A stretch of DNA of 64,000 nt from Paenibacillus sp. FSL H8-0332 (GTDB lineage: Bacteria > Bacillota > Bacilli > Paenibacillales > Paenibacillaceae). The stretch lies in contig NZ_CP150145.1 in the NCBI RefSeq assembly GCF_037963835.1, forward strand, positions 3,906,001 to 3,970,000, given 5' to 3'. This document shows, one piece after another, positions 1 through 64,000 of the stretch; the stretch's first letter is position 1, and each line of letters begins with the position of its first letter. The position numbers and the translations under genes were made by a program. The notes under the pieces were generated by a model. The model saw only the letters and a list, made by a program, of their open reading frames with translations. It was not told the origin of the DNA and did no database searches.

Positions 1-1261
1 CCTTCACCGCCCAGCGGTTATCCCAGTCGAACAAAATGGCTGTCTCAGCAGGAGTTGTTGTACCTACAACATCCTCCAGTCCCGCAAGAGTACGGCCCAC
101 CTCAGCTACATCCTTGAAGACACGGGTCTCCGTGTGTCCGCTATGGTCAATCACGGCACCGTGGAATTTCTCGCTGGAGCCGCGGCTTTTACGCCACTGG
201 AAATACTGTACGGAATCAGAACCATGCGCAACTGCCTGGAGGGAGGACAGCTTGTGCATTCCCGGACGCTTCAGCTTGCTGACAATCTGCCAGTTCGTGA
301 GGGAAGGCGTGCTTTCCATGAGCAGGAACGGCTTCTTTTTGAAGCTGCGGTACATATCATGGTGCATCGCTGTCCAAGCGGCCAAGCGGGCGTCATCATC
401 GTCCTCGGTATATCCCCAGTCCGGGTAAGCATCCCACGATACCACATCAAGAATCTTAGCCATGTTACGGTAATCTACGCCGTCAATCATATGCATGTTG
501 GTGGTCACCGGCAGATCAGGATTGAACCCGCGCACAGCGTCAATCTCATGCTGGCAGAAGTTGATCGTCTGATCGCTTACGAACCGGCGCCAGTCCAGGT
601 TAAGCCCGTGAACCTGTGTCTCACCATGCGGAGCAGGGGACTCGATCTGTTCCCACGAAGTGTACGTATGGCTCCAGAAGGTAGCCCACCAAGCGTGGTT
701 CACCTCATCCAGATCGTTATTGTACTTCGCCTTGAGCCAGTCTCTGAAGGCATCCTGACAGTAATTACAATGACATTCGCCGCCGAATTCATTAGAGATA
801 TGCCAGCCGATCACTGCCGGATGATGCGCATAACGCTCAGCCAGCTTGGAGTTGATCAGCGCTGTTTTTTCACGGTAGACCGGTGAAGTGAAGCAGTGAT
901 TATGACGGACGCCGTGCAGGTTGCGCACCCGGTTCCGTTCCACCCGCAGCACTTCAGGATACTTCTCGGACATCCATGCCGGACGCGCACCGCTCGGAGT
1001 AGCCAGGAAGGCGTAAATTCCATTCTCGGCAAAACGGTCCAGGAGCTGATCCATCCACTCAAAGTTAAATACCCCTTCTTCGCGTTCCAGGGAGACCCAG
1101 GAGAAAATCCCGACAGACATGACATTACAGCCTGCCAGCTTCATCATACGGATATCTTCTTCCAGCACCCCCGGATATTTCAGCCATTGCTCGGGACTAT
1201 AGTCGGCGCCGTGAAGCATTACAGGAGCCTTGCTGCTGATTGCAGGAACTTTGCTGCTCAT
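1..1261 (-). CDS. GH42 beta-galactosidase, 3' end cut by window edge
   Basis: Likely hydrolyses beta-galactosides in the cytoplasm. The frame stays open from ATG 1261 to base 1, so about 420 N-terminal residues are present; GH42 enzymes are usually about 650-700. Visible are the (beta/alpha)8-barrel start HGADYSPEQW, SWVSLEREEG, the acid/base Glu in WHISNEFGG, followed by a Cys cluster (ECHCNYC) typical of metal-binding GH42 enzymes, and the nucleophile Glu in LLMESTPS. GAGAGGATG lies about 10 nt before the ATG. It is transcribed away from the AraC regulator at 1452, suggesting local sugar-responsive control (inference). No signal peptide is seen. Confidence 0.9.
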   Translation of the reverse strand, partial: MSSKVPAISSKAPVMLHGADYSPEQWLKYPGVLEEDIRMMKLAGCNVMSVGIFSWVSLEREEGVFNFEWMDQLLDRFAENGIYAFLATPSGARPAWMSEKYPEVLRVERNRVRNLHGVRHNHCFTSPVYREKTALINSKLAERYAHHPAVIGWHISNEFGGECHCNYCQDAFRDWLKAKYNNDLDEVNHAWWATFWSHTYTSWEQIESPAPHGETQVHGLNLDWRRFVSDQTINFCQHEIDAVRGFNPDLPVTTNMHMIDGVDYRNMAKILDVVSWDAYPDWGYTEDDDDARLAAWTAMHHDMYRSFKKKPFLLMESTPSLTNWQIVSKLKRPGMHKLSSLQAVAHGSDSVQYFQWRKSRGSSEKFHGAVIDHSGHTETRVFKDVAEVGRTLAGLEDVVGTTTPAETAILFDWDNRWAVK

Positions 1262-1348
1262 ATTATTTCATCCTCTCGTTTAGGTGTGATGGTAGATGTC
1301 AGGATGGGACTTTTCACTGATACAATTTCTTCTGTAGCTCTGTCCCTC

Positions 1349-1378
1349 TTGCTTGTAACGATTGATACTATTTATAAT
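1349..1378 (+). promoter_or_regulatory. possible sigma-A promoter of the AraC gene
   Basis: TTGCTT (1349-1354), 18-nt spacer, TATAAT (1373-1378), about 75 nt before the AraC start. The -10 is perfect and the -35 is weak. It lies in the 190-bp divergent space shared with the GH42 gene. Confidence 0.35.
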
Positions 1379-1451
1379 AAAGGATAATCTGTGATCAATG
1401 GTAGGATAATAATAGCGTTTGCATAGCACAAAATGAATATGAGGTGTTCGC

Positions 1452-2318
1452 ATGCTCCCCTTCTCTCTGATTGAAATGCCGCGTGACCTGAATGCTTTCC
1501 CTCTCTATCCGTACTCTGTCGGCCGTCATATCCAGTATCACCATGTGCGTCCTGCCGGATTCCCGGTGCATCAGATTTTTCTGATCCGCAGCGGCAGCGG
1601 GCGGTTCCGTGACCTGGAGAACGGCACCGAAACGGTGCTGCAGCCGGGAATGGCCTATGCATTTCCGCCTGACCGCGGGCATGAATATTATCCGTTATCC
1701 CACGAGCCGTGGCATGTCGGCTTCATCGGGTTCCACGGCAGCCAGTCCGCCTCTGTTCTGGAGGGTCTCGGCCTGCTGCCTTCGGCCCCGTTCCGCCTCG
1801 AACGGTTTGAGGAGTGCTGGGAGATGCTCGGCGGGATCTGGCACACGGTGAATGGGAACAGCTCGGCGCGTCAGGAGGAACAGTCGATGCAGGACTTGTC
1901 GGTGACGCTGTACCGGCTGCTGCTGATGCTGCGCAGAAGTGAAGTTTCCACAGGTGCAGCGACCCGGCTGGAGAACGAAAACGTCCGCAACGAGGCGCTG
2001 AACAAAGCAGTCAGCCTGATCAACGAGCATTTCACCGAGCCGCTGCTGATCACCAATCTGGCGGCGGCTGTCGGTTATTCCGTCCAGCATTTCCAGCGTC
2101 TGTTCCTGCAGGAATACGGCGTCACTCCGCATAAGTATCTCCAGAACCTGCGGCTGCAGCGCGCCATGCAGATGCTGACCGAGGACCCGGAGCGGCCTGT
2201 GCAGGACATTGCCCTCAACCTCGGCATGGAGACCAATTACTTCATCCGCGTCTTCCGCAAGGCCCATGGAGTAACTCCCGGGGTGATGCGCAGCCGGCTG
2301 CACAGGAGCACAGAATGA
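1452..2318 (+). CDS. AraC-family transcriptional regulator
   Basis: 288 residues. The N-terminal half (about 1-150) is a cupin-like AraC sensor domain (HQIFLIRSGSGRF, then YAFPPDRGHEYYP). The C-terminal 100 residues carry two helix-turn-helix motifs of the AraC/XylS fold (LITNLAAAVGYSVQHFQRLFLQEYGVTPHKY; VQDIALNLGMETNYFIRVFRKAHGVTP). It is divergent from the GH42 beta-galactosidase gene and is its most likely target regulator (inference from arrangement). The Shine-Dalgarno is a weak GAGGTG before ATG 1452. The effector is probably a sugar but is not identifiable. Confidence 0.88.
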   Translation: MLPFSLIEMPRDLNAFPLYPYSVGRHIQYHHVRPAGFPVHQIFLIRSGSGRFRDLENGTETVLQPGMAYAFPPDRGHEYYPLSHEPWHVGFIGFHGSQSASVLEGLGLLPSAPFRLERFEECWEMLGGIWHTVNGNSSARQEEQSMQDLSVTLYRLLLMLRRSEVSTGAATRLENENVRNEALNKAVSLINEHFTEPLLITNLAAAVGYSVQHFQRLFLQEYGVTPHKYLQNLRLQRAMQMLTEDPERPVQDIALNLGMETNYFIRVFRKAHGVTPGVMRSRLHRSTE

Positions 2319-2687
2319 CAGTCCGGAAGCGATCATAGCTCTGCAAGCCGTTTATATCCCCCCTGTGCCGCTATCCTTTCCCGCTGCCTAACCAAACTAG
2401 CAGGAGGCTTCGCACGCATTTCGCGACGGCTCCCCTGTCCGTTCAATATTGTTGTTCTAATTGCAACTTTGACCCCTGAATATCAGGGTGTTCAAGAGGA
2501 TTGTTGCCCGAAATGCAGGAATTGTACTGCTCAGCCGCCTTAAGGCCGGGATATTCTGCTTTTGGTGCAACATTTTCTATTTGGTTCGAATGAGTGAGGA
2601 GAATGTTGCAATATAGGCAGGATTCCCACAAAGTCACCGCTAATTCTTATGCAAAACTCTAAGCACTGCTTGTATAACGCAAAAAAA
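2319..2687. other. gene-free convergent interval with dispersed repeats
   Basis: No credible gene. It carries two copies of the TTGTTGCA...TGCAGGATT repeat described under repeats (2501-2523 and 2603-2625). A small hairpin (CCCTGAATATCAGGG) is near 2474-2488. Short ORFs here lack ribosome-binding sites and conserved features. Confidence 0.5.
2501..2625 (+). repeat. two copies of the TTGTTGCA-TGCAGGATT dispersed repeat
   Basis: TTGTTGCCCGAAATGCAGGA starts at 2501 and ATGTTGCAATATAGGCAGGA at 2603. Both match the unit repeated at 9943, 9985, 10037 and 11483. Function unknown. Confidence 0.5.
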
Positions 2688-2729
2688 ACATCTGCGGCAG
2701 ACTTCCCAAGAAGTCCTGACCGCAGATGT
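2688..2729 (-). terminator. terminator of the ABC exporter operon
   Basis: ACATCTGCGG (2688-2697) pairs perfectly with CCGCAGATGT (2720-2729). On the minus strand it is followed by eight T residues. It lies 20 bp past the stop of the second exporter gene. Confidence 0.85.
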
Positions 2730-2748
2730 TATTCTGCATTCCCCCTGC

Positions 2749-4488
2749 TTATACCGCCGTAAACTGGCTGTTGTACAAGCGGGCGTAGTAGCCTCCGCTC
2801 TCCAGCAGCCCGTCATGCGTTCCGCTCTCCACAATATCTCCATCCTTCATGAACAGGATGAGGTCCGCCTCGCGGATCGTGGACAGCCGGTGGGCAATGA
2901 CGAAGCTGGTCCGCCCGGTGATCATCGCCAGGAAAGCCTTCTGTATCCGCGCCTCCGTCAGTGTATCAATGCTGCTGGTCGCCTCATCCAGAATGAGCAT
3001 CGGCGGATCAACCAGCATGACGCGGGCAATGGTGAGAAGCTGCTTCTGACCTTGGGAGAGATTATCACCCGAGGTGCTGATCTTGGTGTCATAGCCTTCA
3101 GGCAGGCGCTTGATGAAGCTGTGCGCATTCGCGGCCTTGGCTGCTGCAATCACCTCCGCTTTGGAGGCCTCCGGCTTGCCGTAAGCAATATTGTCGCGGA
3201 TGGAAGCCCCGTACAGCCAGGTCTCCTGAAGCACCATGCCGAAATTGCGACGCAGACTGTCACGGGTGATGGAGGTAATATCTACTCCGTCAATCCGAAT
3301 CGTTCCGCTGTCTACCTCATAGAAGCGCATCAGAAGATTGACCAGCGTGGTCTTACCTGCCCCGGTCTGTCCGACGATCGCCACGCGTGTGCCCGGCTTC
3401 ACCTCCAGGCTGAAGTCCTTGATCAGCGGACGCTCCGGTGTATAGGCGAAGCTTACCTTGTCGAAGGTGATCGTTCCCCGGCTGTTCTCCATCACATAGG
3501 CATCCGGCTGATCCGGGGCCTCCTGCGGGAGATCCAGAATGGTGAAGATCCGCTGCGCCGAAGCTGTGGCGGACTGCAGCTGTGTAATAACGCCAGTAAT
3601 CTCATTGAACGGCTTCGCGAACAGACTGGAGTAGATCAGGAAGCTGGACAGATCCCCAACGGAGAAATGTCCTCCGATGACCAGCACACTCCCGATCATC
3701 GCAATCAGCGAGAAGGTGATATTATTGACCAGCCGCGTGGTCGGGTTCGAGAGCGAGCCATAGAACTGCGATTTCGTCCCTGTCTGGTAGAGCTCATTAT
3801 TCCGCTCCGCAAAACCTGCAAAGGAGCGGTCCTCGTAATGATAAGCCTGCACTACCTTTTGCCCGCCGACAATTTCCTCGACATAGCCGTTCAGCCCCCC
3901 GAGAATCTTGGCCTGCTCACGAAATAGCTGTTGGGAGCGCATGGTAATGAAGCGGGCGACGAAGAAGGTCGCCGGAGCAGACAGCAGCACTACCAGCGTC
4001 ATTACAGGGCTGATATAGAGCATAAGTCCGATGGCCCCGGCAATGGTGACAATCCCGGTCAGCAGCGTGGAGAAGCCCTGTAGCAGCCCGTCAGAGACGG
4101 CATCCATGTCGTTCACGAACCGGCTGATGCTGTCGCCCTGGGGATGGTTATCATGGAACTTCAGCGGCAGGGCGTCCAGCTTGTCAAACAGCTCGCGGCG
4201 CAGGTCATAGACCGTGCGGAACGCCAGCTTATTCGTATAATAAGTGAGCAGCCAGCCGAAGAAGCTGCCGACCAGATACACACTGCCCAGGATCAGCAGC
4301 AGGCGCAGAATTTCCGGGAACTCCACCCGATCCGGTCCGATCATATGGTCAATGGCACGGCCAATCAGGAGCGGCCCGATCAGGCTGGCAACCACGCTCA
4401 GGATGGCGCAGAAGATAGCGGCATACGTTATTTTCCGGTACTCACGGGTATATTGAAACAGACGTTTCCAGGTCATTGTACTGGTCAT
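2749..4488 (-). CDS. ABC exporter half-transporter, canonical ATPase half
   Basis: 579 residues: an N-terminal exporter membrane domain with six predicted helices (about 1-320) and a C-terminal nucleotide-binding domain (about 335-579). Walker A is GQTGAGKT, the signature reads LSQGQ, Walker B with the catalytic Glu is MLILDEATSSID, and the switch His is in IAHRLSTI. Its ATG overlaps the stop of the upstream exporter gene by 4 bp (ATGA), so the two are translationally coupled. With its partner it probably forms a heterodimeric multidrug-type exporter of the BmrCD/TM287-288 kind. The substrate is unknown. Confidence 0.9.
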   Translation of the reverse strand: MTSTMTWKRLFQYTREYRKITYAAIFCAILSVVASLIGPLLIGRAIDHMIGPDRVEFPEILRLLLILGSVYLVGSFFGWLLTYYTNKLAFRTVYDLRRELFDKLDALPLKFHDNHPQGDSISRFVNDMDAVSDGLLQGFSTLLTGIVTIAGAIGLMLYISPVMTLVVLLSAPATFFVARFITMRSQQLFREQAKILGGLNGYVEEIVGGQKVVQAYHYEDRSFAGFAERNNELYQTGTKSQFYGSLSNPTTRLVNNITFSLIAMIGSVLVIGGHFSVGDLSSFLIYSSLFAKPFNEITGVITQLQSATASAQRIFTILDLPQEAPDQPDAYVMENSRGTITFDKVSFAYTPERPLIKDFSLEVKPGTRVAIVGQTGAGKTTLVNLLMRFYEVDSGTIRIDGVDITSITRDSLRRNFGMVLQETWLYGASIRDNIAYGKPEASKAEVIAAAKAANAHSFIKRLPEGYDTKISTSGDNLSQGQKQLLTIARVMLVDPPMLILDEATSSIDTLTEARIQKAFLAMITGRTSFVIAHRLSTIREADLILFMKDGDIVESGTHDGLLESGGYYARLYNSQFTAV

Positions 4489-6236
4489 TGTAAAGCCTCC
4501 TCGCTTGAGAGCTGTGACATGCAGATTTCCTGATAGACTGCGCAGCTCTCCAGCAGTTCCTCATGCGTACCGATTCCGGCGATCCGGCCTTCATCGAAGA
4601 CGATAATCTGATCAGCCTGCCTTACTGTGCTCACCCGCTGGGATACAAGCAGTACGGTCATATCTGTACTGTTCTTGCTTAGTGCGCGGCGCAGTGCCGC
4701 ATCCGTGGCAAAGTCCAGCGCACTGGAGGAATCGTCCAGGATGAGGATCGGTGGGCGTCCAACTACGGCGCGGGCAATGGTCAGCCGCTGCTTTTGGCCA
4801 CCAGACAGGTTATGCCCGCCGCGTACCACCAGTGTATCCAGCCCTTCCGGCAGCCGGGTGATGAACTCCTCAGCCTGGGCAACCGCCGCAGCGGCCATGA
4901 TCTCGTCCCGGGTAGCAGACGCCTTCCCCCAGCGGATATTCTCGGCAATCGTCCCGGTGAACAGCACCGCCTTCTGCGGCACAATGCCGATTCTGCTGCG
5001 TAGCTGCTCCAGCCGGTAGTCCCTTACATCCACACCCTCGACTCTAACTTCCCCTTCCACAGCGTCATAAAAGCGCGGAATCAGATTCACGAAGGTGGTC
5101 TTGCCTGAACCGGTACTGCCAATTAATCCAACCGTCTGCCCCTTGAGGATATCTACAGAGATATTTTCCAGGGCCTGCTCACCGGTGGTGTTATAGCCGA
5201 AAGAGACATTGCGGAAGGAAATAACCGGAGCCGTATCATCCCGCTTCGCAGCAGGTGTATGGGCAGGCACTTCGGCAACTGATGCCGTCATAGCCAGCAC
5301 CTCATTGATACGGTTCGCAGACGACGAGGCTTTGGTGAACAGAATGACCAGATTGGAGACTACGATCAGGGCCAGCAGGATCTGGGTTACATAGTTAATG
5401 AATGCAATAATCTCACCCTGCGACAGACTCCCGGCTTCAATATGAATGCCGCCCACCCATAGAATGGCAATAATCGCCGCGTTCACTACCAGTGTCGTCA
5501 TCGGTCCCAGCCAGGCAGAGATCCGTCCGACACGGATGGCCGTCTGCGTCAGATCCTCAGAGGCTTCATTGAAGCGCTGCTTCTCGCGGCGCCTCTCGGC
5601 GAAGGCCCGGATCACCCGGATACCCGAGAGATTCTCGCTGAGCACAAGCGCCAGCCGGTCCAGCTTCGCTTGATATTTGCGGTACATCGGAGAGCTGCGT
5701 GTAATGATGAAGTACAGAATGACTCCAAATACCGGAGTGGCAGCAATCAGGATCAGCGACAGCCGGAAATCCAGGAACATCGCCATAATAATGGCACCGA
5801 TACAAATGAACGGCGCTCGGATTACGAGCCGGATCAGCATGGCTACTGCCACCTGCAGCTGGTTAACATCGTTGGTGATCCGGTTGATCAGCGAAGGTGT
5901 GCCGATAACATCCAGCTCCGCATACGACAACGAAGAGATATGCTTGAACATTTTATTGCGCAGCGAGGTCCCGAACCCCTGAGAAGCCCGCGCCGCATAA
6001 TATTGACATACCAGGGAGCAGCCGAAGCCCAGAATAGCCATCACCACCATCAGTGACCCCATCCGGTAGACGTAGCTGCTATCCTGCTTGGCAATTCCGT
6101 TGTTGATGATCAGGGCTACAATGGTCGGCAGCAGCAGCTCGAGAATCGCCTCCAGCAGCTTAAAAATCGGCCCGATCGTCACTTCTTTTTTGTACGGTTT
6201 TAAGAAAACTGCAATTTTGTGCACATTCATCCTCAC
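4485..6236 (-). CDS. ABC exporter half-transporter, degenerate-site half
   Basis: 583 residues: six-helix membrane domain, then an ATPase domain with Walker A GSTGSGKT and a good LSGGQ signature. The catalytic Glu is replaced by Asp (LILDDSSSALD) and the switch His by Gln (VSQRVSTV). These two substitutions are the hallmark of the degenerate subunit in heterodimeric exporters, which fits its 4-bp coupling to the canonical partner. The start may be ATG 6236 or the second Met 6 bp downstream. It is divergent from a LysR gene at 6386, a plausible regulator. Confidence 0.9.
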   Translation of the reverse strand: MRMNVHKIAVFLKPYKKEVTIGPIFKLLEAILELLLPTIVALIINNGIAKQDSSYVYRMGSLMVVMAILGFGCSLVCQYYAARASQGFGTSLRNKMFKHISSLSYAELDVIGTPSLINRITNDVNQLQVAVAMLIRLVIRAPFICIGAIIMAMFLDFRLSLILIAATPVFGVILYFIITRSSPMYRKYQAKLDRLALVLSENLSGIRVIRAFAERRREKQRFNEASEDLTQTAIRVGRISAWLGPMTTLVVNAAIIAILWVGGIHIEAGSLSQGEIIAFINYVTQILLALIVVSNLVILFTKASSSANRINEVLAMTASVAEVPAHTPAAKRDDTAPVISFRNVSFGYNTTGEQALENISVDILKGQTVGLIGSTGSGKTTFVNLIPRFYDAVEGEVRVEGVDVRDYRLEQLRSRIGIVPQKAVLFTGTIAENIRWGKASATRDEIMAAAAVAQAEEFITRLPEGLDTLVVRGGHNLSGGQKQRLTIARAVVGRPPILILDDSSSALDFATDAALRRALSKNSTDMTVLLVSQRVSTVRQADQIIVFDEGRIAGIGTHEELLESCAVYQEICMSQLSSEEALQ

Positions 6237-6385
6237 CTAACTTAGCGTAGTAAGTAATCCCTCTTGAAAAAAACAAAAGACCCGTTATGATTATGTCATA
6301 CCTGCTTACATATTCATAATATTGGTTTCGTATCTATCCCATATGTATAACGTATGTCATATCCCTTACAAATGGAGGCTGTACT

Positions 6386-7255
6386 ATGGATATCCGCCAA
6401 TTAAAATATTTCCTGGCCATTGCCGAGGAAGGACAAATTACATCCGCAGCCCGGAAGCTGCAAATGGCCCAACCGCCGCTCAGCCAGCAGCTCAAGCTGC
6501 TTGAAGAGGAGCTTGGAGTCAAGCTGGTGGAGCGTGGACCGCGCAGTATCCAGCTGACGGATGCCGGAATGATTCTGCGTAACCGGGCCCAGCAGATCCT
6601 GGAGTTAACGGACTCCACCGCCCGGGAGATCAGCGATTATGCCAAAGGGCTGAAGGGCAGCCTTACCATTGGAACGGTCTCCTCTTCAGGCGCTACATTG
6701 CTGCATGAGCCGCTCACAGCTTTCCATAAAAGCTATTCAGGCGTAACCTTTGAAATTCACGAAGGCAATACGTTCATGATTATCGACCTGCTGAACAAAG
6801 GCATTGTTGAAGTGGGCATTGTCCGCACCCCGTTCAACACCAGCAATCTGGAATGCCTGTATTTTCATTCGGAGCCGATGATTGCGGTAATGACCGCTGA
6901 TTATGACTGGGCCACGAGCCAGAGTGCTGCCCAGCTGGGCGAGCTGCAGGACAAACCGCTGATTATCTACCGCCGCTTCGAGCAGCTCATCCGCGAGACC
7001 TGCCTGGAGCACGGCTTTGGGCCACAGATCTTCTGTATGAACGATGATGCCAGGACAACGCTACTCTGGGCCAATGCGGGACTCGGGATCGGCATCGTGC
7101 CCAAGTCGGCGTTCGAGCTGGCCAATCACAGCAACCTGATCTACAAAGAAATCCTTTGCGAGAACCTGCGCACCCGTGTGGCAGCCGTATGGATGAAGGA
7201 TAAGTATTTGTCCTCTATGGCGACCAAGTTCATCGAGACCTTCAAGTCACTCTGA
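6386..7255 (+). CDS. LysR-family transcriptional regulator
   Basis: 289 residues. It has an N-terminal winged helix-turn-helix (MDIRQLKYFLAIAEEG, then SAARKLQMAQPPLSQQLKLLEEELGVKLVER) and a C-terminal LysR substrate-binding domain from about residue 90 (GSLTIGTVSSSG). TGGAGG sits 9 nt before ATG 6386. It is divergent from the ABC exporter operon across 149 bp containing an imperfect dyad (CATATGTATAACGTATG near 6341), so it probably controls the exporter (inference). Confidence 0.9.
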   Translation: MDIRQLKYFLAIAEEGQITSAARKLQMAQPPLSQQLKLLEEELGVKLVERGPRSIQLTDAGMILRNRAQQILELTDSTAREISDYAKGLKGSLTIGTVSSSGATLLHEPLTAFHKSYSGVTFEIHEGNTFMIIDLLNKGIVEVGIVRTPFNTSNLECLYFHSEPMIAVMTADYDWATSQSAAQLGELQDKPLIIYRRFEQLIRETCLEHGFGPQIFCMNDDARTTLLWANAGLGIGIVPKSAFELANHSNLIYKEILCENLRTRVAAVWMKDKYLSSMATKFIETFKSL

Positions 7256-7279
7256 ACACGCTCAGGCCCCACAAAACAT

Positions 7280-7323
7280 AAAAGACCCCGCGCCGGCCTA
7301 AGCAGCCAGTCGCAGGGTCTCTT
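7280..7323. terminator. terminator between LysR gene and htpG
   Basis: AGACCC-x-GCG (from 7283) pairs with CGC-x-GGGTCT (to 7320). It lies between convergent genes with A-rich and T-rich flanks, so it could serve both strands. Confidence 0.6.
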
Positions 7324-7361
7324 AATAAGTAAGGGTCAACAGGCCGGCGGCAGCGCCGGTG

Positions 7362-9245
7362 TTAAACCATGATTTTGCAAATATCGTTCGTGAACTGCAC
7401 CGGATCATTAACCTGCAAGCCTTCGATCAGGAGCGCCTGGTTGTACAAGAGGTTAGTGTACAGGCCCAGCTTCTCCTTGTCGCCTTCGGCCGCAGCCTTC
7501 AGCGATTTGAAGACATCATGGTGAATGTTGATTTCCAGCACCTTGTCCGCTTGCACATCCTGGCCGCCGTTAGGCATGGCCTTGAGGATTTTCTCCATCT
7601 CGATCGTCAGCTCACCTTCGGTGGACAGGCAGACCGGATGGGATTTCAGCCGCTTGGAGGCTTTGACCGCCTTCACCTTGCCGGACAGAATGCCCTGCAT
7701 GGCTTCGAACAATCCCTTGTTCTCATTCTCTTCCTCTTCGGATGGCTTATCCTCGGCACTCTCTTCAATGCCTAAATCGCCGCTGGAGACATTTCTGAAC
7801 TCCTTCTCCTTGTACGCCATGATCATCTTGATTGCGAATTCATCGATGTCATCGGTGAAGTAGAGAATCTCGTAGCCCTTGTCCAGCACCATTTCGGTCT
7901 GCGGCAGCTTCTCGATACGCTCTACCGATTCACCGGAAGCGTAGTAGATATACTTCTGGTCTTCCGGCATTCTCTCTACATATTCAGCCAGCGTCACCAG
8001 CTTCTTCTCCTTGGAGGAGTGGAACATGAGGAGATCCTGCAGCGTTTCTTTTTCCATACCATAGTCGTTATAGACCCCGAACTTCAGCTGTCTGCCAAAA
8101 GACTTATAGAACGTCTCATACTGCTCGCGCTCATCCTTCAGCAGGCTCAGGAGCTGGCTCTTGATCTTGCTCTTGATGTTCTTCGCAATCATCGTGAGCT
8201 GACGGTCATGCTGCAGCATCTCACGAGAGATATTGAGCGACAGGTCCTCGGAATCGACCATCCCCTTGACGAAGCTGAAGTAATCCGGCAGCAGGTCGGC
8301 GCATTTGTTCATAATCAGCACGCCGTTGGAGTAGAGCTCCAGGCCTTTTTCATATTCCTTGGTGTAGTAGTCGAACGGAGTATTCTCCGGAATGAACAGA
8401 ATCGCGTTGTAGACCACTGCGCCGTCGGCACTGATGTGAATGTGCTTCAGCGGCTTGTCGAACCCGTAGCGCTTCTCTGCATAGAAGTTGTTGTAGTCTT
8501 CATCGGTCAGCTCTTTTTTGTTCTTGCGCCAGATCGGCACCATGCTGTTGACCGTCTGCTCTTCGGTGACATCGATGAATTCATTCTCGGCGCCCTCTTT
8601 GGGCTGTCTGCCGGTAATGTCCATCTTGATCGGGAAGCGGATGAAGTCCGAATACTTCTTGATGACCGATTTCAGACGGAATTCTTCGAGGAATTCATCG
8701 TAGTTATCGTCTTCAGTGTTCTCTTTGATCTTCAGCGTAATTTCGGTACCGACCGTATCCTTCTCACAAGGCTCAATTGTGTAGCCGTCCGCACCCTGGG
8801 ATTCCCATTTGAACGCCTGCTCGCTGCCCAGCGCCTTACTGATTACGGTCACATCGTCAGCCACCATGAATGCGGAATAGAATCCGACCCCGAATTGACC
8901 GATGATGTTATGTCCGTCCTTGGCTTCATTATCCTTCTTAAAAGCAAACGAGCCGCTGTTCGCGATAATCCCCAGATTGTTCTCCAGCTCTTCCTGCGTC
9001 ATCCCGATGCCGGTATCGGCAATGGTTAACGTGCGGCTCTCCTTGTCGGCGGTTACTTTGATGTAGTAGTCCTCTTTATTGAACACCAGATTATCATCGG
9101 CCAGTGCCTTGTAATAGATTTTATCAATGGCATCACTTGCATTTGAGATCAGTTCCCGCAGAAAAATCTCGCGCTGCGTATAAATGGAGTTAATCATCAT
9201 TTCCAGCAGTCTTTTGGATTCAGCTTTAAACTCTTTTTTAGCCAT
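7362..9245 (-). CDS. htpG: Hsp90-family chaperone HtpG
   Basis: 627 residues, the normal length. The N-terminal GHKL ATPase domain shows [12 protein letters not shown] (Asn for Mg-ATP), DTGIGM, and [16 protein letters not shown]. The middle domain contains the SREMLQ segment, followed by the C-terminal dimerisation domain. It is monocistronic. The leader holds a perfect CIRCE operator and a good sigma-A promoter (separate entries), so HrcA repression is expected. AAGGAGATTCATTTATTC precedes the ATG. Confidence 0.97.
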
Positions 9246-9295
9246 GAATAAATGAATCTCCTTTCAATAGTAACCTTCGGATTGCGGAGCATCGT

Positions 9296-9322
9296 TTAGC
9301 ACTCCACTCACTTGAGTGCTAA
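9296..9322 (-). promoter_or_regulatory. CIRCE operator (HrcA) upstream of htpG
   Basis: TTAGCACTC (9296-9304), nine-base spacer (9305-9313), GAGTGCTAA (9314-9322): an exact match to the CIRCE consensus. It begins about 50 bp before the htpG start and just downstream of the predicted transcription start, where HrcA binding would block transcription. Confidence 0.95.
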
Positions 9323-9332
9323 CACTCCCTTT

Positions 9333-9362
9333 TATATAACATATTCTAGTTTTTGATGTCAA
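9333..9362 (-). promoter_or_regulatory. sigma-A promoter of htpG
   Basis: On the minus strand, TTGACA (9357-9362), 18-nt spacer, TATATA (9333-9338). The transcription start would fall immediately before the CIRCE element. Confidence 0.7.
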
Positions 9363-9436
9363 TATCTTGCTGCCTAAGAAGTCCACAAAAAAAGAGATGA
9401 ATTCTATTTTAGTCCATGTTAGCATTCGGATTGTAC

Positions 9437-9585
9437 TTCATTTGACCACTCCTCCAGCCGAGGCCTCAGTACCTTACGGCGAGCTTCCCGGCGGAGCCTA
9501 CGCAGTCGTAACCATCCCGCATACGGCTGAAGCTGTAGGGAAGGCATGGGCAGAGATTTGCCATGAATGGGCAGGATCAACATAG
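9437..9585 (+). pseudogene. remnant of a GyrI-like / AraC effector-binding domain
   Basis: The plus frame ending at TAG 9583 reads ...PYGELPGGAYAVVTIPHT, then AEAVGKAWAEICHEW. This resembles the end of GyrI-like small-molecule-binding domains (G-x-YAVF-x-H-x-G...AW-x-x-x-x-x-EW). About 50 residues are recognisable with no plausible start or N-terminal domain, so it appears to be a decayed gene end next to the repeat island. Family assignment is by pattern only. Confidence 0.4.
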
Positions 9586-9589
9586 GCGC

Positions 9590-10087
9590 TTGTGTGGACG
9601 CTCCGCAAACAGAACGTTGTTCCCATCGCTGTTGTGTCCAGATTTTTTCATTCCCCCTTAGCGGTGAAAATCCGGACACAAAGGCGAACGCTCCGCTTGT
9701 CCACAATCATTCTGCCCGCTCCGCTGTTTAAGTGGGAAGCGGACAAAATCCCCCTAACGGGCGAAGTATACTGGTGCCTCATCGCCTTCTGGTGATATAC
9801 TTCCAGCCCATTTGCCTTTTACACACCTCGTAGTCGATTTTCGCATACGTTCTAAAATCTTTCTTCCTTTTCTGGCGGTGCTCCTCCCATCTCTCACCAA
9901 TTCAGAGCGTTTTCTCTCACCAACCGCTTGTATGAAGCAGCATTGTTGCAGGATTTCTCTAAAAATGTTACTGGCTATTGTACATTGTTGCATCAATTGC
10001 AGGAATTCCGGTGCTTAGAGCAAGTTAGAGCTGGCCTTGTTGCATTTCATGCAGGATTTCAGCATCAGTCGTTTCTATTGCGGTTCG
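9590..10087. other. gene-poor repeat island left of the IS3 element
   Basis: No credible coding gene. An inverted pair TGTGTCCAGATTTT / AAAATCCGGACACA (about 9627-9682, one mismatch) could fold. CCCCCTTAGCGG and CCCCCTAACGGG are related short motifs. Three copies of the TTGTTGCA-TGCAGGATT repeat lie at 9943-10060. Small ORFs in several frames are chance. Confidence 0.5.
9943..10060 (+). repeat. cluster of three dispersed-repeat copies
   Basis: Copies start at 9943 (short form, TTGTTGCAGGATTTC), 9985 (TTGTTGCATCAATTGCAGGA) and 10037 (TTGTTGCATTTCATGCAGGA). The first continues into a 30-bp stretch (9946-9975) that recurs with two mismatches at 11496-11525, on the other side of the IS3 element. 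Confidence 0.6.
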
Positions 10088-10142
10088 GCCCCCTAATTGT
10101 GGAGACATTCTGCTAAAAACTCGTGTTTTCGCAGTTTCTCGT

Positions 10143-11048
10143 TTACAGCGTTATTTCTATCGGTTTTAGCTTGCCCGCTTTCCATGCGGCTTGGTATTGC
10201 TTGGGGCTCAAACGCTGCAAACTGCCATGAAAACGGCGCTCGTTGTAAAATTCAATATAGGCTGCGACTGCTTCATAGGCTTCTTCAAACGTTTCAAAGT
10301 ACCTTTTTGCATACAAATCTCTCTCCAAAATGCTATGAAATGACTCAATGTAGGCGTTCATATTCGGCGTTTTTGGAGGAATTCGTTCATGCTCCAGCGG
10401 ACGCTGTGTTTCCGCACACAACTCGCCAAAGACGTCACTTAAGAATTGCGGGCCGTTATCCGAACGGATGACCGGAGAGGGGTCTCCAGGCTGCAAACGC
10501 CTGTCTAGAGCCTCTCTTAACGTGGCACAGACTTGCTTGGCTGTACAACTCGCTCCCACGTGGTAGCCAACAATGCAGCGGTCAAACACATCAATCATAT
10601 CAAAGATAAAAAAGAAGCGGTCGTAGCCATGAACATATCCATATTTAATGTCAATCTGCCAGAGTTGGTTGGGGCCGGTGACCACTCGATTTCGTGCCAG
10701 GTGCCGAGGGTATTTTACGTTCTTTACCGGCTTTTTCTGAAGCAGCCCGAGTTTCTTGCACAGCCGATATGCCTTCTTGTGGTTGAGAATTAAGCCCTGC
10801 TGGACCCACAGGGCGTAGGCGAGGTTCCGGTAGCCATAGCCGTTCTCCTCTCCCTCCACCAGCTCACTCAGCCATTCCTCGATCTGTAGGTCACTCACCC
10901 GCAGACCACCAGTGGTGAGGGAATAGGAGGGGATCGGACGGCCCGACGTCGTTATTGCAGCAGGGCCGCCTAGAAGCCCCGAGAGACGTTTTTTATGGGC
11001 ATAGTAGGTGGAGGGTTGAACCTCTATAATCCGTAGCACCAATGTCAC
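10143..11048 (-). CDS. IS3-family transposase OrfB (DDE integrase)
   Basis: 301 residues from GTG 11048. The rve integrase core carries the DDE triad: QIDIKYGY (first Asp), RSDNGPQFLS (second Asp) and NAYIESFHS (Glu). The N-terminal HTH_21-like segment is VQPSTYYAHKKR. Its frame is open upstream of the GTG into orfA. A -1 shift at the orfA slippery run gives ...LLKK-SQPRLQDRLELANETIKRGY..., the usual start of an IS3 OrfAB fusion, so most functional transposase is probably the fusion. Confidence 0.92.
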   Translation of the reverse strand: MTLVLRIIEVQPSTYYAHKKRLSGLLGGPAAITTSGRPIPSYSLTTGGLRVSDLQIEEWLSELVEGEENGYGYRNLAYALWVQQGLILNHKKAYRLCKKLGLLQKKPVKNVKYPRHLARNRVVTGPNQLWQIDIKYGYVHGYDRFFFIFDMIDVFDRCIVGYHVGASCTAKQVCATLREALDRRLQPGDPSPVIRSDNGPQFLSDVFGELCAETQRPLEHERIPPKTPNMNAYIESFHSILERDLYAKRYFETFEEAYEAVAAYIEFYNERRFHGSLQRLSPKQYQAAWKAGKLKPIEITL

Positions 11049-11062
11049 CGTATACCCCCGCT

Positions 11063-11401
11063 TTATCGTTTCGTTGGCCAGTTCGAGTCTGTCTTGTAAG
11101 CGGGGTTGGCTTTTTTTAGGAGTTCACGCAGCAGTTCGATCTCCAAATCCTTTTCGCCCAGTAGCTTAATGGCCGTCTCCATCTTCGTCTCCAGGTCTTG
11201 GACACGCTCCGCATCTTCAATCCGTTCCTGAACGGACGGGGTAGCCTCTTCTCCAAACCGTTCCTTGTAGAACTTCACCCAATTGGAAATCGTGCTGGGT
11301 GAGACGGAGTACTTTCGGGCGAGGAAGGAAATCTTGGTTCCATGGATCGCTTCTTGGGCTACTTTGATCCGCTGTTCGTCGTACAACTTGTTGCTTCTCA
11401 T
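11063..11401 (-). CDS. IS3-family transposase OrfA (helix-turn-helix)
   Basis: 112 residues from ATG 11401 (GAGGGAG 8 nt upstream; a GTG 9 nt earlier is possible). The helix-turn-helix is ISFLARKYSVSPSTISNWVKFYKERFG, followed by a leucine-zipper-like coiled coil (about residues 60-95). Near the 3' end the codons CTA AAA AAA GCC form an A7G slippery run at about 11111-11118. Slipping back one base bypasses the orfA stop at 11063 and enters the orfB frame. Confidence 0.9.
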   Translation of the reverse strand: MRSNKLYDEQRIKVAQEAIHGTKISFLARKYSVSPSTISNWVKFYKERFGEEATPSVQERIEDAERVQDLETKMETAIKLLGEKDLEIELLRELLKKANPAYKTDSNWPTKR

Positions 11402-11482
11402 CGGCTCCACTCCCTCTTCTTAGTGTACCTCTTACATGTCAAGGTCTCCACTTTGATTAGGGGGCTTAAGAGATTGGGCCGT

Positions 11483-11525
11483 ATTACTGCACTTCTTGCA
11501 GGATTTCTCTAACAATGTTACAGGC
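11483..11525 (+). repeat. dispersed-repeat copy right of the IS3 element
   Basis: ATTACTGCACTTCTTGCAGG at 11483 belongs to the same family as the copies at 2501, 2603, 9943, 9985 and 10037. Bases 11496-11525 match 9946-9975 at 28 of 30 positions. Confidence 0.6.
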
Positions 11526-11563
11526 TGCGGAGCATGAGGCCCATCCACATCACAGCAGCACCG

Positions 11564-11818
11564 ATTGTGTTCGAATTTCCGCATACATTTGGTCCCCGCA
11601 CCTCCGCACTGCCCATTGTGTTCGGTTTTGCGCATACATTTGGACCTCACGCCTCGTGCCTGCCCAATGTGTTCGCTTTTTCGCCTACATTTGGCCCACG
11701 CGCCTCCGCACTGCCCATTGTGTTCGCCTTTTCGCCTACATTTGGTCCACGCGCCGCCCCCCAACAAATTGTATTCGGTTTTTCATATACATTCCGTCTT
11801 CACATCAGAAGAAATTCA
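11564..11818 (+). repeat. 51-bp minisatellite, five copies
   Basis: The phrase ATTGTGTTCG (or a one- or two-base variant) recurs at 11564, 11615, 11666, 11717 and 11768, exactly 51 bp apart. Each unit also has a CATACATTTGG- or CCTACATTTGG-like segment and, in most, a CTCCGCACTGCCC-like tail. 51 bp is 17 codons, so several frames on both strands stay open and give 17-residue repeats such as IVFGFAHTFGPHASCLP. No ribosome-binding site or start supports translation. Probably non-coding. Confidence 0.85.
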
Positions 11819-11834
11819 TAATTTCCTAAAAAAC

Positions 11835-11886
11835 AAAAAAGGGGCCACCTCTATAAGCAAAATTTCCGCTTATGAGACAGCCTCTT
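11835..11886 (-). terminator. terminator of the ABC importer/metallo-hydrolase operon
   Basis: On the minus strand there is a two-part stem, AGGCTGTCTCATAAGC...GCTTATAGAGGTGGCC, followed by CCTTTTTT. It sits directly after the metallo-hydrolase stop. Confidence 0.75.
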
Positions 11887-11899
11887 TTCATCCATCATT

Positions 11900-13276
11900 T
11901 CATAGGCCTTCCAAATCCAGCGTTTCTCCCGGCGCCATAGAATGCAGCGTGCACCCGGTCAGTTGCCCGCCCTGGATCAAGGCTTCACGCAGCTTGTCGG
12001 TCTCCGGCTTCGCGGCATGAACCAGTACGGCGTGCCGGACCGGAAGAGACTTCAGCATACGCTGCACATCTTCCCGGCCCTGATGCACCTTGTAACGCAG
12101 CTTAAGCACTTCGCATACTCCATGCTGTTCCGGTTCATGCAGCAGCTTGTATCCGAAGGTACCGGCCGCTACATGACCGGTGATCAGCACGGAATAGGTT
12201 GATTGGGACGCCCACCTCGCATAGTACCAGCGGGACAAGGACGATTGCATCATGCCATCCGGTACGAAACACAGGGAAGAGCCGGAGCGCGCCAGCAGCT
12301 CCTCCCGCTCCGCCTCGCTCTGTGGCATCGTCCAGCGGCGGGCGGCAAGAAAGTCTGCTATGTGATCCGCTGCGGAATACCCTCCTGTTCGCTCAGCACT
12401 CCGGAGCCAGAACGGTGAAGCTGCCAGCCGCCTCATCCCCTCTATCAGCTTCGATTCCACTACCATTGGCAGATCCGCGAAAAGCTTGGCGGCCCACAGC
12501 ATCATCTCCTGGCCGCGTCCGCCTGCCGGAACCGGGAGCAATACCTTGCCTCCGCGTGCCGCAGTCCTGCGGATGGCCTGCTCCAGCTGCCTCAGCTTAT
12601 CGGACTGGGTATCCTCGTCCATTCCGTAGGCCGCATCGGTAACCGCCAGATCAAGACGCTGGCCGCAAGACCATGCCCTCAGCCTCTGCTCCAGATCCGG
12701 GATGCCTCCGGCTGCTTGTATCGCCTCAGTTGGTGAATCAGCCGCAAGCAACAGGGATTCCGCCGTATAGTCACCGGAATAGAAGATCGACCGCCCTTCC
12801 GCAGCAATCAGGAACCATACAGATCCCGCCAGATGCCCGCTTCGCCCCCACATGACCTGTACCCCGGGAATCAGTCCGAACCAGGACATGCATCGGCCCT
12901 CCTCCTCCAGATACCGGTAACGGATCGCATATTCATCTGCTTCAGTGTATGGCAGCTCATGGCCCTCAAGGATAATACCCGAACGCCATGAGCGGAAATA
13001 GGCATCCAGCTGCGCCCTTGTTTCCCGCGTTGTCCATACCTCACCCGTATAACCCTGCGCATACAGCAGCGGCAGCGCTACCGAATGATCTTCATGGGCA
13101 TGGGATAGCAGAACCGCATCCAGCAGGGCGGCCTGCCCGGGTTCGATGAGGGGATATTGTCCGGCTCCGCCTTTTTTCACGCCGCAATCAAGCAGCAGAC
13201 GGTAGACGTCTCCACTCAGGAGATAAGCGGAACGCCCGTGTTCACCAGCTCCGCCCCATATGGTCAGCTTCGTCAT
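11900..13276 (-). CDS. metallo-beta-lactamase-fold hydrolase, beta-CASP-like
   Basis: 458 residues from ATG 13276, which overlaps the permease stop by ATGA (an ATG 12 bp earlier is possible). The zinc motif is LLSHAHEDHSVALPLL, with further metal ligands in GRSGHLAGSVW and FYSGDYT. The rest fits a beta-CASP domain: LAVTDAAYG (motif A Asp), GGKVLLPVPAGGRGQEM, and VLVHAAKPE (late His). Known beta-CASP proteins cut RNA or DNA, but being the last gene of a transporter operon suggests possible action on a small imported substrate. The role is unresolved. No signal peptide, so cytoplasmic. Confidence 0.75.
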   Translation of the reverse strand: MTKLTIWGGAGEHGRSAYLLSGDVYRLLLDCGVKKGGAGQYPLIEPGQAALLDAVLLSHAHEDHSVALPLLYAQGYTGEVWTTRETRAQLDAYFRSWRSGIILEGHELPYTEADEYAIRYRYLEEEGRCMSWFGLIPGVQVMWGRSGHLAGSVWFLIAAEGRSIFYSGDYTAESLLLAADSPTEAIQAAGGIPDLEQRLRAWSCGQRLDLAVTDAAYGMDEDTQSDKLRQLEQAIRRTAARGGKVLLPVPAGGRGQEMMLWAAKLFADLPMVVESKLIEGMRRLAASPFWLRSAERTGGYSAADHIADFLAARRWTMPQSEAEREELLARSGSSLCFVPDGMMQSSLSRWYYARWASQSTYSVLITGHVAAGTFGYKLLHEPEQHGVCEVLKLRYKVHQGREDVQRMLKSLPVRHAVLVHAAKPETDKLREALIQGGQLTGCTLHSMAPGETLDLEGL

Positions 13277-14967
13277 GATCCGGTCCACTTTCTTCTGGAA
13301 TTCAGCAGTTCAATACCGAGCAGCAGCAGCACCGTCAAGCCGACTGATACCACCGCCATTGCCATCCCAAGCGATACCTGCCCCTGTTCGAACTGGGCAA
13401 AAATATACGTAGCCGAGGTCTGCATCGAAGGCGGCAGAATCAGCAGCGATCCGACCAGCTCCCTTACAGATATGGTGAAGGTCATCATCCAGCCTGCCAG
13501 GATGCCGGGCATAATGAGCGGAAGCAGAATCCGCCGCAAGATATAGAACGGGCCTGCTCCGCTGACCTGGGCAGCTTGAAACAGCAACCCGTTAATTTGC
13601 GAGAAGCTGGACTTCACATACTGCACCGTATAAGGAAGAAACAGCACCACATAGGTAAGCACTACCATGCCGTAGGTGTTGTAGAGCGTGAAGGGCATCC
13701 AAGGCGCATTCCAGAGCAGGATCAGCCCTACCACCATTACAATGCCCGGAACCGTATTAGGCAAAAGACTCAGCAGATCAATGATCCGCTGCAGCCGGGA
13801 CCCAGACCTGCCGATGGCCAGGGCAAGGCCGGCTCCAAGCACGACAGCCACCGACGCTGCGGCCAGCGACAGCCCCAGACTGTTCCCAATCGCCTTCAGG
13901 CTCACCGATCCCCAGGAGAGCAGCTCCCTGTAATGATCCAGCGTCAGATTGTCCAGCGACAGCCCGGCACCGCGCAGCTTCATCAGCGAGGCGGCGATAA
14001 TCGAGAAATAGGGGATACCTATGGACAATAGCAGCAGGGCAGCCAGATACAAGCCCGCGAGCCAGCCTGCGCCGCCGCGCAGGGAATACGTCTTGGAGCG
14101 CTGTCCCTTGCCCCCCACAAGACGGTAAGTGAACCGGCGGCTGACCGCCGACTGCATATACCAGATGACCAGACAGACCGACAGCAGCACGGATGCCAGC
14201 GACGTAGCCTTGCCGAAGTCAATCGGCCAGCTGGAAATGTATTTATGAATTTCCGAGGTCATGACATAATAGCCGATCTTGCGACCGAAGGTAGCCGGTG
14301 TTCCGAACTCTGCAATCGTCTTGACGAAGACGAGCATTACCCCCATCCCATAAGCCGACAGCAGCAGCGGCATGATGATCCGCCGGAAGCGGTAGCCTGC
14401 CTTTGCGCCGTGCACCGCTCCCGCCTCTTCCAGATTGCCGCCTATACGAATAAGCGCATCCCGAAGCAGCAGATACAGGAACGGGAACAAATGCATGCTC
14501 ATGATGAAGACCATCCCCCAAAAGCTGAAGAAAGAATCACTTAACGCACCTACACCCGGAAGCCACTGCTGAAGATAGCCGCCTTTTTGCATGAACAGAA
14601 TCCAGCCCATGGAGCCGATATACGGCGGGGTCATGAATGGAATCAGCAGAATAACGTCAATCCAGCGGTGCAGCCCCATGCGGGTCTTCGCCATCATCCA
14701 GGCCAGCGGCATCGCAAGCAGCGTGGTTCCAGCCACTACACATATTCCAAGCCATACCGAATTCAGCAGCACCCCGGACAGACTCTGTCCGGTGATCGTA
14801 CGGAGCGGGGCCATCCAGTCCAGCCGCTGATTCGGGGTAACGCTTTGCCAGAAGATGAGCAGAAGCGGAATGCCGATGCTGACCGCCAGCAAAAAGAAGG
14901 AGAGCAGCAAGCCCGCTCTCCGAAGTATCCGGTTACTGTCCATGGAGACTGGACTCATTGCTTTCAC
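13273..14967 (-). CDS. iron-type ABC importer permease (fused, two-domain)
   Basis: 564 residues with about 12 membrane helices: two fused BPD_transp_1 domains. Each has an EAA-type loop for ATPase docking (EEAGAVHGAKAGYRFRRIIMPLL near residue 190 and AAQVSGAGPFYILRRILLPL near 475). The arrangement is typical of FbpB/ThiP-class permeases for Fe3+, thiamine or phosphonates. It lies downstream of the binding-protein gene (15-bp gap) and is ATGA-coupled to the hydrolase. Substrate not fixed by sequence. Confidence 0.88.
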   Translation of the reverse strand: MKAMSPVSMDSNRILRRAGLLLSFFLLAVSIGIPLLLIFWQSVTPNQRLDWMAPLRTITGQSLSGVLLNSVWLGICVVAGTTLLAMPLAWMMAKTRMGLHRWIDVILLIPFMTPPYIGSMGWILFMQKGGYLQQWLPGVGALSDSFFSFWGMVFIMSMHLFPFLYLLLRDALIRIGGNLEEAGAVHGAKAGYRFRRIIMPLLLSAYGMGVMLVFVKTIAEFGTPATFGRKIGYYVMTSEIHKYISSWPIDFGKATSLASVLLSVCLVIWYMQSAVSRRFTYRLVGGKGQRSKTYSLRGGAGWLAGLYLAALLLLSIGIPYFSIIAASLMKLRGAGLSLDNLTLDHYRELLSWGSVSLKAIGNSLGLSLAAASVAVVLGAGLALAIGRSGSRLQRIIDLLSLLPNTVPGIVMVVGLILLWNAPWMPFTLYNTYGMVVLTYVVLFLPYTVQYVKSSFSQINGLLFQAAQVSGAGPFYILRRILLPLIMPGILAGWMMTFTISVRELVGSLLILPPSMQTSATYIFAQFEQGQVSLGMAMAVVSVGLTVLLLLGIELLNSRRKWTGS

Positions 14968-14982
14968 CTCAACCTTAATCCT

Positions 14983-16080
14983 TTATTTGTAAATTTCTGC
15001 GAATTTCGAAGCCGTCTCATTCCCGTGCTCACTCATCCAGGTCCAGTCTGCCTTAAGCTGCGGGATGTCCTTCAGATTGGTCCGGTTCGAAGCTTCAATA
15101 TCCTCGCGGCCCGGTATTAGATACGCATCCGCTACCAGCTGCTGAGCTTCGTCAGACAACAGATAATCAATGAATGCTTTGGCATTGGACACGTTCGGGC
15201 TTGATTTCAGAATCGCTGCTGGTCTCGGACTAACCACGGTGCCCTCCTCAGGATAGATAATATCCAGCGGCTCTCCTTTGGCTTTAGCCTTGTAGGCCAT
15301 ATAATCTACTCCTGCTGCGACAATACTCTTAGCTCCTGTAATCACCGGATCAAGCGCCTCCTGGTTCGCTCCAGCCATGGCAACACCGTTCGCCTTGTAA
15401 TTCTTGAACAGATCCCAGCCCTGCTCGCCGTTCACGCTGAGATAGCCTGTAATGAAATCCAGCGCCGAGCCTGACAGCGTCGGATCAGGAATATTGACGG
15501 CATCCTTCCACTCCGCACCTGCCAGCTCTGCCCAGCTCTTGGGCGGATTCGCTACCAGCTTCGTATTATAGACAATCCCCAGTGCTGATGCGCTTGAGCT
15601 GAAATAATTGCCTTCTGCATCCGACCAGTCCTGAATCAGCTTGTCCTTATTGGCCGCTTCCGGGTATGGCAGCGTCAGCCCCTCTGCCTTAAGAGCCTGT
15701 GCCGAAGGCAAGGAAGCCAGAATCACCACATCGGCCACCGGATTTGCCTTCTCCGCTTCCATCCGGGCCAGAATCTTGCCGGTCGTTCCCTGGAACATTT
15801 CCACCGTGAGGCCCGTCTTGGCCTTGAAGCCATTCACAATTTCGTCTGCCAGGCCCTGCGGGCCGGCGGAATACAGTACCAGCTTGCCGCTTAATGCAGC
15901 TTCTGTAGCTTGAGGAGTTGACGTAGCAGTGCCGGTTGTCTCCGGTGCAGCCGTTGTTCCAGCTTCACCCGCACTGGTGCTGTTGCCCGTACCGCAGCCC
16001 GCCAGACTCATACTCATCACAGCAGATAACAACAGCATTGCCCCTTGTTTACGCGGATTGTTCCATTTCATGATTATCAT
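14983..16080 (-). CDS. ABC importer substrate-binding lipoprotein (FbpA/PhnS-like)
   Basis: 365 residues. It has a lipoprotein signal (MLLLSAVMSMSLAGCGTG, lipobox LAGC) and a Thr/Ala-rich linker, then a type-II periplasmic binding fold (LVLYSAGPQGLADEIVNGF, then DVVILASLPSAQALK). Similar proteins bind Fe3+ or 2-aminoethylphosphonate. Its ATG overlaps the ATPase stop by 4 bp; a second ATG 9 bp on is equally usable. No convincing Fur box precedes the operon, so iron is not established as the ligand. Confidence 0.85.
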   Translation of the reverse strand: MIIMKWNNPRKQGAMLLLSAVMSMSLAGCGTGNSTSAGEAGTTAAPETTGTATSTPQATEAALSGKLVLYSAGPQGLADEIVNGFKAKTGLTVEMFQGTTGKILARMEAEKANPVADVVILASLPSAQALKAEGLTLPYPEAANKDKLIQDWSDAEGNYFSSSASALGIVYNTKLVANPPKSWAELAGAEWKDAVNIPDPTLSGSALDFITGYLSVNGEQGWDLFKNYKANGVAMAGANQEALDPVITGAKSIVAAGVDYMAYKAKAKGEPLDIIYPEEGTVVSPRPAAILKSSPNVSNAKAFIDYLLSDEAQQLVADAYLIPGREDIEASNRTNLKDIPQLKADWTWMSEHGNETASKFAEIYK

Positions 16081-17072
16081 TCGCCCCTTTTAGGTTCTTC
16101 TTCATTTGAATTCATACGGCATATCCGCCGCGGTGAGACATAGAGCTGAACCCTTTCTCCTACAGGAATCCGGTTGTTCAGATAGGCTGTCCATATTCCG
16201 GCCCCCTCCACCTCCGCACGGATCTCATAACGCTCTCCGACATAACTGACACTCCGTACAATAGCGGAATAACACAGATCATCGCCCGCCGTGCGGCTCC
16301 ATCCGATATGTTCAGGCCGCACCATCTCCTGCTCCGGCGTTAGCCAGTTCGACTTGCCGATGAACGAAGCGACGAACGGCTCTGACGGGGCCTCGTATAC
16401 CGCTTCAGGAGTTCCTGTCTGCAATATCCGCCCGCTTTTCATAACTACAATCTCGTCGGACATCGACATCGCTTCGATCTGATCGTGGGTCACGTAGAGT
16501 GTAGTTAGACCCATGTCCCGGACCAGCGACATCATCTCCACCCTCATCTCTTCCCGGAGTACGGCATCCAGCGCGCTTAACGGCTCATCGAAGAGCACGA
16601 CACCCGGACGGACAACTACCGCTCTGGCAAAAGCAACCCTCTGCTGCTGACCGCCCGACAGCTGATGCGGATACCGGTTCTCCATCCCCTGCAGCCGGAC
16701 CATCTCCAGTGTCTCCAGTACCTTGCTCCGCAGCTGCGCACGCTGCCCTGAGGCCTTCAGCCCGAAGGCCACATTCTCATACACCGTCATATGCGGCCAG
16801 AGTGCAAAATCCTGGAACACCATCCCGAAATCCCGCTTGTGTACCGGAACATCGATCCGCTGCGCAGCGGAGAAATAACATTTCCCGTCAGCGTAAACTT
16901 CCCCGCCATCCGGGCGCTCAAGGCCCGCTAACATCCGCAGCAGCGTGGTTTTGCCGCATCCGGAAGGCCCCAGTAAGGTGGTGAACTTACCGTGCTTCAA
17001 TTCCAGCCCGGCAGGCAGCAGCGCCGGTTGTCCGCCAAAGCTTTTATGAATCCCCTTAATCTCAATATTCAT
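16077..17072 (-). CDS. ABC importer ATP-binding protein (FbpC/PotA type)
   Basis: 331 residues. Walker A GPSGCGKTT, signature LSGGQQQRVAFARA, Walker B VVLFDEPLSALD, switch His YVTHDQIEAM. A TOBE-like C-terminal domain begins near residue 245 (WLTPEQEMVRPEHIGW). First gene of the coupled operon ATPase-binding protein-permease-metallo-hydrolase. It is divergent from a LysR gene at 17242, with a perfect dyad in the intergenic space. Confidence 0.9.
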   Translation of the reverse strand: MNIEIKGIHKSFGGQPALLPAGLELKHGKFTTLLGPSGCGKTTLLRMLAGLERPDGGEVYADGKCYFSAAQRIDVPVHKRDFGMVFQDFALWPHMTVYENVAFGLKASGQRAQLRSKVLETLEMVRLQGMENRYPHQLSGGQQQRVAFARAVVVRPGVVLFDEPLSALDAVLREEMRVEMMSLVRDMGLTTLYVTHDQIEAMSMSDEIVVMKSGRILQTGTPEAVYEAPSEPFVASFIGKSNWLTPEQEMVRPEHIGWSRTAGDDLCYSAIVRSVSYVGERYEIRAEVEGAGIWTAYLNNRIPVGERVQLYVSPRRICRMNSNEEEPKRGE

Positions 17073-17185
17073 TTCGATCCCTGCCTGTCTTCTTGAGCTG
17101 TCCTCAGTCTAACGTCTGTATTCGCAGGTTGTTTATTTTTCATGTAAACATGTAATTAACTTTATATATGAATTCTGTTAACGTT

Positions 17186-17202
17186 CATAGATAAAATCTA
17201 TG
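17186..17202. promoter_or_regulatory. LysR-type operator candidate
   Basis: CATAGAT-AAA-ATCTATG is a perfect 7-bp inverted repeat with a 3-bp centre. It lies 40 bp before the LysR gene and in the space shared with the ABC importer operon. Binding by that LysR protein is inferred. Confidence 0.5.
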
Positions 17203-17241
17203 GTAGGGGATCTCCCACTAACGCTTAGAAGAGGTTAAACT

Positions 17242-18132
17242 ATGAATCTGATGAAACTGCAAATCATTGAACTGATCGACCAGCTGCACCATATGACCAG
17301 CGTAGCTGAGGTGCTCGGGATCAAGCAGCCGACCGTAACCTTTCATATGAAGTCGCTTGAAGAAGAGTTTGGGGTCCGGCTGTTTGAAGCCCGCAGCGGC
17401 AAAACCTTTCTCACTGAGGCCGGAGCAGCGCTCCTTCATTATTCCGTGAAAATTAATGCGCTTGCCCGCGAGGCCCGCCGGGTAGCCGGCGAATTCGACA
17501 CCCTCTACCGGGGAACGCTGCTGATTGGAGCCAGCTATGTACCTGCAACCTACCTGCTGCCTTCCATATTACATGCGTTCTCCCGGGAGTTCCCCGGCAT
17601 CCGCATGGCTCTGTCTGTGAAGCCCTCCCCGGTCATCCGGGAGATGCTGATCCGTCATGAAATTGACTTAGGTGTGATCTCCTCCGAGCCTTTCACCGAG
17701 CCTGCCCTGCAGGCTGAATCGCTGATTACAGATGACCTCGTCCTGATCTGTTCTCCTAAGCATCCGCTCGCCCGCAAGACTCAGCTTACTATGGAGGAGA
17801 TGAGTAAGACTCCCTTTGCGCTGCATGGAAGCGAATCCAGCACACGCCGCCTGACCGAGCGCTGGTTCGGACAGCAAGGGCTGCAGCTGCGCAATACAAT
17901 TGAGGTCGATTCGCTGGAGGCCATCAAGCAGCTCGTGCAGCTGGGCGGCCACATCTCCATGATGTCCCGGATGGCGGTACAGTGGGAGCAGCAGCAAGGC
18001 CTAATTCAGGTGCTGCCTATTCAAGGGGAAATGGCGCCGCGTTATATCTATGCCGTGCATAACAAGGACCGGCATCCTTCGGTACAGATGGAGAGCTTCC
18101 GGAGCAGCCTGCTGGCCACCAAAAACTGTTAG
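17242..18132 (+). CDS. LysR-family transcriptional regulator of the importer operon
   Basis: 296 residues. The N-terminal winged HTH includes SVAEVLGIKQPTVTFHMKSLEEEFGVRLFEA; the effector domain starts at GTLLIGASYVPATYLLPSIL. GAAGAGG lies 8 nt before ATG 17242. The divergent layout makes it the probable regulator of the ABC importer/hydrolase operon. The effector is unknown. Confidence 0.9.
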   Translation: MNLMKLQIIELIDQLHHMTSVAEVLGIKQPTVTFHMKSLEEEFGVRLFEARSGKTFLTEAGAALLHYSVKINALAREARRVAGEFDTLYRGTLLIGASYVPATYLLPSILHAFSREFPGIRMALSVKPSPVIREMLIRHEIDLGVISSEPFTEPALQAESLITDDLVLICSPKHPLARKTQLTMEEMSKTPFALHGSESSTRRLTERWFGQQGLQLRNTIEVDSLEAIKQLVQLGGHISMMSRMAVQWEQQQGLIQVLPIQGEMAPRYIYAVHNKDRHPSVQMESFRSSLLATKNC

Positions 18133-18251
18133 CCGTCATTGAGTAAGTCTATGCAGGATTAACGCAATTCCCCTTTCACTTTAACCGCTCCCATATACTT
18201 GGCCCGTAAAGTGGGTCATGTACCCAAACCTGATCATAGGAGTGATGATGC

Positions 18252-19121
18252 TTGAGAAAATGGAAAAAGCTTACTCTGTCCTTCATGCTGAGTATTGTGA
18301 CAGCAGGCGGTGGATTAGCCGGACAGGGCATCCTGCTGCCGGAGCGCGTCTCAGCCGCAGCTAACGCAGTTCCAGCTTATGAAGTGAAGTTTCTGGCAGA
18401 CCCTGATCTTGTACTGGACAGCAGCGGATCGCCGCGCAGTGAGGTCAGGGATACCTTCGACCTGAATTCTACTCCACAGGCTATTCGAGTCGGGTATTTC
18501 GATACCGACATGCTTGAGCTGAACAGCAAGGGGTGGGATGTGCGGCTGCGCAAAAAAGAGAACAAATCCGATTATGAATTGACCTACAAGAAACGTTATC
18601 CTGTCGTGAACGGAAATATCCAGGCTGCGCTCACCCTGGCGAATCAGGAGGGCTTCGACGCCTCCGATGACAACTATGAAGCAGAGGTGGATTGGGGTTA
18701 TGGCAAGCAGACCCTTAGCTTCTCCAATACCAAGAAGGTCAGCACCAAAGCTACCGGAGCCGTACTTCCCGCTGAGGACGAGGCCTTGAAGCTGCTGCTG
18801 GACAAGCTTCCGGGCAAATTGAAGAACTGGTCTGCGTCGAACTGGGGGAAGCAGAAGCTGACAGCCTCCCGGGCGCATGGCCCGTTGACCTTCGAGCGGT
18901 ATACAGGCACCTGGAACAATCAGGAGATCACTCTTGAGGTATGGCCAGTGCGTGACGAGGCGGGAAGCGGCATCCAGAATATCGTGGAGATTTCGTTCAA
19001 AACCACCGATAGCACCAGTGTAACCGGGTTACGTGCCGGGCTGATGAGCCAACTGAACGCCGAGGGCTGGCTTCTTCCTGCCGATGGCCTCAAGACCCAG
19101 CTGATTCTGGAACGGTATTAG
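18252..19121 (+). CDS. secreted CYTH-like domain protein
   Basis: 289 residues from TTG 18252, preceded by AGGAGTG; ATG 18248 is in another frame. A Sec signal peptide of about 35 residues ends near VSAAANA. The mature part resembles a CYTH triphosphate tunnel fold: YEVKFL near its start, VRVGYFDTDMLELNSKGWDVRLRKK, DYELTYKKR, YEAEVDWG, FERYTGTW, ITLEVWP and IVEISFK. CYTH proteins bind triphosphates or nucleotides in the cytoplasm, so an exported form is unusual. The first Glu of the usual ExExK motif is not seen. Monocistronic; function unknown. Confidence 0.65.
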   Translation: MRKWKKLTLSFMLSIVTAGGGLAGQGILLPERVSAAANAVPAYEVKFLADPDLVLDSSGSPRSEVRDTFDLNSTPQAIRVGYFDTDMLELNSKGWDVRLRKKENKSDYELTYKKRYPVVNGNIQAALTLANQEGFDASDDNYEAEVDWGYGKQTLSFSNTKKVSTKATGAVLPAEDEALKLLLDKLPGKLKNWSASNWGKQKLTASRAHGPLTFERYTGTWNNQEITLEVWPVRDEAGSGIQNIVEISFKTTDSTSVTGLRAGLMSQLNAEGWLLPADGLKTQLILERY

Positions 19122-19211
19122 CGTAATCGTCAATATTAGCTGAGAAGAAGGAGTTGCGACAACTGGAACCCCAATGTACAGCGTGGAGCAACCGATTTTG
19201 CTTATAACTCG

Positions 19212-19261
19212 AAAAAAGAGCACTGCCGCACCCTTCATGAGGGTGATACGGCAGTGCTCTT
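19212..19261 (-). terminator. terminator between CYTH-like gene and LysR gene
   Basis: AAGAGCACTGCCG pairs with CGGCAGTGCTCTT, with an inner hairpin (CACCCTTCATGAGGGTG). The minus strand continues with TTTTTT, so it mainly ends the LysR transcript; it may also serve the CYTH-like gene. Confidence 0.85.
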
Positions 19262-19314
19262 CTATTGGTATGAATCTCCGAGAGGTGACTCGCCGCTGCC
19301 CGGTTACGTCACCT

Positions 19315-20211
19315 TCACAGCGCAACCGTCTTCGCCTTAGCATCCTCTAGCAGCATCTGAATCAGCGACTGGAGCGGCAGGGACTTCCACTTCTTCGGAT
19401 GCAGCAGTAGCTGCAGATCGAAATGGATCTCCGGGTGGGCAAAAGACAGCTCGGACAGGTTCCCCCGCTCGATCTCCTCCTCAGCCACAATCCGCGGCAG
19501 CAGCGCTATGCCCAGGCCATTGCGCACACACCGCTTAATCGCCTCCAGATTCGACAGCTCAAAACCAATTCGGAACTCAATCCCATGGTCCCGGAGCAGG
19601 TTCTCGAACAGGCTGCGGTAAATGCAGCTCTCCTCGGAGACAATCAGCTCGCAGTTGTTCAGATCCTGAAGGGTTACCTGCTCCAGCCGGGCCAGCGGAT
19701 GGCTGGCTGGTGCCACCAGGACAAGCGGCTCCTCGCGGATGATCGTTCGCGTAAGCGCGCTATCCACCGTACTGCGGTCCAGCAGGAGGCCGATATCGAC
19801 CTCACCGTCCCTGATCTTGGAGACTAGCTTGGCCTCCTGCTCGGTCTGCAAATGAATATTCAGACCGGGGAACATCGTCCGCAGCTGCTGCAGGAACGGT
19901 GGCAGGTAGAAGGCCGCGAGGGAATCAATCGTTCCGATAGTAAGCGTTCCGCCGATCTGCTGGGCGATCGTTTCCTTAGAGCGGTCATAGAGATCCAGAA
20001 TTTCAACGAACAGCTTAAGCAGCTCTTCCCCCGGAGGAGTTAAGCGCAAGGCGCGGCCATGACGTTCAATGAGCGGCACTCCATATTCCTTCTCAATCTT
20101 CTGTATCTGCATCGTAACGCTGGATTGTGCATAGCCCAGCTCCTCAGCCGCGCGCGTGAAGCTTTGCCGCTTGGCCACTTCGCGGAAGGTCCGCATATAC
20201 GTTAAGTCCAT
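19315..20211 (-). CDS. LysR-family regulator divergent from the DapA paralogue
   Basis: 298 residues. The HTH is MDLTYMRTFREVAKRQ...AAEELGYAQSSVTMQIQKIEKEYGVPLIER; the effector domain starts at GTLTIGTIDSLAAFYLPPFL. GGTGAGAG precedes ATG 20211. It faces the DapA-like gene across 121 bp containing a perfect palindrome, so that gene is its likely target. Confidence 0.9.
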   Translation of the reverse strand: MDLTYMRTFREVAKRQSFTRAAEELGYAQSSVTMQIQKIEKEYGVPLIERHGRALRLTPPGEELLKLFVEILDLYDRSKETIAQQIGGTLTIGTIDSLAAFYLPPFLQQLRTMFPGLNIHLQTEQEAKLVSKIRDGEVDIGLLLDRSTVDSALTRTIIREEPLVLVAPASHPLARLEQVTLQDLNNCELIVSEESCIYRSLFENLLRDHGIEFRIGFELSNLEAIKRCVRNGLGIALLPRIVAEEEIERGNLSELSFAHPEIHFDLQLLLHPKKWKSLPLQSLIQMLLEDAKAKTVAL

Positions 20212-20227
20212 CGTCTCTCACCCTAAC

Positions 20228-20242
20228 ATCAATATTATTGAT
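20228..20242. promoter_or_regulatory. LysR-type operator candidate (perfect palindrome)
   Basis: ATCAATATTATTGAT lies 17 bp before the LysR start in the divergent promoter region. A 15-bp palindrome of this size and position is typical of a LysR recognition site. Confidence 0.5.
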
Positions 20243-20332
20243 AACCCACATCATTTATTATAGCTAACAACGATGCAATAATCCATGGTACAGTAGAACA
20301 AACGGATTTTACATTTTTGGAGGACGATATTC

Positions 20333-21238
20333 ATGTTAACAGAAGCACAGATTTATGGAATCTATGTTCCCGTGGTCACCCCGTTCCATGCTGCTGGTGA
20401 GCTTGATCTGGAATCGTATCAGCGTTATGTGAACAACATCATCAAGAACAATATTCATGGTCTGGTCGTCAATGGAACCACTGGAGAATCGCCGACAGTC
20501 AATATACAGGAATTACAGACACTCGTGGATACCTCACGGGAACTCTTGAAGTCCAGCACCATCCCGCTCGTGATAGGCACAGGTACGAATGATACTTACT
20601 CTACCGTGGCCCGTACTGAGCTGGCGGCGAACGCAGGTGCAGATGCCGCACTGGTGGTTGTTCCTTATTACAGCCGTCCGTCACAGGAAGGCATCATCGC
20701 CCATTTCCGCAAGGCAGCAGAGGTAGGTCTGCCCATTATGGCCTATGATATCCCGGGCCGCACTGGAGTCGGCATGACGCTGGACACCGCCCGTACGATC
20801 CTGGAGATGAACAATGTCGTAGGGTTAAAAGACTGCTCCGGCTCTCCCCTGCTCGTCTCCGAGCTGTCCAAGAGCGGCAGCAAGCCCGTGCTCTGCGGCG
20901 ACGATCTGCATTTCTTCGACATGCTGGGCTACGGAGCCGCCGGAGGCATGCTGGCCTCGGCCAACGTACATACCGACCGCTTCCTCGGCATCTACGAGCA
21001 ATACAGAGCGGGTCAGGTTGAGGCTGCGCAGGCTGCCTATGATCAGCTGGTGCCGCTGATGAAGCTGCTGTTCAAGGAGTCCAACCCGGCTCCGATCAAA
21101 TGGCTGCTCACAGCACTCGGAGAGCTCTCCTCGGATACGCTCCGCTTGCCATTGACCTCCATTAGCGCCGCGCTGCGCGAAGAACTGGGCGCCTACCTTG
21201 CAGGGGAAGCTGCCAGTGACAGACAAGAAGCGATGTAA
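20333..21238 (+). CDS. DapA-family aldolase/synthase (second DapA)
   Basis: 301 residues, the usual length. It carries the DHDPS/NAL-family features: NGTTGESPT, a Tyr and Arg in YDIPGRTG, and the Schiff-base Lys in VGLKDCSG. These match dihydrodipicolinate synthase, but family members also cleave sialic acid or keto-deoxy sugar acids. A second, operonic dapA is at 50437, so this copy could be a paralogue with another substrate. TTGGAGG precedes ATG 20333. Divergent from a LysR gene, not in a lysine operon. Confidence 0.85.
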   Translation: MLTEAQIYGIYVPVVTPFHAAGELDLESYQRYVNNIIKNNIHGLVVNGTTGESPTVNIQELQTLVDTSRELLKSSTIPLVIGTGTNDTYSTVARTELAANAGADAALVVVPYYSRPSQEGIIAHFRKAAEVGLPIMAYDIPGRTGVGMTLDTARTILEMNNVVGLKDCSGSPLLVSELSKSGSKPVLCGDDLHFFDMLGYGAAGGMLASANVHTDRFLGIYEQYRAGQVEAAQAAYDQLVPLMKLLFKESNPAPIKWLLTALGELSSDTLRLPLTSISAALREELGAYLAGEAASDRQEAM

Positions 21239-21262
21239 CAGATAAGAGGCCATGTAACAGAC

Positions 21263-21307
21263 AAACACCCGCCATCTTCAGTGAGACACTGAGAATGGCG
21301 GGTGTTT
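21263..21307 (+). terminator. terminator of the DapA-like gene
   Basis: AAACACCCGCCAT pairs with ATGGCGGGTGTTT, with an inner CAGTG-AGA-CACTG hairpin, then TTTTTT. It lies 25 bp past the stop and faces the helicase gene end at 21364. Confidence 0.88.
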
Positions 21308-21363
21308 TTTGTTAGATAGGGTTTAGTATTACTGGCTAGCATCACTACACGTTGCAAAGTCGA

Positions 21364-22857
21364 TTACGAACGGCCCGCTTTAGCCGCTGGACGGCTGGAC
21401 GGACGACCGCTTTGGCTGCCGCCAGGTCTGCTGCCAGACTGGCTTGAACGGCCGTATGAGCCACCGGGTGATTTTTGGCTCTGGCTGCCGCCTGGACGGC
21501 TGCTGGCATTAGCCTGACTTCCCGATGCGCTTCTAGCTCCGCTACCTTGCTGGCCGCTTCCAGATGCACCCTTAGCGCCACCTGCGTTGCTGCCGCCCTG
21601 CTGTTTGCCTTGCGCGAACCATTCCGACTTCGGCTTGCGGGGCGGATTCGTCTTGGCTTTCTGCGACGGTTTGACCGGCGCTTTGCCGGGACGGTCTGCC
21701 AGCAATGCCAGATTGCTCTTAGACATTGGATACGCATGATCCTTGATCTCCGGAATCGTCTTGCCGATCAGCTTCTGGATATCCTTCAGATACGGAATTT
21801 CCTCCGCTTCGCACAGCGAGATGGCAATGCCGCTCATCCCCGCACGGCCGGTCCGGCCAATACGGTGAACATAGGTTTCCGGGATATTCGGCAGGTTGAA
21901 GTTGATGACATGGGACAGCTCATCAATATCAATTCCGCGCGCGGCGATGTCTGTGGCTACCAGTACCCGTGTCGTACCGCTCTTGAAGTTTCTTAGCGCA
22001 TTCTGGCGCTCATTCTGTGATTTGTTGCCGTGAATGGCCTGTGCTGTAATATTAATGCGGGTTAAGTCCCGGGTTACCCGGTCCGCGCCGCGTTTGGTAC
22101 GTGTGAATACCAGCGCCGATACAATCGACGGGTCCTGCAGCAGACGGTTCAGCTGATTCTGCTTATTTCCGTTCTCCAGCAGATAGATCGACTGTTCGAT
22201 TCTGTCTACTGTAGAGGATACCGGAGTAATCTCGATTTTCACCGGATTGACGAGCAGCGTCTTCACCAGCTGTGAAATCTCTGTAGGCATGGTTGCCGAG
22301 AAGAACAAGGTCTGCTTCTTGAGCGGCATCTTGGCGATAATCCGCTTTACATCATGAATGAAGCCCATGTCCAGCATGCGGTCCGCTTCATCCAGCACGA
22401 GAATCTGCACATGCTGCAGATCCACACGCTTTTGGCTGATCAGGTCGATTAGACGGCCCGGTGTAGCAATCAGAATGTCGGCACCGATGGCAAGCGCCCG
22501 CTCCTGCGCCTTCTGTGATACCCCACCGACAATGGCTGTCGAACGGATCGTTGTGAACTTGCTGTAGGCCTGAATGTTCTCCTGAATTTGCAGCGCCAGC
22601 TCACGGGTAGGCGTAAGAATCAGGGAACGGATGCGCTTGCCTCCGCCGGTTCTGCCCGGCTGCTGGCTCAGCAGCTGAATAATCGGCAACGAGAAGGCCG
22701 CTGTTTTACCAGTACCCGTCTGTGCACAGCCCAGGATGTCTCTGCCGGCCAATGCCGCAGGAATAGACTCTTCCTGGATCGGGGTTGGGGATGTATAGTT
22801 TTCCAGGCTAAGCGCCTTAAGAATCGGGGGGATCAGGTTCAAATCGTTAAATGTCAT
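21364..22857 (-). CDS. DEAD-box ATP-dependent RNA helicase
   Basis: 497 residues from ATG 22857, chosen because AAGGAGAT lies 4 nt upstream; an in-frame ATG at 22878 has no such site. Motifs in order: Q (SPTPIQ), I (AQTGTGKT), Ia (PTRELA), Ib (TPGR), II (DEAD), III (SAT), V (ATDIAARGID), VI (HRIGRTGR). The last 100 residues are low-complexity Gly/Ser/Arg-rich, as in RhlE/CshA-type helicases that remodel mRNA or ribosomal RNA. It is a single gene. Confidence 0.93.
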   Translation of the reverse strand: MTFNDLNLIPPILKALSLENYTSPTPIQEESIPAALAGRDILGCAQTGTGKTAAFSLPIIQLLSQQPGRTGGGKRIRSLILTPTRELALQIQENIQAYSKFTTIRSTAIVGGVSQKAQERALAIGADILIATPGRLIDLISQKRVDLQHVQILVLDEADRMLDMGFIHDVKRIIAKMPLKKQTLFFSATMPTEISQLVKTLLVNPVKIEITPVSSTVDRIEQSIYLLENGNKQNQLNRLLQDPSIVSALVFTRTKRGADRVTRDLTRINITAQAIHGNKSQNERQNALRNFKSGTTRVLVATDIAARGIDIDELSHVINFNLPNIPETYVHRIGRTGRAGMSGIAISLCEAEEIPYLKDIQKLIGKTIPEIKDHAYPMSKSNLALLADRPGKAPVKPSQKAKTNPPRKPKSEWFAQGKQQGGSNAGGAKGASGSGQQGSGARSASGSQANASSRPGGSQSQKSPGGSYGRSSQSGSRPGGSQSGRPSSRPAAKAGRS

Positions 22858-23027
22858 TTTATCTCCTTCATTGTGCATACATATATTGGTGAATCCATAA
22901 TTCCATTACTGAATATTCCTTTTGCGGCGTCTCCACATAGCGCTCAGCAAAGTCATAACACATAATGATAACACAGAAAAGCGAATATGAAAACTTTCAT
23001 TTCTTTCTTTTCAAAAAAAAATACAGC

Positions 23028-23054
23028 AAAAAAGCAGAGGAAGGGTCCCCTGCT
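23028..23054 (-). terminator. terminator of pduL
   Basis: On the minus strand GCAGGGGA...TCCTCTGC (one G-T pair) is followed by TTTTTT, 25 bp past the pduL stop. Confidence 0.75.
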
Positions 23055-23078
23055 CTTGTCTTCACTATAATTAAGATA

Positions 23079-23651
23079 CTAATCTACGATTTCAGCGATA
23101 TCGCCATTATTGGCACCGGCAGCGTTAGCTTCATCGGTATCGATGTGCATATCCAGCTTGAAGTTGTCGGATACGCGTGCAAGCACGTTCTCCAGCACCA
23201 GGCCGCGTTCGCCGCCCAGACGTACCTTCAGGAGCTGCTTATCGGCAATGCCCCAAGCTTCTGCTTCGGAAGTGTGGAAGTGGATGTGGCGCGCTGCTAC
23301 AATAACGCCAGTCTCCAGCTCAACTTCACCGACAGGTCCTTTAATCGTAATTCCAGGTGTTCCTTCAATATTGCCGGATTCACGGACAGGTGCCTTCACG
23401 CCGAGGCTGAAGGAGTCTGTGCGGGATACTTCCAGCTGCGAAGCCGGACGGGCAGGTCCGAGGATTCTCACTTTGTCGAACTTCCCTTTCGAACCAATTA
23501 CAGCCACTTGCTCATTCGCTGCGAATTGTCCGGGTTGGGACAGGGGTTTGAACTCGGTCAATTGATAACCTGGGCCAAACAATGCTTCTACGTGCTCCTG
23601 CGTAAGGTGAATATGCCGGGCCGACACACCTACGGGTACAGTCTTGCTCAT
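23079..23651 (-). CDS. pduL: phosphate propanoyltransferase PduL
   Basis: 190 residues from ATG 23651, chosen because AAGGAG lies upstream; the frame is open further but has no ribosome site. Two PduL domains: PVGVSARHIHLTQEHVEALFG (about 5-25, zinc-binding His pair) and GVIVAARHIHFHTSEAEAWG (about 110-130). It converts acyl-CoA plus phosphate to acyl-phosphate. No microcompartment, aldehyde dehydrogenase or acetate kinase gene is nearby, and terminators flank it, so it probably works as a free-standing phosphotransacylase (inference). Confidence 0.92.
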   Translation of the reverse strand: MSKTVPVGVSARHIHLTQEHVEALFGPGYQLTEFKPLSQPGQFAANEQVAVIGSKGKFDKVRILGPARPASQLEVSRTDSFSLGVKAPVRESGNIEGTPGITIKGPVGEVELETGVIVAARHIHFHTSEAEAWGIADKQLLKVRLGGERGLVLENVLARVSDNFKLDMHIDTDEANAAGANNGDIAEIVD

Positions 23652-23726
23652 TTTTAAGTCACTCCTTGTATTTTCTCTAGTATCTGTACAAGCCACTGAA
23701 CATTATACATCTAATTACCCGCAAAT

Positions 23727-23759
23727 AAAAAGACCCGCATCACAATGCGAGCCTTTTTT
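23727..23759 (-). terminator. terminator upstream of pduL
   Basis: GACCCGCAT...ATGCGAGCC flanked by A-run and T-run; with G-U pairs it forms a bidirectional terminator. It would end the dipeptidase transcript. Confidence 0.65.
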
Positions 23760-23829
23760 CCGGGCATATTACGATTCTGTGAATGCTTCATCCTGGTTTT
23801 TCCAATTCATAGTCACTTCCGGGTAAGTG

Positions 23830-23923
23830 GAAACGGCTTTGCCGTCCTTTAAAAGGACGGTATCGTTTCAGCGAGAAATAGAAGGATAATTTATCGTGTG
23901 CAACATATAAATTCTTATCTTTC
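23830..23923. repeat. compound hairpin element at the dipeptidase 3' end
   Basis: First hairpin: GAAACG (23830-23835) with CGTTTC (23864-23869), enclosing CCGTCCTTT / AAAGGACGG (23842-23860). Second: GAAGGATAATTTAT (23881-23894) against ATAAATTCTTATCTTTC (23907-23923), imperfect. The second arm overlaps the last codons of the dipeptidase. It looks like an inserted palindromic unit or a structured 3' end. Confidence 0.5.
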
Positions 23924-24898
23924 GAGAAAAGAGGCACTACCTGCGGAAGAAGGCAGCTGCTCCCTCAAGAACCCCAGCGCATTCTCATACAGCCAGCCCC
24001 GCACATCAGCCTCCGGATAGTATTTCAGCAACAGATCGGCGAACTCCGCATATTGTCCCGGATGCTCCAGCCCCTCTACCCACGAGTCAATGCCGTCAAA
24101 ATCCGAGCCGAACATCAGCTGTCCGCTCCCGCCAAGACCACAGACATGCTCAATATGCCTCAGCATATCCTCCCGCTTGGCTCCTCCTCCATCCCGCACG
24201 AACCAGGGGACAAAGGTAAGCCCGATTCGCCCGTCCCTTACAATCAGTGCCTTCAGCTGATCATCACTCAGATTGCGGGGATGACTGCATACCGCAGCAC
24301 AATTCGAATGCGAAGCAATGAACGGACGGGTACTGTGCTCCAGCAGCTCCCAGAAGCCTGCCGGGGCCAAATGCGATACATCCAGCAGCATACCGCTGCC
24401 GTTGCACCATTCAATCAGCTTCCGGCCTTGCTCGGTGAAACCGCCGTTGCGCCGCTCCAGCACACCGTCCGCTGCCCAGTTCGCATAGTTCCAGGTAACG
24501 CCCAGACAACGCACGCCCAGCTCGAAGCATAACTGAGCATAGAACAGATTGCCCTCCAGACCGTCCACGCCTTCCAGAGAGAGCATTCCAAAGGCCGGGG
24601 CAGTTAAGCCACCCTCCACGGCCTCCTCCTTCCAGCGCAGCCACTGCAGGCCTCCCATACCGACTACCTTCTGGCGGAAGCATTCGATTTGGCCCAGGAT
24701 ATCCTCGAATTTCGCCCTTCCGCGCACCGCAGACAAATATATCGCAAAAACCTGCAGTTCGACATTCCCCTCCGCTAGCCGCTCTGCGGTCACATCCAGA
24801 CGGGGATCATTCTTGAAGTCTATCTTTGGATTCGCCTGCAGCTTACTCAGGGCATCACAATGAAAATCCGCCACCTTCAGCTTCCTGTTCTTCGCCAT
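23915..24898 (-). CDS. membrane dipeptidase family (peptidase M19)
   Basis: 327 residues, normal for bacterial M19 renal-dipeptidase homologues. Zinc ligands: HxD in ADFHCDAL (about 11-18), the Glu in LSLEGVDGL, His in LLDVSHLA, and His in FIASHSNC; then FGSDFDGI. It cleaves dipeptides, possibly D-amino-acid-containing ones. No signal peptide, so cytoplasmic. AAGGAGAG lies 7 nt before ATG 24898. The last residues (SFLER) are encoded inside a palindromic element. Confidence 0.9.
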   Translation of the reverse strand: MAKNRKLKVADFHCDALSKLQANPKIDFKNDPRLDVTAERLAEGNVELQVFAIYLSAVRGRAKFEDILGQIECFRQKVVGMGGLQWLRWKEEAVEGGLTAPAFGMLSLEGVDGLEGNLFYAQLCFELGVRCLGVTWNYANWAADGVLERRNGGFTEQGRKLIEWCNGSGMLLDVSHLAPAGFWELLEHSTRPFIASHSNCAAVCSHPRNLSDDQLKALIVRDGRIGLTFVPWFVRDGGGAKREDMLRHIEHVCGLGGSGQLMFGSDFDGIDSWVEGLEHPGQYAEFADLLLKYYPEADVRGWLYENALGFLREQLPSSAGSASFLER

Positions 24899-25006
24899 AG
24901 GTCAGCTCTCCTTCTTCCTTCACCTTCTGAATATTCCGAATGAACCGTTGACGGCCCAGTGTCTATTTTATATATATGCGCCTAACGGAAGCAGCAGTCA
25001 GCGCAG

Positions 25007-25037
25007 CAAAAAGCCTGTTTACAGTGTAAACAGGCTT
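25007..25037 (-). terminator. terminator of spoVS
   Basis: AAGCCTGTTTAC (25011-25022) and GTAAACAGGCTT (25026-25037) form a perfect 12-bp stem with a 3-nt loop. The minus strand then runs TTTTTG. Confidence 0.88.
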
Positions 25038-25058
25038 AATCTAAAAGATTCACTTGAG

Positions 25059-25319
25059 TTATCTAGGTTCTACAATAAGTTTGATAGCCGTCCGGTCTTC
25101 CCCATCAATCACTATATCCGTAAAAGCCGGAATACAGATCAAGTCCACTCCGCTAGGTGCGACAAATCCCCGGGCGATGGCAACGGCCTTAACGGCCTGG
25201 TTCAGTGCTCCTGCTCCAATAGCTTGTAGCTCGGCCGATCCACGTTCGCGAAGAACACCTGCTAATGCGCCAGCAACGGAATTTGGATTGGATTTAGCTG
25301 ATACTTTTAATACATCCAT
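25059..25319 (-). CDS. spoVS: stage V sporulation protein S
   Basis: 86 residues, the family length, starting MDVLKVSAKSNPNSVAGALAGVLRE. Alba-like fold protein required for normal progression through stage V of sporulation in Bacillus subtilis. ATG 25319 follows GGGGAGGT at 8 nt. A sigma-H promoter matching consensus lies 50-80 bp upstream, as known for the B. subtilis gene. It has its own terminator. Its place after ymdB is the conserved order. Confidence 0.97.
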   Translation of the reverse strand: MDVLKVSAKSNPNSVAGALAGVLRERGSAELQAIGAGALNQAVKAVAIARGFVAPSGVDLICIPAFTDIVIDGEDRTAIKLIVEPR

Positions 25320-25371
25320 AGTAAGTACCTCCCCTGGGAATGATGGTGTTCTTCTTCCACTACAGTAGATG

Positions 25372-25400
25372 TTATTCGCTTCAGAAGAATTAATTCCTTC
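25372..25400 (-). promoter_or_regulatory. sigma-H promoter of spoVS
   Basis: Minus strand: GAAGGAATT (25392-25400), 11-nt spacer, AGCGAATAA (25372-25380). This matches the sigma-H consensus RnAGGAwWW / RnnGAATww at every defined position. Confidence 0.82.
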
Positions 25401-25521
25401 TTTTTGCGGACCTCTCCGGAGAAAATAGTTCAAAAGATACTCTTTTTCGATATAATAAATATCACACTTTACCCAAAACAAAATGAGTCTTACCGAATTA
25501 CCTATTTGTGCGAAAACCCTT

Positions 25522-26316
25522 CTAGCTCATCACCCATTCATCCTCACGCAGCCGGATCTTCTCCAGTCGTGTCGCTCTGCCTGTACCTTCATCAAGTTCT
25601 GCGAATAGACCATGCAGCTGCCATTTGCCTTCGTCGACTACAAACCGGGAGGGAAGCTGAGTTGTAAATTTATAGATGATCGCATCCTTTTCCATACCCA
25701 GAATCCCTTCTCTTGAACCAACCATACCCGCATCTGTAAGATACGCCGTACCTCCAGGCAAGATCACATCATCATTGCTCTGCACATGAGTGTGCGTGCC
25801 GACAACAATTGAAGCCAGTCCATCCATAAAATAGCCCATCGCTATTTTCTCGGAGGTCGCTTCCGCATGGAAATCCACCAGAATGCACTTGTGCTCTCTG
25901 CGCAGCTCTTCCACAATCTCCTCGCCTACCCGGAACGGGTCATCGATCGCCGGAAGAAAGGTGCGGCCCTGCAGATTCACAATCGCCAGCTGCTTGCCAT
26001 TTCCCTTAACGACGGTATACCCCCGGCCCGGTGTCCCTGGCGGGAAGTTAGCCGGACGGATGATCCGCGGCTCGTCGTCGATGAACTCAAAGATATCCTT
26101 GTTGTCCCAAGTGTGATTGCCCATCGTAATGCCGTGGACACCCCAGTTGAAAAATTCGTTAGCGATGGCAGCGGTGATTCCTCTGCCGGCAGCGGCATTC
26201 TCACCATTGGCAATGATGATATGCGGCTGATATTTGCTTTTCAGGGAAGGCAGCATTTCACGCAGCGCTTTTCTGCCTGTATTGCCTACAATGTCTCCGA
26301 TAAATAAAACTTTAAT
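25522..26316 (-). CDS. ymdB: YmdB-family metallophosphoesterase, apparent ATT start
   Basis: 264 residues if started at ATT 26316. Family members begin MK/RILFIGD; here the codons are ATT-AAA-GTT-TTA-TTT-ATC-GGA-GAC. AGGAGG (26325-26330) is 8 nt upstream, and an in-frame TAG lies just before it. No ATG, GTG or TTG exists between that TAG and the motif; the first later ATG (26256) would delete the first metal-binding Asp. Metal motifs: GDIVGNTG, NGENAA, GNHTWD, DFHAEATSEK, GTHTHVQ. In B. subtilis YmdB is a 2',3'-cyclic-nucleotide phosphodiesterase influencing RNase Y and biofilm genes. Downstream of rny as usual. Confidence 0.88.
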   Translation of the reverse strand: MKVLFIGDIVGNTGRKALREMLPSLKSKYQPHIIIANGENAAAGRGITAAIANEFFNWGVHGITMGNHTWDNKDIFEFIDDEPRIIRPANFPPGTPGRGYTVVKGNGKQLAIVNLQGRTFLPAIDDPFRVGEEIVEELRREHKCILVDFHAEATSEKIAMGYFMDGLASIVVGTHTHVQSNDDVILPGGTAYLTDAGMVGSREGILGMEKDAIIYKFTTQLPSRFVVDEGKWQLHGLFAELDEGTGRATRLEKIRLREDEWVMS

Positions 26317-26504
26317 AATCTTCTCCTCCTAAATTTTTGGTTTGTGTATGCTCTGCCAACCATAAATCGCTGCTTAAGTATAATTTCACCTATTCTGCTT
26401 CATTCCAAACTCCACGGCGCATGCGGCCCAGGATAGAGCATATTAGATTATGCAGCAGGCTCCAGCGGGAATGGATATACCAGCAGCTCACGGCTTGCAC
26501 GCAA

Positions 26505-26528
26505 GAAAAAAGGCCCCGCAAGGGGGCC
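26505..26528 (-). terminator. terminator of rny
   Basis: GGCCCCCTTGCGGGGCC on the minus strand, then TTTTTT, 12 bp past the rny stop. ymdB therefore probably also has its own promoter. Confidence 0.85.
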
Positions 26529-26539
26529 GATTTCCTTAT

Positions 26540-28081
26540 TTATTTCGCATATTCTACAGCGCGTGTCTCACGGATTACAGTAACCTTGATATGACCCGGA
26601 TAATCCAGCTCACTCTCAATCATCTTCGTAATATCACGGGCCAGACGGAAAGCTTCTGCATCATCAATCTTCTCAGGCTGTACCATTACGCGAACCTCGC
26701 GGCCCGCCTGAATGGCGTAAGATTTCTCGACGCCCTCGAAGGACTCCGAAATTTCCTCCAGCTTCTCCAGACGTTTGATGTACGTTTCCAGGGTCTCACG
26801 GCGTGCACCGGGACGGGCAGCCGACAATGCATCAGCAGCTCCAACAAGCATGGCAATAACCGAGGTAGCCTCGCAATCGCCGTGGTGGGAAGCGATACTG
26901 TTGATAACCACCGGATGTTCCTTGTACTTCTTCGCCAGTTCGACGCCGATTTCCACATGCGAACCTTCCACTTCATGATCAAGCGCTTTGCCGATATCAT
27001 GCAGCAGTCCGGCACGTTTTGCAAGCACGATGTCTTCCCCAAGCTCACCGGCCATAAGTCCAGTCAAATAAGCAACCTCCATGGAGTGCTTGAGTACGTT
27101 TTGACCGTAGCTCGTACGGAATTTCAGGCGGCCCAGAATTTTGATCAGATCCGGGTGCAGACCGTGAACGCCAACCTCGAAGGTAGCTTGTTCACCGTAT
27201 TCACGAATCCGTTCATCCACTTCTTTGCGGGATTTCTCCACCATCTCTTCAATCCGTGCAGGATGGATACGTCCATCCGCCACCAGCTTCTCCAGTGCCG
27301 TACGGGCCACTTCGCGGCGGATCGGATCAAATCCTGACAGAATAACCGCTTCCGGCGTATCATCAATAATAAGATCAATCCCCGTCAGAGTCTCCAGTGC
27401 ACGGATATTACGTCCTTCACGACCGATAATCCGGCCCTTCATCTCTTCATTCGGCAAGGTAACGACAGATACCGTAGTTTCTGCCACATGATCAGCCGCA
27501 CAGCGCTGAATCGCCAAGGTGATAATCTCACGGGCTTTCTTGTCCGCTTCTTCCTTGGCCTGCTGTTCGATTTCCTTGATCATCTGAGCAGTTTCATGGC
27601 GAACTTCCTGTTCTACATTGCTGAGAATGATACTTCTGGCATCATCGATGCTCAGATTGGAGATACGTTCCAGTTCAGTAACCTGATTCTTGTAAATAAC
27701 ATCAATTTGCTGTTGGGTTTCATCAATTCGTTTCTCTTTGTTAGCTACTTGTTCTTCTTTTCGTTCAAGCGATTCCATTTTTTTATCCAGCGATTCTTCC
27801 TTTTGCAGCAAACGTCTCTCTTGCCGTTGGATTTCATTCCGACGTTCACGAGTTTCTTTCTCAGCTTCGGTACGGATTCTATGAACTTCGTCCTTAGCTT
27901 CGAGTACCGTTTCCTTCTTCAGCGCCTCCGCCTCTTTCTTCGCGTTCTCCACGATGACTACGGCTTCTTTCTCTGCGCTTGAAATTTTAGCTTCTGCAAG
28001 GGATTTACGAATAAAATAACCGAATCCAAAGAATGCTGCAGCTACAACGAGAACGACAATGACCCAGATCAATGTTTCCAT
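26540..28081 (-). CDS. rny: ribonuclease Y
   Basis: 513 residues, normal. N-terminal membrane anchor (about 4-24), long charged coiled coil (about 30-200), KH domain with [23 protein letters not shown] domain with LLHDIGKA and ASHHGD, then a conserved C-terminal tail. It is the membrane-bound endonuclease that starts mRNA decay in Firmicutes. GAGGTGAACAG precedes ATG 28081. A TTGACA promoter lies about 250 bp upstream. Confidence 0.97.
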
Positions 28082-28390
28082 CTGTTCACCTCCTCGTTGA
28101 CATCCTCCAAGGTTCTTCCCTTGGGTATTTGTGCAGTTGTTAAACTATCCGTTCATCACCATACAAAAAACCGGTAATACACCGATTGCCATACTGCACA
28201 TGCTGCACATGCACATTGCCCGCCTTATCCGGCGATTACATTTCATATGAGTTGTACGCGAACCGGAACATAAGAGTCTGCTTTTTGGGAAGGAAAAAGG
28301 ATTCTTAGTTTATGCCGATTCATGTTATATTTTATTATTTATAAAAAGACCTTGTCAAGAGAGTCGATAACCGCATTAAAGTCAAGAGAA
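28082..28390 (-). other. long leader of rny
   Basis: 309 bp without a gene. It holds the rny promoter near recX and about 240 nt of untranslated leader. The leader contains small hairpins (for example CTTCCCTTGGG near 28113 and CATGCTGCACATG near 28199) but no recognised riboswitch. Confidence 0.45.
28329..28358 (-). promoter_or_regulatory. sigma-A promoter of rny
   Basis: Minus strand TTGACA (28353-28358), 18-nt spacer, TAAAAT (28329-28334). Confidence 0.55.
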
Positions 28391-29128
28391 TCAATCCGGG
28401 AAGTAAAACTCCTCTTCTTCCCCCTCAGAATCCTGTTCATCCCGCAAAATCCCAAGCACCTGACGCACCATTTCACCTGAGAATCCCCGGCGCATGAGGA
28501 ACGCCCCTGTCTTCCGGCGTTTGTCGTTCAAATCTCCCCGGAGCGTATTCCATTTCTTCCGTCCGGTCTGCAGCGCGCTCTCAAGCTCCTGCTCGGGTGT
28601 GATCTCATCCAGTGCTTCTGCAATCAGGGACTTCTCAATCCCCTTCTCCCGCAGCTCCTGCCGGATCCACATCTTGCCCTTACGCTGGTTTTTCATCCGC
28701 TGCTCCGCCCACTGCTTGGCGTACAAGGGGTCATCCAGCAGACGTTCCTCCTGTAGCCGGAGCAGAACTTCGGCAATAACAGTCTCCCCTATTTCCTTCT
28801 CCCTTAAACGGCGGGCCATCTCCTGTGCGGTTCTGGGCTTACGCTCCAGATACCTAAGCCCCTCCACATACGCCCGCTGTCGCTCGTCTGCGGCAACGAT
28901 ATCCTCCAGATCAGCCTTCACAAAAGTACTCCCCGTAATCATCCGGTATTTAATCATGACATCTTCATGAACAGTCATGTTGTAGTCTCCGAAATGGATC
29001 AGATAACGATAATTCGACTTCTTGAGCCGCTCTACCCGTGTAATTTCCAGCTCTTGATCTGCCGGGAAATCCGCCAGCACCTGCTGCTCATCCTGTTCTT
29101 CGAATTCCGCATCCAATTGTATAACCAT
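28391..29128 (-). CDS. recX: RecX regulator of RecA
   Basis: 245 residues from ATG 29128 (AGGTG 10 nt upstream; GTG 29140 is also possible). Three-helix RecX repeats are visible: AYVEGLRYLERKPRTAQEMARRLREKEI, RLLDDPLYAKQWAEQRMKNQRKGKMWIRQELREKGI, and TGAFLMRRGFSGEMVRQVLGIL. An acidic tail ends the protein. RecX modulates RecA filaments. It follows recA, separated by a terminator. Confidence 0.9.
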   Translation of the reverse strand: MVIQLDAEFEEQDEQQVLADFPADQELEITRVERLKKSNYRYLIHFGDYNMTVHEDVMIKYRMITGSTFVKADLEDIVAADERQRAYVEGLRYLERKPRTAQEMARRLREKEIGETVIAEVLLRLQEERLLDDPLYAKQWAEQRMKNQRKGKMWIRQELREKGIEKSLIAEALDEITPEQELESALQTGRKKWNTLRGDLNDKRRKTGAFLMRRGFSGEMVRQVLGILRDEQDSEGEEEEFYFPD

Positions 29129-29251
29129 CCTGTCAATCACCTCGTTAAGCTAGAAATAATATAAAACGCATTGAAGATTTGAACAGAAGCCTGGTCGTCG
29201 CTGCGGTGAACATTTGGACTTCCGGCCGCTGTTGTATTTTGATCACTTGCG

Positions 29252-29286
29252 AAAAGGCACCCTGTCATATCCTACACAGGGCGCCT
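29252..29286 (-). terminator. terminator of recA
   Basis: AGGCACCCTGT / ACAGGGCGCCT stem with a 10-nt loop, then TTTTC on the minus strand, 43 bp after the recA stop. Confidence 0.75.
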
Positions 29287-29328
29287 ATCCATCTTGTCTT
29301 CATTATTTAATTATTATGAGGAGTTAAA

Positions 29329-30393
29329 TTACTCGATCTCAAGCAACAGCTTCTCTTCTTCCTCTTGCTCCGCAGCCACAACCGCTTCGGTTGGCGCCGC
29401 TACCAGAGTCGTCAGATTGCTGGCCTCACGAATCTTGTTCTCGATCAGCAGGGCAATATCCTGATGTTCCTTCAGGAACTGCTTGGAATTCTCCCGTCCT
29501 TGGCCCAGACGTTCGCCTTCATAGGAATACCAGGCGCCGCTCTTGTTGACGATATCCATTTCCGTACCGATATCTATAAGGCTACCCTCTCTGGAGATTC
29601 CTTCACCGTACATGATATCTACATCCGCTTGCTTGAACGGAGGCGCTACCTTGTTCTTCACAACCTTGATCTTCGTACGGTTACCCACGACATCGTTACC
29701 CATCTTGATACCCTCTACCCGGCGCACATCCAGACGGACGGAGGAGTAAAATTTCAGAGCGCGTCCACCCGGAGTGGTCTCAGGGTTACCGAACATTACG
29801 CCGATCTTCTCACGAAGCTGGTTAATGAAGATCGCAATCGTGTTGGATTTGTTGATGGCACCAGACAGCTTGCGTAGTGCCTGGGACATCAGACGGGCCT
29901 GCAAGCCTACGTGGGAATCACCCATGTCGCCTTCAATTTCTGCCTTCGGTACCAGTGCCGCTACAGAGTCAACTACAATGATGTCAACTGCTCCGCTGCG
30001 TACAAGCGCTTCAGCGATTTCCAAGGCCTGTTCACCAGTATCAGGCTGGGACAGCAACAGTTCATCAATGTTAACGCCAAGCGCCTTGGCATACTTAGGA
30101 TCAAGCGCATGCTCAGCATCGATGAAGGCAGCTTGTCCACCCTGCTTCTGTACTTCAGCGATCGCATGAAGTGCAACCGTCGTCTTACCGGAAGATTCCG
30201 GTCCATATACTTCAATAATACGTCCTTTGGGAAGTCCGCCAATACCTAGTGCAATATCAAGTGCCAAAGATCCGCTAGGTACAACTTCCACTTTCATGTG
30301 AGTGGATTCTCCCAGTTTCATTACCGAACCTTTACCGAATTGTTTTTCTATTTGACGAAGCGCCATATCAAGCGCTGCACGACGATCTGACAA
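29329..30393 (-). CDS. recA: recombinase RecA
   Basis: 354 residues from TTG 30393 (AAGGAAGTGG upstream); the N-terminus [25 protein letters not shown] matches Bacillus RecA. Walker [10 protein letters not shown], Walker [13 protein letters not shown], the [22 protein letters not shown] loop. Drives homologous recombination and LexA self-cleavage. A LexA box and sigma-A promoter precede it. Confidence 0.98.
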
Positions 30394-30424
30394 TCAGACC
30401 ACTTCCTTCACTGTTTATAGTATT

Positions 30425-30453
30425 ATAATAACGTGTTTTGAAGGTCTTGCCAA
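30425..30453 (-). promoter_or_regulatory. recA: sigma-A promoter of recA
   Basis: Minus strand TTGGCA (30448-30453), 17-nt spacer, TATTAT (30425-30430), about 30 bp before the TTG start. Confidence 0.7.
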
Positions 30454-30462
30454 GTCTTTTTT

Positions 30463-30476
30463 CGAACATACATTCG
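30463..30476 (-). promoter_or_regulatory. LexA (DinR) box upstream of recA
   Basis: Minus-strand CGAATGTATGTTCG fits the Gram-positive SOS box CGAAC-N4-GTTCG with one change. It sits 9 bp upstream of the -35 hexamer. Confidence 0.75.
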
Positions 30477-30620
30477 TTTTTTTTACTCCCAGGGATAATA
30501 CTCCCTTATATTGTAAGACACAGGCCTCCTTCCGGATGCAAGACTTTTGCAGGTACTTCTCTTCTGCTCATCACATGAATAGGAACAACCATAGGATAAT
30601 TTGTTATACCTAATATAAAA

Positions 30621-30655
30621 CAAAAAACCGCAGCATGATTGCTCAAGCCACGGTT
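30621..30655 (-). terminator. terminator of cinA
   Basis: Minus strand AACCG-x-x-GC...GC-x-x-CGGTT followed by TTTTG; a modest stem. Confidence 0.55.
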
Positions 30656-30691
30656 CTTCCGCATACACAAATTATATACCGCCCTGAACAG

Positions 30692-31981
30692 TTATTGCAA
30701 GGCCGAGCCTTCCAGCGGAGTGGCAACCTTGCGTTCTTCCAGCCGGCGCCACAGGCGGTACAGCAGCGCCTTGACGGTGCGCAGGCGGATGTTGTCACGG
30801 GTACCCTTCAGATTCAGCTCATATACCTCTGTCTTGCAGCCCCGCTCAGCCAGTCCTACGAACACAAGACCTACTGGCTTGCGCTCGGAATATCCCGGTC
30901 CCGCTACACCGGTAACCGATAAGCCGAAGTCCGTGTCACCGATCATACGCACCTGCTCAGCCAGCACCTCCGCAACCTCGCGGCTCACCGCTCCCGGGGC
31001 ATCCGGGCCTTCAAGCATAGCGGAGGGCACATTGAGCAGTTTTTTCTTAATATCATTGGAATAACACACGATCCCCCCGGCAAACATGGAGGCGCTGCCC
31101 GGAATATTCGTAATGCTCTCCATGAGCAGACCGCCCGTACAGCTCTCGGCAGCACTCAGAGTGAGTCCTGCATCCGCCATCCAGTCCACAATCAACTGCT
31201 CCAGCGGCACATCGATGTTGGCATACAGATTCTCCGGCAGAATGTCAGCAATCGTCTTCTCAAGTAGATCAAGCTTGACCATAGCCTCCCGCTCGGACGG
31301 CGCCTTGGTGGAGATGCGCACGGTCACTTCGCCTTCCTTGGCATACGGGGCAATCGTAGGATCGGTCTGGCTGCGGATCAGATCAATCAGCTTGTCCTCC
31401 AGCAGCGATTCGCCAATTCCCGCGAACTTCAGCATCTTCGAGTAGAGCGGCATTTCATTCGTAAGTGCATGCTGCTGCAGCCACGGCTTAGCCTTATCGG
31501 TGAACATCGGCTTCATCTCCCGGGGCGGGCCGGGCAGTACGATATAATATTTGTCTTCATCTGCAAAAGCAATCCCAACCGCAAGGCCGGTATCATTGGA
31601 CAGAGGGGTCGTTCCTTCAATGATAAGCGCCTGCTTGCGGTTATTCTCGGTCATTACAATCTTGCGGTCATCGAAGAAGCGCTGCACATGGTCCATGGCC
31701 AGCTGGTCGATGTGCAGGGCCCGGCCAAGTGCTGCGGCCAGCGCATCCTTCGTCAGATCATCCTCAGTCGGACCGATACCGCCGGTGAATAATATAACAT
31801 CCGCACGGCTCTGTGCAATCCGGATTGCCTCCAGCAGGCGGTTCTTGTTGTCTCCCACAACGGTCTGAAAATAAACGTCAATGCCTAATGCAGCCAGCTC
31901 TATTGAAAGAAACTGTGCATTGCTGTTCACGATTTGTCCAAGTAAAAGTTCTGTTCCAACGGCAATAATCTCTGCTTTCAT
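30692..31981 (-). CDS. cinA: CinA, competence/damage-inducible protein
   Basis: 429 residues. The N-terminal molybdopterin-binding-like domain (about 1-170) has VGTELLLGQIVNSNAQFLS and FTGGIGPTEDDLTKDALA. The C-terminal CinA domain (from about 270) has LSAAESCTGGLLMESITNIPGSASMFAGGIVCYSN and GVAGPG, as in nicotinamide-nucleotide amidases. Located between pgsA and recA as in B. subtilis. GAGGAGAACG precedes ATG 31981. Confidence 0.94.
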   Translation of the reverse strand: MKAEIIAVGTELLLGQIVNSNAQFLSIELAALGIDVYFQTVVGDNKNRLLEAIRIAQSRADVILFTGGIGPTEDDLTKDALAAALGRALHIDQLAMDHVQRFFDDRKIVMTENNRKQALIIEGTTPLSNDTGLAVGIAFADEDKYYIVLPGPPREMKPMFTDKAKPWLQQHALTNEMPLYSKMLKFAGIGESLLEDKLIDLIRSQTDPTIAPYAKEGEVTVRISTKAPSEREAMVKLDLLEKTIADILPENLYANIDVPLEQLIVDWMADAGLTLSAAESCTGGLLMESITNIPGSASMFAGGIVCYSNDIKKKLLNVPSAMLEGPDAPGAVSREVAEVLAEQVRMIGDTDFGLSVTGVAGPGYSERKPVGLVFVGLAERGCKTEVYELNLKGTRDNIRLRTVKALLYRLWRRLEERKVATPLEGSALQ

Positions 31982-32040
31982 AGCTGACGTTCTCCTCCTG
32001 ATTGTAGAAATATAGCAAGTTTCAAGCTGCGCTGCGCGCC

Positions 32041-32628
32041 TCAGGCTTTATCAAACTCCAGCAGCTCCTTGTTCTTCACAAAATAATCAACACCTGAATA
32101 TATGGTGATAAGGGCTGCTGCCCAGATCGCAATATCATCCACAGGAATGCTGACGAACTGGAACGGGAAGTTGTTAAGGAGCAGGAGCGAAATAGCGACG
32201 ATCTGAATGACTGTCTTTATCTTGCCCCATTTGCTTGCAGCCACAACCTTCCCCTCAAGCAGCGCCACCTGGCGCAGGCCGGTCACGGCGAACTCGCGGC
32301 TGATGATGACAATGGCAATCCAGGAATCGCAGCGTCCCAGCTCCACAAGCGAGATCAGCACTGCAGAGACCAGCAGTTTGTCCGCCAGCGGATCGAGCAG
32401 CTTGCCCAGATTGGTGACCATGTTATACTTTCTGGCTATGTAACCGTCAATTCCATCTGTACTGGCTGCAAGCAGAAAAATAACTGCCGCGACCAAATGA
32501 TTAATGGAAAGCTGAAAGGAGCCCCAATGTATCGGTTCCGGATAGAAGCTGAAGTCCACCAGCAGAAAAAACATCATGATTGGGATAAGGCAAATACGTG
32601 CTAATGTGATACGGTTGGGTAAATTCAC
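32041..32628 (-). CDS. pgsA: CDP-diacylglycerol-glycerol-3-phosphate 3-phosphatidyltransferase
   Basis: 195 residues from GTG 32628 (GGGGAGG 10 nt upstream). Four or five membrane helices and the CDP-alcohol phosphatidyltransferase motif DG-x2-AR-x8-G-x3-D-x3-D in DGYIARKYNMVTNLGKLLDPLADK. Makes phosphatidylglycerol phosphate at the membrane. Followed by cinA 59 bp downstream, probably one transcript. Confidence 0.95.
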   Translation of the reverse strand: MNLPNRITLARICLIPIMMFFLLVDFSFYPEPIHWGSFQLSINHLVAAVIFLLAASTDGIDGYIARKYNMVTNLGKLLDPLADKLLVSAVLISLVELGRCDSWIAIVIISREFAVTGLRQVALLEGKVVAASKWGKIKTVIQIVAISLLLLNNFPFQFVSIPVDDIAIWAAALITIYSGVDYFVKNKELLEFDKA

Positions 32629-32729
32629 TGAAGTTTCCTCCCCTAGTCTAGACGAATCCGATATTCCAGCATTTTCTTCAAAACTGCTTAGCTAGTATAT
32701 TATAGCCCTAAATACGTGTCAAAAAAACA

Positions 32730-32769
32730 TAAAGCACCCCGCAAGTAAGTTACGTATACACTGCGGGGT
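32730..32769 (-). terminator. terminator of the YajQ-family gene
   Basis: ACCCCGCA (32736) pairs with TGCGGGGT (to 32769); a TTTATGTTTTTTT stretch follows on the minus strand. Confidence 0.7.
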
Positions 32770-32777
32770 ACATAGTC

Positions 32778-33269
32778 TTACTTTAAATTGTTAAACTGCA
32801 AATCCAGCGGCAAATCAGCTTTGCGCAAGAGCTGGATAATCTGCTGAAGATCATCGCGGCTTTTGCCGGTGACACGGATCTGATCACCTTGGATCGTGCT
32901 CTTGACCTTCAGCTTGGAATCGCGGATCAGGATATTGATCTTCTTCGCATTCTCCTGGTCTATGCCTTGCCGCAGACCCAACCGCTGGCGCACCGTGCCA
33001 AGTGAGGCCGGCTCTACTTTGCCGAAATCCATATTCTTCAGCGTGATTCCCCGTTTCACCATCTTGGTCTGGAGGATATCAATCACTGCATTCAGCTTGT
33101 ATTCATCCTCTGAGGCGACTACAAGCGCATCCTTCTCCAGCTTCAGGCTGCTCTTGCTGTTCTTGAAATCAAACCGGTTCTCAATTTCCTTCTCGGTCTG
33201 ATGAACCGCATTGGTCAACTCCTGCATATCCATCTTGGATACAATATCAAATGAACTTTCCGAACTCAT
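32778..33269 (-). CDS. YajQ-family nucleotide-binding protein
   Basis: 163 residues from ATG 33269 (AAAGGATG upstream), starting MSSESSFDIVSKMDMQELTNAVHQTEKEIENRFDFK, the family signature. Two ferredoxin-like domains; the end reads IRVTGKSRDDLQQIIQLLRKADLPLDLQFNNLK. YajQ homologues bind cyclic di-GMP or RNA in some bacteria. Single gene with its own terminator. Confidence 0.93.
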   Translation of the reverse strand: MSSESSFDIVSKMDMQELTNAVHQTEKEIENRFDFKNSKSSLKLEKDALVVASEDEYKLNAVIDILQTKMVKRGITLKNMDFGKVEPASLGTVRQRLGLRQGIDQENAKKINILIRDSKLKVKSTIQGDQIRVTGKSRDDLQQIIQLLRKADLPLDLQFNNLK

Positions 33270-33357
33270 GGTTCCACATCCTTTACTTACAATTAGTCTG
33301 TTCCTATTATATGAGATAGGGGCTCTTAAGTCTAATACTTGGAAAAAGAGTGCACCT

Positions 33358-33390
33358 AAAAACACGCCTCCCGGAACTAGCCCGGGAGAC
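33358..33390 (-). terminator. terminator of the 53-residue membrane protein gene
   Basis: GTCTCCCGG / CCGGGAGGC stem on the minus strand, then GTGTTTTTAGG. Confidence 0.7.
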
Positions 33391-33405
33391 GCTCACATCC
33401 AGATA

Positions 33406-33567
33406 TTATCTGCTTCGTGCAGGAGCCCGGAACATATCCAGAATCCCCAGCAGAACATGTGCCAGTCCAAAGCCCAGAATACCATATCCCCAGGCGCCCG
33501 GTGTTAAATAATACCCCAGGAGACTGACAATAATACCAAGCCCTGTTACAATCCAGCTGACGGTCAT
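33406..33567 (-). CDS. small two-helix membrane protein, unknown
   Basis: 53 residues: MTVSWIVTGLGIIVSLLGYY, then LTPGAWGYGILGFGLAHVLL, then GILDMFRAPARSR. Two predicted membrane segments (about 5-22 and 27-45) and a basic tail. GAGGTG lies about 10 nt before ATG 33567, and a good terminator follows the stop. It lies between the ymfM/rodZ-like gene and the YajQ-family gene. I do not recognise a family. Confidence 0.65.
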   Translation of the reverse strand: MTVSWIVTGLGIIVSLLGYYLTPGAWGYGILGFGLAHVLLGILDMFRAPARSR

Positions 33568-33650
33568 GAGAGAATACACCTCACTTTGGCGAAAGAACTG
33601 TTAAACACTTCTAGGTTCTCCATTCCGCCAAAGACTATACATCAGATGTA

Positions 33651-34592
33651 CTATTCTCCGGTAGTACTCTCTCCAGTAGCGCCGTTCGTCCCGCTATCCA
33701 GTTCAAGCAGCAGACGCGAGGAGGTTTTGCCGTCGGTGATAGCTTGTCCGTTGACCGAAATCGCCGTAGCCGGTGAATATCCCGATTTGATATACATGCC
33801 TTCGCTGTCCAGCGTGAAGCTCAGATTATCGCCGGCCTTGGTATTCCCGAAGCTGAGCTTCTCCCCCTTGGAGTTCTCGCCCTTGTACACTTCAAGCCAG
33901 CTGACACCGGTTGAGGCAATCACTACCTGAACCTGGCCTCCGGCAGGCGCCGAGACTTTATAGATCGTTGTCTTGCCCGATTTGCGGTCCTGAGTAACGG
34001 TGACGGACCCCGGAGAAGCAGACGGCTCCGGAGTTGCAGAAGGTACTGGTGTTGCCGTGGCTCCTGCTTCAGCCGTAGCTGCCGCATCAGCAGTAGCTGT
34101 TGGGGCTGTAACGCCGCCCGCAGCAGTGGCCGAAGGCTTGACCTTGGTTGGATCTTGCGTTGCCGAAGTCATTTCTGCGGTATCCGCCTGCTTCGGCTCC
34201 TGTTGATTCATCGATGAAGTTGCATATAAATAGATGACCACCAGAATTAAAATCGGAAAGGTCCACATAAGCAAGGTCGGCAGCCACTTGGCATTCCGCT
34301 CTGTTTCAGGCTTACGGCTCCGCTTCTGGATCACGGTCTCCATAGTAGTATCGACGGGAGCGGCAGGCACATTGCCGTGTTCCTCCATCAGTTCATCCGG
34401 GTTAACCCCGACCGCCTCGGCATAGGTTTTGATAAAGGCCCGGACATAAAAACTGCCCGGAAGCACTTTATAATCCCCTGCTTCGATGGCTTCCAAATAT
34501 TTTTTGCGGATCTTTGTTACTTCCTGGACATCATCAAGACTCATCCCTTTTTGCAGACGCGCCTCCTTCAAATGCCGGCCCAGTTCCGACAT
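33651..34592 (-). CDS. ymfM: RodZ/YmfM-like HTH membrane protein
   Basis: 313 residues from ATG 34592 (AGGAGGTGATGGT directly upstream). N-terminal HTH_25 (LGRHLKEARLQKGMSLDDVQEVTKIRKKYLEAIE), single membrane helix (about 115-135, LPTLLMWTFPILILVVIYLY), Ala/Thr/Pro-rich linker, then a C-terminal DUF4115 domain (SWLEVYKGENSKGEKLSFG). RodZ proteins link MreB to the cell wall machinery. Bacillus order ymfK-ymfM-pgsA is kept. Confidence 0.9.
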   Translation of the reverse strand: MSELGRHLKEARLQKGMSLDDVQEVTKIRKKYLEAIEAGDYKVLPGSFYVRAFIKTYAEAVGVNPDELMEEHGNVPAAPVDTTMETVIQKRSRKPETERNAKWLPTLLMWTFPILILVVIYLYATSSMNQQEPKQADTAEMTSATQDPTKVKPSATAAGGVTAPTATADAAATAEAGATATPVPSATPEPSASPGSVTVTQDRKSGKTTIYKVSAPAGGQVQVVIASTGVSWLEVYKGENSKGEKLSFGNTKAGDNLSFTLDSEGMYIKSGYSPATAISVNGQAITDGKTSSRLLLELDSGTNGATGESTTGE

Positions 34593-34640
34593 ACCATCAC
34601 CTCCTAAATGTTGTGTGAGCAATGCTCCAGATTAAATATA

Positions 34641-35408
34641 TTAAAGATCTTCACTGTAGCTTGTCGTAAACGACTCGTACAATATCTCTTCGTTCGGTGC
34701 GTTGCGCAGCTCAATAATGATATCGAAGTCATCGAAGGTGTATTCGGACTCCCGCACAAAAATATCAGGATGCTCAATCACCTTGGTGCTTGCCATGCCC
34801 ATGACATTCTGCAACAGGTTATAATGCTTCTCGTTGGAGCGGATGGTGCTGACAATCCCGTCAATGATAAATACATTATGCGGGTTCATCTCATCTTCGG
34901 CGAGCTGGCTGCGGACCGTCTGGCGCAGTAGCGTAGAGGAAACAAACGTCCAGCGCTTCATGGCACAGACGCTGCCGGCAATGATCGATTCCGTTTTGCC
35001 TACCCGTGGCATGCCACGTAGTCCTATAACCTGATTACCTTCCCTTTTAAACAGCTCGCCGAGGAAATCGACCAGCAGCCCAAGCTCATCCCGGGTGAAC
35101 CGGAAGGTCTTGCGGTCATCCGAGTCACGGTCAATATACCGTCCATGCCGGACGGCCAGCCGGTCCACAAGCCGCGGTGTACGCAGTGCCGTAACCGTTA
35201 TATTGTCAACTTTTTTGAGCATCTCGCCCATTAGCATGATCTTCTCGTCGTCGCTGGTTTCCAGCAGCATTCCGCGCGTCTTGCCTTCAACGCCGTTAAT
35301 CGTCAGAATATTGACTTCCAGCATTCCCAGCATAGAAGCGATGTCGCCTAACAGACCGGGTCTGTTCTTATGTATCTTATATTCCATATACCATTGTTTA
35401 TATTCCAC
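34641..35408 (-). CDS. ymfK: YmfK-like DUF3388 protein (ACT-like plus P-loop)
   Basis: 255 residues from GTG 35408 (AGGTG 7 nt upstream; ATG 35423 is the alternative). N-terminal ACT-like segment (EYKIHKNRPGLLGDIASMLGMLEVNILTINGVE). The middle has a P-loop-like GMPRVGKTES near residue 150, and the C-terminal part reads NVFIIDGIVSTIRSNEKHYNLLQ. Function is not established; the fold suggests ligand-sensing coupled to nucleotide binding. Syntenic with B. subtilis ymfK. Confidence 0.82.
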   Translation of the reverse strand: MEYKQWYMEYKIHKNRPGLLGDIASMLGMLEVNILTINGVEGKTRGMLLETSDDEKIMLMGEMLKKVDNITVTALRTPRLVDRLAVRHGRYIDRDSDDRKTFRFTRDELGLLVDFLGELFKREGNQVIGLRGMPRVGKTESIIAGSVCAMKRWTFVSSTLLRQTVRSQLAEDEMNPHNVFIIDGIVSTIRSNEKHYNLLQNVMGMASTKVIEHPDIFVRESEYTFDDFDIIIELRNAPNEEILYESFTTSYSEDL

Positions 35409-35520
35409 TTGTGCGCACCTCATAGATTCCTTTTCCCTGCATGTTGTTTCAGATACACGGGTCATGTTAATGATATATAAAAAAAAATTGAAAGGCAAGG
35501 ACACGATTGTAATAATTGCA

Positions 35521-35545
35521 GAAAAGCTCCCGCAAGGGGAGCTTC
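35521..35545 (-). terminator. terminator of ymfJ
   Basis: AAGCTCCCCTTGCGGGAGCTT followed by TTCTG on the minus strand. Confidence 0.7.
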
Positions 35546-35555
35546 ATCCGCGTAC

Positions 35556-35816
35556 CTATGCGTTTTTCTTCGCCAGTTTGACCATGAGTCCGGCAATGGT
35601 ATGCTTCTCGTCATCCGTTCCGACATCCCACAGCTCTTTGATGGCCCGGTTGGAATAGTTGCCCGGATCGACCTTCTTATCGAGGAATTCCCCGATTTCG
35701 AATGCCAGCTTGGTGATGGTCTCGTCGCTCATCCCCATTTTTTCGGCCTGAATGACCCGGTCGCCCAAAAAGCTTTTCCAGGTATCAAAGTTCTTCACTA
35801 CGGAATCTGTTGACAT
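35556..35816 (-). CDS. ymfJ: YmfJ-like DUF3243 protein
   Basis: 86 residues, the family length: starts MSTDSVVKNFDTWKSFLGDR and ends in DDEKHTIAGLMVKLAKK. AGGAGGATTTAAG precedes the ATG. A promoter matching sigma-G consensus lies 50-80 bp upstream, implying forespore expression. Molecular function unknown. Own terminator. Confidence 0.9.
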   Translation of the reverse strand: MSTDSVVKNFDTWKSFLGDRVIQAEKMGMSDETITKLAFEIGEFLDKKVDPGNYSNRAIKELWDVGTDDEKHTIAGLMVKLAKKNA

Positions 35817-35868
35817 CTTAAATCCTCCTCAGGTTTGTAATGATATTGAGATTCAGAAGCAACAGTTA

Positions 35869-35898
35869 TAATATGTCTCAAGCCGGAATTTCTTATGC
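35869..35898 (-). promoter_or_regulatory. sigma-G promoter of ymfJ
   Basis: Minus strand GCATA (35894-35898), 18-nt spacer, CATATTA (35869-35875): exact fit to GnATR-N18-CATnnTA. Confidence 0.72.
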
Positions 35899-35947
35899 TG
35901 GAGCATTTCTCCAGAGAGGCTCATGGTTACTGGCAGTATACATGTAA

Positions 35948-36715
35948 TTAAGTAATCCAGCCGCCGTTCGGACTGATGACCTGCCCCGTAATATAACCGG
36001 ATTCAGGCAGCGCCAGAAAATAAACAAGCGAGGATATATCCTCAGGGGTAGCCAGTCTCCCAGCAGGAATCTCCTCCTCCAGCATCTTCAGCTCATCAGC
36101 CTGCAGATTAGCCAGCATGGCCGTGTGGACCGCTCCAGGCGCTACAGCGTTCACAGTGACCTTGGAGGGGGCCAGCTCCTTGGCGAGCGCCTTGGTAAAA
36201 GCATTTACGCCGCCCTTGCTGGCCGAATACGCCACTTCACAGGATGCGCCAGAGATCCCCCACACCGAAGACACATTAATAATCCGCCCGTAACGCTGCG
36301 TGACCATATAAGGCATGAAAATCTGGCTGCACATGAAGGTGCCCTTCAAATTCACCGCCATGATATCATCCCACTCCTCCTCGGTCAGATCGGCTAACAT
36401 GCCATAATGGGCTTTTCCGGCATTATTGACCAGGATATCCGGCATCATGCCGCTGCTCTCCAGCCTTTCGGCCATGCGCACAAGCTGACTGCGGTCTTTC
36501 ATGTCCGCCGCCACGGTCATCACCTTCGCCCCCAGCGCCAGACAGCGCCGGGCCACATCATTTGCCGCTTCATGCGAGTTCATATAATGAATCACAATGT
36601 TCATTCCCACCGAAGCAAAACGCTCAGCGATCGCGCCGCCGATTCCCCCGCTGCCCCCGGTAATAAGCACTGTCATTTCACCAATCGGTTTGCTGTCCTC
36701 TCCCGGCAATGTCAT
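35948..36715 (-). CDS. ymfI: short-chain dehydrogenase/reductase YmfI (FabG-like)
   Basis: 255 residues from ATG 36715, overlapping the ymfH stop by one base (TAATG). Rossmann motif TGGSGGIGGAIAERF, NNAG in ILVNNAGKAHYG, catalytic Ser in NVSSVWG and YSASK in VAYSASKGGVNAF; C-terminal GQVISPNGGW. NAD(P)H-dependent; substrate unknown. Coupled to ymfH as in B. subtilis. Confidence 0.92.
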   Translation of the reverse strand: MTLPGEDSKPIGEMTVLITGGSGGIGGAIAERFASVGMNIVIHYMNSHEAANDVARRCLALGAKVMTVAADMKDRSQLVRMAERLESSGMMPDILVNNAGKAHYGMLADLTEEEWDDIMAVNLKGTFMCSQIFMPYMVTQRYGRIINVSSVWGISGASCEVAYSASKGGVNAFTKALAKELAPSKVTVNAVAPGAVHTAMLANLQADELKMLEEEIPAGRLATPEDISSLVYFLALPESGYITGQVISPNGGWIT

Positions 36716-37995
36716 TAAGGACTCACCACCAGCGACACGGCCAGCTGCTCCCAATCGACATGGGCATGGAGCCGGGCATTCACTTCATCCAGAGTGATCG
36801 ATTCATACAGGGGCAGCACTTCAAACAGATCTCCTCCACGGAACTGGTAACGCGTGAACTCATGGGCAATGCTCTCCGGCGAATTCAGCATCCGCAGGAA
36901 GCCGCCGATTTTCTTTTTGCGGGCCCGTTCGAAATCCTTCTCGGCGAAGCCCGTCTCCAGAATACGTCCAACTTCTTCCTTAATCCGTTCAAGCAGCAGC
37001 CCCGGATCTTTGGTATCGCCGCCGATCGCCGAGAATGCATACTCCGTTGAGCTGTTAAATTCATGGCCGAAGCTGTCCGAGATCAATTCCTCGTCATAGA
37101 GCTTCTGATACAAGGCCGTACTGCTGCCAAACAGCAGATCCAGCATCAGCTTCGTGGTCAGATCACGGCGTACCGCCGCTTCACCGCTCAGACCATCCAC
37201 CTTTTCTTTGAATCCGAACATCATCTTGGGAATCGAGACAGCCAGTCTGCTCTCCACATGCTTCGAGGCAACCTGCTCAGGCTCCTCCGCGAAGATGCGG
37301 GTAATTTCGCCCTGCTTCTCATAGCTCTTGCCCTGCTGATTGCTGCGGATCAGTTCAAATACCTGCTCAGGATCAACACCGCCGACAATGAACAACAGCA
37401 TATTGCTGGGATGATAGAAGGAATTGTAGCAGGTGTAGAGCGTTTCTTTGGTAATGGTTGAGATCGATTCAATGGTTCCGGCAATATCAATGTGCACCGG
37501 ATGAGTGGCGTACATCGCCTCAATCAGCCCGAAATATACGCGCCAGTCGGGATTGTCAGCATACATATTAATTTCCTGCCCAATGATTCCCTTTTCCTTC
37601 TCCACGTTCTCATCGGTGAAATACGGACGCTGCACAAAATCAACCAGGGTGCTGAGATTCTGCTCAATGTTCTCCGTGGCCGAGAAAAGGTACACCGTCT
37701 GGTCAAAGCTGGTAAAGGCGTTCGCGGATGCACCATTAGAAGCAAAGGTAGCAAAAATGTCGCCTTCCGGCTCCTCGAACATTTTATGCTCCAGGAAGTG
37801 GGCAATTCCGTCAGGGACCGTAGTCTCTTCGCCGCCCGCAACCTTGAAGTGATTGTCTACCGAACCGTATTTCGTGGCAAAGGTGGCATAGGTTTTGAGA
37901 AAAGCCGGCTTCGGCAGCACGTACACCTGCAGTCCGTTATCCATAACCTCGTGATAAAGTGTTTCTTGAAGCCGTTCGTAATGGAGCTTCTCCAT
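36715..37995 (-). CDS. ymfH: M16 zinc peptidase, active subunit (YmfH)
   Basis: 426 residues. Inverted zinc motif HFLEH in GIAHFLEHKMFE (about 66-77) and the downstream Glu in the ENVEKEKGIIGQEI segment. C-terminal M16 domain follows. GAAGGAGG precedes ATG 37995, 2 bp after the ymfF stop, so the two are co-translated. Probably forms a heterodimer with ymfF like other M16B pairs. Confidence 0.92.
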   Translation of the reverse strand: MEKLHYERLQETLYHEVMDNGLQVYVLPKPAFLKTYATFATKYGSVDNHFKVAGGEETTVPDGIAHFLEHKMFEEPEGDIFATFASNGASANAFTSFDQTVYLFSATENIEQNLSTLVDFVQRPYFTDENVEKEKGIIGQEINMYADNPDWRVYFGLIEAMYATHPVHIDIAGTIESISTITKETLYTCYNSFYHPSNMLLFIVGGVDPEQVFELIRSNQQGKSYEKQGEITRIFAEEPEQVASKHVESRLAVSIPKMMFGFKEKVDGLSGEAAVRRDLTTKLMLDLLFGSSTALYQKLYDEELISDSFGHEFNSSTEYAFSAIGGDTKDPGLLLERIKEEVGRILETGFAEKDFERARKKKIGGFLRMLNSPESIAHEFTRYQFRGGDLFEVLPLYESITLDEVNARLHAHVDWEQLAVSLVVSP

Positions 37996-37997
37996 CC

Positions 37998-39278
37998 CTA
38001 TTCCTCCTTCCCTGTCAGGAAATAAATCGTATCCAGCTCAAAAGTATCCGCCGCTGCCTTCACTTCAGCCGCCCCCATGCTGTCAACCTGGTCCATCAGT
38101 TCCTGGGCAGAACGGTCTTTGCCGGATAGCTGGCGGTTGAAATCAAAGGAGATCATCTCAAACGCTGAATCCTGAATCTCGGACAGCAGGTTGCGGATCA
38201 TCGCCTTCGTCTGGCTAAGCTCCAGGTCAGTGATATTGCCGGCCTTCAGCTCATCCAGCTGCTTGCGGATAATATCAACGGCTTTGCCGTAGTTCTGGGT
38301 CTCGATCCCCGATTGAATCGTCCCGATGCCCTTATGCCCGTCATAACGGGAGGAGGCGTAATACGCCAGGCTCTCCTTCTCACGCACGTTGACGAACAGC
38401 TTCGAATGCGGGTAACCGCCAAGGATACCGTTGTACATCAGCGCGGAAGCATACCGGTCATCCTTGTAGGTAATCGAAGTCCGCAGCCCCATATTCAGCT
38501 TACCTTGATTCACATCCAGCTTCTCCTCTACCGTCCGCACTTCCGTAACCGTTACTGGAGTGAAGTCCGAGGTATAGCCTCCAGCTTCGGAGTGATGGGC
38601 CCGGCCGAAATGAGCGGTCACCAGCTTCTCGACTTCCTCAGGTGTGGTATCGCCCACTACATACAGATCAAGCGTAGCTCCATTCAGCCAGGAGGTATAG
38701 CTCTGGTACAGCGTTTCAGGCGTGATGGCATCCAGATCGGCCCGCTGGCCGAGGGGATGCAGACGGTAAGGCTCGTTGCGGCACATTTCCTCAATGCAGC
38801 GTTCTGCGGCGTAGCGGATTTTGTCATTCACAATGGATTCCAGCTTCTTGCGGATCGTCTCGCGTTCTGTAGCTACATAAGAAGCCCGGAAGCTTCCATT
38901 CTCAAGCAAGGGACGGGTCAACACCTCTCCCAGAAAAGCAAAGGATTCCCCAAGCAGACTCTCCTTGCTCTGCACAAAGGAATCATTGATCGTATCCATC
39001 CGGAACTGGACAATCTGGTAATCCCCGCGTTTGTAAATATCGAAGCCGAAGCCTGCTCCGTACAGCTCCTCCAGACGCTCACGGAATTGGGTAGTCTCCG
39101 GGTAAGAGGCAGTCCCCCGGCGGAGTACAAACGGAACCAGTGCAGTCGAGGTTACTGTGCTTTCTTCAAGCGGAACGCCTGCGTACAGCGATATGGCGAA
39201 CGTCTTGAACGCCTTGGTCGGCAGAACATGTATGCGCATGCCTGCGGCATTTCCATGTTGAAATCCATTATTAGTCAA
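37998..39278 (-). CDS. ymfF: M16 family protein lacking the zinc motif (YmfF)
   Basis: 426 residues from TTG 39278, chosen because AAAGGAG lies 8 nt upstream; the TTG 6 bp earlier is too close. M16 fold throughout, but the HxxEH position reads TALVPFVLRRG, so no metal site. Expected to be the non-catalytic partner of ymfH. First gene of the ymfF-H-I operon. Confidence 0.9.
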   Translation of the reverse strand: MTNNGFQHGNAAGMRIHVLPTKAFKTFAISLYAGVPLEESTVTSTALVPFVLRRGTASYPETTQFRERLEELYGAGFGFDIYKRGDYQIVQFRMDTINDSFVQSKESLLGESFAFLGEVLTRPLLENGSFRASYVATERETIRKKLESIVNDKIRYAAERCIEEMCRNEPYRLHPLGQRADLDAITPETLYQSYTSWLNGATLDLYVVGDTTPEEVEKLVTAHFGRAHHSEAGGYTSDFTPVTVTEVRTVEEKLDVNQGKLNMGLRTSITYKDDRYASALMYNGILGGYPHSKLFVNVREKESLAYYASSRYDGHKGIGTIQSGIETQNYGKAVDIIRKQLDELKAGNITDLELSQTKAMIRNLLSEIQDSAFEMISFDFNRQLSGKDRSAQELMDQVDSMGAAEVKAAADTFELDTIYFLTGKEE

Positions 39279-39364
39279 GTCCAAAACTCCTTTGCGGCGT
39301 GGATAGATGCTCTATAACAAGTTTATGAAGTATTATCCATTCTAAACCATTCCAAAGTAAGGAA

Positions 39365-39391
39365 GCAACCGGAGGACAGCGTACCGGTTGC
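39365..39391 (-). terminator. terminator of sleB
   Basis: GCAACCGG / CCGGTTGC stem with an 11-nt loop, followed by TTCCTTAC on the minus strand. Confidence 0.6.
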
Positions 39392-39426
39392 TCTTACGGA
39401 AGGTTGTATACAGGACAGGTGCAAGC

Positions 39427-40284
39427 TTACATGCAGAAAATATGCTCGCCGATCGTCTTCACCTGCGGACGGGACCAAATCCACTTGGAAGTCGCAGTCT
39501 TGGGGTTGAAGTAATAGATGCAGCCGCCAGAAGGGTCCCAGCCGTTCAGTGCCTGCTGTACTGCCTTGCGTGCCTGTTCATTAGGCTCCAGATAGATCTG
39601 GCCGTCGGCTACGGCAGTGAAGGCTCCAGGCTGAAAAATAACGCCCGATGGCGTATTCGGGAAGCTTGGAGATTTTACACGGTTGAGAATAACTGCAGCT
39701 ACGGCCACCTGTCCTTCAAAGGGTTCCCCGCGTGACTCGCCGTATACCGCATTCGCCATGATCTTCAGGTCATTTTCGGACAGGCCCATCGTATTGCCGG
39801 AGGACAGTTCAGCAGTGTTCGATTTGGCTGCCGCTGCGCCAGAGGGAGCTTTCTTCTGGGCGGTAGTTGCCCCCGGTGCTGTCGGTTTCCAGGCTGTAGT
39901 CGCATTGTATAGCTTAAGCTTCGTCTTGGCCCCGACAACTCCGTCAGATTTCAGGCCGAATTTCCACTGGAACCAGGTGACGGCATTTTTGGTTTTGGTC
40001 CCGAAGTGACTGTCGATCTTCCCGTTAAAAAAACCAAGGTGCTTCAATCTTCCCTGTAGCTCATAGACATCCTGCCCCGAGGAGCCTACCTTAAGCGGAG
40101 TTGTACCGAATGCGGGCAGTGCTTCCTCCCCTACCTCAGCCTCAGAAATTTCTGCTGTAACCCGGTCTGCTGCATATGGCTTGGCATAGATCAAATTAGG
40201 ATCTTTGAAGATTACACCGGCAAACGGCGCAGCTGCAAGGGCAAGGCTAACTGCGGCAATGATCCACTGCTTATGTTTTGTCAT
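39427..40284 (-). CDS. sleB: spore cortex-lytic enzyme SleB-type hydrolase
   Basis: 285 residues from ATG 40284. Signal peptide (about 1-25, KQWIIAAVSLALAAAPFAG), peptidoglycan-binding domain (about 55-120, SGQDVYELQGRLKHLGFFNG), Ala-rich linker, then the Hydrolase_2/SleB transglycosylase domain (about 175-285) with the catalytic Glu in NAVYGESRGEPFEGQVAVAA. Degrades spore cortex during germination. A perfect sigma-G promoter precedes it. ypeB, its usual partner, is not adjacent. Confidence 0.88.
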   Translation of the reverse strand: MTKHKQWIIAAVSLALAAAPFAGVIFKDPNLIYAKPYAADRVTAEISEAEVGEEALPAFGTTPLKVGSSGQDVYELQGRLKHLGFFNGKIDSHFGTKTKNAVTWFQWKFGLKSDGVVGAKTKLKLYNATTAWKPTAPGATTAQKKAPSGAAAAKSNTAELSSGNTMGLSENDLKIMANAVYGESRGEPFEGQVAVAAVILNRVKSPSFPNTPSGVIFQPGAFTAVADGQIYLEPNEQARKAVQQALNGWDPSGGCIYYFNPKTATSKWIWSRPQVKTIGEHIFCM

Positions 40285-40333
40285 GGGATTCGCTCTACCT
40301 TTCTCTTGGAAGTTCTGCATGAATGGCTAAAGT

Positions 40334-40363
40334 TATTATGACGACTGGCAGGACTTCCTATGC
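40334..40363 (-). promoter_or_regulatory. sigma-G promoter of sleB
   Basis: Minus strand GCATA (40359-40363), 18-nt spacer, CATAATA (40334-40340): exact fit to GnATR-N18-CATnnTA, about 50 bp before the ATG. Confidence 0.75.
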
Positions 40364-40393
40364 ATGACCGTAAAGCAGGGAAGCGGAAATTCA

Positions 40394-40423
40394 TTGCAGC
40401 TGAGAACGATTATCAACTATACT
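40394..40423 (+). promoter_or_regulatory. Fur-controlled promoter of the AraC-lipoprotein ORF
   Basis: TTGCAG (40394-40399), 18-nt spacer, TATACT (40418-40423). The spacer holds TGAGAACGATTATCA (40401-40415), matching the Fur 7-1-7 box TGATAAT-N-ATTATCA with two mismatches in the left half and none in the right. Confidence 0.6.
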
Positions 40424-40457
40424 TGGGTTATGAAACAACAGGAGTTGAGAAGAAAAC

Positions 40458-42434
40458 ATGGATTTTAAGGACCATATCGTGCTGTGGAATCATGCTACTG
40501 TAGAAGTTATCGATATCCGCAAGGCCTCATTCACTTCGGGACAACCTCCGTTGAAGTACCGCCTTCCGGCTAGTACATACCTATATATCGTTCGCGGCAA
40601 CGCAAGTATGCTTATAGATGACAGATCCTATGAGATCAGCGGCTCCAGCGTCTTTCATGGGGGCAAAGGCACCACGATCCAATTGCTGAAGACACAGGAA
40701 ATTCTGGATTATTACCTTATTATGTACCGGTCAACGTTAACCCTGCCTGCACGGCGCAATCTGACAGCACTGCTGGATCGCAGCAAGCCTTTTACCGGGA
40801 CCTATCAGTTCACTCCTGCCCACCCCCTGCCGCTGTACGAGCTTCTAGACCAGATGTATGGTGATTGGCAGACACGCCGCGCACTGGAGCATCTGCATGT
40901 CAAAGTCCTGTTCTATCAATGGGTCCATGAGCTGCTTCATCAGATGCAGGGGCAGGAGCTGCACCCGCTTAGAACAGATGTGCTCGACCAGGCTGTACGC
41001 TATATGCATGATTCTTACAGCAGGCCGTTCACCCTGGATACACTTGCCGACACTTTGGGCACCAGCCCGAGGACATTATCGAGGTTATTCCGCATGCGGC
41101 TTCAGAGCAGCCCCGCCCAATATCTGGTTCAGATCCGCATGGACAAGGCGCGTGAGCTGTTGCTGGGCACAGAGGCCACACTGCATGATATTGCTGTTGC
41201 TGTGGGCTACCCGGATGCGTATTCTTTTGGAAAAATGTTCAAGAAGCACTTCGGAAACGCTCCGGTGAGGTACAAAAATTCTGTACAGGCCGCTTTACCG
41301 TGGCGGGATATGCCATCTGCGCTGTCTGCATATGACATTGCCCGTGAAGGCACTCTCCGATATATTGATGATGATAATCATTATCAATATGATCTAAAAG
41401 GAGCGTCATCCATGTTCAGAACGGCCAAGCCATCCCTAATGTTTACCTTGTTGTTATGCTTCACCATAGTGTTAAGTGCCTGTTCCTCAGGAAATGCCGG
41501 TTCCAATGCAGCGGGCAGTGCCAGCCCATCGCCAACCTCTTCGCCTGCTACGACGGCATCCTCTACAACGTCCCCGGACAACACGGCAGCCGAGGCACAG
41601 ACCCGGACGATCTCTACGGTAAAAGGAGATGTCGTGGTGCCTGCCGATCCTCAGCGTGTCGTGGTGCTGTATCTGCTGGGCGATGTGCTGGCTCTAGGCA
41701 TCAAGCCCGTAGGTGTCTCTAGTGTAAATGAAGGTGCTGCCTTCGAGAATGAATTGAAAGATGTACAGAAGTTGGGAAGTTGGTTCGAGGCCAACCCGGA
41801 AGCTGTCTTATCGCTTGATCCCGATCTGATTATCGTTCCTTCTGAGGAAACCTACGCAGCACTGCATGACATCGCACCGACAGTGCTGGTCCCTTATGAG
41901 AAGATGACGACCGATGAGCGGGTAGGTTTCATTGGACATATTTTCGGCAAGGAAGAACAGGCTACCACCCTCTTGAACGACTTCCATGCCAAAGTGAAGG
42001 ACAGTAAGCAGAAGCTGCAGGACGCAGGAATTCTGGGTTCGACGATCTCCATCATGGAGGGCGGTTCAGACCGCAGTATGGTAGTGGTGATGAGCAAACA
42101 GTACGGCCGGGGTTCGCAGGTCATTTATGAATATCTCGGAATGAAGGCGCCTGAGCTCCTTCAGCAAAAAATTGATTCCAAGACCAATATGGGCGGTGAT
42201 ACCGTATCCTTTGAAGTATTGGCTGATTACAGCGGGGATTATATCTTCCGCTCCTCCTATGAAGGGATGGCTGATCTGACTAAAGACCCGCTCTGGAACG
42301 GCATCCCTGCAGTCAAAGAAGGCCGGTTGATGAATATCGACTTCGGGTTATCCTATTACAGCGATATTTACTCCCTGAACGCGCAGCTTGATTTCATTGT
42401 TGAGCATTTGCTTGCAGCACCACGGGTGAAGTAA
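40458..42434 (+). CDS. AraC regulator fused in frame to a siderophore-binding lipoprotein
   Basis: 658 residues, one uninterrupted ORF. Residues 1-180: cupin-like AraC sensor region. About 185-285: AraC HTH pair (LDTLADTLGTSPRTLSRLFRMRL; LHDIAVAVGYPDAYSFGKMFKKHFG). About 286-318: linker encoded by a promoter and Fur box. 319-342: lipoprotein signal/membrane helix ending LSAC. Then a Ser/Thr/Pro linker and a FecB/FhuD-type binding domain (VVVPADPQRVVVLYLLGDVLALGIKPVG). B. subtilis Btr also joins AraC and binding domains but lacks a membrane segment. Either a membrane-spanning siderophore sensor or an AraC gene that lost its stop codon. Controlled by Fur (inference). Confidence 0.75.
   Translation: MDFKDHIVLWNHATVEVIDIRKASFTSGQPPLKYRLPASTYLYIVRGNASMLIDDRSYEISGSSVFHGGKGTTIQLLKTQEILDYYLIMYRSTLTLPARRNLTALLDRSKPFTGTYQFTPAHPLPLYELLDQMYGDWQTRRALEHLHVKVLFYQWVHELLHQMQGQELHPLRTDVLDQAVRYMHDSYSRPFTLDTLADTLGTSPRTLSRLFRMRLQSSPAQYLVQIRMDKARELLLGTEATLHDIAVAVGYPDAYSFGKMFKKHFGNAPVRYKNSVQAALPWRDMPSALSAYDIAREGTLRYIDDDNHYQYDLKGASSMFRTAKPSLMFTLLLCFTIVLSACSSGNAGSNAAGSASPSPTSSPATTASSTTSPDNTAAEAQTRTISTVKGDVVVPADPQRVVVLYLLGDVLALGIKPVGVSSVNEGAAFENELKDVQKLGSWFEANPEAVLSLDPDLIIVPSEETYAALHDIAPTVLVPYEKMTTDERVGFIGHIFGKEEQATTLLNDFHAKVKDSKQKLQDAGILGSTISIMEGGSDRSMVVVMSKQYGRGSQVIYEYLGMKAPELLQQKIDSKTNMGGDTVSFEVLADYSGDYIFRSSYEGMADLTKDPLWNGIPAVKEGRLMNIDFGLSYYSDIYSLNAQLDFIVEHLLAAPRVK
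41338..41366 (+). promoter_or_regulatory. internal sigma-A promoter inside the AraC-lipoprotein ORF
   Basis: TTGCCC (41338-41343), 17-nt spacer, TATATT (41361-41366), transcription start near 41373, followed by a Fur box and a strong ribosome-binding site. It would express the lipoprotein alone. Confidence 0.55.
41372..41386 (+). promoter_or_regulatory. perfect Fur box inside the ORF
   Basis: TGATAATCATTATCA is an exact 7-1-7 Fur operator, at the predicted start site of the internal promoter. Confidence 0.85.
41412..42434 (+). CDS. siderophore ABC transporter substrate-binding lipoprotein (internal start)
   Basis: 340 residues if translated from the internal ATG 41412. AAAAGGAG (41396-41403) stands 8 nt before it, an ideal site. 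The product would begin with a standard lipoprotein signal (MFRTAKPSLMFTLLLCFTIV, lipobox LSAC, Cys24), then a low-complexity linker and a Fe3+-siderophore-binding domain (DPDLIIVPSEETYAALHDIAPTVLV; helix-backbone FecB type). No permease or ATPase gene is adjacent, so it would have to work with a transporter encoded elsewhere. Overlaps the long ORF above in the same frame. Confidence 0.65.
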   Translation: MFRTAKPSLMFTLLLCFTIVLSACSSGNAGSNAAGSASPSPTSSPATTASSTTSPDNTAAEAQTRTISTVKGDVVVPADPQRVVVLYLLGDVLALGIKPVGVSSVNEGAAFENELKDVQKLGSWFEANPEAVLSLDPDLIIVPSEETYAALHDIAPTVLVPYEKMTTDERVGFIGHIFGKEEQATTLLNDFHAKVKDSKQKLQDAGILGSTISIMEGGSDRSMVVVMSKQYGRGSQVIYEYLGMKAPELLQQKIDSKTNMGGDTVSFEVLADYSGDYIFRSSYEGMADLTKDPLWNGIPAVKEGRLMNIDFGLSYYSDIYSLNAQLDFIVEHLLAAPRVK

Positions 42435-42456
42435 TATCGTTAATCCTACTCCAAAT

Positions 42457-42503
42457 AAAAAGCTGTCCCAATCAGCCATTCATGGCTTGCGGGACAGCTT
42501 TTT
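42457..42503. terminator. bidirectional terminator between lipoprotein ORF and spoIIIE
   Basis: AAAAAGCTGTCCC (42457-42469) pairs perfectly with GGGACAGCTTTTT (42491-42503), giving U-runs on both strands between convergent genes. Confidence 0.9.
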
Positions 42504-42507
42504 ACAT

Positions 42508-45189
42508 TTATGAACTGAGTCTGTTCTGCTGATACTGCTCCAGCGACATCAGCACCTCACGCGGCTTGCTGCCCTCGTAAGGGCCGATAACGCCTCTGGC
42601 CTCCATAGAGTCGATCAAGCGTGCGGCACGCGTGTAACCGACGCGCATACGCCGCTGAAGCAGCGATACAGAGGCCTGCTTGGCTTCCAGAACAATCTGG
42701 ACGGCCTGTTCATACAATTCATCCTGCGGCTCCTGATCCTCGCTCAAGGTGTCGTCCACCTCAGGCACAAGCGACTCATCATAATTCGCTTCCCCTTGGC
42801 TGCTGACATACTGCACAATCGTCTCGACTTCCTGATCGCTCATGAAAGCACCTTGGACACGGATCGGCTTGGAAGCCCCCATCGGCAGGAACAGCATGTC
42901 GCCGCGTCCAAGCAGCTTCTCGGCACCCGGCATATCCAGAATGGTCCGGGAATCCACATTCGAGGAGACTCCGAAGGCAATACGCGAAGGAATATTCGCC
43001 TTGATCAGACCGGTGATCACATCCACCGAAGGACGCTGTGTAGCGATAATCAGATGAATCCCTGCCGCACGCGCCATCTGGGCAAGCCGGCAGATCGCAT
43101 CCTCCACATCATTGGCCGCAACCATCATCAGATCCGCAAGCTCGTCCACGATGACCACAATATAGGGCAGCACCGCTGCCGGATTATCCTTCATCAAGTT
43201 GTTATAGCCTTCCATATTGCGTGTGCCTGATTTGGAGAACAGCTCGTACCGCTTCTCCATCTCCACCACGATCTTCTTCAAGGCCAGACTGGCCCGCTTG
43301 GGGTCCGTAACTACCGGAGCCAGCAGATGCGGAATGCCGTTATATACATTCAGCTCGACCATCTTGGGGTCAACCATGAGGAATTTCACTTCATTCGGCT
43401 TAGCCTTGTATAGAATACTGGTAATAATACCATTGATACAGACCGATTTACCGGAGCCGGTAGCTCCCGCTACCAGAAGATGGGGCATCTTGGCGAGATT
43501 GCCGATAATCGTCTGGCCGGAGATATCCCGCCCGAAGGCAATGGTCAGCCGCGAATCCGCCTCCTGAAAAATCTGTGTCTCCATCACTTCACGCATGGTG
43601 ACGACCGAGACCTCCGCGTTCGGCACTTCGATGCCGATGGCCGATTTGCCGGGAATCGGCGCTTCCATCCGGATATCCTTGGCGGCCAGCGCCAGCGCGA
43701 TATCATCAGTAAGATTGACAATCCGGCTGACCTTCACGCCGATATCCGGCTGAATCTCATAACGGGTCACGGCCGGTCCGCGGACCACCTCCAGCACCTT
43801 CGCCCGTACACCGAAGCTCTCCAGTGTGGCCTCCAGCTTGCGTGCCGTCTGCATGTAATCATTCTGATCTCCCGCCTTCGCCCCGTTACTCGGCTTAGCC
43901 AGCAAGCGGAAGGACGGGAGCTTGTACGGCTTAGGAGGCGGAGGCGGCGGTATCATCGGAGCCGCCTCACCATTCTCTGCCGTTCCCAGCAGTCCGTCCA
44001 GCTCCACAGGCAATGCATCTTCAGCGGATTCCCCCGACGAAGCCGGATCTGCTCCCGCTCTCGTCAGCTCCGCAGTACCCGTACCGGTGACAGCACCGCC
44101 ACGTGCCGCCGGTGAGAATTCGCTCCATTCCTCCCGGTCCTCGGCATTCAGCCCTTCAGAGCGGATATGCTCGAAGAAGTCACGGATGATCGGCGTAACA
44201 GGCTCAAGCTCTTCATCCGGGAAATCCTCCTCGCCATACTCCTCCAGAGGAACACCTCCCGCTGCTGTCAGTCCGGAGATTACCGGACCACTTCGCGGAT
44301 CGGTAATGATAATATCCGGCAATGCATCCTCCGGATCATCCATGACTTCCGGCTGGCTCTGGCGGGCAGACCCGCCGAACCAGGCCGTTATTCTGCCCAG
44401 CAGCTTCGACTGTCCGCGTCTTGGCAGGTGCTGATCCGATCCGTCATCCTCTTCAAAGTAGTCATCATCATCCGCAGGCTCAGGCAGCGTGACCCTGCTG
44501 GCTCTGGCCGGTCTGCTGTTCACCACAGGAACAGCAGCGGGACGGTTCGCCGCCCGGAGCTTAATTCCTTCAATCAGCTTAATGGTTCTCACCCGGAGCA
44601 ATGTGAACAGCTCGACATAGGACAGATTGGTAATCAGCATGAAGCTGATGGCCAGCAATACAATCATCAGCAGCTTGGCGCCCAGATTGCCGAACAGCCA
44701 CAGGAGCGCAGCGTATTCAAGCGCGCCGATGTACCCTCCGCTTATGTCCTTGCCCAGCATGTATACACTGCTGTCGCCGGCGCCCGGTGAGAGGGCGCCG
44801 GATAGATCATTATGTATTTGAGACAGTACATTGCCCGGATGCAGCATCCCGAGCGGTCCCAGCTTCTGCTGCATCGCCGAAATGGTACTCATCAGGCACA
44901 TAGACAACAGCAGGAGCAGGCCTCCGGTATAGCGGCTGTTCCAGTTGGATGGCCATTTCCTGTGAATCATTACCATCAGTCCGTAAAAAGTGCCGGCCAG
45001 CGGCAGCACAAAATAGAATCTGCCGAGTAAATACCCCGCCATGCTTGAGAGCGAGCGGCCGACAGCCGCCTCCCCCGATAACGCAATGACGGATATCGTA
45101 ATCAGCAGAATTCCATAGATTTCATATTTTAAAACACTGCCCAGCAGCGCTTTCTTCTTCTTTCTTCTCCGTTTAGCCACGCCAGCCAC
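42508..45189 (-). CDS. spoIIIE: DNA translocase SpoIIIE/FtsK
   Basis: 893 residues from GTG 45189 (another GTG 9 bp on is possible). N-terminal basic tail and four to five membrane helices (to about 190), long acidic/Pro-rich linker (about 200-430), then the FtsK motor: Walker [16 protein letters not shown] and Walker [15 protein letters not shown]-terminal gamma winged helix ([27 protein letters not shown]) recognises chromosome-orienting sequences. Pumps DNA into the forespore and through division septa. The linker is longer than in B. subtilis SpoIIIE. Confidence 0.95.
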
Positions 45190-45277
45190 CCCCGAGTCAA
45201 CATTATACCATATAATGGCGTGGCGTACCTATGTTCTCTTTTGTCAGAATATGCATCTTTAGGCTGTATGTTCGCAC

Positions 45278-45493
45278 TTAGCTGTCCAGTTGAAGGATTG
45301 CACCCGGGGAGAAGGCAGCATCCAGGTATTTATCCAGCGGACATTGCAGCAGCCTTACCACCTTCGCCTGCCCTCCGTCCAGCAGCTCGACCTGCATAAG
45401 CATACCTTGAATAGTCATCTCCTGCACAGGCCGGGCATAATTCAACGCCCCCTCGAATATTTGCTCCATCGGCAGAATGGTATAAAAGGTCAC
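45278..45493 (-). CDS. ylzJ: YlzJ-like protein
   Basis: 71 residues from GTG 45493, whose codon overlaps the tepA stop (GTGA). Begins [15 protein letters not shown] and ends with [14 protein letters not shown]; matches the small YlzJ family found between tepA and spoIIIE. Function unknown. Confidence 0.82.
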
Positions 45494-46284
45494 TGGGGCA
45501 GCCCCCCTTGCGGGAGTGTCTCATTTGTCAGAGTGGGTGCAGCAGCAATCATCCGGTTCAAATGGGCGAGTGCAGCGCCGATCCCGCCCACTTCATCCAT
45601 CAGACCAAACCTGACGGCGTCCTGCCCGCCCACTGCGGTACCGATGTCGCGGTTCAGCTCTCCGGTTTTGAACATCAGATCCTTGAACTGCACTTCCGTG
45701 ATGCGGGAATGAGAGGTCACGAATTTCACCATCCGCTCCTGCATACGCTCCATGTACTCGAAGGTCTGCGGCACGCCGATCACCAGACCGTTCATCCGGA
45801 TCGGATGGATCGTCATGGTGGCACTTTCAGCAATAATGGAATACGTGGAGGATACCGCTATAGGTACACCGATGCTGTGACCGCCGCCGATGACAACTGT
45901 TACCGTAGGCTTCGACAAGGAAGCGATCATCTCGGCAATGGCCAGTCCAGCCTCTACGTCCCCGCCAACCGTATTGAGAATGATCAGCAGCCCTTTAATG
46001 GTCTTACTCTGTTCAGCTGCAACGAGCTGGGGAATAATATGCTCGTATTTTGTAGTCTTGTTATGCGGCGGCAAGACGAAATGCCCTTCAATTTGTCCAA
46101 TAATCGTCATGCAAAAAATATCCGGCTCCCCTGTCGGCACCGCCGTCTGCCCCAGCTCCTTCAGCACCCCCACAGGTCCCGGCATCCCTGGAGGAACCGG
46201 CTCATTCACCGCTGGTTTAACCTCGCCTGGCAGGATCTCTTCGTTACGCCCTCCGTCCGCCTTACTTGCCTCTGTGATTTCCAT
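45490..46284 (-). CDS. tepA: ClpP-class translocation-enhancing protein TepA
   Basis: 264 residues from ATG 46284 (GGGGAG 11 nt upstream). ClpP/crotonase fold: [25 protein letters not shown], catalytic Ser in [16 protein letters not shown], His in [12 protein letters not shown]. Pro-rich N-terminus. In B. subtilis it is implicated in protein export/degradation. Conserved next to spoIIIE. Confidence 0.9.
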
Positions 46285-46415
46285 CGTACACAGCGCTCCC
46301 CTTCTGCCTGCAACACCTGTGTGCTTCAGGATTCTAATTTCTGTTAGTATGACATTCCGGGGGACCCCCTTATGCACTATATAAATTGCACTTGTATTTT
46401 TCTGCTGCTAATTCA

Positions 46416-46450
46416 AGAGGGCGGCCCCTCTCTTTAACGAGCCGCCCTCT
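46416..46450. terminator. terminator-like dyad between anti-sigma gene and tepA
   Basis: AGAGGGCGGC (46416-46425) pairs with GCCGCCCTCT (46441-46450). The downstream T-run is weak on both strands. Confidence 0.55.
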
Positions 46451-46462
46451 GTATTTCATATT

Positions 46463-47482
46463 TTAGTATTTGTCCACCACCGCACCCAGCGCTGCTCCGC
46501 GCACGTAGGTCTGACCTTTCAGGCTCTTTAACCCGTCCGCCGTCCCGGTCACAACCACACCCAGTATCCGTACATCCCCGGCCTCCGGTGCAGGCTTGTC
46601 TTTTTTCAAATAATTGAAGATACGCAGATACTCACTGTGGTGATTGTCTTTCTTGTCTACCCCGATCTGTACTGCGCCGATGAAATCCTCGGGTTTCGCC
46701 TGAGCCCAGTCCGGCTGGACGCCGAACCCGTAGACTCCGTAGTTCGCGTTCATCGGGGTTGGATAGTTCATTTTAGCGGGATCATTCTCATTTGGATAGG
46801 GCTTGAAGTTGAACCCTTCGCGTTCATCATACGTATCGACCCAGTACCAGACTGGCTTGGCGCCTGCGGGCAGCAGACCTTTCACCTCTTCGAAGGAATA
46901 ATCCTTGTCAAAAGATATCGCGAACTCCACCCGCTTGTCTTCGTTCATCTTGTCCAGCTCAGGAAGATCATTTAGAATTCTTCCGCCGTAATCGACGCCC
47001 GGGATATAGAAGGCCATCTCCCTCTGCCCGTTATAGGAATTATAACCCCGGTAATACTCATATCCTTCCTGCTTCATGCTCGGATCTTCTACGGTCAGGC
47101 TGTTAGAACCGCCATAGGCGCCGGTTGTGAAAGGAAACCACCAGGCGTTGTAATTGAGCCATCTATTCTTCCAGGGGATCGGTACGGCATCGACGATTTT
47201 ATAGGTTTGAAGTTCCATTACTCCTGATAAAAAACCTCTATTGTCCCTAAAGCCAGAATTAAATTCATTAGGGCTGCTAATCCTCATATACCGCTGTTCG
47301 CTATAAAGTGCGTTGGAAGACAGATGTCCTACCAACTGCGCCGCACCAAAAAATACGATGATCAGCATAAGCACACTAACTGTGACTGAAATCAGGATGC
47401 TGCGGATCATGCTCTTCCGTTTGGTTTTTTTCAGGGTTTGCATAATATTCTGGTCTTCTGCTTCATCCCATGGGGCAGTCAT
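46463..47482 (-). CDS. anti-sigma factor of the adjacent ECF sigma factor
   Basis: 339 residues. Cytoplasmic N-terminus (about 1-22), one membrane helix (about 25-48, MIRSILISVTVSVLMLIIVFFGA), then a large extracytoplasmic domain of the sigma-factor-regulator type (Sigma_reg C-terminal like; FAISFDKDYSFEEVKGLLPAG; FIGAVQIGVDK). Its start overlaps the sigma gene stop by 4 bp, so they are coupled. Expected to hold the sigma factor at the membrane until a signal arrives. Confidence 0.85.
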   Translation of the reverse strand: MTAPWDEAEDQNIMQTLKKTKRKSMIRSILISVTVSVLMLIIVFFGAAQLVGHLSSNALYSEQRYMRISSPNEFNSGFRDNRGFLSGVMELQTYKIVDAVPIPWKNRWLNYNAWWFPFTTGAYGGSNSLTVEDPSMKQEGYEYYRGYNSYNGQREMAFYIPGVDYGGRILNDLPELDKMNEDKRVEFAISFDKDYSFEEVKGLLPAGAKPVWYWVDTYDEREGFNFKPYPNENDPAKMNYPTPMNANYGVYGFGVQPDWAQAKPEDFIGAVQIGVDKKDNHHSEYLRIFNYLKKDKPAPEAGDVRILGVVVTGTADGLKSLKGQTYVRGAALGAVVDKY

Positions 47483-47979
47483 TCGCCCTCACCTCCATAT
47501 AATTGTTGAAATTGCTGTCTGGCCCGGTAGAGCGTAGCTTTCACTGTCCCTTCGGAAATGCCGAGCAGGGCGGAGATTTCCTTATAGGACAGCTCCATTT
47601 CATATTTCAGCAGAATCAGTTGCTTATTGACCGGATTCAAGCAGTCCAGCACTCCTTCTATCTCCTCTTTCCGTTCTCTGCGCAGCAGCACCGCTTCCGG
47701 TAACTCCTGCTCCTGGGCCGGATGTTCTTCCACTTCCTCACCGCTATAGGAATATCTCTTCTGTCTGCGGCAATGGTCAAAATAACGGTTAATCGCAACC
47801 TTGTACAACCAGGCGCTGAATTTGCGCTCATCGATCGCCTCCAGATACAGCAGCGCCTTGTACACGGTGTCCTGCACAATATCTTCTGCATCTGAAGCCC
47901 CGGCGCCGAGGCGGATCAAGTAGCGGCGAATCTCCGCCATTTTGGGTTGGAGCACCTTCTCCAGGTCTCTTGGCTCCAT
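47479..47979 (-). CDS. ECF-type RNA polymerase sigma factor
   Basis: 166 residues from ATG 47979 (AAGGAGGTGCAGC upstream). Region 2 (ASDAEDIVQDTVYKALLYLE, FSAWLYKVAINRYFDHCRR) and region 4 (LILLKYEMELSYKEISALLGISEGTVKATLYRAR). Pairs with the coupled anti-sigma gene. The pair interrupts the conserved rnjB-tepA order, so it is an insertion in this lineage (inference). Confidence 0.92.
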   Translation of the reverse strand: MEPRDLEKVLQPKMAEIRRYLIRLGAGASDAEDIVQDTVYKALLYLEAIDERKFSAWLYKVAINRYFDHCRRQKRYSYSGEEVEEHPAQEQELPEAVLLRRERKEEIEGVLDCLNPVNKQLILLKYEMELSYKEISALLGISEGTVKATLYRARQQFQQLYGGEGE

Positions 47980-48044
47980 GCTGCACCTCCTTGCCTGTAT
48001 AACGGTCAGGTTGCCCAAATGTTATTTTGTGCAAAGAAAAAAAC

Positions 48045-48098
48045 ATAAAAAAGCCTCTTCCCCCAGGAAACCGTCCAATATTTCCGGGAAAAGAGGCT
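48045..48098 (-). terminator. terminator of the RNase J gene
   Basis: AGCCTCTT-CCC...GGG-AAGAGGCT with a long loop, followed by TTTTTT on the minus strand. Confidence 0.78.
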
Positions 48099-48132
48099 AT
48101 TGCCAAAGCTATATTGTTAAGAAATGCTTCTC

Positions 48133-49815
48133 TTATACTTCCATAATAATCGGCAGGATCATCGGTCTGCGGCGGGTCTGCTCATAGAGGAAACGGCCGA
48201 GCGAGTCTTTGACACTGGTCTTCAGGGAAGCCCATTCATTGACCTTCTCACTCATCAGACGCTGCAGCGTGCCCGAGACAATCCGGTTCGCTTCGTCCAG
48301 GAGACCTTCCGATTCCCGTACATACACGAATCCGCGTGAGATGATATCCGGACCAGAGACAATCGCTCCGTTCTGCTTGCTGAGGGTAACCACAACCACC
48401 AGAATACCGTCCTGCGACAACAGCTTGCGGTCACGCAGTACAATGTTGCCGACATCGCCGACACCAAGTCCGTCAATCAGCACGTTGCCTGCAGTAACCT
48501 TACCTGCTCTGCGTGCAGCTCCTCCAGAAATCTCAATCACTTCACCAAGCTCAGTAATGAAGATATTGCTCGGCTCTACGCCAACGGATTCAGCCAGAAG
48601 CGCATGCTTACGCTGCATCCGGTATTCACCGTGGATTGGCATGAAGTATTTCGGCTTCATCAGGTTGAGCATCAGCTTCAGCTCTTCCTGGCTGCCGTGG
48701 CCGGATACGTGAACGCCGGAGTTGGAGCCGCTGTAAATAACATTGGCACCAAGGCGGAACAGTTCATCAATGGTACGGCCAACATATTTCTCATTACCCG
48801 GTACCGGTGTAGCCGCAATAATAACGGTGTCGCCCGGCATGATATCTACCTTGCGGTGACTGGAACGCGCCATGCGTGTCAGCGCTGACATAGGCTCGCC
48901 TTGGCTGCCTGTGCACAATACCACCACACGGTTGCCTGCCATTCTGTTCATCTCTTCAGGCTCAATGAGCATGCCGTCAGGGATATGCAGATAGCCAAGC
49001 TCGGAAGCGATGGACACTACGTTAACCATGCTTCGTCCAATCACGGTAATCTTGCGTCCGGTTGCTTCAGAAGCGTTCACGACCTGCTGAATACGATGCA
49101 CGTTCGAAGCGAAGGTCGCTACTACTACACGCTGTTCAGCTTTGCGGAAAATATCCTCCAGCACGATGCCGACGTTCTTCTCCGAAGGTGTGAAGCCCGG
49201 CTTCTCGGCATTCGTGCTGTCTGACAGCAAGGCCAGAACACCCTTCGATCCGATCTCAGCCATACGATGCAGATTGGCAAATTGACCGTTGACTGGCGTG
49301 TGGTCAAATTTGAAGTCACCTGTGTGAACAACATTGCCTTCTGGTGTCTCAACGCATACCCCGACAGAATCCGGAATACTGTGATTCGTTCTGAAGAAGG
49401 TTGCCTTGAGGGATGTACCCAGTTCAACTTCGGAATCCTCATTAATCAGAATCCGCTTAGTTTCACCAAGCAGGTTCGCTTCCTTGAGCTTGTTCTCCAC
49501 AAGACCCAGGGTAAGTCTTGTTCCGTATACGGGAACATTCAGGTTCTTAAGCACATAAGATAATCCGCCAATGTGATCCTCATGGCCGTGGGTAAGAACA
49601 ATTCCTCTTACCTTGTCACGGTTCTCAATGAGGTAGGAGATATCCGGTATTACAATATCAATACCCAGCATATCTTCCTCCGGGAATTTCAGGCCGGCGT
49701 CAATGACTACAATGTCGTTGCCGTACTGAACTACGTACATGTTCTTCCCAATTTCGCCGACTCCGCCAAGCGCGAATATCGTCAGTTTGTCGTTGTTGTT
49801 GTTTTTTTTGGACAA
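48133..49815 (-). CDS. rnjB: ribonuclease J
   Basis: 560 residues. Metallo-beta-lactamase domain with GGVGEIGKNMYV, complete zinc motif LTHGHEDHIGG, HTGDFKFDHTP; beta-CASP domain; HVSGHGSQEELKLML and PIHGEYRMQ; C-terminus RRPMILPIIMEV. 5'-3' exo/endoribonuclease of mRNA decay. Position (dapA-here-tepA) is that of B. subtilis rnjB, but the intact HGHEDH motif and the C-terminus resemble RNase J1, so the symbol rests on synteny. The N-terminus has an Asn run. Confidence 0.92.
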   Translation of the reverse strand: MSKKNNNNDKLTIFALGGVGEIGKNMYVVQYGNDIVVIDAGLKFPEEDMLGIDIVIPDISYLIENRDKVRGIVLTHGHEDHIGGLSYVLKNLNVPVYGTRLTLGLVENKLKEANLLGETKRILINEDSEVELGTSLKATFFRTNHSIPDSVGVCVETPEGNVVHTGDFKFDHTPVNGQFANLHRMAEIGSKGVLALLSDSTNAEKPGFTPSEKNVGIVLEDIFRKAEQRVVVATFASNVHRIQQVVNASEATGRKITVIGRSMVNVVSIASELGYLHIPDGMLIEPEEMNRMAGNRVVVLCTGSQGEPMSALTRMARSSHRKVDIMPGDTVIIAATPVPGNEKYVGRTIDELFRLGANVIYSGSNSGVHVSGHGSQEELKLMLNLMKPKYFMPIHGEYRMQRKHALLAESVGVEPSNIFITELGEVIEISGGAARRAGKVTAGNVLIDGLGVGDVGNIVLRDRKLLSQDGILVVVVTLSKQNGAIVSGPDIISRGFVYVRESEGLLDEANRIVSGTLQRLMSEKVNEWASLKTSVKDSLGRFLYEQTRRRPMILPIIMEV

Positions 49816-50354
49816 ATGAATCTAACCCTCCTATGATGTTGGACGTCATACTTTTTATTTGTTAACAATGAGCTTCAATATTTCAGCGGCGCTGTAATAT
49901 ACATCAAAATGCTGTTAACTCCTTACTTCGACAAGGAATTCCCGGTAAGCCTGTATAATTGCGCAAGTCTAAACTCCCGAATCCGGGCAGTAATATCCTC
50001 TTGAAGCGGGCAAACGCCCTCAAAATTCCACCACCGCGCCCCTTGCGCGTAAATCCGGCGTATTCAGCACAGACTTATTCAAGGACCTATCCTGTCTCAC
50101 AATGTAAAATCACATTGATGGAAGATTACGCATATTTTTTTAACCGCACCGAGTCAATTAAGTTCATTATACATGATTTTTTTGGCAAAAGACAAGTCAC
50201 CCTGTGCCTGGTCCTATTCTTTCCTTAACAATCAGCCATTATTTGAGGAAAAGACAAGCAAAAAAGCGCTGCAAAGACTGACTTTTTTAACATAGAGTTA
50301 ATCCGGGAGAAATAAATACCATAAGCGCTCTGCAGTGGCAAAAAGTCCGTTATG
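49816..50354 (-). other. gene-free interval holding a long RNase J leader
   Basis: About 540 bp without a credible gene. From the promoter at 50166-50195 the leader would be about 340 nt. It contains small GC hairpins (GGGCAAACGCCC near 50019; GCGCCCCTTGCGC near 50037) and A/T-rich runs. No known riboswitch motif recognised. Confidence 0.45.
50166..50195 (-). promoter_or_regulatory. possible promoter of the RNase J gene
   Basis: Minus strand TTGTCT (50190-50195), 18-nt spacer, TATAAT (50166-50171). Confidence 0.45.
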
Positions 50355-50362
50355 TAAAAAAA

Positions 50363-50387
50363 ACGGCCGCTCTATAAGAGTGACCGT
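50363..50387 (-). terminator. terminator of the dapG-dapA operon
   Basis: ACGG-x-C-x-CTC...GAG-x-G-x-CCGT with TTTTTTTT following on the minus strand. Confidence 0.72.
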
Positions 50388-50436
50388 CGCTGTATGATCT
50401 ATCTATCTTCGCCTCATTCACATATCCATGGCTGGA

Positions 50437-51312
50437 CTATCTTAGCAAAGCCGCAATGAAGGCCGCCTCTTCTTCCGTCGGTGAGACCATCGGCAGGCGG
50501 ACCGAGCCGACATCAATCCCGCGCAGCCCCAGCGCGTACTTCACGGCTGAGGGATTGGGCAGCGGCTGCGGACACTCGAACAGCCCCTTGAAGACCGGAA
50601 ACAGCTGCCGGTGAAGCTCACCTGCACGGCGGACATCGCCGGAGTTGAAGGCCTCGATCATCTCCGACATCTGCGCCCCTACGACATGGCTGGCCACACT
50701 GATAATGCCATGGCCCCCAACAGCAAGCGTCGCGAGACCCGCAGAATCATCTCCGGAGTAGACATGGAAGTCTTCAGGACAAGCTGAGGCAATCCATGTA
50801 ATCTGATCTACCGAAGCACATTCCTTCGTAGCCACAATATTAGGAATCTCCGCCAGACGCAGGGTGGTTGCTACACTCATGCTCACTGTCGTACGGCCTG
50901 GCACATTGTACAAAATGCAGGGCAGCGAAGTCGCGGAAGCAATCGCAGAGAAATGCTGGTAAAGCCCTTCCTGATTCGGTTTATTGTAATACGGGACGAC
51001 CAGAAGCACACCGTCCACGCCGATTTTTTCAGCTTCCTTGGTGAGCCGGGTAGAGTGTCTGGTGCTGTTGCTGCCGGTACCGGCAATGATTTTGCAGCGT
51101 CCGTCTGCCTGCTGCTTCACGAAGGAGAACAGCTTCAACTTCTCCTCATCCGTTAAGGTCGGCGATTCACCGGTTGTTCCGCAGACTACGAGCGCAGCGG
51201 ACTTTTGTTCCTCGATCAGATAATCGACCAGCCTTGAAGTTGCTTCCCAGTTGATTTCTCCCTCCCCGTCAAACGGGGTTACCATTGCGGTGATCAGTCT
51301 TCCGAAATCCAC
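50437..51312 (-). CDS. dapA: 4-hydroxy-tetrahydrodipicolinate synthase
   Basis: 291 residues from GTG 51312 (AAGGAGG 8 nt upstream). Signature VCGTTGESPTL, Tyr/Arg in LYNVPGRTT, Schiff-base Lys in VATKECASVDQ, GDDSAGL. Condenses aspartate semialdehyde with pyruvate, giving the lysine and dipicolinate precursor. It follows dapG by 16 bp and forms the lysine/DPA cluster with spoVFAB. Confidence 0.95.
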   Translation of the reverse strand: MDFGRLITAMVTPFDGEGEINWEATSRLVDYLIEEQKSAALVVCGTTGESPTLTDEEKLKLFSFVKQQADGRCKIIAGTGSNSTRHSTRLTKEAEKIGVDGVLLVVPYYNKPNQEGLYQHFSAIASATSLPCILYNVPGRTTVSMSVATTLRLAEIPNIVATKECASVDQITWIASACPEDFHVYSGDDSAGLATLAVGGHGIISVASHVVGAQMSEMIEAFNSGDVRRAGELHRQLFPVFKGLFECPQPLPNPSAVKYALGLRGIDVGSVRLPMVSPTEEEAAFIAALLR

Positions 51313-51328
51313 TTTGAATTCCTCCTTG

Positions 51329-52549
51329 TCAGCGGTGCAATTCAAACTTGGTATGCAGGGCGCGAACCGACTGCACCATATCTTCTTTTTTCACGAGAAC
51401 CCAGATCGTTGTGTTGGAATCGGCAGACTGCAGAATTTGGATGTTCTGCGAGCTGAGCGCTTCGACGATATGCGCCATAATCCCCGGAACGCCGTTGATG
51501 CCTCCACCGATGACCGAGACCTTCGCACAGCCGGACAAGCTCTTGGGACGCAGACCCAGTTCCTGCAGCGCAGCAATTGCCTGCTCCGATTTGTCATCGA
51601 ACACCGTATATACGGCCTCGGTCGGCGTTACATTGATGAAGTCCACGCTGATTCCGTTATCGGCCATGCTCTTGAAGATCTGCAGCTGCACGCCAGTTCC
51701 ATTGCCCTCCGGACATTCCACCGAGATCTGCGTAATATTGCTGACATAGGCAATACCTGTGACGAACCGGTCAACGACTCCGTGCGATACATCACTGAAG
51801 CCTTCCGGATGGGTCACAAGCGTCCCCTCTGCTTCAGAGAAGGTCGAGCGCACACGTACCGGAATCTGGGCCTGCATGGCAATCTCCACTGCCCGTGGAT
51901 GAATGACCTTGGCTCCCTGATACGCCATGTTGCAAATCTCGGTGTAGCTGACATAAGTAAGCTGCCTTGCATCTTCGACGATCCGCGGATCGGCGGTGAG
52001 AATGCCGTCCACATCCGTATAGATGTCTACCATATCCGCACGCAGTGCGGCTCCCAGTGCTGTCGCCGAGGTGTCGCTTCCTCCGCGGCCCAGTGTGGTG
52101 AAATCACCAGCCTCCGTCTGACCCTGGAAACCGGTTACTATAACTACTTTATGCTCGCGCAGCTCCCGTAGAATGCGTTCCGTCCGCACATCCAGAATTC
52201 TGGCATTGCCATAGCTGTTGTCTGTCAGGAATCCGGCTTGCGCCCCTGTCAGCACAGTGGAACGAATACCCTCCTGCTCCAGCAGACCGCACAGATTGGC
52301 CGCCGAGATGATCTCCCCGCAGCTCATCAGCAGATCCCGTTCCCGGTCCGGGAGCGAATTCCCGCTCTGAACCGCCAGATCAAGCAGTGTATCGGTAGCG
52401 TAGGGTTCTCCTTTGCGGCCCATAGCCGAGACTACAACCACCAGACTGAACCCGCTGGCCAGCTCCCGTTTGACATGACGAATTACGTGTTCTCTGGCCA
52501 CAGGTGTGGATAGGGAAGTTCCGCCGAATTTTTGCACCAAAATACCCAT
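51329..52549 (-). CDS. dapG: aspartate kinase (DapG type)
   Basis: 406 residues from ATG 52549 (GGAGG upstream). Kinase domain with VQKFGGTSLSTP and GRGGSDTSATALGAALRADMVDIYTDVDG; two C-terminal ACT domains (from about 260) with VSVIGGGINGVPGIMAHIVEALSSQNI. Phosphorylates aspartate, first step to lysine and dipicolinate; DapG in B. subtilis is the DAP-sensitive isozyme. A TATAAT (52653-52658) in the 217-bp gap upstream may be its own promoter. Confidence 0.94.
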   Translation of the reverse strand: MGILVQKFGGTSLSTPVAREHVIRHVKRELASGFSLVVVVSAMGRKGEPYATDTLLDLAVQSGNSLPDRERDLLMSCGEIISAANLCGLLEQEGIRSTVLTGAQAGFLTDNSYGNARILDVRTERILRELREHKVVIVTGFQGQTEAGDFTTLGRGGSDTSATALGAALRADMVDIYTDVDGILTADPRIVEDARQLTYVSYTEICNMAYQGAKVIHPRAVEIAMQAQIPVRVRSTFSEAEGTLVTHPEGFSDVSHGVVDRFVTGIAYVSNITQISVECPEGNGTGVQLQIFKSMADNGISVDFINVTPTEAVYTVFDDKSEQAIAALQELGLRPKSLSGCAKVSVIGGGINGVPGIMAHIVEALSSQNIQILQSADSNTTIWVLVKKEDMVQSVRALHTKFELHR

Positions 52550-52766
52550 GTATAATTCCTCCATTACTTCTCTCAGCAGACTTACTGAACCTTACGTGAA
52601 ATAAATCACCCCATGAGGCAGAAGTGTTCGTAGCCGCGATAACCTGACTCTTATTATAGCGTAAAATTGTTCGTGCCGCCCCCGGGATGAGGACGGCAGA
52701 AATGAAGCTTATGGGTCCGTCAGCTGAGTTCGCTCTTCCGGGCCAATCCCGTGCTGATTATATTAT

Positions 52767-53363
52767 CTATGCGGAATAAAACCGTTGAACTAGCATAGGC
52801 TGCAACTGGTTGCCCTGTAGAGCGGCGTAGCACGCCTCAGGAATGAGATCCATCTGCGCCACCAGCGAATTCGGCTTACCCTCAGGATTATCCTGTCCGA
52901 ACGGGACGAAATAAATATGTTTGGCAACCAGGAGCTTCGCAATATTCGCAGCGTTAAGTCCAAGTCCGTCATTCGTCGAGATCGCCAGCACCAGCGGACG
53001 CCCGTTGCGCATCTGCGATTTGGCTGCCATCAGCACCGGACTGTCCGTCATCGCGTTCGCCAGCTTACTTGTTGTGTTCCCTGTGCAGGGAGCGATCGTC
53101 AGCACATCCAGCAGCTTGGAAGGACCCAGCGGCTCCGCTTCAACAATTGTAGAAATGATATCATTCCCTGTTATATCTTTCAACTGTTTTAACCAATTTT
53201 CCGAGGTTCCAAAGCGGGTATCCGTATTCAGTACCGAAGCAGACACAATCGGCACCACATTCGCTCCTCCATCCATGAACCGCTGAATCTGCGGCATCAC
53301 CTCAGCGAAGGTGCAGTGCGAGCCGGTAATGGCATAACCTACTGTTTTTCCGTGCCAATCCAT
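52767..53363 (-). CDS. spoVFB: dipicolinate synthase subunit B
   Basis: 198 residues; ATG 53363 follows the spoVFA stop directly. Flavoprotein-like fold: KTVGYAITGSHCTFAEVMPQIQRF, TIAPCTGNTTSKLANAMTDSPVLMAAKS. With subunit A oxidises dihydrodipicolinate to dipicolinic acid in the mother cell. Confidence 0.95.
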   Translation of the reverse strand: MDWHGKTVGYAITGSHCTFAEVMPQIQRFMDGGANVVPIVSASVLNTDTRFGTSENWLKQLKDITGNDIISTIVEAEPLGPSKLLDVLTIAPCTGNTTSKLANAMTDSPVLMAAKSQMRNGRPLVLAISTNDGLGLNAANIAKLLVAKHIYFVPFGQDNPEGKPNSLVAQMDLIPEACYAALQGNQLQPMLVQRFYSA

Positions 53364-54260
53364 TCATTCATCCCCCCTGCTTAAAGTCTCGTCCGATATC
53401 GACTGTACCAGCGCACCTGCCATAATGATTCCGGCGCTCTTGGGGGCAACAATTCCGGGCAGGCCCGGTGCCAGCATCGCCTTGATCCCGCGCTTCTCGG
53501 CATAGCGGAAATCGCATCCGCCCGGTGCGGACGCCAAATCGATGATCACGCAATGCGGCTGAAGCCGGGACAGGACCTGTGCGTTGATAATCATAGCGGG
53601 TATAGTGTTGAAGATCAGATCCGCCTCTGGTGCATGCAGCAGCAAATCCTCTGTCATAAAAGGCTTCCAGCCCATTTCCGCTGCCCTTGCAAAATGCTCC
53701 TGCTTCCTGACGCCTACTTTGACCGTTGCTCCCATTCCCTGGAGGGTTCTGGACATGGTGAAGCCGGTCCGGCCCATCCCCAGCACCATCGATGTAGAGC
53801 CGTGTATGGTAAAGTCCGTATTCTGTACGGCCATCACCAAAGCTCCCTCCGCTGTCGGAATAGAATTGTAGATTGCCACATCGTCCCTGTTCAACAGCTC
53901 CACCAGCTTCAGTGAATGTCCGGCACACAGGCCGCGCAAATAGCTCTTAGCCATGCCGGTGTACACGATTGCCCGGGACGGCAAGGCCGCGATATGCTCC
54001 TCCCGCAGCTGGAGGCGTTCCGAAGAATACAGCGCGTTAATATAACCCTCATCATCGCAGCCGACCGCCGGCAGCACCAGCACATCCGCTTCACCTAGCA
54101 GCTCGGGCGACAACAGTTCCAGGCTTACCCCCGGGCATGGGGCATCCCATGTATCGAATCCGGCAACGCTTACGGCCGCATCCAATTCCACACATTTCCG
54201 AATCACTTCAATTTGTCTCGCGTCCCCGCCCAGGAACACGATCCTGATGCCAGTAAGCAT
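53364..54260 (-). CDS. spoVFA: dipicolinate synthase subunit A
   Basis: 298 residues from ATG 54260, chosen because AAAGGAG lies 10 nt upstream (a GTG at 54281 would put that site inside the gene). N-terminal dipicolinate synthase domain (IRIVFLGGDARQIEVIRK), C-terminal NAD-binding domain (VLGMGRTGFTMSRTLQGMGATVKVG). A sigma-K-like promoter lies just upstream, fitting mother-cell expression. Confidence 0.95.
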   Translation of the reverse strand: MLTGIRIVFLGGDARQIEVIRKCVELDAAVSVAGFDTWDAPCPGVSLELLSPELLGEADVLVLPAVGCDDEGYINALYSSERLQLREEHIAALPSRAIVYTGMAKSYLRGLCAGHSLKLVELLNRDDVAIYNSIPTAEGALVMAVQNTDFTIHGSTSMVLGMGRTGFTMSRTLQGMGATVKVGVRKQEHFARAAEMGWKPFMTEDLLLHAPEADLIFNTIPAMIINAQVLSRLQPHCVIIDLASAPGGCDFRYAEKRGIKAMLAPGLPGIVAPKSAGIIMAGALVQSISDETLSRGDE

Positions 54261-54281
54261 AGGGATGACGCTCCTTTCCAC

Positions 54282-54549
54282 AACCTCATTCGACTATAGA
54301 GCATCTTATGCCGGAAGCCGCCGATGGGTGAAGAGCGGAGAGGAATTCTAATCCACAGAAAGAGCTATAGCTTATACTTGTATTTTTTCTGTTCTGGGAT
54401 TGCCGTGACTCCAGAGAATGTTTTGCCCTCCGGCCGCTGTTGTCCCCAGCAGTTTTAGACCAAAAGAATCAGGTACACTGCTCCTGTCGGCGATTCCCTC
54501 AGCCACGTTCAGCAACAATGTCAGTCTATGAATTATTCAAAGAAAACTA
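54282..54549 (-). other. spoVFA-dut intergenic region
   Basis: No gene seen. Contains the sigma-K-like promoter and a 15-mer (TCCGGCCGCTGTTGT, 54429-54443) also present after recA at 29221-29235. Confidence 0.4.
54302..54330 (-). promoter_or_regulatory. sigma-K-like promoter of spoVFA
   Basis: Minus strand CACC (54327-54330), 16-nt spacer, CATAAGATG (54302-54310), against the sigma-K consensus mACm-N16-CATAnnnTA with one mismatch. Confidence 0.45.
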
Positions 54550-54593
54550 AAAAAAGCCTGCGGCTGCACCCGAAGGTGCATTTTCCGCAAGCT
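54550..54593 (-). terminator. terminator of dut
   Basis: AGCTTGCGG...CCGCAGGCT with inner TGCACC-TTCG-GGTGCA hairpin, then TTTTTTT on the minus strand. Confidence 0.85.
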
Positions 54594-54621
54594 AATTGGT
54601 ACAGCTATGAGATAAGGACGC

Positions 54622-55074
54622 TTATTTGCCAGTATGCCCGAAGCCGCCGGCTCCGCGCTCTGTGTCAGACAGCTCATCCACTTCCACCAGAGTCACTTCA
54701 GGCACAGCCTGGAATACCATCTGGGCGATCCGCTCGTTACGGGCAATCGCAAACGGCTCCTGTCCCAGGTTGATCAGCAGCACCTTAATTTCACCCCGGT
54801 AATCTGCGTCGATCGTGCCCGGTGTGTTCAGACAGGTGATGCCATGCTTCAGGGCCAGCCCGCTGCGCGGACGGATCTGCGCCTCCAGCCCGCCTGGCAT
54901 CGCCAGCGATATGCCGGTCGGGATCAGCGTCCGCTCGCCCGGAGCAAGTACCACAGGCTCTCCTACAGCGGCATACAGGTCATACCCCGAGGCCAGCTCG
55001 GACATTTTGCAGGGCAGCAGTACATCCTCATTCCCCGGAAGCTTGTTAATTTGTACGTAATGCGGCAAGATCAT
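54622..55074 (-). CDS. dut: dUTP diphosphatase
   Basis: 150 residues from ATG 55074. Trimeric dUTPase motifs: 1 ASGYDLYA, 2 [11 protein letters not shown], 3 [16 protein letters not shown], 4 RIAQMVFQ, 5 [11 protein letters not shown]. Hydrolyses dUTP to dUMP. The start is uncertain: ATG 55086 has no ribosome site, ATG 55074 has AGGAG only 2 nt away, TTG 55068 has it at 8 nt. Overlaps the 3' end of the ymxG gene. Motifs are all present. Confidence 0.93.
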
Positions 55075-56311
55075 CTCTCCTAACATTGGCTATCGCTTTA
55101 TCGGTGGAACCTACCATCGCCAGGGACAACGGCTGTGCGAACATAAAGTCCAGCAGAGCGTTGATATCCTCCATGGTTACAGCTCCGATTTTGGCTATCA
55201 TTTCATCCAGCGTATCCTGACGGCCGAGCATCAGCTCATTTTTGCCCATCCGGTTCATCCGGCTGCCCGTACTCTCCAGACTGAGAATCAGGCTGCCCTT
55301 GAGCTGCTCCTTGCCCTTACGGAGCTCGTCCTCGCTCAGGCCGTTCACAGCCAGATCACGCAGCATTTCTTTGATCAGCTCTGTAACTTCCTTGGTCTGC
55401 TTCGGCGCTGTACCGGCATACACCGTGAACAAACCGCTATCCGCCTGGGCGCTATGGTAGGAGAATACGGAATAGGCCAGACCGCGCTTCTCGCGGATCT
55501 CCTGGAACAGCCGGGAGCTCATGCCGCCGCCGAACGCATTGTTGAGGAGCGCCATCGGATATTGCAGCGGTCCGCCGCTGCGGACACCCGGCAAGGAGAT
55601 GCAGATGTGATTCTGCTCAGTCTTCTTTTTGTGGAACACCAGCTCCCCCTGATATGCAGGCTCAGTCAGCAGAGGTGCTTCACCATGATTCGTGAAGGAA
55701 CCGAAATGCTGCTCCAGCAGCGGGATCAGCCCGTCATTAATATTACCGGCTACGCTGATCACGGTGTTCTCGATGGTATACTGCTCCTTCATGTAAGCAC
55801 GCAGATCATCCGGCGTCATCTCCAGCAGGCGTTCCTTCAGCCCCAGGATGGTATAGGCCAGCGGGTGCTCGCCGTAGGCGGCAGCACACATCAGCTCATG
55901 GACAAGATCATCCGGCGTGTCCTCGCACATGGCGATTTCCTCCAGGATCACATTCTTCTCCTTGGCCAGCTCTTCCGCATCCATCCGTGAACGGAAGAAC
56001 ATATCCGCCAGCACATCCACGGCAATCGGCAAATGCTCATCCAGTACTTTGGCATAAAAGCATGTATATTCCTTCGAGGTAAAGGCATTGACGTTGCCGC
56101 CAATGGCATCAAACTGTTCGGCAATATCCTTGGCGGTATAGCGGTCAGTTCCCTTAAAGAGCATATGCTCGATGAAATGGGAAATCCCGTTATTAAGCGG
56201 GTTCTCATTGCGGGAGCCCGTCTTAACCCAGATTCCGAAAGATACGGACCGGCCGGTCGGGATCTTCTCGGTAACCACCCGGAGTCCGTTCGATAATAAT
56301 ATTTTGTCCAA
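55046..56311 (-). CDS. ymxG: M16 zinc peptidase (YmxG/MlpA-like)
   Basis: 421 residues from TTG 56311 (AGGAGG 8 nt upstream). Inverted zinc motif HFIEH in [14 protein letters not shown] and distal Glu in [21 protein letters not shown]; mitochondrial-processing-peptidase-like fold with Gly-rich [22 protein letters not shown]. Syntenic with B. subtilis ymxG (mlpA), between ylxY and dut/spoVFA. Confidence 0.93.
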
Positions 56312-56389
56312 TGTGTAATCCTCCTGGCACAGCCCTGGTTCTGTCTGTATTTATTATTCGCGCCTCTTATCCTATCAGAAATAAGGCGT

Positions 56390-57376
56390 TCACTCAACTT
56401 CCGCAGTCACGATACGCTCAGGTGAGAGCGTCTGACTGACGGTTCCCAAGAGCAGGCCCTTGGCTTTGATCCCCCGGATCATCCCTCTTAGCGCTTGCGA
56501 GGAGGACGCCGTCGGATGCATCAGGATCAGGGTTCCCGGCTCTACCCGGCTGCTGATCTTGGCAACAATTGATTCCGGGGACGGATTGCGCCAATCGACC
56601 GTATCGAGCGTCCACAACACCGTCTTTAGCCCCAGCGAGGCGGCAATCTCCACCGTCTGCTGGTTAAAGTCTCCTGACGGCGGAGCAAACCACTTATTCG
56701 TCACACCCAGACTTTCCTTCAGCAGCTTCTGCGTCTTCTCAATCTCGGCAGCGGCACGCGGCCGGCTTAGATTACTCATCTTGGGATGCGTATACGCATG
56801 GTTCTCCACCTCATGCCCGCGCTTCAACATCTCTGCTGCAAGCTCCTTGTTGCGGCTTAGCCAGCTTCCGTCCAGAAAAAAAGTCACCTTCACCTTTTCC
56901 GCATCAAGAATATCCAGCATCGGCCGGATATACTCATTCCCCCACGCCACATTAATCATCAGCGAGACCATCGGCTTCGCCGGATTCCCCCGGTAGATCG
57001 GCTGCGCTCCCAGATCATCCAGCGATACCTTAGGCTTAATCTGGCGGTACATCAGCTTGAGCCCTTCTTGGGGTCCCCGTAAAAGTGCGCTCCGGTAGGT
57101 GGCCTCCACATCGACTTCCAGCCCGTTATAACCGGGTATGGCTTTCCATACCCGGTCAACTACAGCATTCACCGGCTGCGCATTCAGCGCCTCGGCCCGG
57201 CGGGTAATCTGCGCGCGCAGATCATCCTCCGCCTGATTCAGAGCATAGCTCATCACGGCTGCATCCGCCTGCGGCTTAAGCCCGGCAATCATCTCTTTCA
57301 CGGGTCCGTTCGTACTGCCAATTCCGATTACTACTGCGATGCAAGCCAGCACAAGCGCCGCCTTGTCCGTCTTCAT
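56390..57376 (-). CDS. ylxY: YlxY-type polysaccharide deacetylase-like protein
   Basis: 328 residues. N-terminal membrane/signal segment (about 5-22), NodB homology domain from about 125: motif 1 reads MINVAWGNEY instead of TFDDG, so the catalytic Asp pair is missing; motif 2 HxxxH is kept (NHAYTHPKMS), then FAPPSGDFN and LWTLDTVDW. Motif 1 loss is known in this subfamily, so deacetylase activity is doubtful. GGGGAGG precedes ATG 57376. Follows pnp as in B. subtilis. Confidence 0.88.
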   Translation of the reverse strand: MKTDKAALVLACIAVVIGIGSTNGPVKEMIAGLKPQADAAVMSYALNQAEDDLRAQITRRAEALNAQPVNAVVDRVWKAIPGYNGLEVDVEATYRSALLRGPQEGLKLMYRQIKPKVSLDDLGAQPIYRGNPAKPMVSLMINVAWGNEYIRPMLDILDAEKVKVTFFLDGSWLSRNKELAAEMLKRGHEVENHAYTHPKMSNLSRPRAAAEIEKTQKLLKESLGVTNKWFAPPSGDFNQQTVEIAASLGLKTVLWTLDTVDWRNPSPESIVAKISSRVEPGTLILMHPTASSSQALRGMIRGIKAKGLLLGTVSQTLSPERIVTAEVE

Positions 57377-57559
57377 GACGTCTTACCTCCCCGGCAGAAA
57401 CGGTCTGTTCCGTCCCCGCACAAGGGTCAAGCCGTGCGGGGACGCTTTGTCCCAGCCTATGTATGAAGGACGCAGATTATGCATACTGCATCTATACTGC
57501 CTTCAAGCGGGTAAGATATAGCCGTCCTGTCAGGACCCCATCGCTGCGCATACTTTTCC

Positions 57560-57589
57560 AAAAAAAAGAGGCAGAACCGTACTGCCTCT
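57560..57589 (-). terminator. terminator of pnp
   Basis: AGAGGCAG (57567-57574) and CTGCCTCT (57582-57589) with TTTTTTTT following on the minus strand. Confidence 0.88.
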
Positions 57590-57641
57590 GTCTCTTCTTC
57601 TTATCTATAGTTGGAATACCGGTGAAACGGCGGCGTAAGAC

Positions 57642-59744
57642 TTACGCCTTCGCTCCGCTCTCCGAAGTCAGAACTGCTTTGCGCGACAGGTTGACGCGGC
57701 CTTGCTGGTCGATCTCCGTTACCTTCACGGTAATGGTGTCGCCAATCGCCACAACATCTTCCACCTTAGCCACACGATCGGTGGACAGCTGGGAGATATG
57801 CACGAGGCCGTCTTTACCAGGGATCAATTCAACAAAAGCGCCGAATTTCTCAATGCGTCTAACGGTACCCACATAAATCTCACCAACCACTACTTCCTTC
57901 ACAATACCCTCAATAATTCCACGGGCCTTCTGAATCATGGCTTCGTCAGAGGAACCGATGAATACGCGGCCATCCTGTTCGATGTCGATCTTCACGCCGG
58001 TTTCTTCAATAATTTTGTTGATGATTTTACCGCCAGCACCGATAACATCACGGATTTTGTCCGGGTTGATATTGATGATGATGATCTTCGGAGCATATTT
58101 AGACAGGCTCTGTCTTGGAGCAGCGATCGCTTCATTCATTTTACCAAGGATGAACATACGTCCTTCTTTGGCCTGCTGAAGCGCCTCGTGCAGAATTTTG
58201 CGGTCGATGCCGTCGATTTTGATATCCATCTGAATAGCCGTTACGCCTTCAGCTGTACCCGCTACCTTGAAGTCCATATCGCCGAGGTGATCTTCCATGC
58301 CTTGAATATCGGTCAGGATGGAGACATGCTCCCCGTCCTTGATCAAACCCATCGCTACACCTGCTACAGGCGCCTTGATAGGTACCCCTGCATCCATCAT
58401 GGCCAGGATACTGGCACAGATGCTCGCCTGGGAGGTGGAGCCATTGGATTCAATCGCTTCAGATACCAGACGGATGGTGTACGGGAATTCAGTCTCACTT
58501 GGAATAACCTTGGACAATGCACGTTCACCCAGTGCTCCGTGGCCGATCTCGCGGCGTCCCGGTGCTCTCAGCGGACGGGCTTCCCCTACGCTGAACGGAG
58601 GGAAGTTGTAATGGTGCATGAATCGCTTGGTTTCTGCCGGATCAATCCCATCCAGAATCTGCACATCACCTAGTGCACCCAGGGTACATACGCTAAGGAT
58701 CTGTGTCTGGCCGCGTGTGAACAGACCGGAACCGTGTGTGCGCGGCAGCAGGCCTGTATCGCATTCGATCGGACGAATCTCATCCAGCTTACGTCCATCC
58801 GGACGAACCTTGTCATGCGTGATTAGACGTCTGACTTCATCCTTCACGATATCATGCAGTGCTTCCTTGACATCCTTAAGAAGCTCTGGGGTTTCTATGT
58901 ATTTCTCTGCGAAATACGCCACCGCTTCGTTGTTCACCAGATCGATCGCATCCTGGCGGGCATGCTTCTCGGCGATTCTTACGGCTTCCACCAGACGAAT
59001 CTCAGCAAAAGCACGAACCTCTGTATTTACATCCGCATTAACCGCATGCAGCTTCACGGCCATCTTCTCTTTACCGGCAACGGCTACGAGCTGCTCAATC
59101 ACAGCCACAATCTTGCGGACCTCGTCATGTCCGAACATGATCGCTTCCAGCATCACATCTTCAGTCACTTCATTGGCTTCTGCCTCTACCATCATGATGG
59201 CATCCTTCGTACCAGCCACAACCAGATAAAGATCACTGATAGCCTGCTGGGCTTGATCAGGATTGATGATGAATTCTCCGTTAATCCGGCCAACAGCCAC
59301 GCCGCCGATTGGTCCGTTAAACGGTACATCGGAAATACTGAGCGCAGCGGAAGTACCGATCATGGCAGCAATATCAGGCGCACAGTCCTGATCCACGCTC
59401 ATTACCAGGTTCAAGACTTGAACGTCATTGCGGAACCCTTCCGGGAACAATGGACGAATCGGACGGTCTGTCAGACGGCTGGACAGAATCGCCTTCTCGC
59501 TCGGACGTCCTTCACGTTTGATGAATCCGCCTGGGATTTTGCCTACTGCATATAATCTTTCCTCATAGTTCACTGTCAGCGGGAAGAAATCCAGATCTTT
59601 AGGTTCACTGGATGCTGTAACCGTACACAATACTGAAGTATCTCCGTAACGCACCATCACGGCTGCGTTCGCTTGTTTGGCCAGACGGCCTGTTTCCAGC
59701 ACAAGGCGTCTTCCGCCCAGCTGCATTTCCACACGTTGTTCCAT
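57642..59744 (-). CDS. pnp: polynucleotide phosphorylase
   Basis: 700 residues, normal. Two RNase PH domains (about 1-220 and 310-540; [50 protein letters not shown]), KH domain ([20 protein letters not shown]), S1 domain ([33 protein letters not shown]). 3'-5' phosphorolytic exoribonuclease. AAGGAGG precedes ATG 59744. Downstream of rpsO, separated by an attenuator-like hairpin. Confidence 0.98.
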
Positions 59745-59790
59745 AAAACCCCTCCTTGAATGGTTATAATACGTTCTGTATGTTCTACAA

Positions 59791-59836
59791 GCAAAAACGG
59801 CTTGTCCTCCGCAGAGGTGAGGATAGCCGTTTTTGC
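59791..59836 (-). terminator. terminator between rpsO and pnp
   Basis: GCAAAAACGGCT pairs with AGCCGTTTTTGC, with an inner GTCCTC/GAGGA stem. U-runs on both sides. Could end rpsO or be a partial read-through site before pnp. Confidence 0.75.
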
Positions 59837-59967
59837 GAATGCTATCAACTTGTCAACTGTAAAAGTTTACCCTAAATTTTCAAAAAGCAACCCGGCTGTC
59901 CCGCTGTCGCTCGTAAGAAGGACATACGGTATACAACCAGGCTGCTTTAGGGTTCTACTTATGGAAA

Positions 59968-60237
59968 TTAACGACGCAATCCCAGTTTTTCGATCAGGGC
60001 GCTGTAACGTCTGATGTCTTTGTTCTTCAAATACGCCAGCAGTTTACGACGTTGTCCAACCATCTTCAGCAGTCCGCGGCGGGAATGATGATCCTTCTTG
60101 TGCGTACGCAAGTGGTCAGTCAAATTAACGATGTTCTCCGTAAGGATAGCAACTTGCACCTCAGGGGATCCAGTATCGGATTCGTGAGTTTTGTGCTCGT
60201 CGATCAATTGGTGTTTACGTTCTTGAGTCAATGCCAT
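59968..60237 (-). CDS. rpsO: 30S ribosomal protein S15
   Basis: 89 residues from ATG 60237 (AAGGAGGTGAACAGG). [65 protein letters not shown], all conserved in S15. Own promoter and about 100-nt leader. Confidence 0.98.
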
Positions 60238-60334
60238 CCTGTTCACCTCCTTCATTATAATCGCCAGTAGCCTCGTCACCGTCGGTGAGAACAAGCAACC
60301 AAGCTAAGGTTCTGATGCTGTCAATCCAGCAACG
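60238..60334 (-). other. rpsO leader, possible S15 autoregulatory RNA
   Basis: About 100-nt untranslated leader with a hairpin CTCACCGACGGTGA-like stem (about 60278-60292) close to the ribosome-binding site. S15 binds its own leader in other Firmicutes; structure here is only suggested. Confidence 0.35.
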
Positions 60335-60340
60335 TTAATC

Positions 60341-60369
60341 AGTATAGCACCTTCACAGGCAAAAGTAAA
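60341..60369 (-). promoter_or_regulatory. sigma-A promoter of rpsO
   Basis: Minus strand TTTACT (60364-60369), 17-nt spacer, TATACT (60341-60346). Confidence 0.55.
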
Positions 60370-60387
60370 CGGCATGTCCGTGAAAGA

Positions 60388-61335
60388 TTAGGAATGATAT
60401 CCCAGAAGACCTCTGGCTGTCTCGGCATCTGCACCGATCTGGGCAATCAAGGCATCAATAGACTCGAACTTGCGCTCAGCGCGGATGTAGGACACCAGCT
60501 CTACCTTAAGCTCATGCCCATAGATATCCGCGGCAAAATCAAACAGATGGACTTCAAAGCTGGGCTTGGTTACCCCTTCATGAAACGTAGGCTTCACACC
60601 GACATTCATAACCCCGTACAGCACTTCGTCCCTGTAAAAGACCTTCACTGCGTATACGCCTGTGGCCGGAATGACATAGCGGTCTTCGAGCTGCAGGTTC
60701 GCTGTCGGAAAGCCGATGGTCCGGCCCCGCTTCTCCCCGTGACCGACGATACCGCGCAGGTGATAACAACGCCCAAACCAGGCATTGGCCTTATCGAGTT
60801 CCCCGCTCAGCAAGCTCTTGCGGATGCCGGAGCTGCTGACCTTCTCCCCTTCAAGGAGGAACGGCGCGACCGTCTCTACCTTCATCGCACCCTGTCCCAG
60901 TTCCGAAAGCGTATCCGCATCCCCCTCGCCCTTGTGGCCGAAGCGGAAGTCGAACCCGACAACCGCAGTCACAATCTGTAGCGGCAGCAGCATCACAGAG
61001 ACAAAGTCCGCCGGGCTTACCCGGGAGAGTTCTTCATTAAATGCAATTATATATAAAAGCTCAACACCCATCCCGGCAAGCAGCTCCTGCTTATCCTTAG
61101 CGGGTGTCAAATATCCCTCATAATCCCCTTTGCCCATAACGTCCTTGGGATGGGGGTAGAAAGTCATAACGGCTGCAGGTACACCTGCCTCGCGGGCAAG
61201 AGCAACAGCAGATGTGATGACACTGGCATGTCCGAGATGCAATCCATCGAATTGTCCCAGAGCAACTACTTGAGGCTGCGCATACTGCGCCACCGTCTCC
61301 GGCAGCATCGGATAGCTTATCGTTACGGTTCTCAC
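60388..61335 (-). CDS. ribF: bifunctional riboflavin kinase / FAD synthetase
   Basis: 315 residues from GTG 61335, chosen because AGGTGAG lies 7 nt upstream (GTG 61347 would swallow it). N-terminal FAD synthetase with VALGQFDGLHLGHASVI and GFDFRFGHKGEG; C-terminal flavokinase with RTIGFPTANL, ATGVYAVKV. Makes FMN and FAD. Between truB and rpsO as in B. subtilis. Confidence 0.95.
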   Translation of the reverse strand: MRTVTISYPMLPETVAQYAQPQVVALGQFDGLHLGHASVITSAVALAREAGVPAAVMTFYPHPKDVMGKGDYEGYLTPAKDKQELLAGMGVELLYIIAFNEELSRVSPADFVSVMLLPLQIVTAVVGFDFRFGHKGEGDADTLSELGQGAMKVETVAPFLLEGEKVSSSGIRKSLLSGELDKANAWFGRCYHLRGIVGHGEKRGRTIGFPTANLQLEDRYVIPATGVYAVKVFYRDEVLYGVMNVGVKPTFHEGVTKPSFEVHLFDFAADIYGHELKVELVSYIRAERKFESIDALIAQIGADAETARGLLGYHS

Positions 61336-61371
61336 GCTGTTTCTCACCTACATTCGCAAATAAATTAAAGT

Positions 61372-62286
61372 TTAGACCTGGGCAAACACCTTGACGGGTG
61401 CAATAGCTCCTGTAGCCTCCAGAGCATAGATGCCGAGGAACTCCCCTTGCTGATCATAAAGCCGGAAATCTCCGCCTTGCTTCACTTCAGGCGTCACACA
61501 ACGGATCGACAACCGCTGCCCTTGCAGGGCCGCTTTCTTCTTCTCCTCGGCAACAATATGTCTGGGCAAATGTGAAATCGCCTCGTCGGCAGCAATCAGA
61601 TGCTCATCCAGCGTACCGGCTTCCTTGTGCTGCGCAATTTGCTCCAGAGTCAGGCAATGACTGGCCGAGATCCCGGCCGACATCGTCCGCTCCAGCTTCA
61701 CCATTACCCCAGGAACACCAAGTTTACGCCCGATATCTACACAGAGGGTGCGGATATAGGTCCCCTTCGAGCATAGCGCCCGAAAGGTAATCTCCGGATA
61801 ATTGCCATTCCAGACCATTTGATGCATCTCAATCTCATAAATCTCTACTTCGCGGCTCTTACGTTCCACGGTCTTGCCTTCCCGGGCCAGCTCATATAAA
61901 CGCTTGCCGTCCACCTTCACTGCCGAATACATCGGAGGTACCTGCGAAATCACGCCCTGGAAGGTGTTCAGTACAGCCAGCACTTCGGCCTCTGTAACAT
62001 GAACCTCCTCCACGGATTCCGTGATCGTTCCGGTAACATCCTCTGTATCGCTGGCCATTCCCAGCCGCAGCGTGGCAACATATTCCTTGGGCAGCTCCTG
62101 GATATACTCCACTACCCTTGTAGCCCGGCCCAAACAGAGCGGCAATACTCCGGTTACCTGAGGATCAAGTGTACCGGTATGTCCAATCCGCTTCATGCCC
62201 AGAATGCGCCGCGCCTTGGCCACAACATCATGTGAAGTGAACCCTGCCGGCTTGTATACAGCCAGAACTCCTGTAAGCTCACTCAT
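61372..62286 (-). CDS. truB: tRNA pseudouridine(55) synthase
   Basis: 304 residues. Catalytic Asp in GHTGTLDPQVTGVLP; KEYVATLRLGMASDTEDVTG; CSKGTYIRTLCVDIG; C-terminal PUA-like tail. ATG 62286 overlaps the nrnA stop by 4 bp, so it is coupled. Confidence 0.96.
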   Translation of the reverse strand: MSELTGVLAVYKPAGFTSHDVVAKARRILGMKRIGHTGTLDPQVTGVLPLCLGRATRVVEYIQELPKEYVATLRLGMASDTEDVTGTITESVEEVHVTEAEVLAVLNTFQGVISQVPPMYSAVKVDGKRLYELAREGKTVERKSREVEIYEIEMHQMVWNGNYPEITFRALCSKGTYIRTLCVDIGRKLGVPGVMVKLERTMSAGISASHCLTLEQIAQHKEAGTLDEHLIAADEAISHLPRHIVAEEKKKAALQGQRLSIRCVTPEVKQGGDFRLYDQQGEFLGIYALEATGAIAPVKVFAQV

Positions 62287-63260
62287 AAATGACGTTTGAC
62301 CTCCTCAAGCACCTGGGTCACAGCCTCTTCCAGACTACCGTTAATGCGGGCACCCGCTGCACGGGTGTGGCCGCCGCCGCCGAAGGCCTGCGCCAGCGCT
62401 GCCACATCCACCTTGCCTGCGGAACGCAGACTAGCCTTCACCGCCTGGTCATCAATGACCTTGAACAGAACGCCTACCTCTACCCCGCGGATATTACGGG
62501 GATAATTGACAATCCCTTCAAGATCCTCATTGGCTGCTCCGGAGTCCAGCATATCCTGAGGCGTAACATATACCCAGGCTATATCTCCTTCAGGACTGAG
62601 CTGCAGTGTGCTAAGCGCCCGGTTCAGCACCTTTACCTGAGGGAGAGTCATCTCTTCCAGCAGGGTCTCTGCGAGATCCGGTCCATTCACGCCCAGTGCC
62701 AGCAGTTCGGATACCGCCGCCATCACTTTAGGTGAAGTATTGCTGTAACGGAAACCGCCGGTATCTGTTAACAGCCCGGTATATATGGCTGTAGCAATAT
62801 CAATATCCCACTCCAGCTCAAAGGTCTTCAGCAGATCGAACAGAATTTCTGCTGTCGCTGCCGCATCCGGCTTGATGAGGTTCACCGCGCCATAGCCGTT
62901 ATTGGTTGGATGATGGTCTATATTCAAGATCAGTGCATCACTGGTGAAATGCTGCTGGGTCATCCCCACACGCTGGAAATCCGCGCAGTCGACACAAATT
63001 ACATGGCTGTACTGGCGGGGCAATGAACCCTCAGACAGATTTACAATTTGATCGGCATGCCATAAATATTCCATTCTTTGCGGGATTTGCCCCTCGTTCA
63101 GCATCAAATATTTTTTGCCCAGACATGAGAGAAGCCAGCCCACCGCGAGGGTGGAGCTGACTGCATCTCCGTCCGGCTGAACATGCGACACTACAAGATA
63201 ATCGTCGTGTTCCAGCAGAAACTTACGCGTCTGCTGGAGACTTTGTTCATAGCTCTGCAT
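62283..63260 (-). CDS. nrnA: NrnA, nanoRNase / pAp phosphatase (DHH family)
   Basis: 325 residues. DHH motifs: VVSHVQPDGDAVSST, CVDCAD, LNIDHHPTN, TDTGGFRYSNT; C-terminal DHHA1 GGGGHTRAAGARI. Degrades 2-5-nt RNAs and dephosphorylates pAp. GGAGACGGCGA precedes ATG 63260; rbfA is 26 bp upstream. Confidence 0.95.
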   Translation of the reverse strand: MQSYEQSLQQTRKFLLEHDDYLVVSHVQPDGDAVSSTLAVGWLLSCLGKKYLMLNEGQIPQRMEYLWHADQIVNLSEGSLPRQYSHVICVDCADFQRVGMTQQHFTSDALILNIDHHPTNNGYGAVNLIKPDAAATAEILFDLLKTFELEWDIDIATAIYTGLLTDTGGFRYSNTSPKVMAAVSELLALGVNGPDLAETLLEEMTLPQVKVLNRALSTLQLSPEGDIAWVYVTPQDMLDSGAANEDLEGIVNYPRNIRGVEVGVLFKVIDDQAVKASLRSAGKVDVAALAQAFGGGGHTRAAGARINGSLEEAVTQVLEEVKRHL

Positions 63261-63286
63261 TCGCCGTCTCCTTTATGTTCCGTAGC

Positions 63287-63634
63287 CTATTCGTTTTTGC
63301 CGATTTCGCCGAGCAGCTTCTCAATATGACTTCCGTAAGCAACGGATTCATCCATCTTGAAGATCAGCTCAGGCGTATGGCGCAGGCGAATCGCTTTGCC
63401 AAGCTCCGAGCGGAGAAAGCCATTGGCTTTCTCTATCGCTTTGAGCGAGTCAGACTTCTGCTCCTCGTCCCCGAATACACTCAGGTATACCTTGGCCTGT
63501 GACAAATCATTCGTCACATCTACTCCAGTTATCGTTACGAACCCGACACGCGGGTCCTTCAGTCCGCTCTGGATGAGCTGGCTCAGCTCTTTCTTAATCT
63601 GTTCGCCAACCCGTCCGGCTCTGATTTTAGACAT
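63287..63634 (-). CDS. rbfA: ribosome-binding factor A
   Basis: 115 residues, family length. [72 protein letters not shown]. Matures the 30S subunit (16S 5' end). AGGTGAAATAAG precedes ATG 63634; infB stop is 18 bp upstream. Confidence 0.97.
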
Positions 63635-63652
63635 CTTATTTCACCTCTTCGC

Positions 63653-64000
63653 TTAGCGCTCTACCGTTTCCATGATGAATGCTTCGATAATGTCGCCTTC
63701 AATGACATCATTATAGCGTTCCAAAGTTATGCCACATTCATAACCCTGTGCCACTTCTTTTGCATCATCTTTGAAACGCTTCAAGGTGTCGATTTTGCCT
63801 GTGAAGACAACAATACCGCTGCGGATCAGGCGCATTTCAGCATTGCGGGAAATTTTGCCGTCTGTAACCATACAGCCTGCGACACTGCCCACTTTGCTGA
63901 TTTTGAATACGTTGCGCACTTCGGCATGGCCGATAACAGCTTCTTTATAGATGGGATCAAGCATGCCCTTCATGGCACTTTCAATCTCTTCAATGACATT
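63653..64000 (-). CDS. infB: translation initiation factor IF-2, C-terminal end (partial)
   Basis: The frame is open past the window edge; about 115 C-terminal residues are present. [52 protein letters not shown]-like segment and ALIMETVE-like end ([10 protein letters not shown]) match domain IV of IF-2, which binds fMet-tRNA. Operon with rbfA. Confidence 0.95.

Follow-up and report, generated by a model that had tools for sequence, protein, structure and literature searches.

A conserved AraC regulator-lipoprotein fusion in Paenibacillus that probably nests a free siderophore-binding lipoprotein

A single open reading frame (ORF) of Paenibacillus sp. FSL H8-0332 joins an AraC regulator to a siderophore-binding lipoprotein, and it is probably a conserved nested gene with two products: a tethered AraC protein whose siderophore-binding domain lies outside the cell, and a free transport lipoprotein. 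What sequence and comparison can be taken to establish is a conserved fusion, a lipobox, the fold and a set of signals inside the frame (Fur box, ribosome-binding site and start). The gene lies in a window of 64,000 nucleotides (the whole stretch of DNA that was analysed), and coordinates below are those of the window. If the reading is true, Paenibacillus and a handful of soil-dwelling relatives would carry a receptor on the same piece of DNA as the membrane-tethered switch that belongs to it.

Structure of the Fused Gene and Its Predicted Protein

The initial annotation reported that no stop separates the AraC helix-turn-helix (HTH) domain from the lipoprotein signal, and the frame is indeed stop-free throughout. 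The features of the locus are as follows.

40394 to 40423, + strand: promoter-like TTGCAG-N18-TATACT, 5′ of the AraC start
40401 to 40415, + strand: predicted upstream Fur box TGAGAACGATTATCA, 2 mismatches
40458 to 42434, + strand: fused ORF for the long product (658 aa, about 73 kDa), in the order AraC regulator, linker, lipoprotein signal/transmembrane (TM) helix, siderophore-binding domain
40458 to 40967, + strand: N-terminal AraC cupin-like sensor domain, about aa 1-170, strand-rich in the AlphaFold model
41043 to 41279, + strand: AraC-type HTH DNA-binding domain, HTH_18 (PF12833, by Pfam), aa 196-274
41283 to 41411, + strand: junction/linker, aa 276-318, translated in frame and mostly disordered by prediction
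41338 to 41366, + strand: internal promoter-like TTGCCC-N17-TATATT, from a promoter scan
41372 to 41386, + strand: predicted internal Fur box TGATAATCATTATCA, in frame, codons GAT AAT CAT TAT CA (D-N-H-Y-Q)
41396 to 41403, + strand: ribosome-binding site AAAAGGAG, 8 nt 5′ of the internal ATG at 41412
41412 to 42434, + strand: nested ORF of 340 aa encoding the free lipoprotein (about 37 kDa unprocessed)
41412 to 41483, + strand: lipoprotein signal peptide/TM helix, the helix spanning aa 325-342 and ending in the lipobox LSAC
41679 to 42341, + strand: Peripla_BP_2 siderophore-binding domain (SBP, by Pfam), aa 408-628

The AlphaFold model of the 658-aa protein, a monomer with a mean pLDDT of 82, consists in order of a folded cupin-HTH part, a disordered linker (aa 285-324, pLDDT <50), one 18-residue helix (aa 325-342), a disordered spacer (aa 343-379) and a folded SBP. 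The pLDDT of the cupin-like part is mostly above 80. In both sequence and fold the SBP most resembles hydroxamate-siderophore binders of the FhuD/FhuD2 type, and FhuD-family structures match it. The helix has the make-up of a canonical lipoprotein signal, its N-terminal side bearing positive residues. Its lipobox cysteine, Cys342, is invariant across 32 diverse fusion sequences. The short form has the features of a Fur-regulated siderophore-binding lipoprotein, namely a Peripla_BP_2 domain, a lipobox, a predicted Fur box and a ribosome-binding site before the start.

Signals Inside and Upstream of the Junction

The junction is translated and also holds a promoter, a Fur box and a ribosome-binding site, as initially annotated. 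The predicted Fur box TGATAATCATTATCA has 0 mismatches to the 7-1-7 consensus and is the sole perfect match in the 64-kb window. The promoter-like TTGCCC-N17-TATATT is present, though with just 9/12 matches. It is kept in close orthologues at silent positions too, GACATTG and TATATT being nearly invariant across 15 of them. The Shine-Dalgarno (SD) sequence, AAAAGGAG, stands where it had been placed, ahead of the internal ATG. The same scan returned a second promoter-like match, TTGATG-N17-TATGAT (41365-41393), which was discarded because its start point would sit in the ribosome-binding site.

The upstream Fur box lies within the spacer of the promoter-like TTGCAG-N18-TATACT, where it is conserved in orthologues. 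A Fur box with ≤2 mismatches was found ≤250 nt upstream of the AraC start in 60/75 homologues. Two lipobox fusions (L057 and L029) have the ribosome-binding site and internal ATG and no Fur box in the joint; in its place they carry double Fur-like sites upstream of AraC.

Distribution of the Fusion

Searching 100 relatives with the full-length protein recovered uninterrupted homologues at identities between 88% and about 30%, with several to a genome. A search of 61 genomes with the AraC part only does not select for the fusion. In it, the close members of the AraC subfamily were all in frames of 580-718 aa, apart from one cut to 479 aa, and we found no unfused frame of about 300 aa of this subfamily. 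Named genomes were searched with an 8-sequence alignment as the query; the same fused structure occurs in many Paenibacillus, two Cohnella, one Brevibacillus and several Lysinibacillus. When 299 genomes were sampled across the phylum, only those of the same family gave full-length matches at E ≤ 1e-40. Thus, the fusion family is not general in Bacillota. No similar gene was found in a plasmid collection. The fusion is widespread in Paenibacillus, with several paralogues per genome. At two loci (L161:2781-6971 and L187:2935-6908) fused AraC-lipoprotein genes stand as tandem pairs on the same strand. The AraC domains of the lipobox-bearing fusions group in a tree as a single clade (100/100), and the Btr-type proteins fall in another.

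Comparison of the junction in related genomes, which had been proposed as a check on the initial annotation, gave a uniform answer. The frame is open in 82/82 non-redundant homologues (proteins <80% identical to one another) from several genera, and the junction in 78/78 loci with a readable HTH. When the 129-nt junction of the window is shuffled, 9% of the shuffles are likewise open in the AraC frame, so an open junction in one genome alone is weak evidence. What makes it compelling is its recurrence, open and in phase, in the 82 homologues; a chance open frame is conceivable for one gene, not for 82.

Conservation of the Nested Start Signals

The lipobox of the TM helix is kept in 80 of the 82 non-redundant homologues, and so is a ribosome-binding site with an ATG, GTG or TTG start (80/82). 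The start was picked among these three codons in a fixed range, and the strength of this result therefore rests on the ribosome-binding-site match and the start position; the SD match is strong in 70 of the 80 lipobox homologues. The internal Fur box is found with 0-3 mismatches in 78 of the 82 (78/80 with a lipobox) and with 0-1 mismatches in 68. It falls in one codon phase in 78/78. In stand-alone siderophore lipoproteins of the same genomes (n = 32) the Fur-box phases divide 17/9/6, and each of the 32 genes has an in-frame stop a short way upstream. The fusion, TM lipobox, Fur box, ribosome-binding site and internal start are kept together down to about 30% identity.

Constraint on the junction is visible in the DNA. 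The Fur box hardly varies across 46 junctions, even at third codon positions. Among 15 close orthologues, pS rises from 0.10 in the Fur codons to 0.33 between the box and the ATG, 0.47 in the linker and 0.68 in the AraC and SBP regions. The contrast between 0.10 and 0.68 indicates that the linker carries regulatory DNA. The dN/dS values of the same orthologues are 0.21 for the sensor (aa 1-180), 0.13 for the HTH (aa 181-275) and 0.07 for the SBP; the HTH and SBP values indicate that both ends function as proteins. As expected of a nested in-frame gene, the initiation signals are conserved beyond what the protein requires.

The exceptions are few. Some members of the clade have no TM helix, lipobox or Fur box and are still fused, and this loss occurred at least twice independently. 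That the fusion outlives these elements argues that the long protein has a use of its own. Five loci (L109, L110, L127, L128, and L129) lost the Fur box and lipobox and kept the fusion, some with a vestigial hydrophobic stretch, in an apparent reversion to a Btr-like soluble regulator. At two others, L197 (Paenibacillus terrae) and L125 (G008), the AraC part is broken by a frameshift or stop and the lipoprotein frame is intact, which fits the expectation for a short form made independently. The AraC and SBP sequences co-vary only weakly (Mantel r 0.25), which suggests SBP exchange and counts against the proposed reading of the gene.

Proposed Products and Alternative Explanations

The initial annotation suggested that the locus makes two products. 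The joint conservation down to about 30% identity strongly supports this part of the proposal; the intact long form is what we infer beyond it. Expression of both products, their topology, ligand sensing and target genes we likewise infer. The AraC part is conserved, and any ribosome that translates it reads on into the lipoprotein, so AraC being made means that the long product is made. The short product is very likely made, because its Fur box, ribosome-binding site and start are kept at the DNA level.

In the proposed mechanism, iron limitation would cause Fur to release two promoters. The upstream promoter would give the 658-aa protein. Its AraC part would stay in the cytoplasm, its signal helix would span the membrane, and its FhuD-like domain would lie outside, where the export helix should put it. 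The internal promoter, written in the linker codons, would give the 340-aa lipoprotein, an ordinary substrate-binding subunit for an importer of the FecCD type. The long form would probably be a membrane-tethered one-component regulator, its anchored AraC sensing outside the cell the same ferric siderophore that the free lipoprotein delivers. It would then adjust transcription of uptake genes, as Btr does from the cytoplasm. One gene would yield a transport receptor and a regulator bearing the same receptor, and ligand specificity would thereby be matched by construction. FecCD permease genes lie directly 3′ of the fused gene at several loci (L166, with two in tandem, L175, and L183), so the lipoprotein at those loci is probably a transporter subunit. 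The window's copy has no adjacent transporter and stands alone between unrelated genes, which weighs against the reading.

The nested design may explain how Paenibacillus scavengers pick which foreign siderophore system to turn on. For annotation, trimming or splitting such genes would drop one of the two products. The design also raises the question of how a lipoprotein signal peptide fares when a folded transcription factor precedes it in the cytoplasm. Lgt lipidates, and signal peptidase II cuts at the lipobox Cys. We favour a tethered sensor that is intact or transiently intact, and in its intact form the protein would escape this cut. Against an intact sensor, the invariant Cys342 makes the long form an inviting substrate for signal peptidase II, whose cut would part AraC from the sensor outside. 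The cut form is the main rival, and we consider it unlikely, though clearly the strongest of the alternatives. Here the long protein would be a polyprotein: after its insertion and its lipidation by Lgt, signal peptidase II would cut it at Cys342, leaving a lipoprotein and an AraC protein on a remnant helix, from which an intramembrane protease would perhaps free AraC later. Receptor production would then be coupled to AraC activity by the cleavage and not by an intact sensor. The canonical signal helix and the invariant Cys342 are what such processing predicts. However, the short form needs the same lipobox, so its conservation is no proof that the long form is cut. Signal peptidase II would also have to accept a folded cytoplasmic N-terminus of 320 residues, and lineages without a lipobox are still fused. 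A more elaborate idea, which we hold slightly more doubtful still, is a new regulator class in which AraC is tethered by a lipoprotein signal peptide, lipidation or the signal peptidase II cut at the lipobox uncouples or releases AraC from its receptor, and the Fur promoter in the codons also yields the free receptor.

It is improbable that the tethered regulator is instead a Btr-like cytoplasmic one, in which the hydrophobic segment of the long form stays uninserted and both AraC and SBP sense imported siderophore from the cytoplasm. Btr-type fusions with the same two domains do coexist in these genomes, and some members of the lipobox clade lost the TM helix and kept the fusion. Nearly all members, however, have a strongly hydrophobic segment with an invariant lipobox. 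The short form needs this segment for export, and no sequence feature would mask it in the long form.

A little less probable again is a long product that is a non-functional by-product, with AraC acting from degradation fragments and the frame open because the promoter, Fur box and ribosome-binding site crowd out stops. The strong DNA-level constraint on the junction agrees with such crowding. Yet the stand-alone genes combine this Fur box with stops and have it in any phase, which means that these signals do not force an open frame, and the frame also stays open in lineages that have neither Fur box nor lipobox. Finally, recent loss of the AraC stop codon, raised as an alternative in the initial annotation, or a sequencing error has in its favour only the share of shuffled junctions that open by chance, and is ruled out by the comparison across homologues, the frame being open in several genera and the AraC subfamily having no unfused relatives in the AraC-only search.

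Comparison with Known Systems

Btr is a bacillibactin-responsive AraC-SBP regulator that acts in the cytoplasm. The fused protein shares with Btr (YbbB) of Bacillus subtilis (NF049932) an AraC HTH and a Peripla_BP_2 domain on one polypeptide. The two were contrasted in the initial annotation, correctly. The window protein scores 51.4 bits against the 900-bit cut-off of NCBIfam NF049932, the match covering aa 128-273 in the HTH region only, and unlike the soluble Btr-type proteins it has the TM helix and the invariant Cys342. The joint of the Btr-type relatives in these genomes has no TM helix, lipobox, Fur box or internal start, and their AraC domains form the separate clade. At six loci (L073, L076, L078, L081, L084, and L096) a Btr-type AraC-SBP gene is followed directly by a separate gene for a Fur-regulated lipoprotein, an arrangement that may follow the same logic with the parts unfused.

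Transmembrane transcription regulators of the ToxR/TcpP/CadC kind (PMC10269533) share a cytoplasmic DNA-binding domain, one TM helix and an extracytoplasmic sensor with the fused protein, for which this layout comes from sequence and model. The fused protein differs in its AraC-type HTH, in a TM helix that is a lipoprotein signal and in an outside domain that binds siderophores and is also encoded as a nested free protein. The text of that survey does not mention AraC, lipoproteins or periplasmic-binding domains. The Fur-regulated siderophore-binding lipoproteins of the FhuD/FeuA type share the Peripla_BP_2 fold, lipobox and Fur-box promoter, and FecCD follows at some fused loci. Whereas the stand-alone genes have an upstream stop and a variable Fur-box phase, the promoter of the fused gene lies within the coding frame of the regulator.

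A study of Gram-positive siderophore loci (PMC13293324) is the nearest description in the literature searched, in which we found no account of an AraC-lipoprotein fusion or nested siderophore receptor. It counts 229/6,023 Peripla_BP_2 genes with a co-occurring domain, HTH_18 in 98.7% of these, and reports for Paenibacillus the highest receptor-to-synthesis ratio for siderophores. The Pfam pair is the same as here; the junction, membrane topology, internal Fur box and nested start are not described in the sections consulted. The fused protein would work like Btr and like the transmembrane one-component regulators, yet by curated score and predicted topology it is not a Btr.
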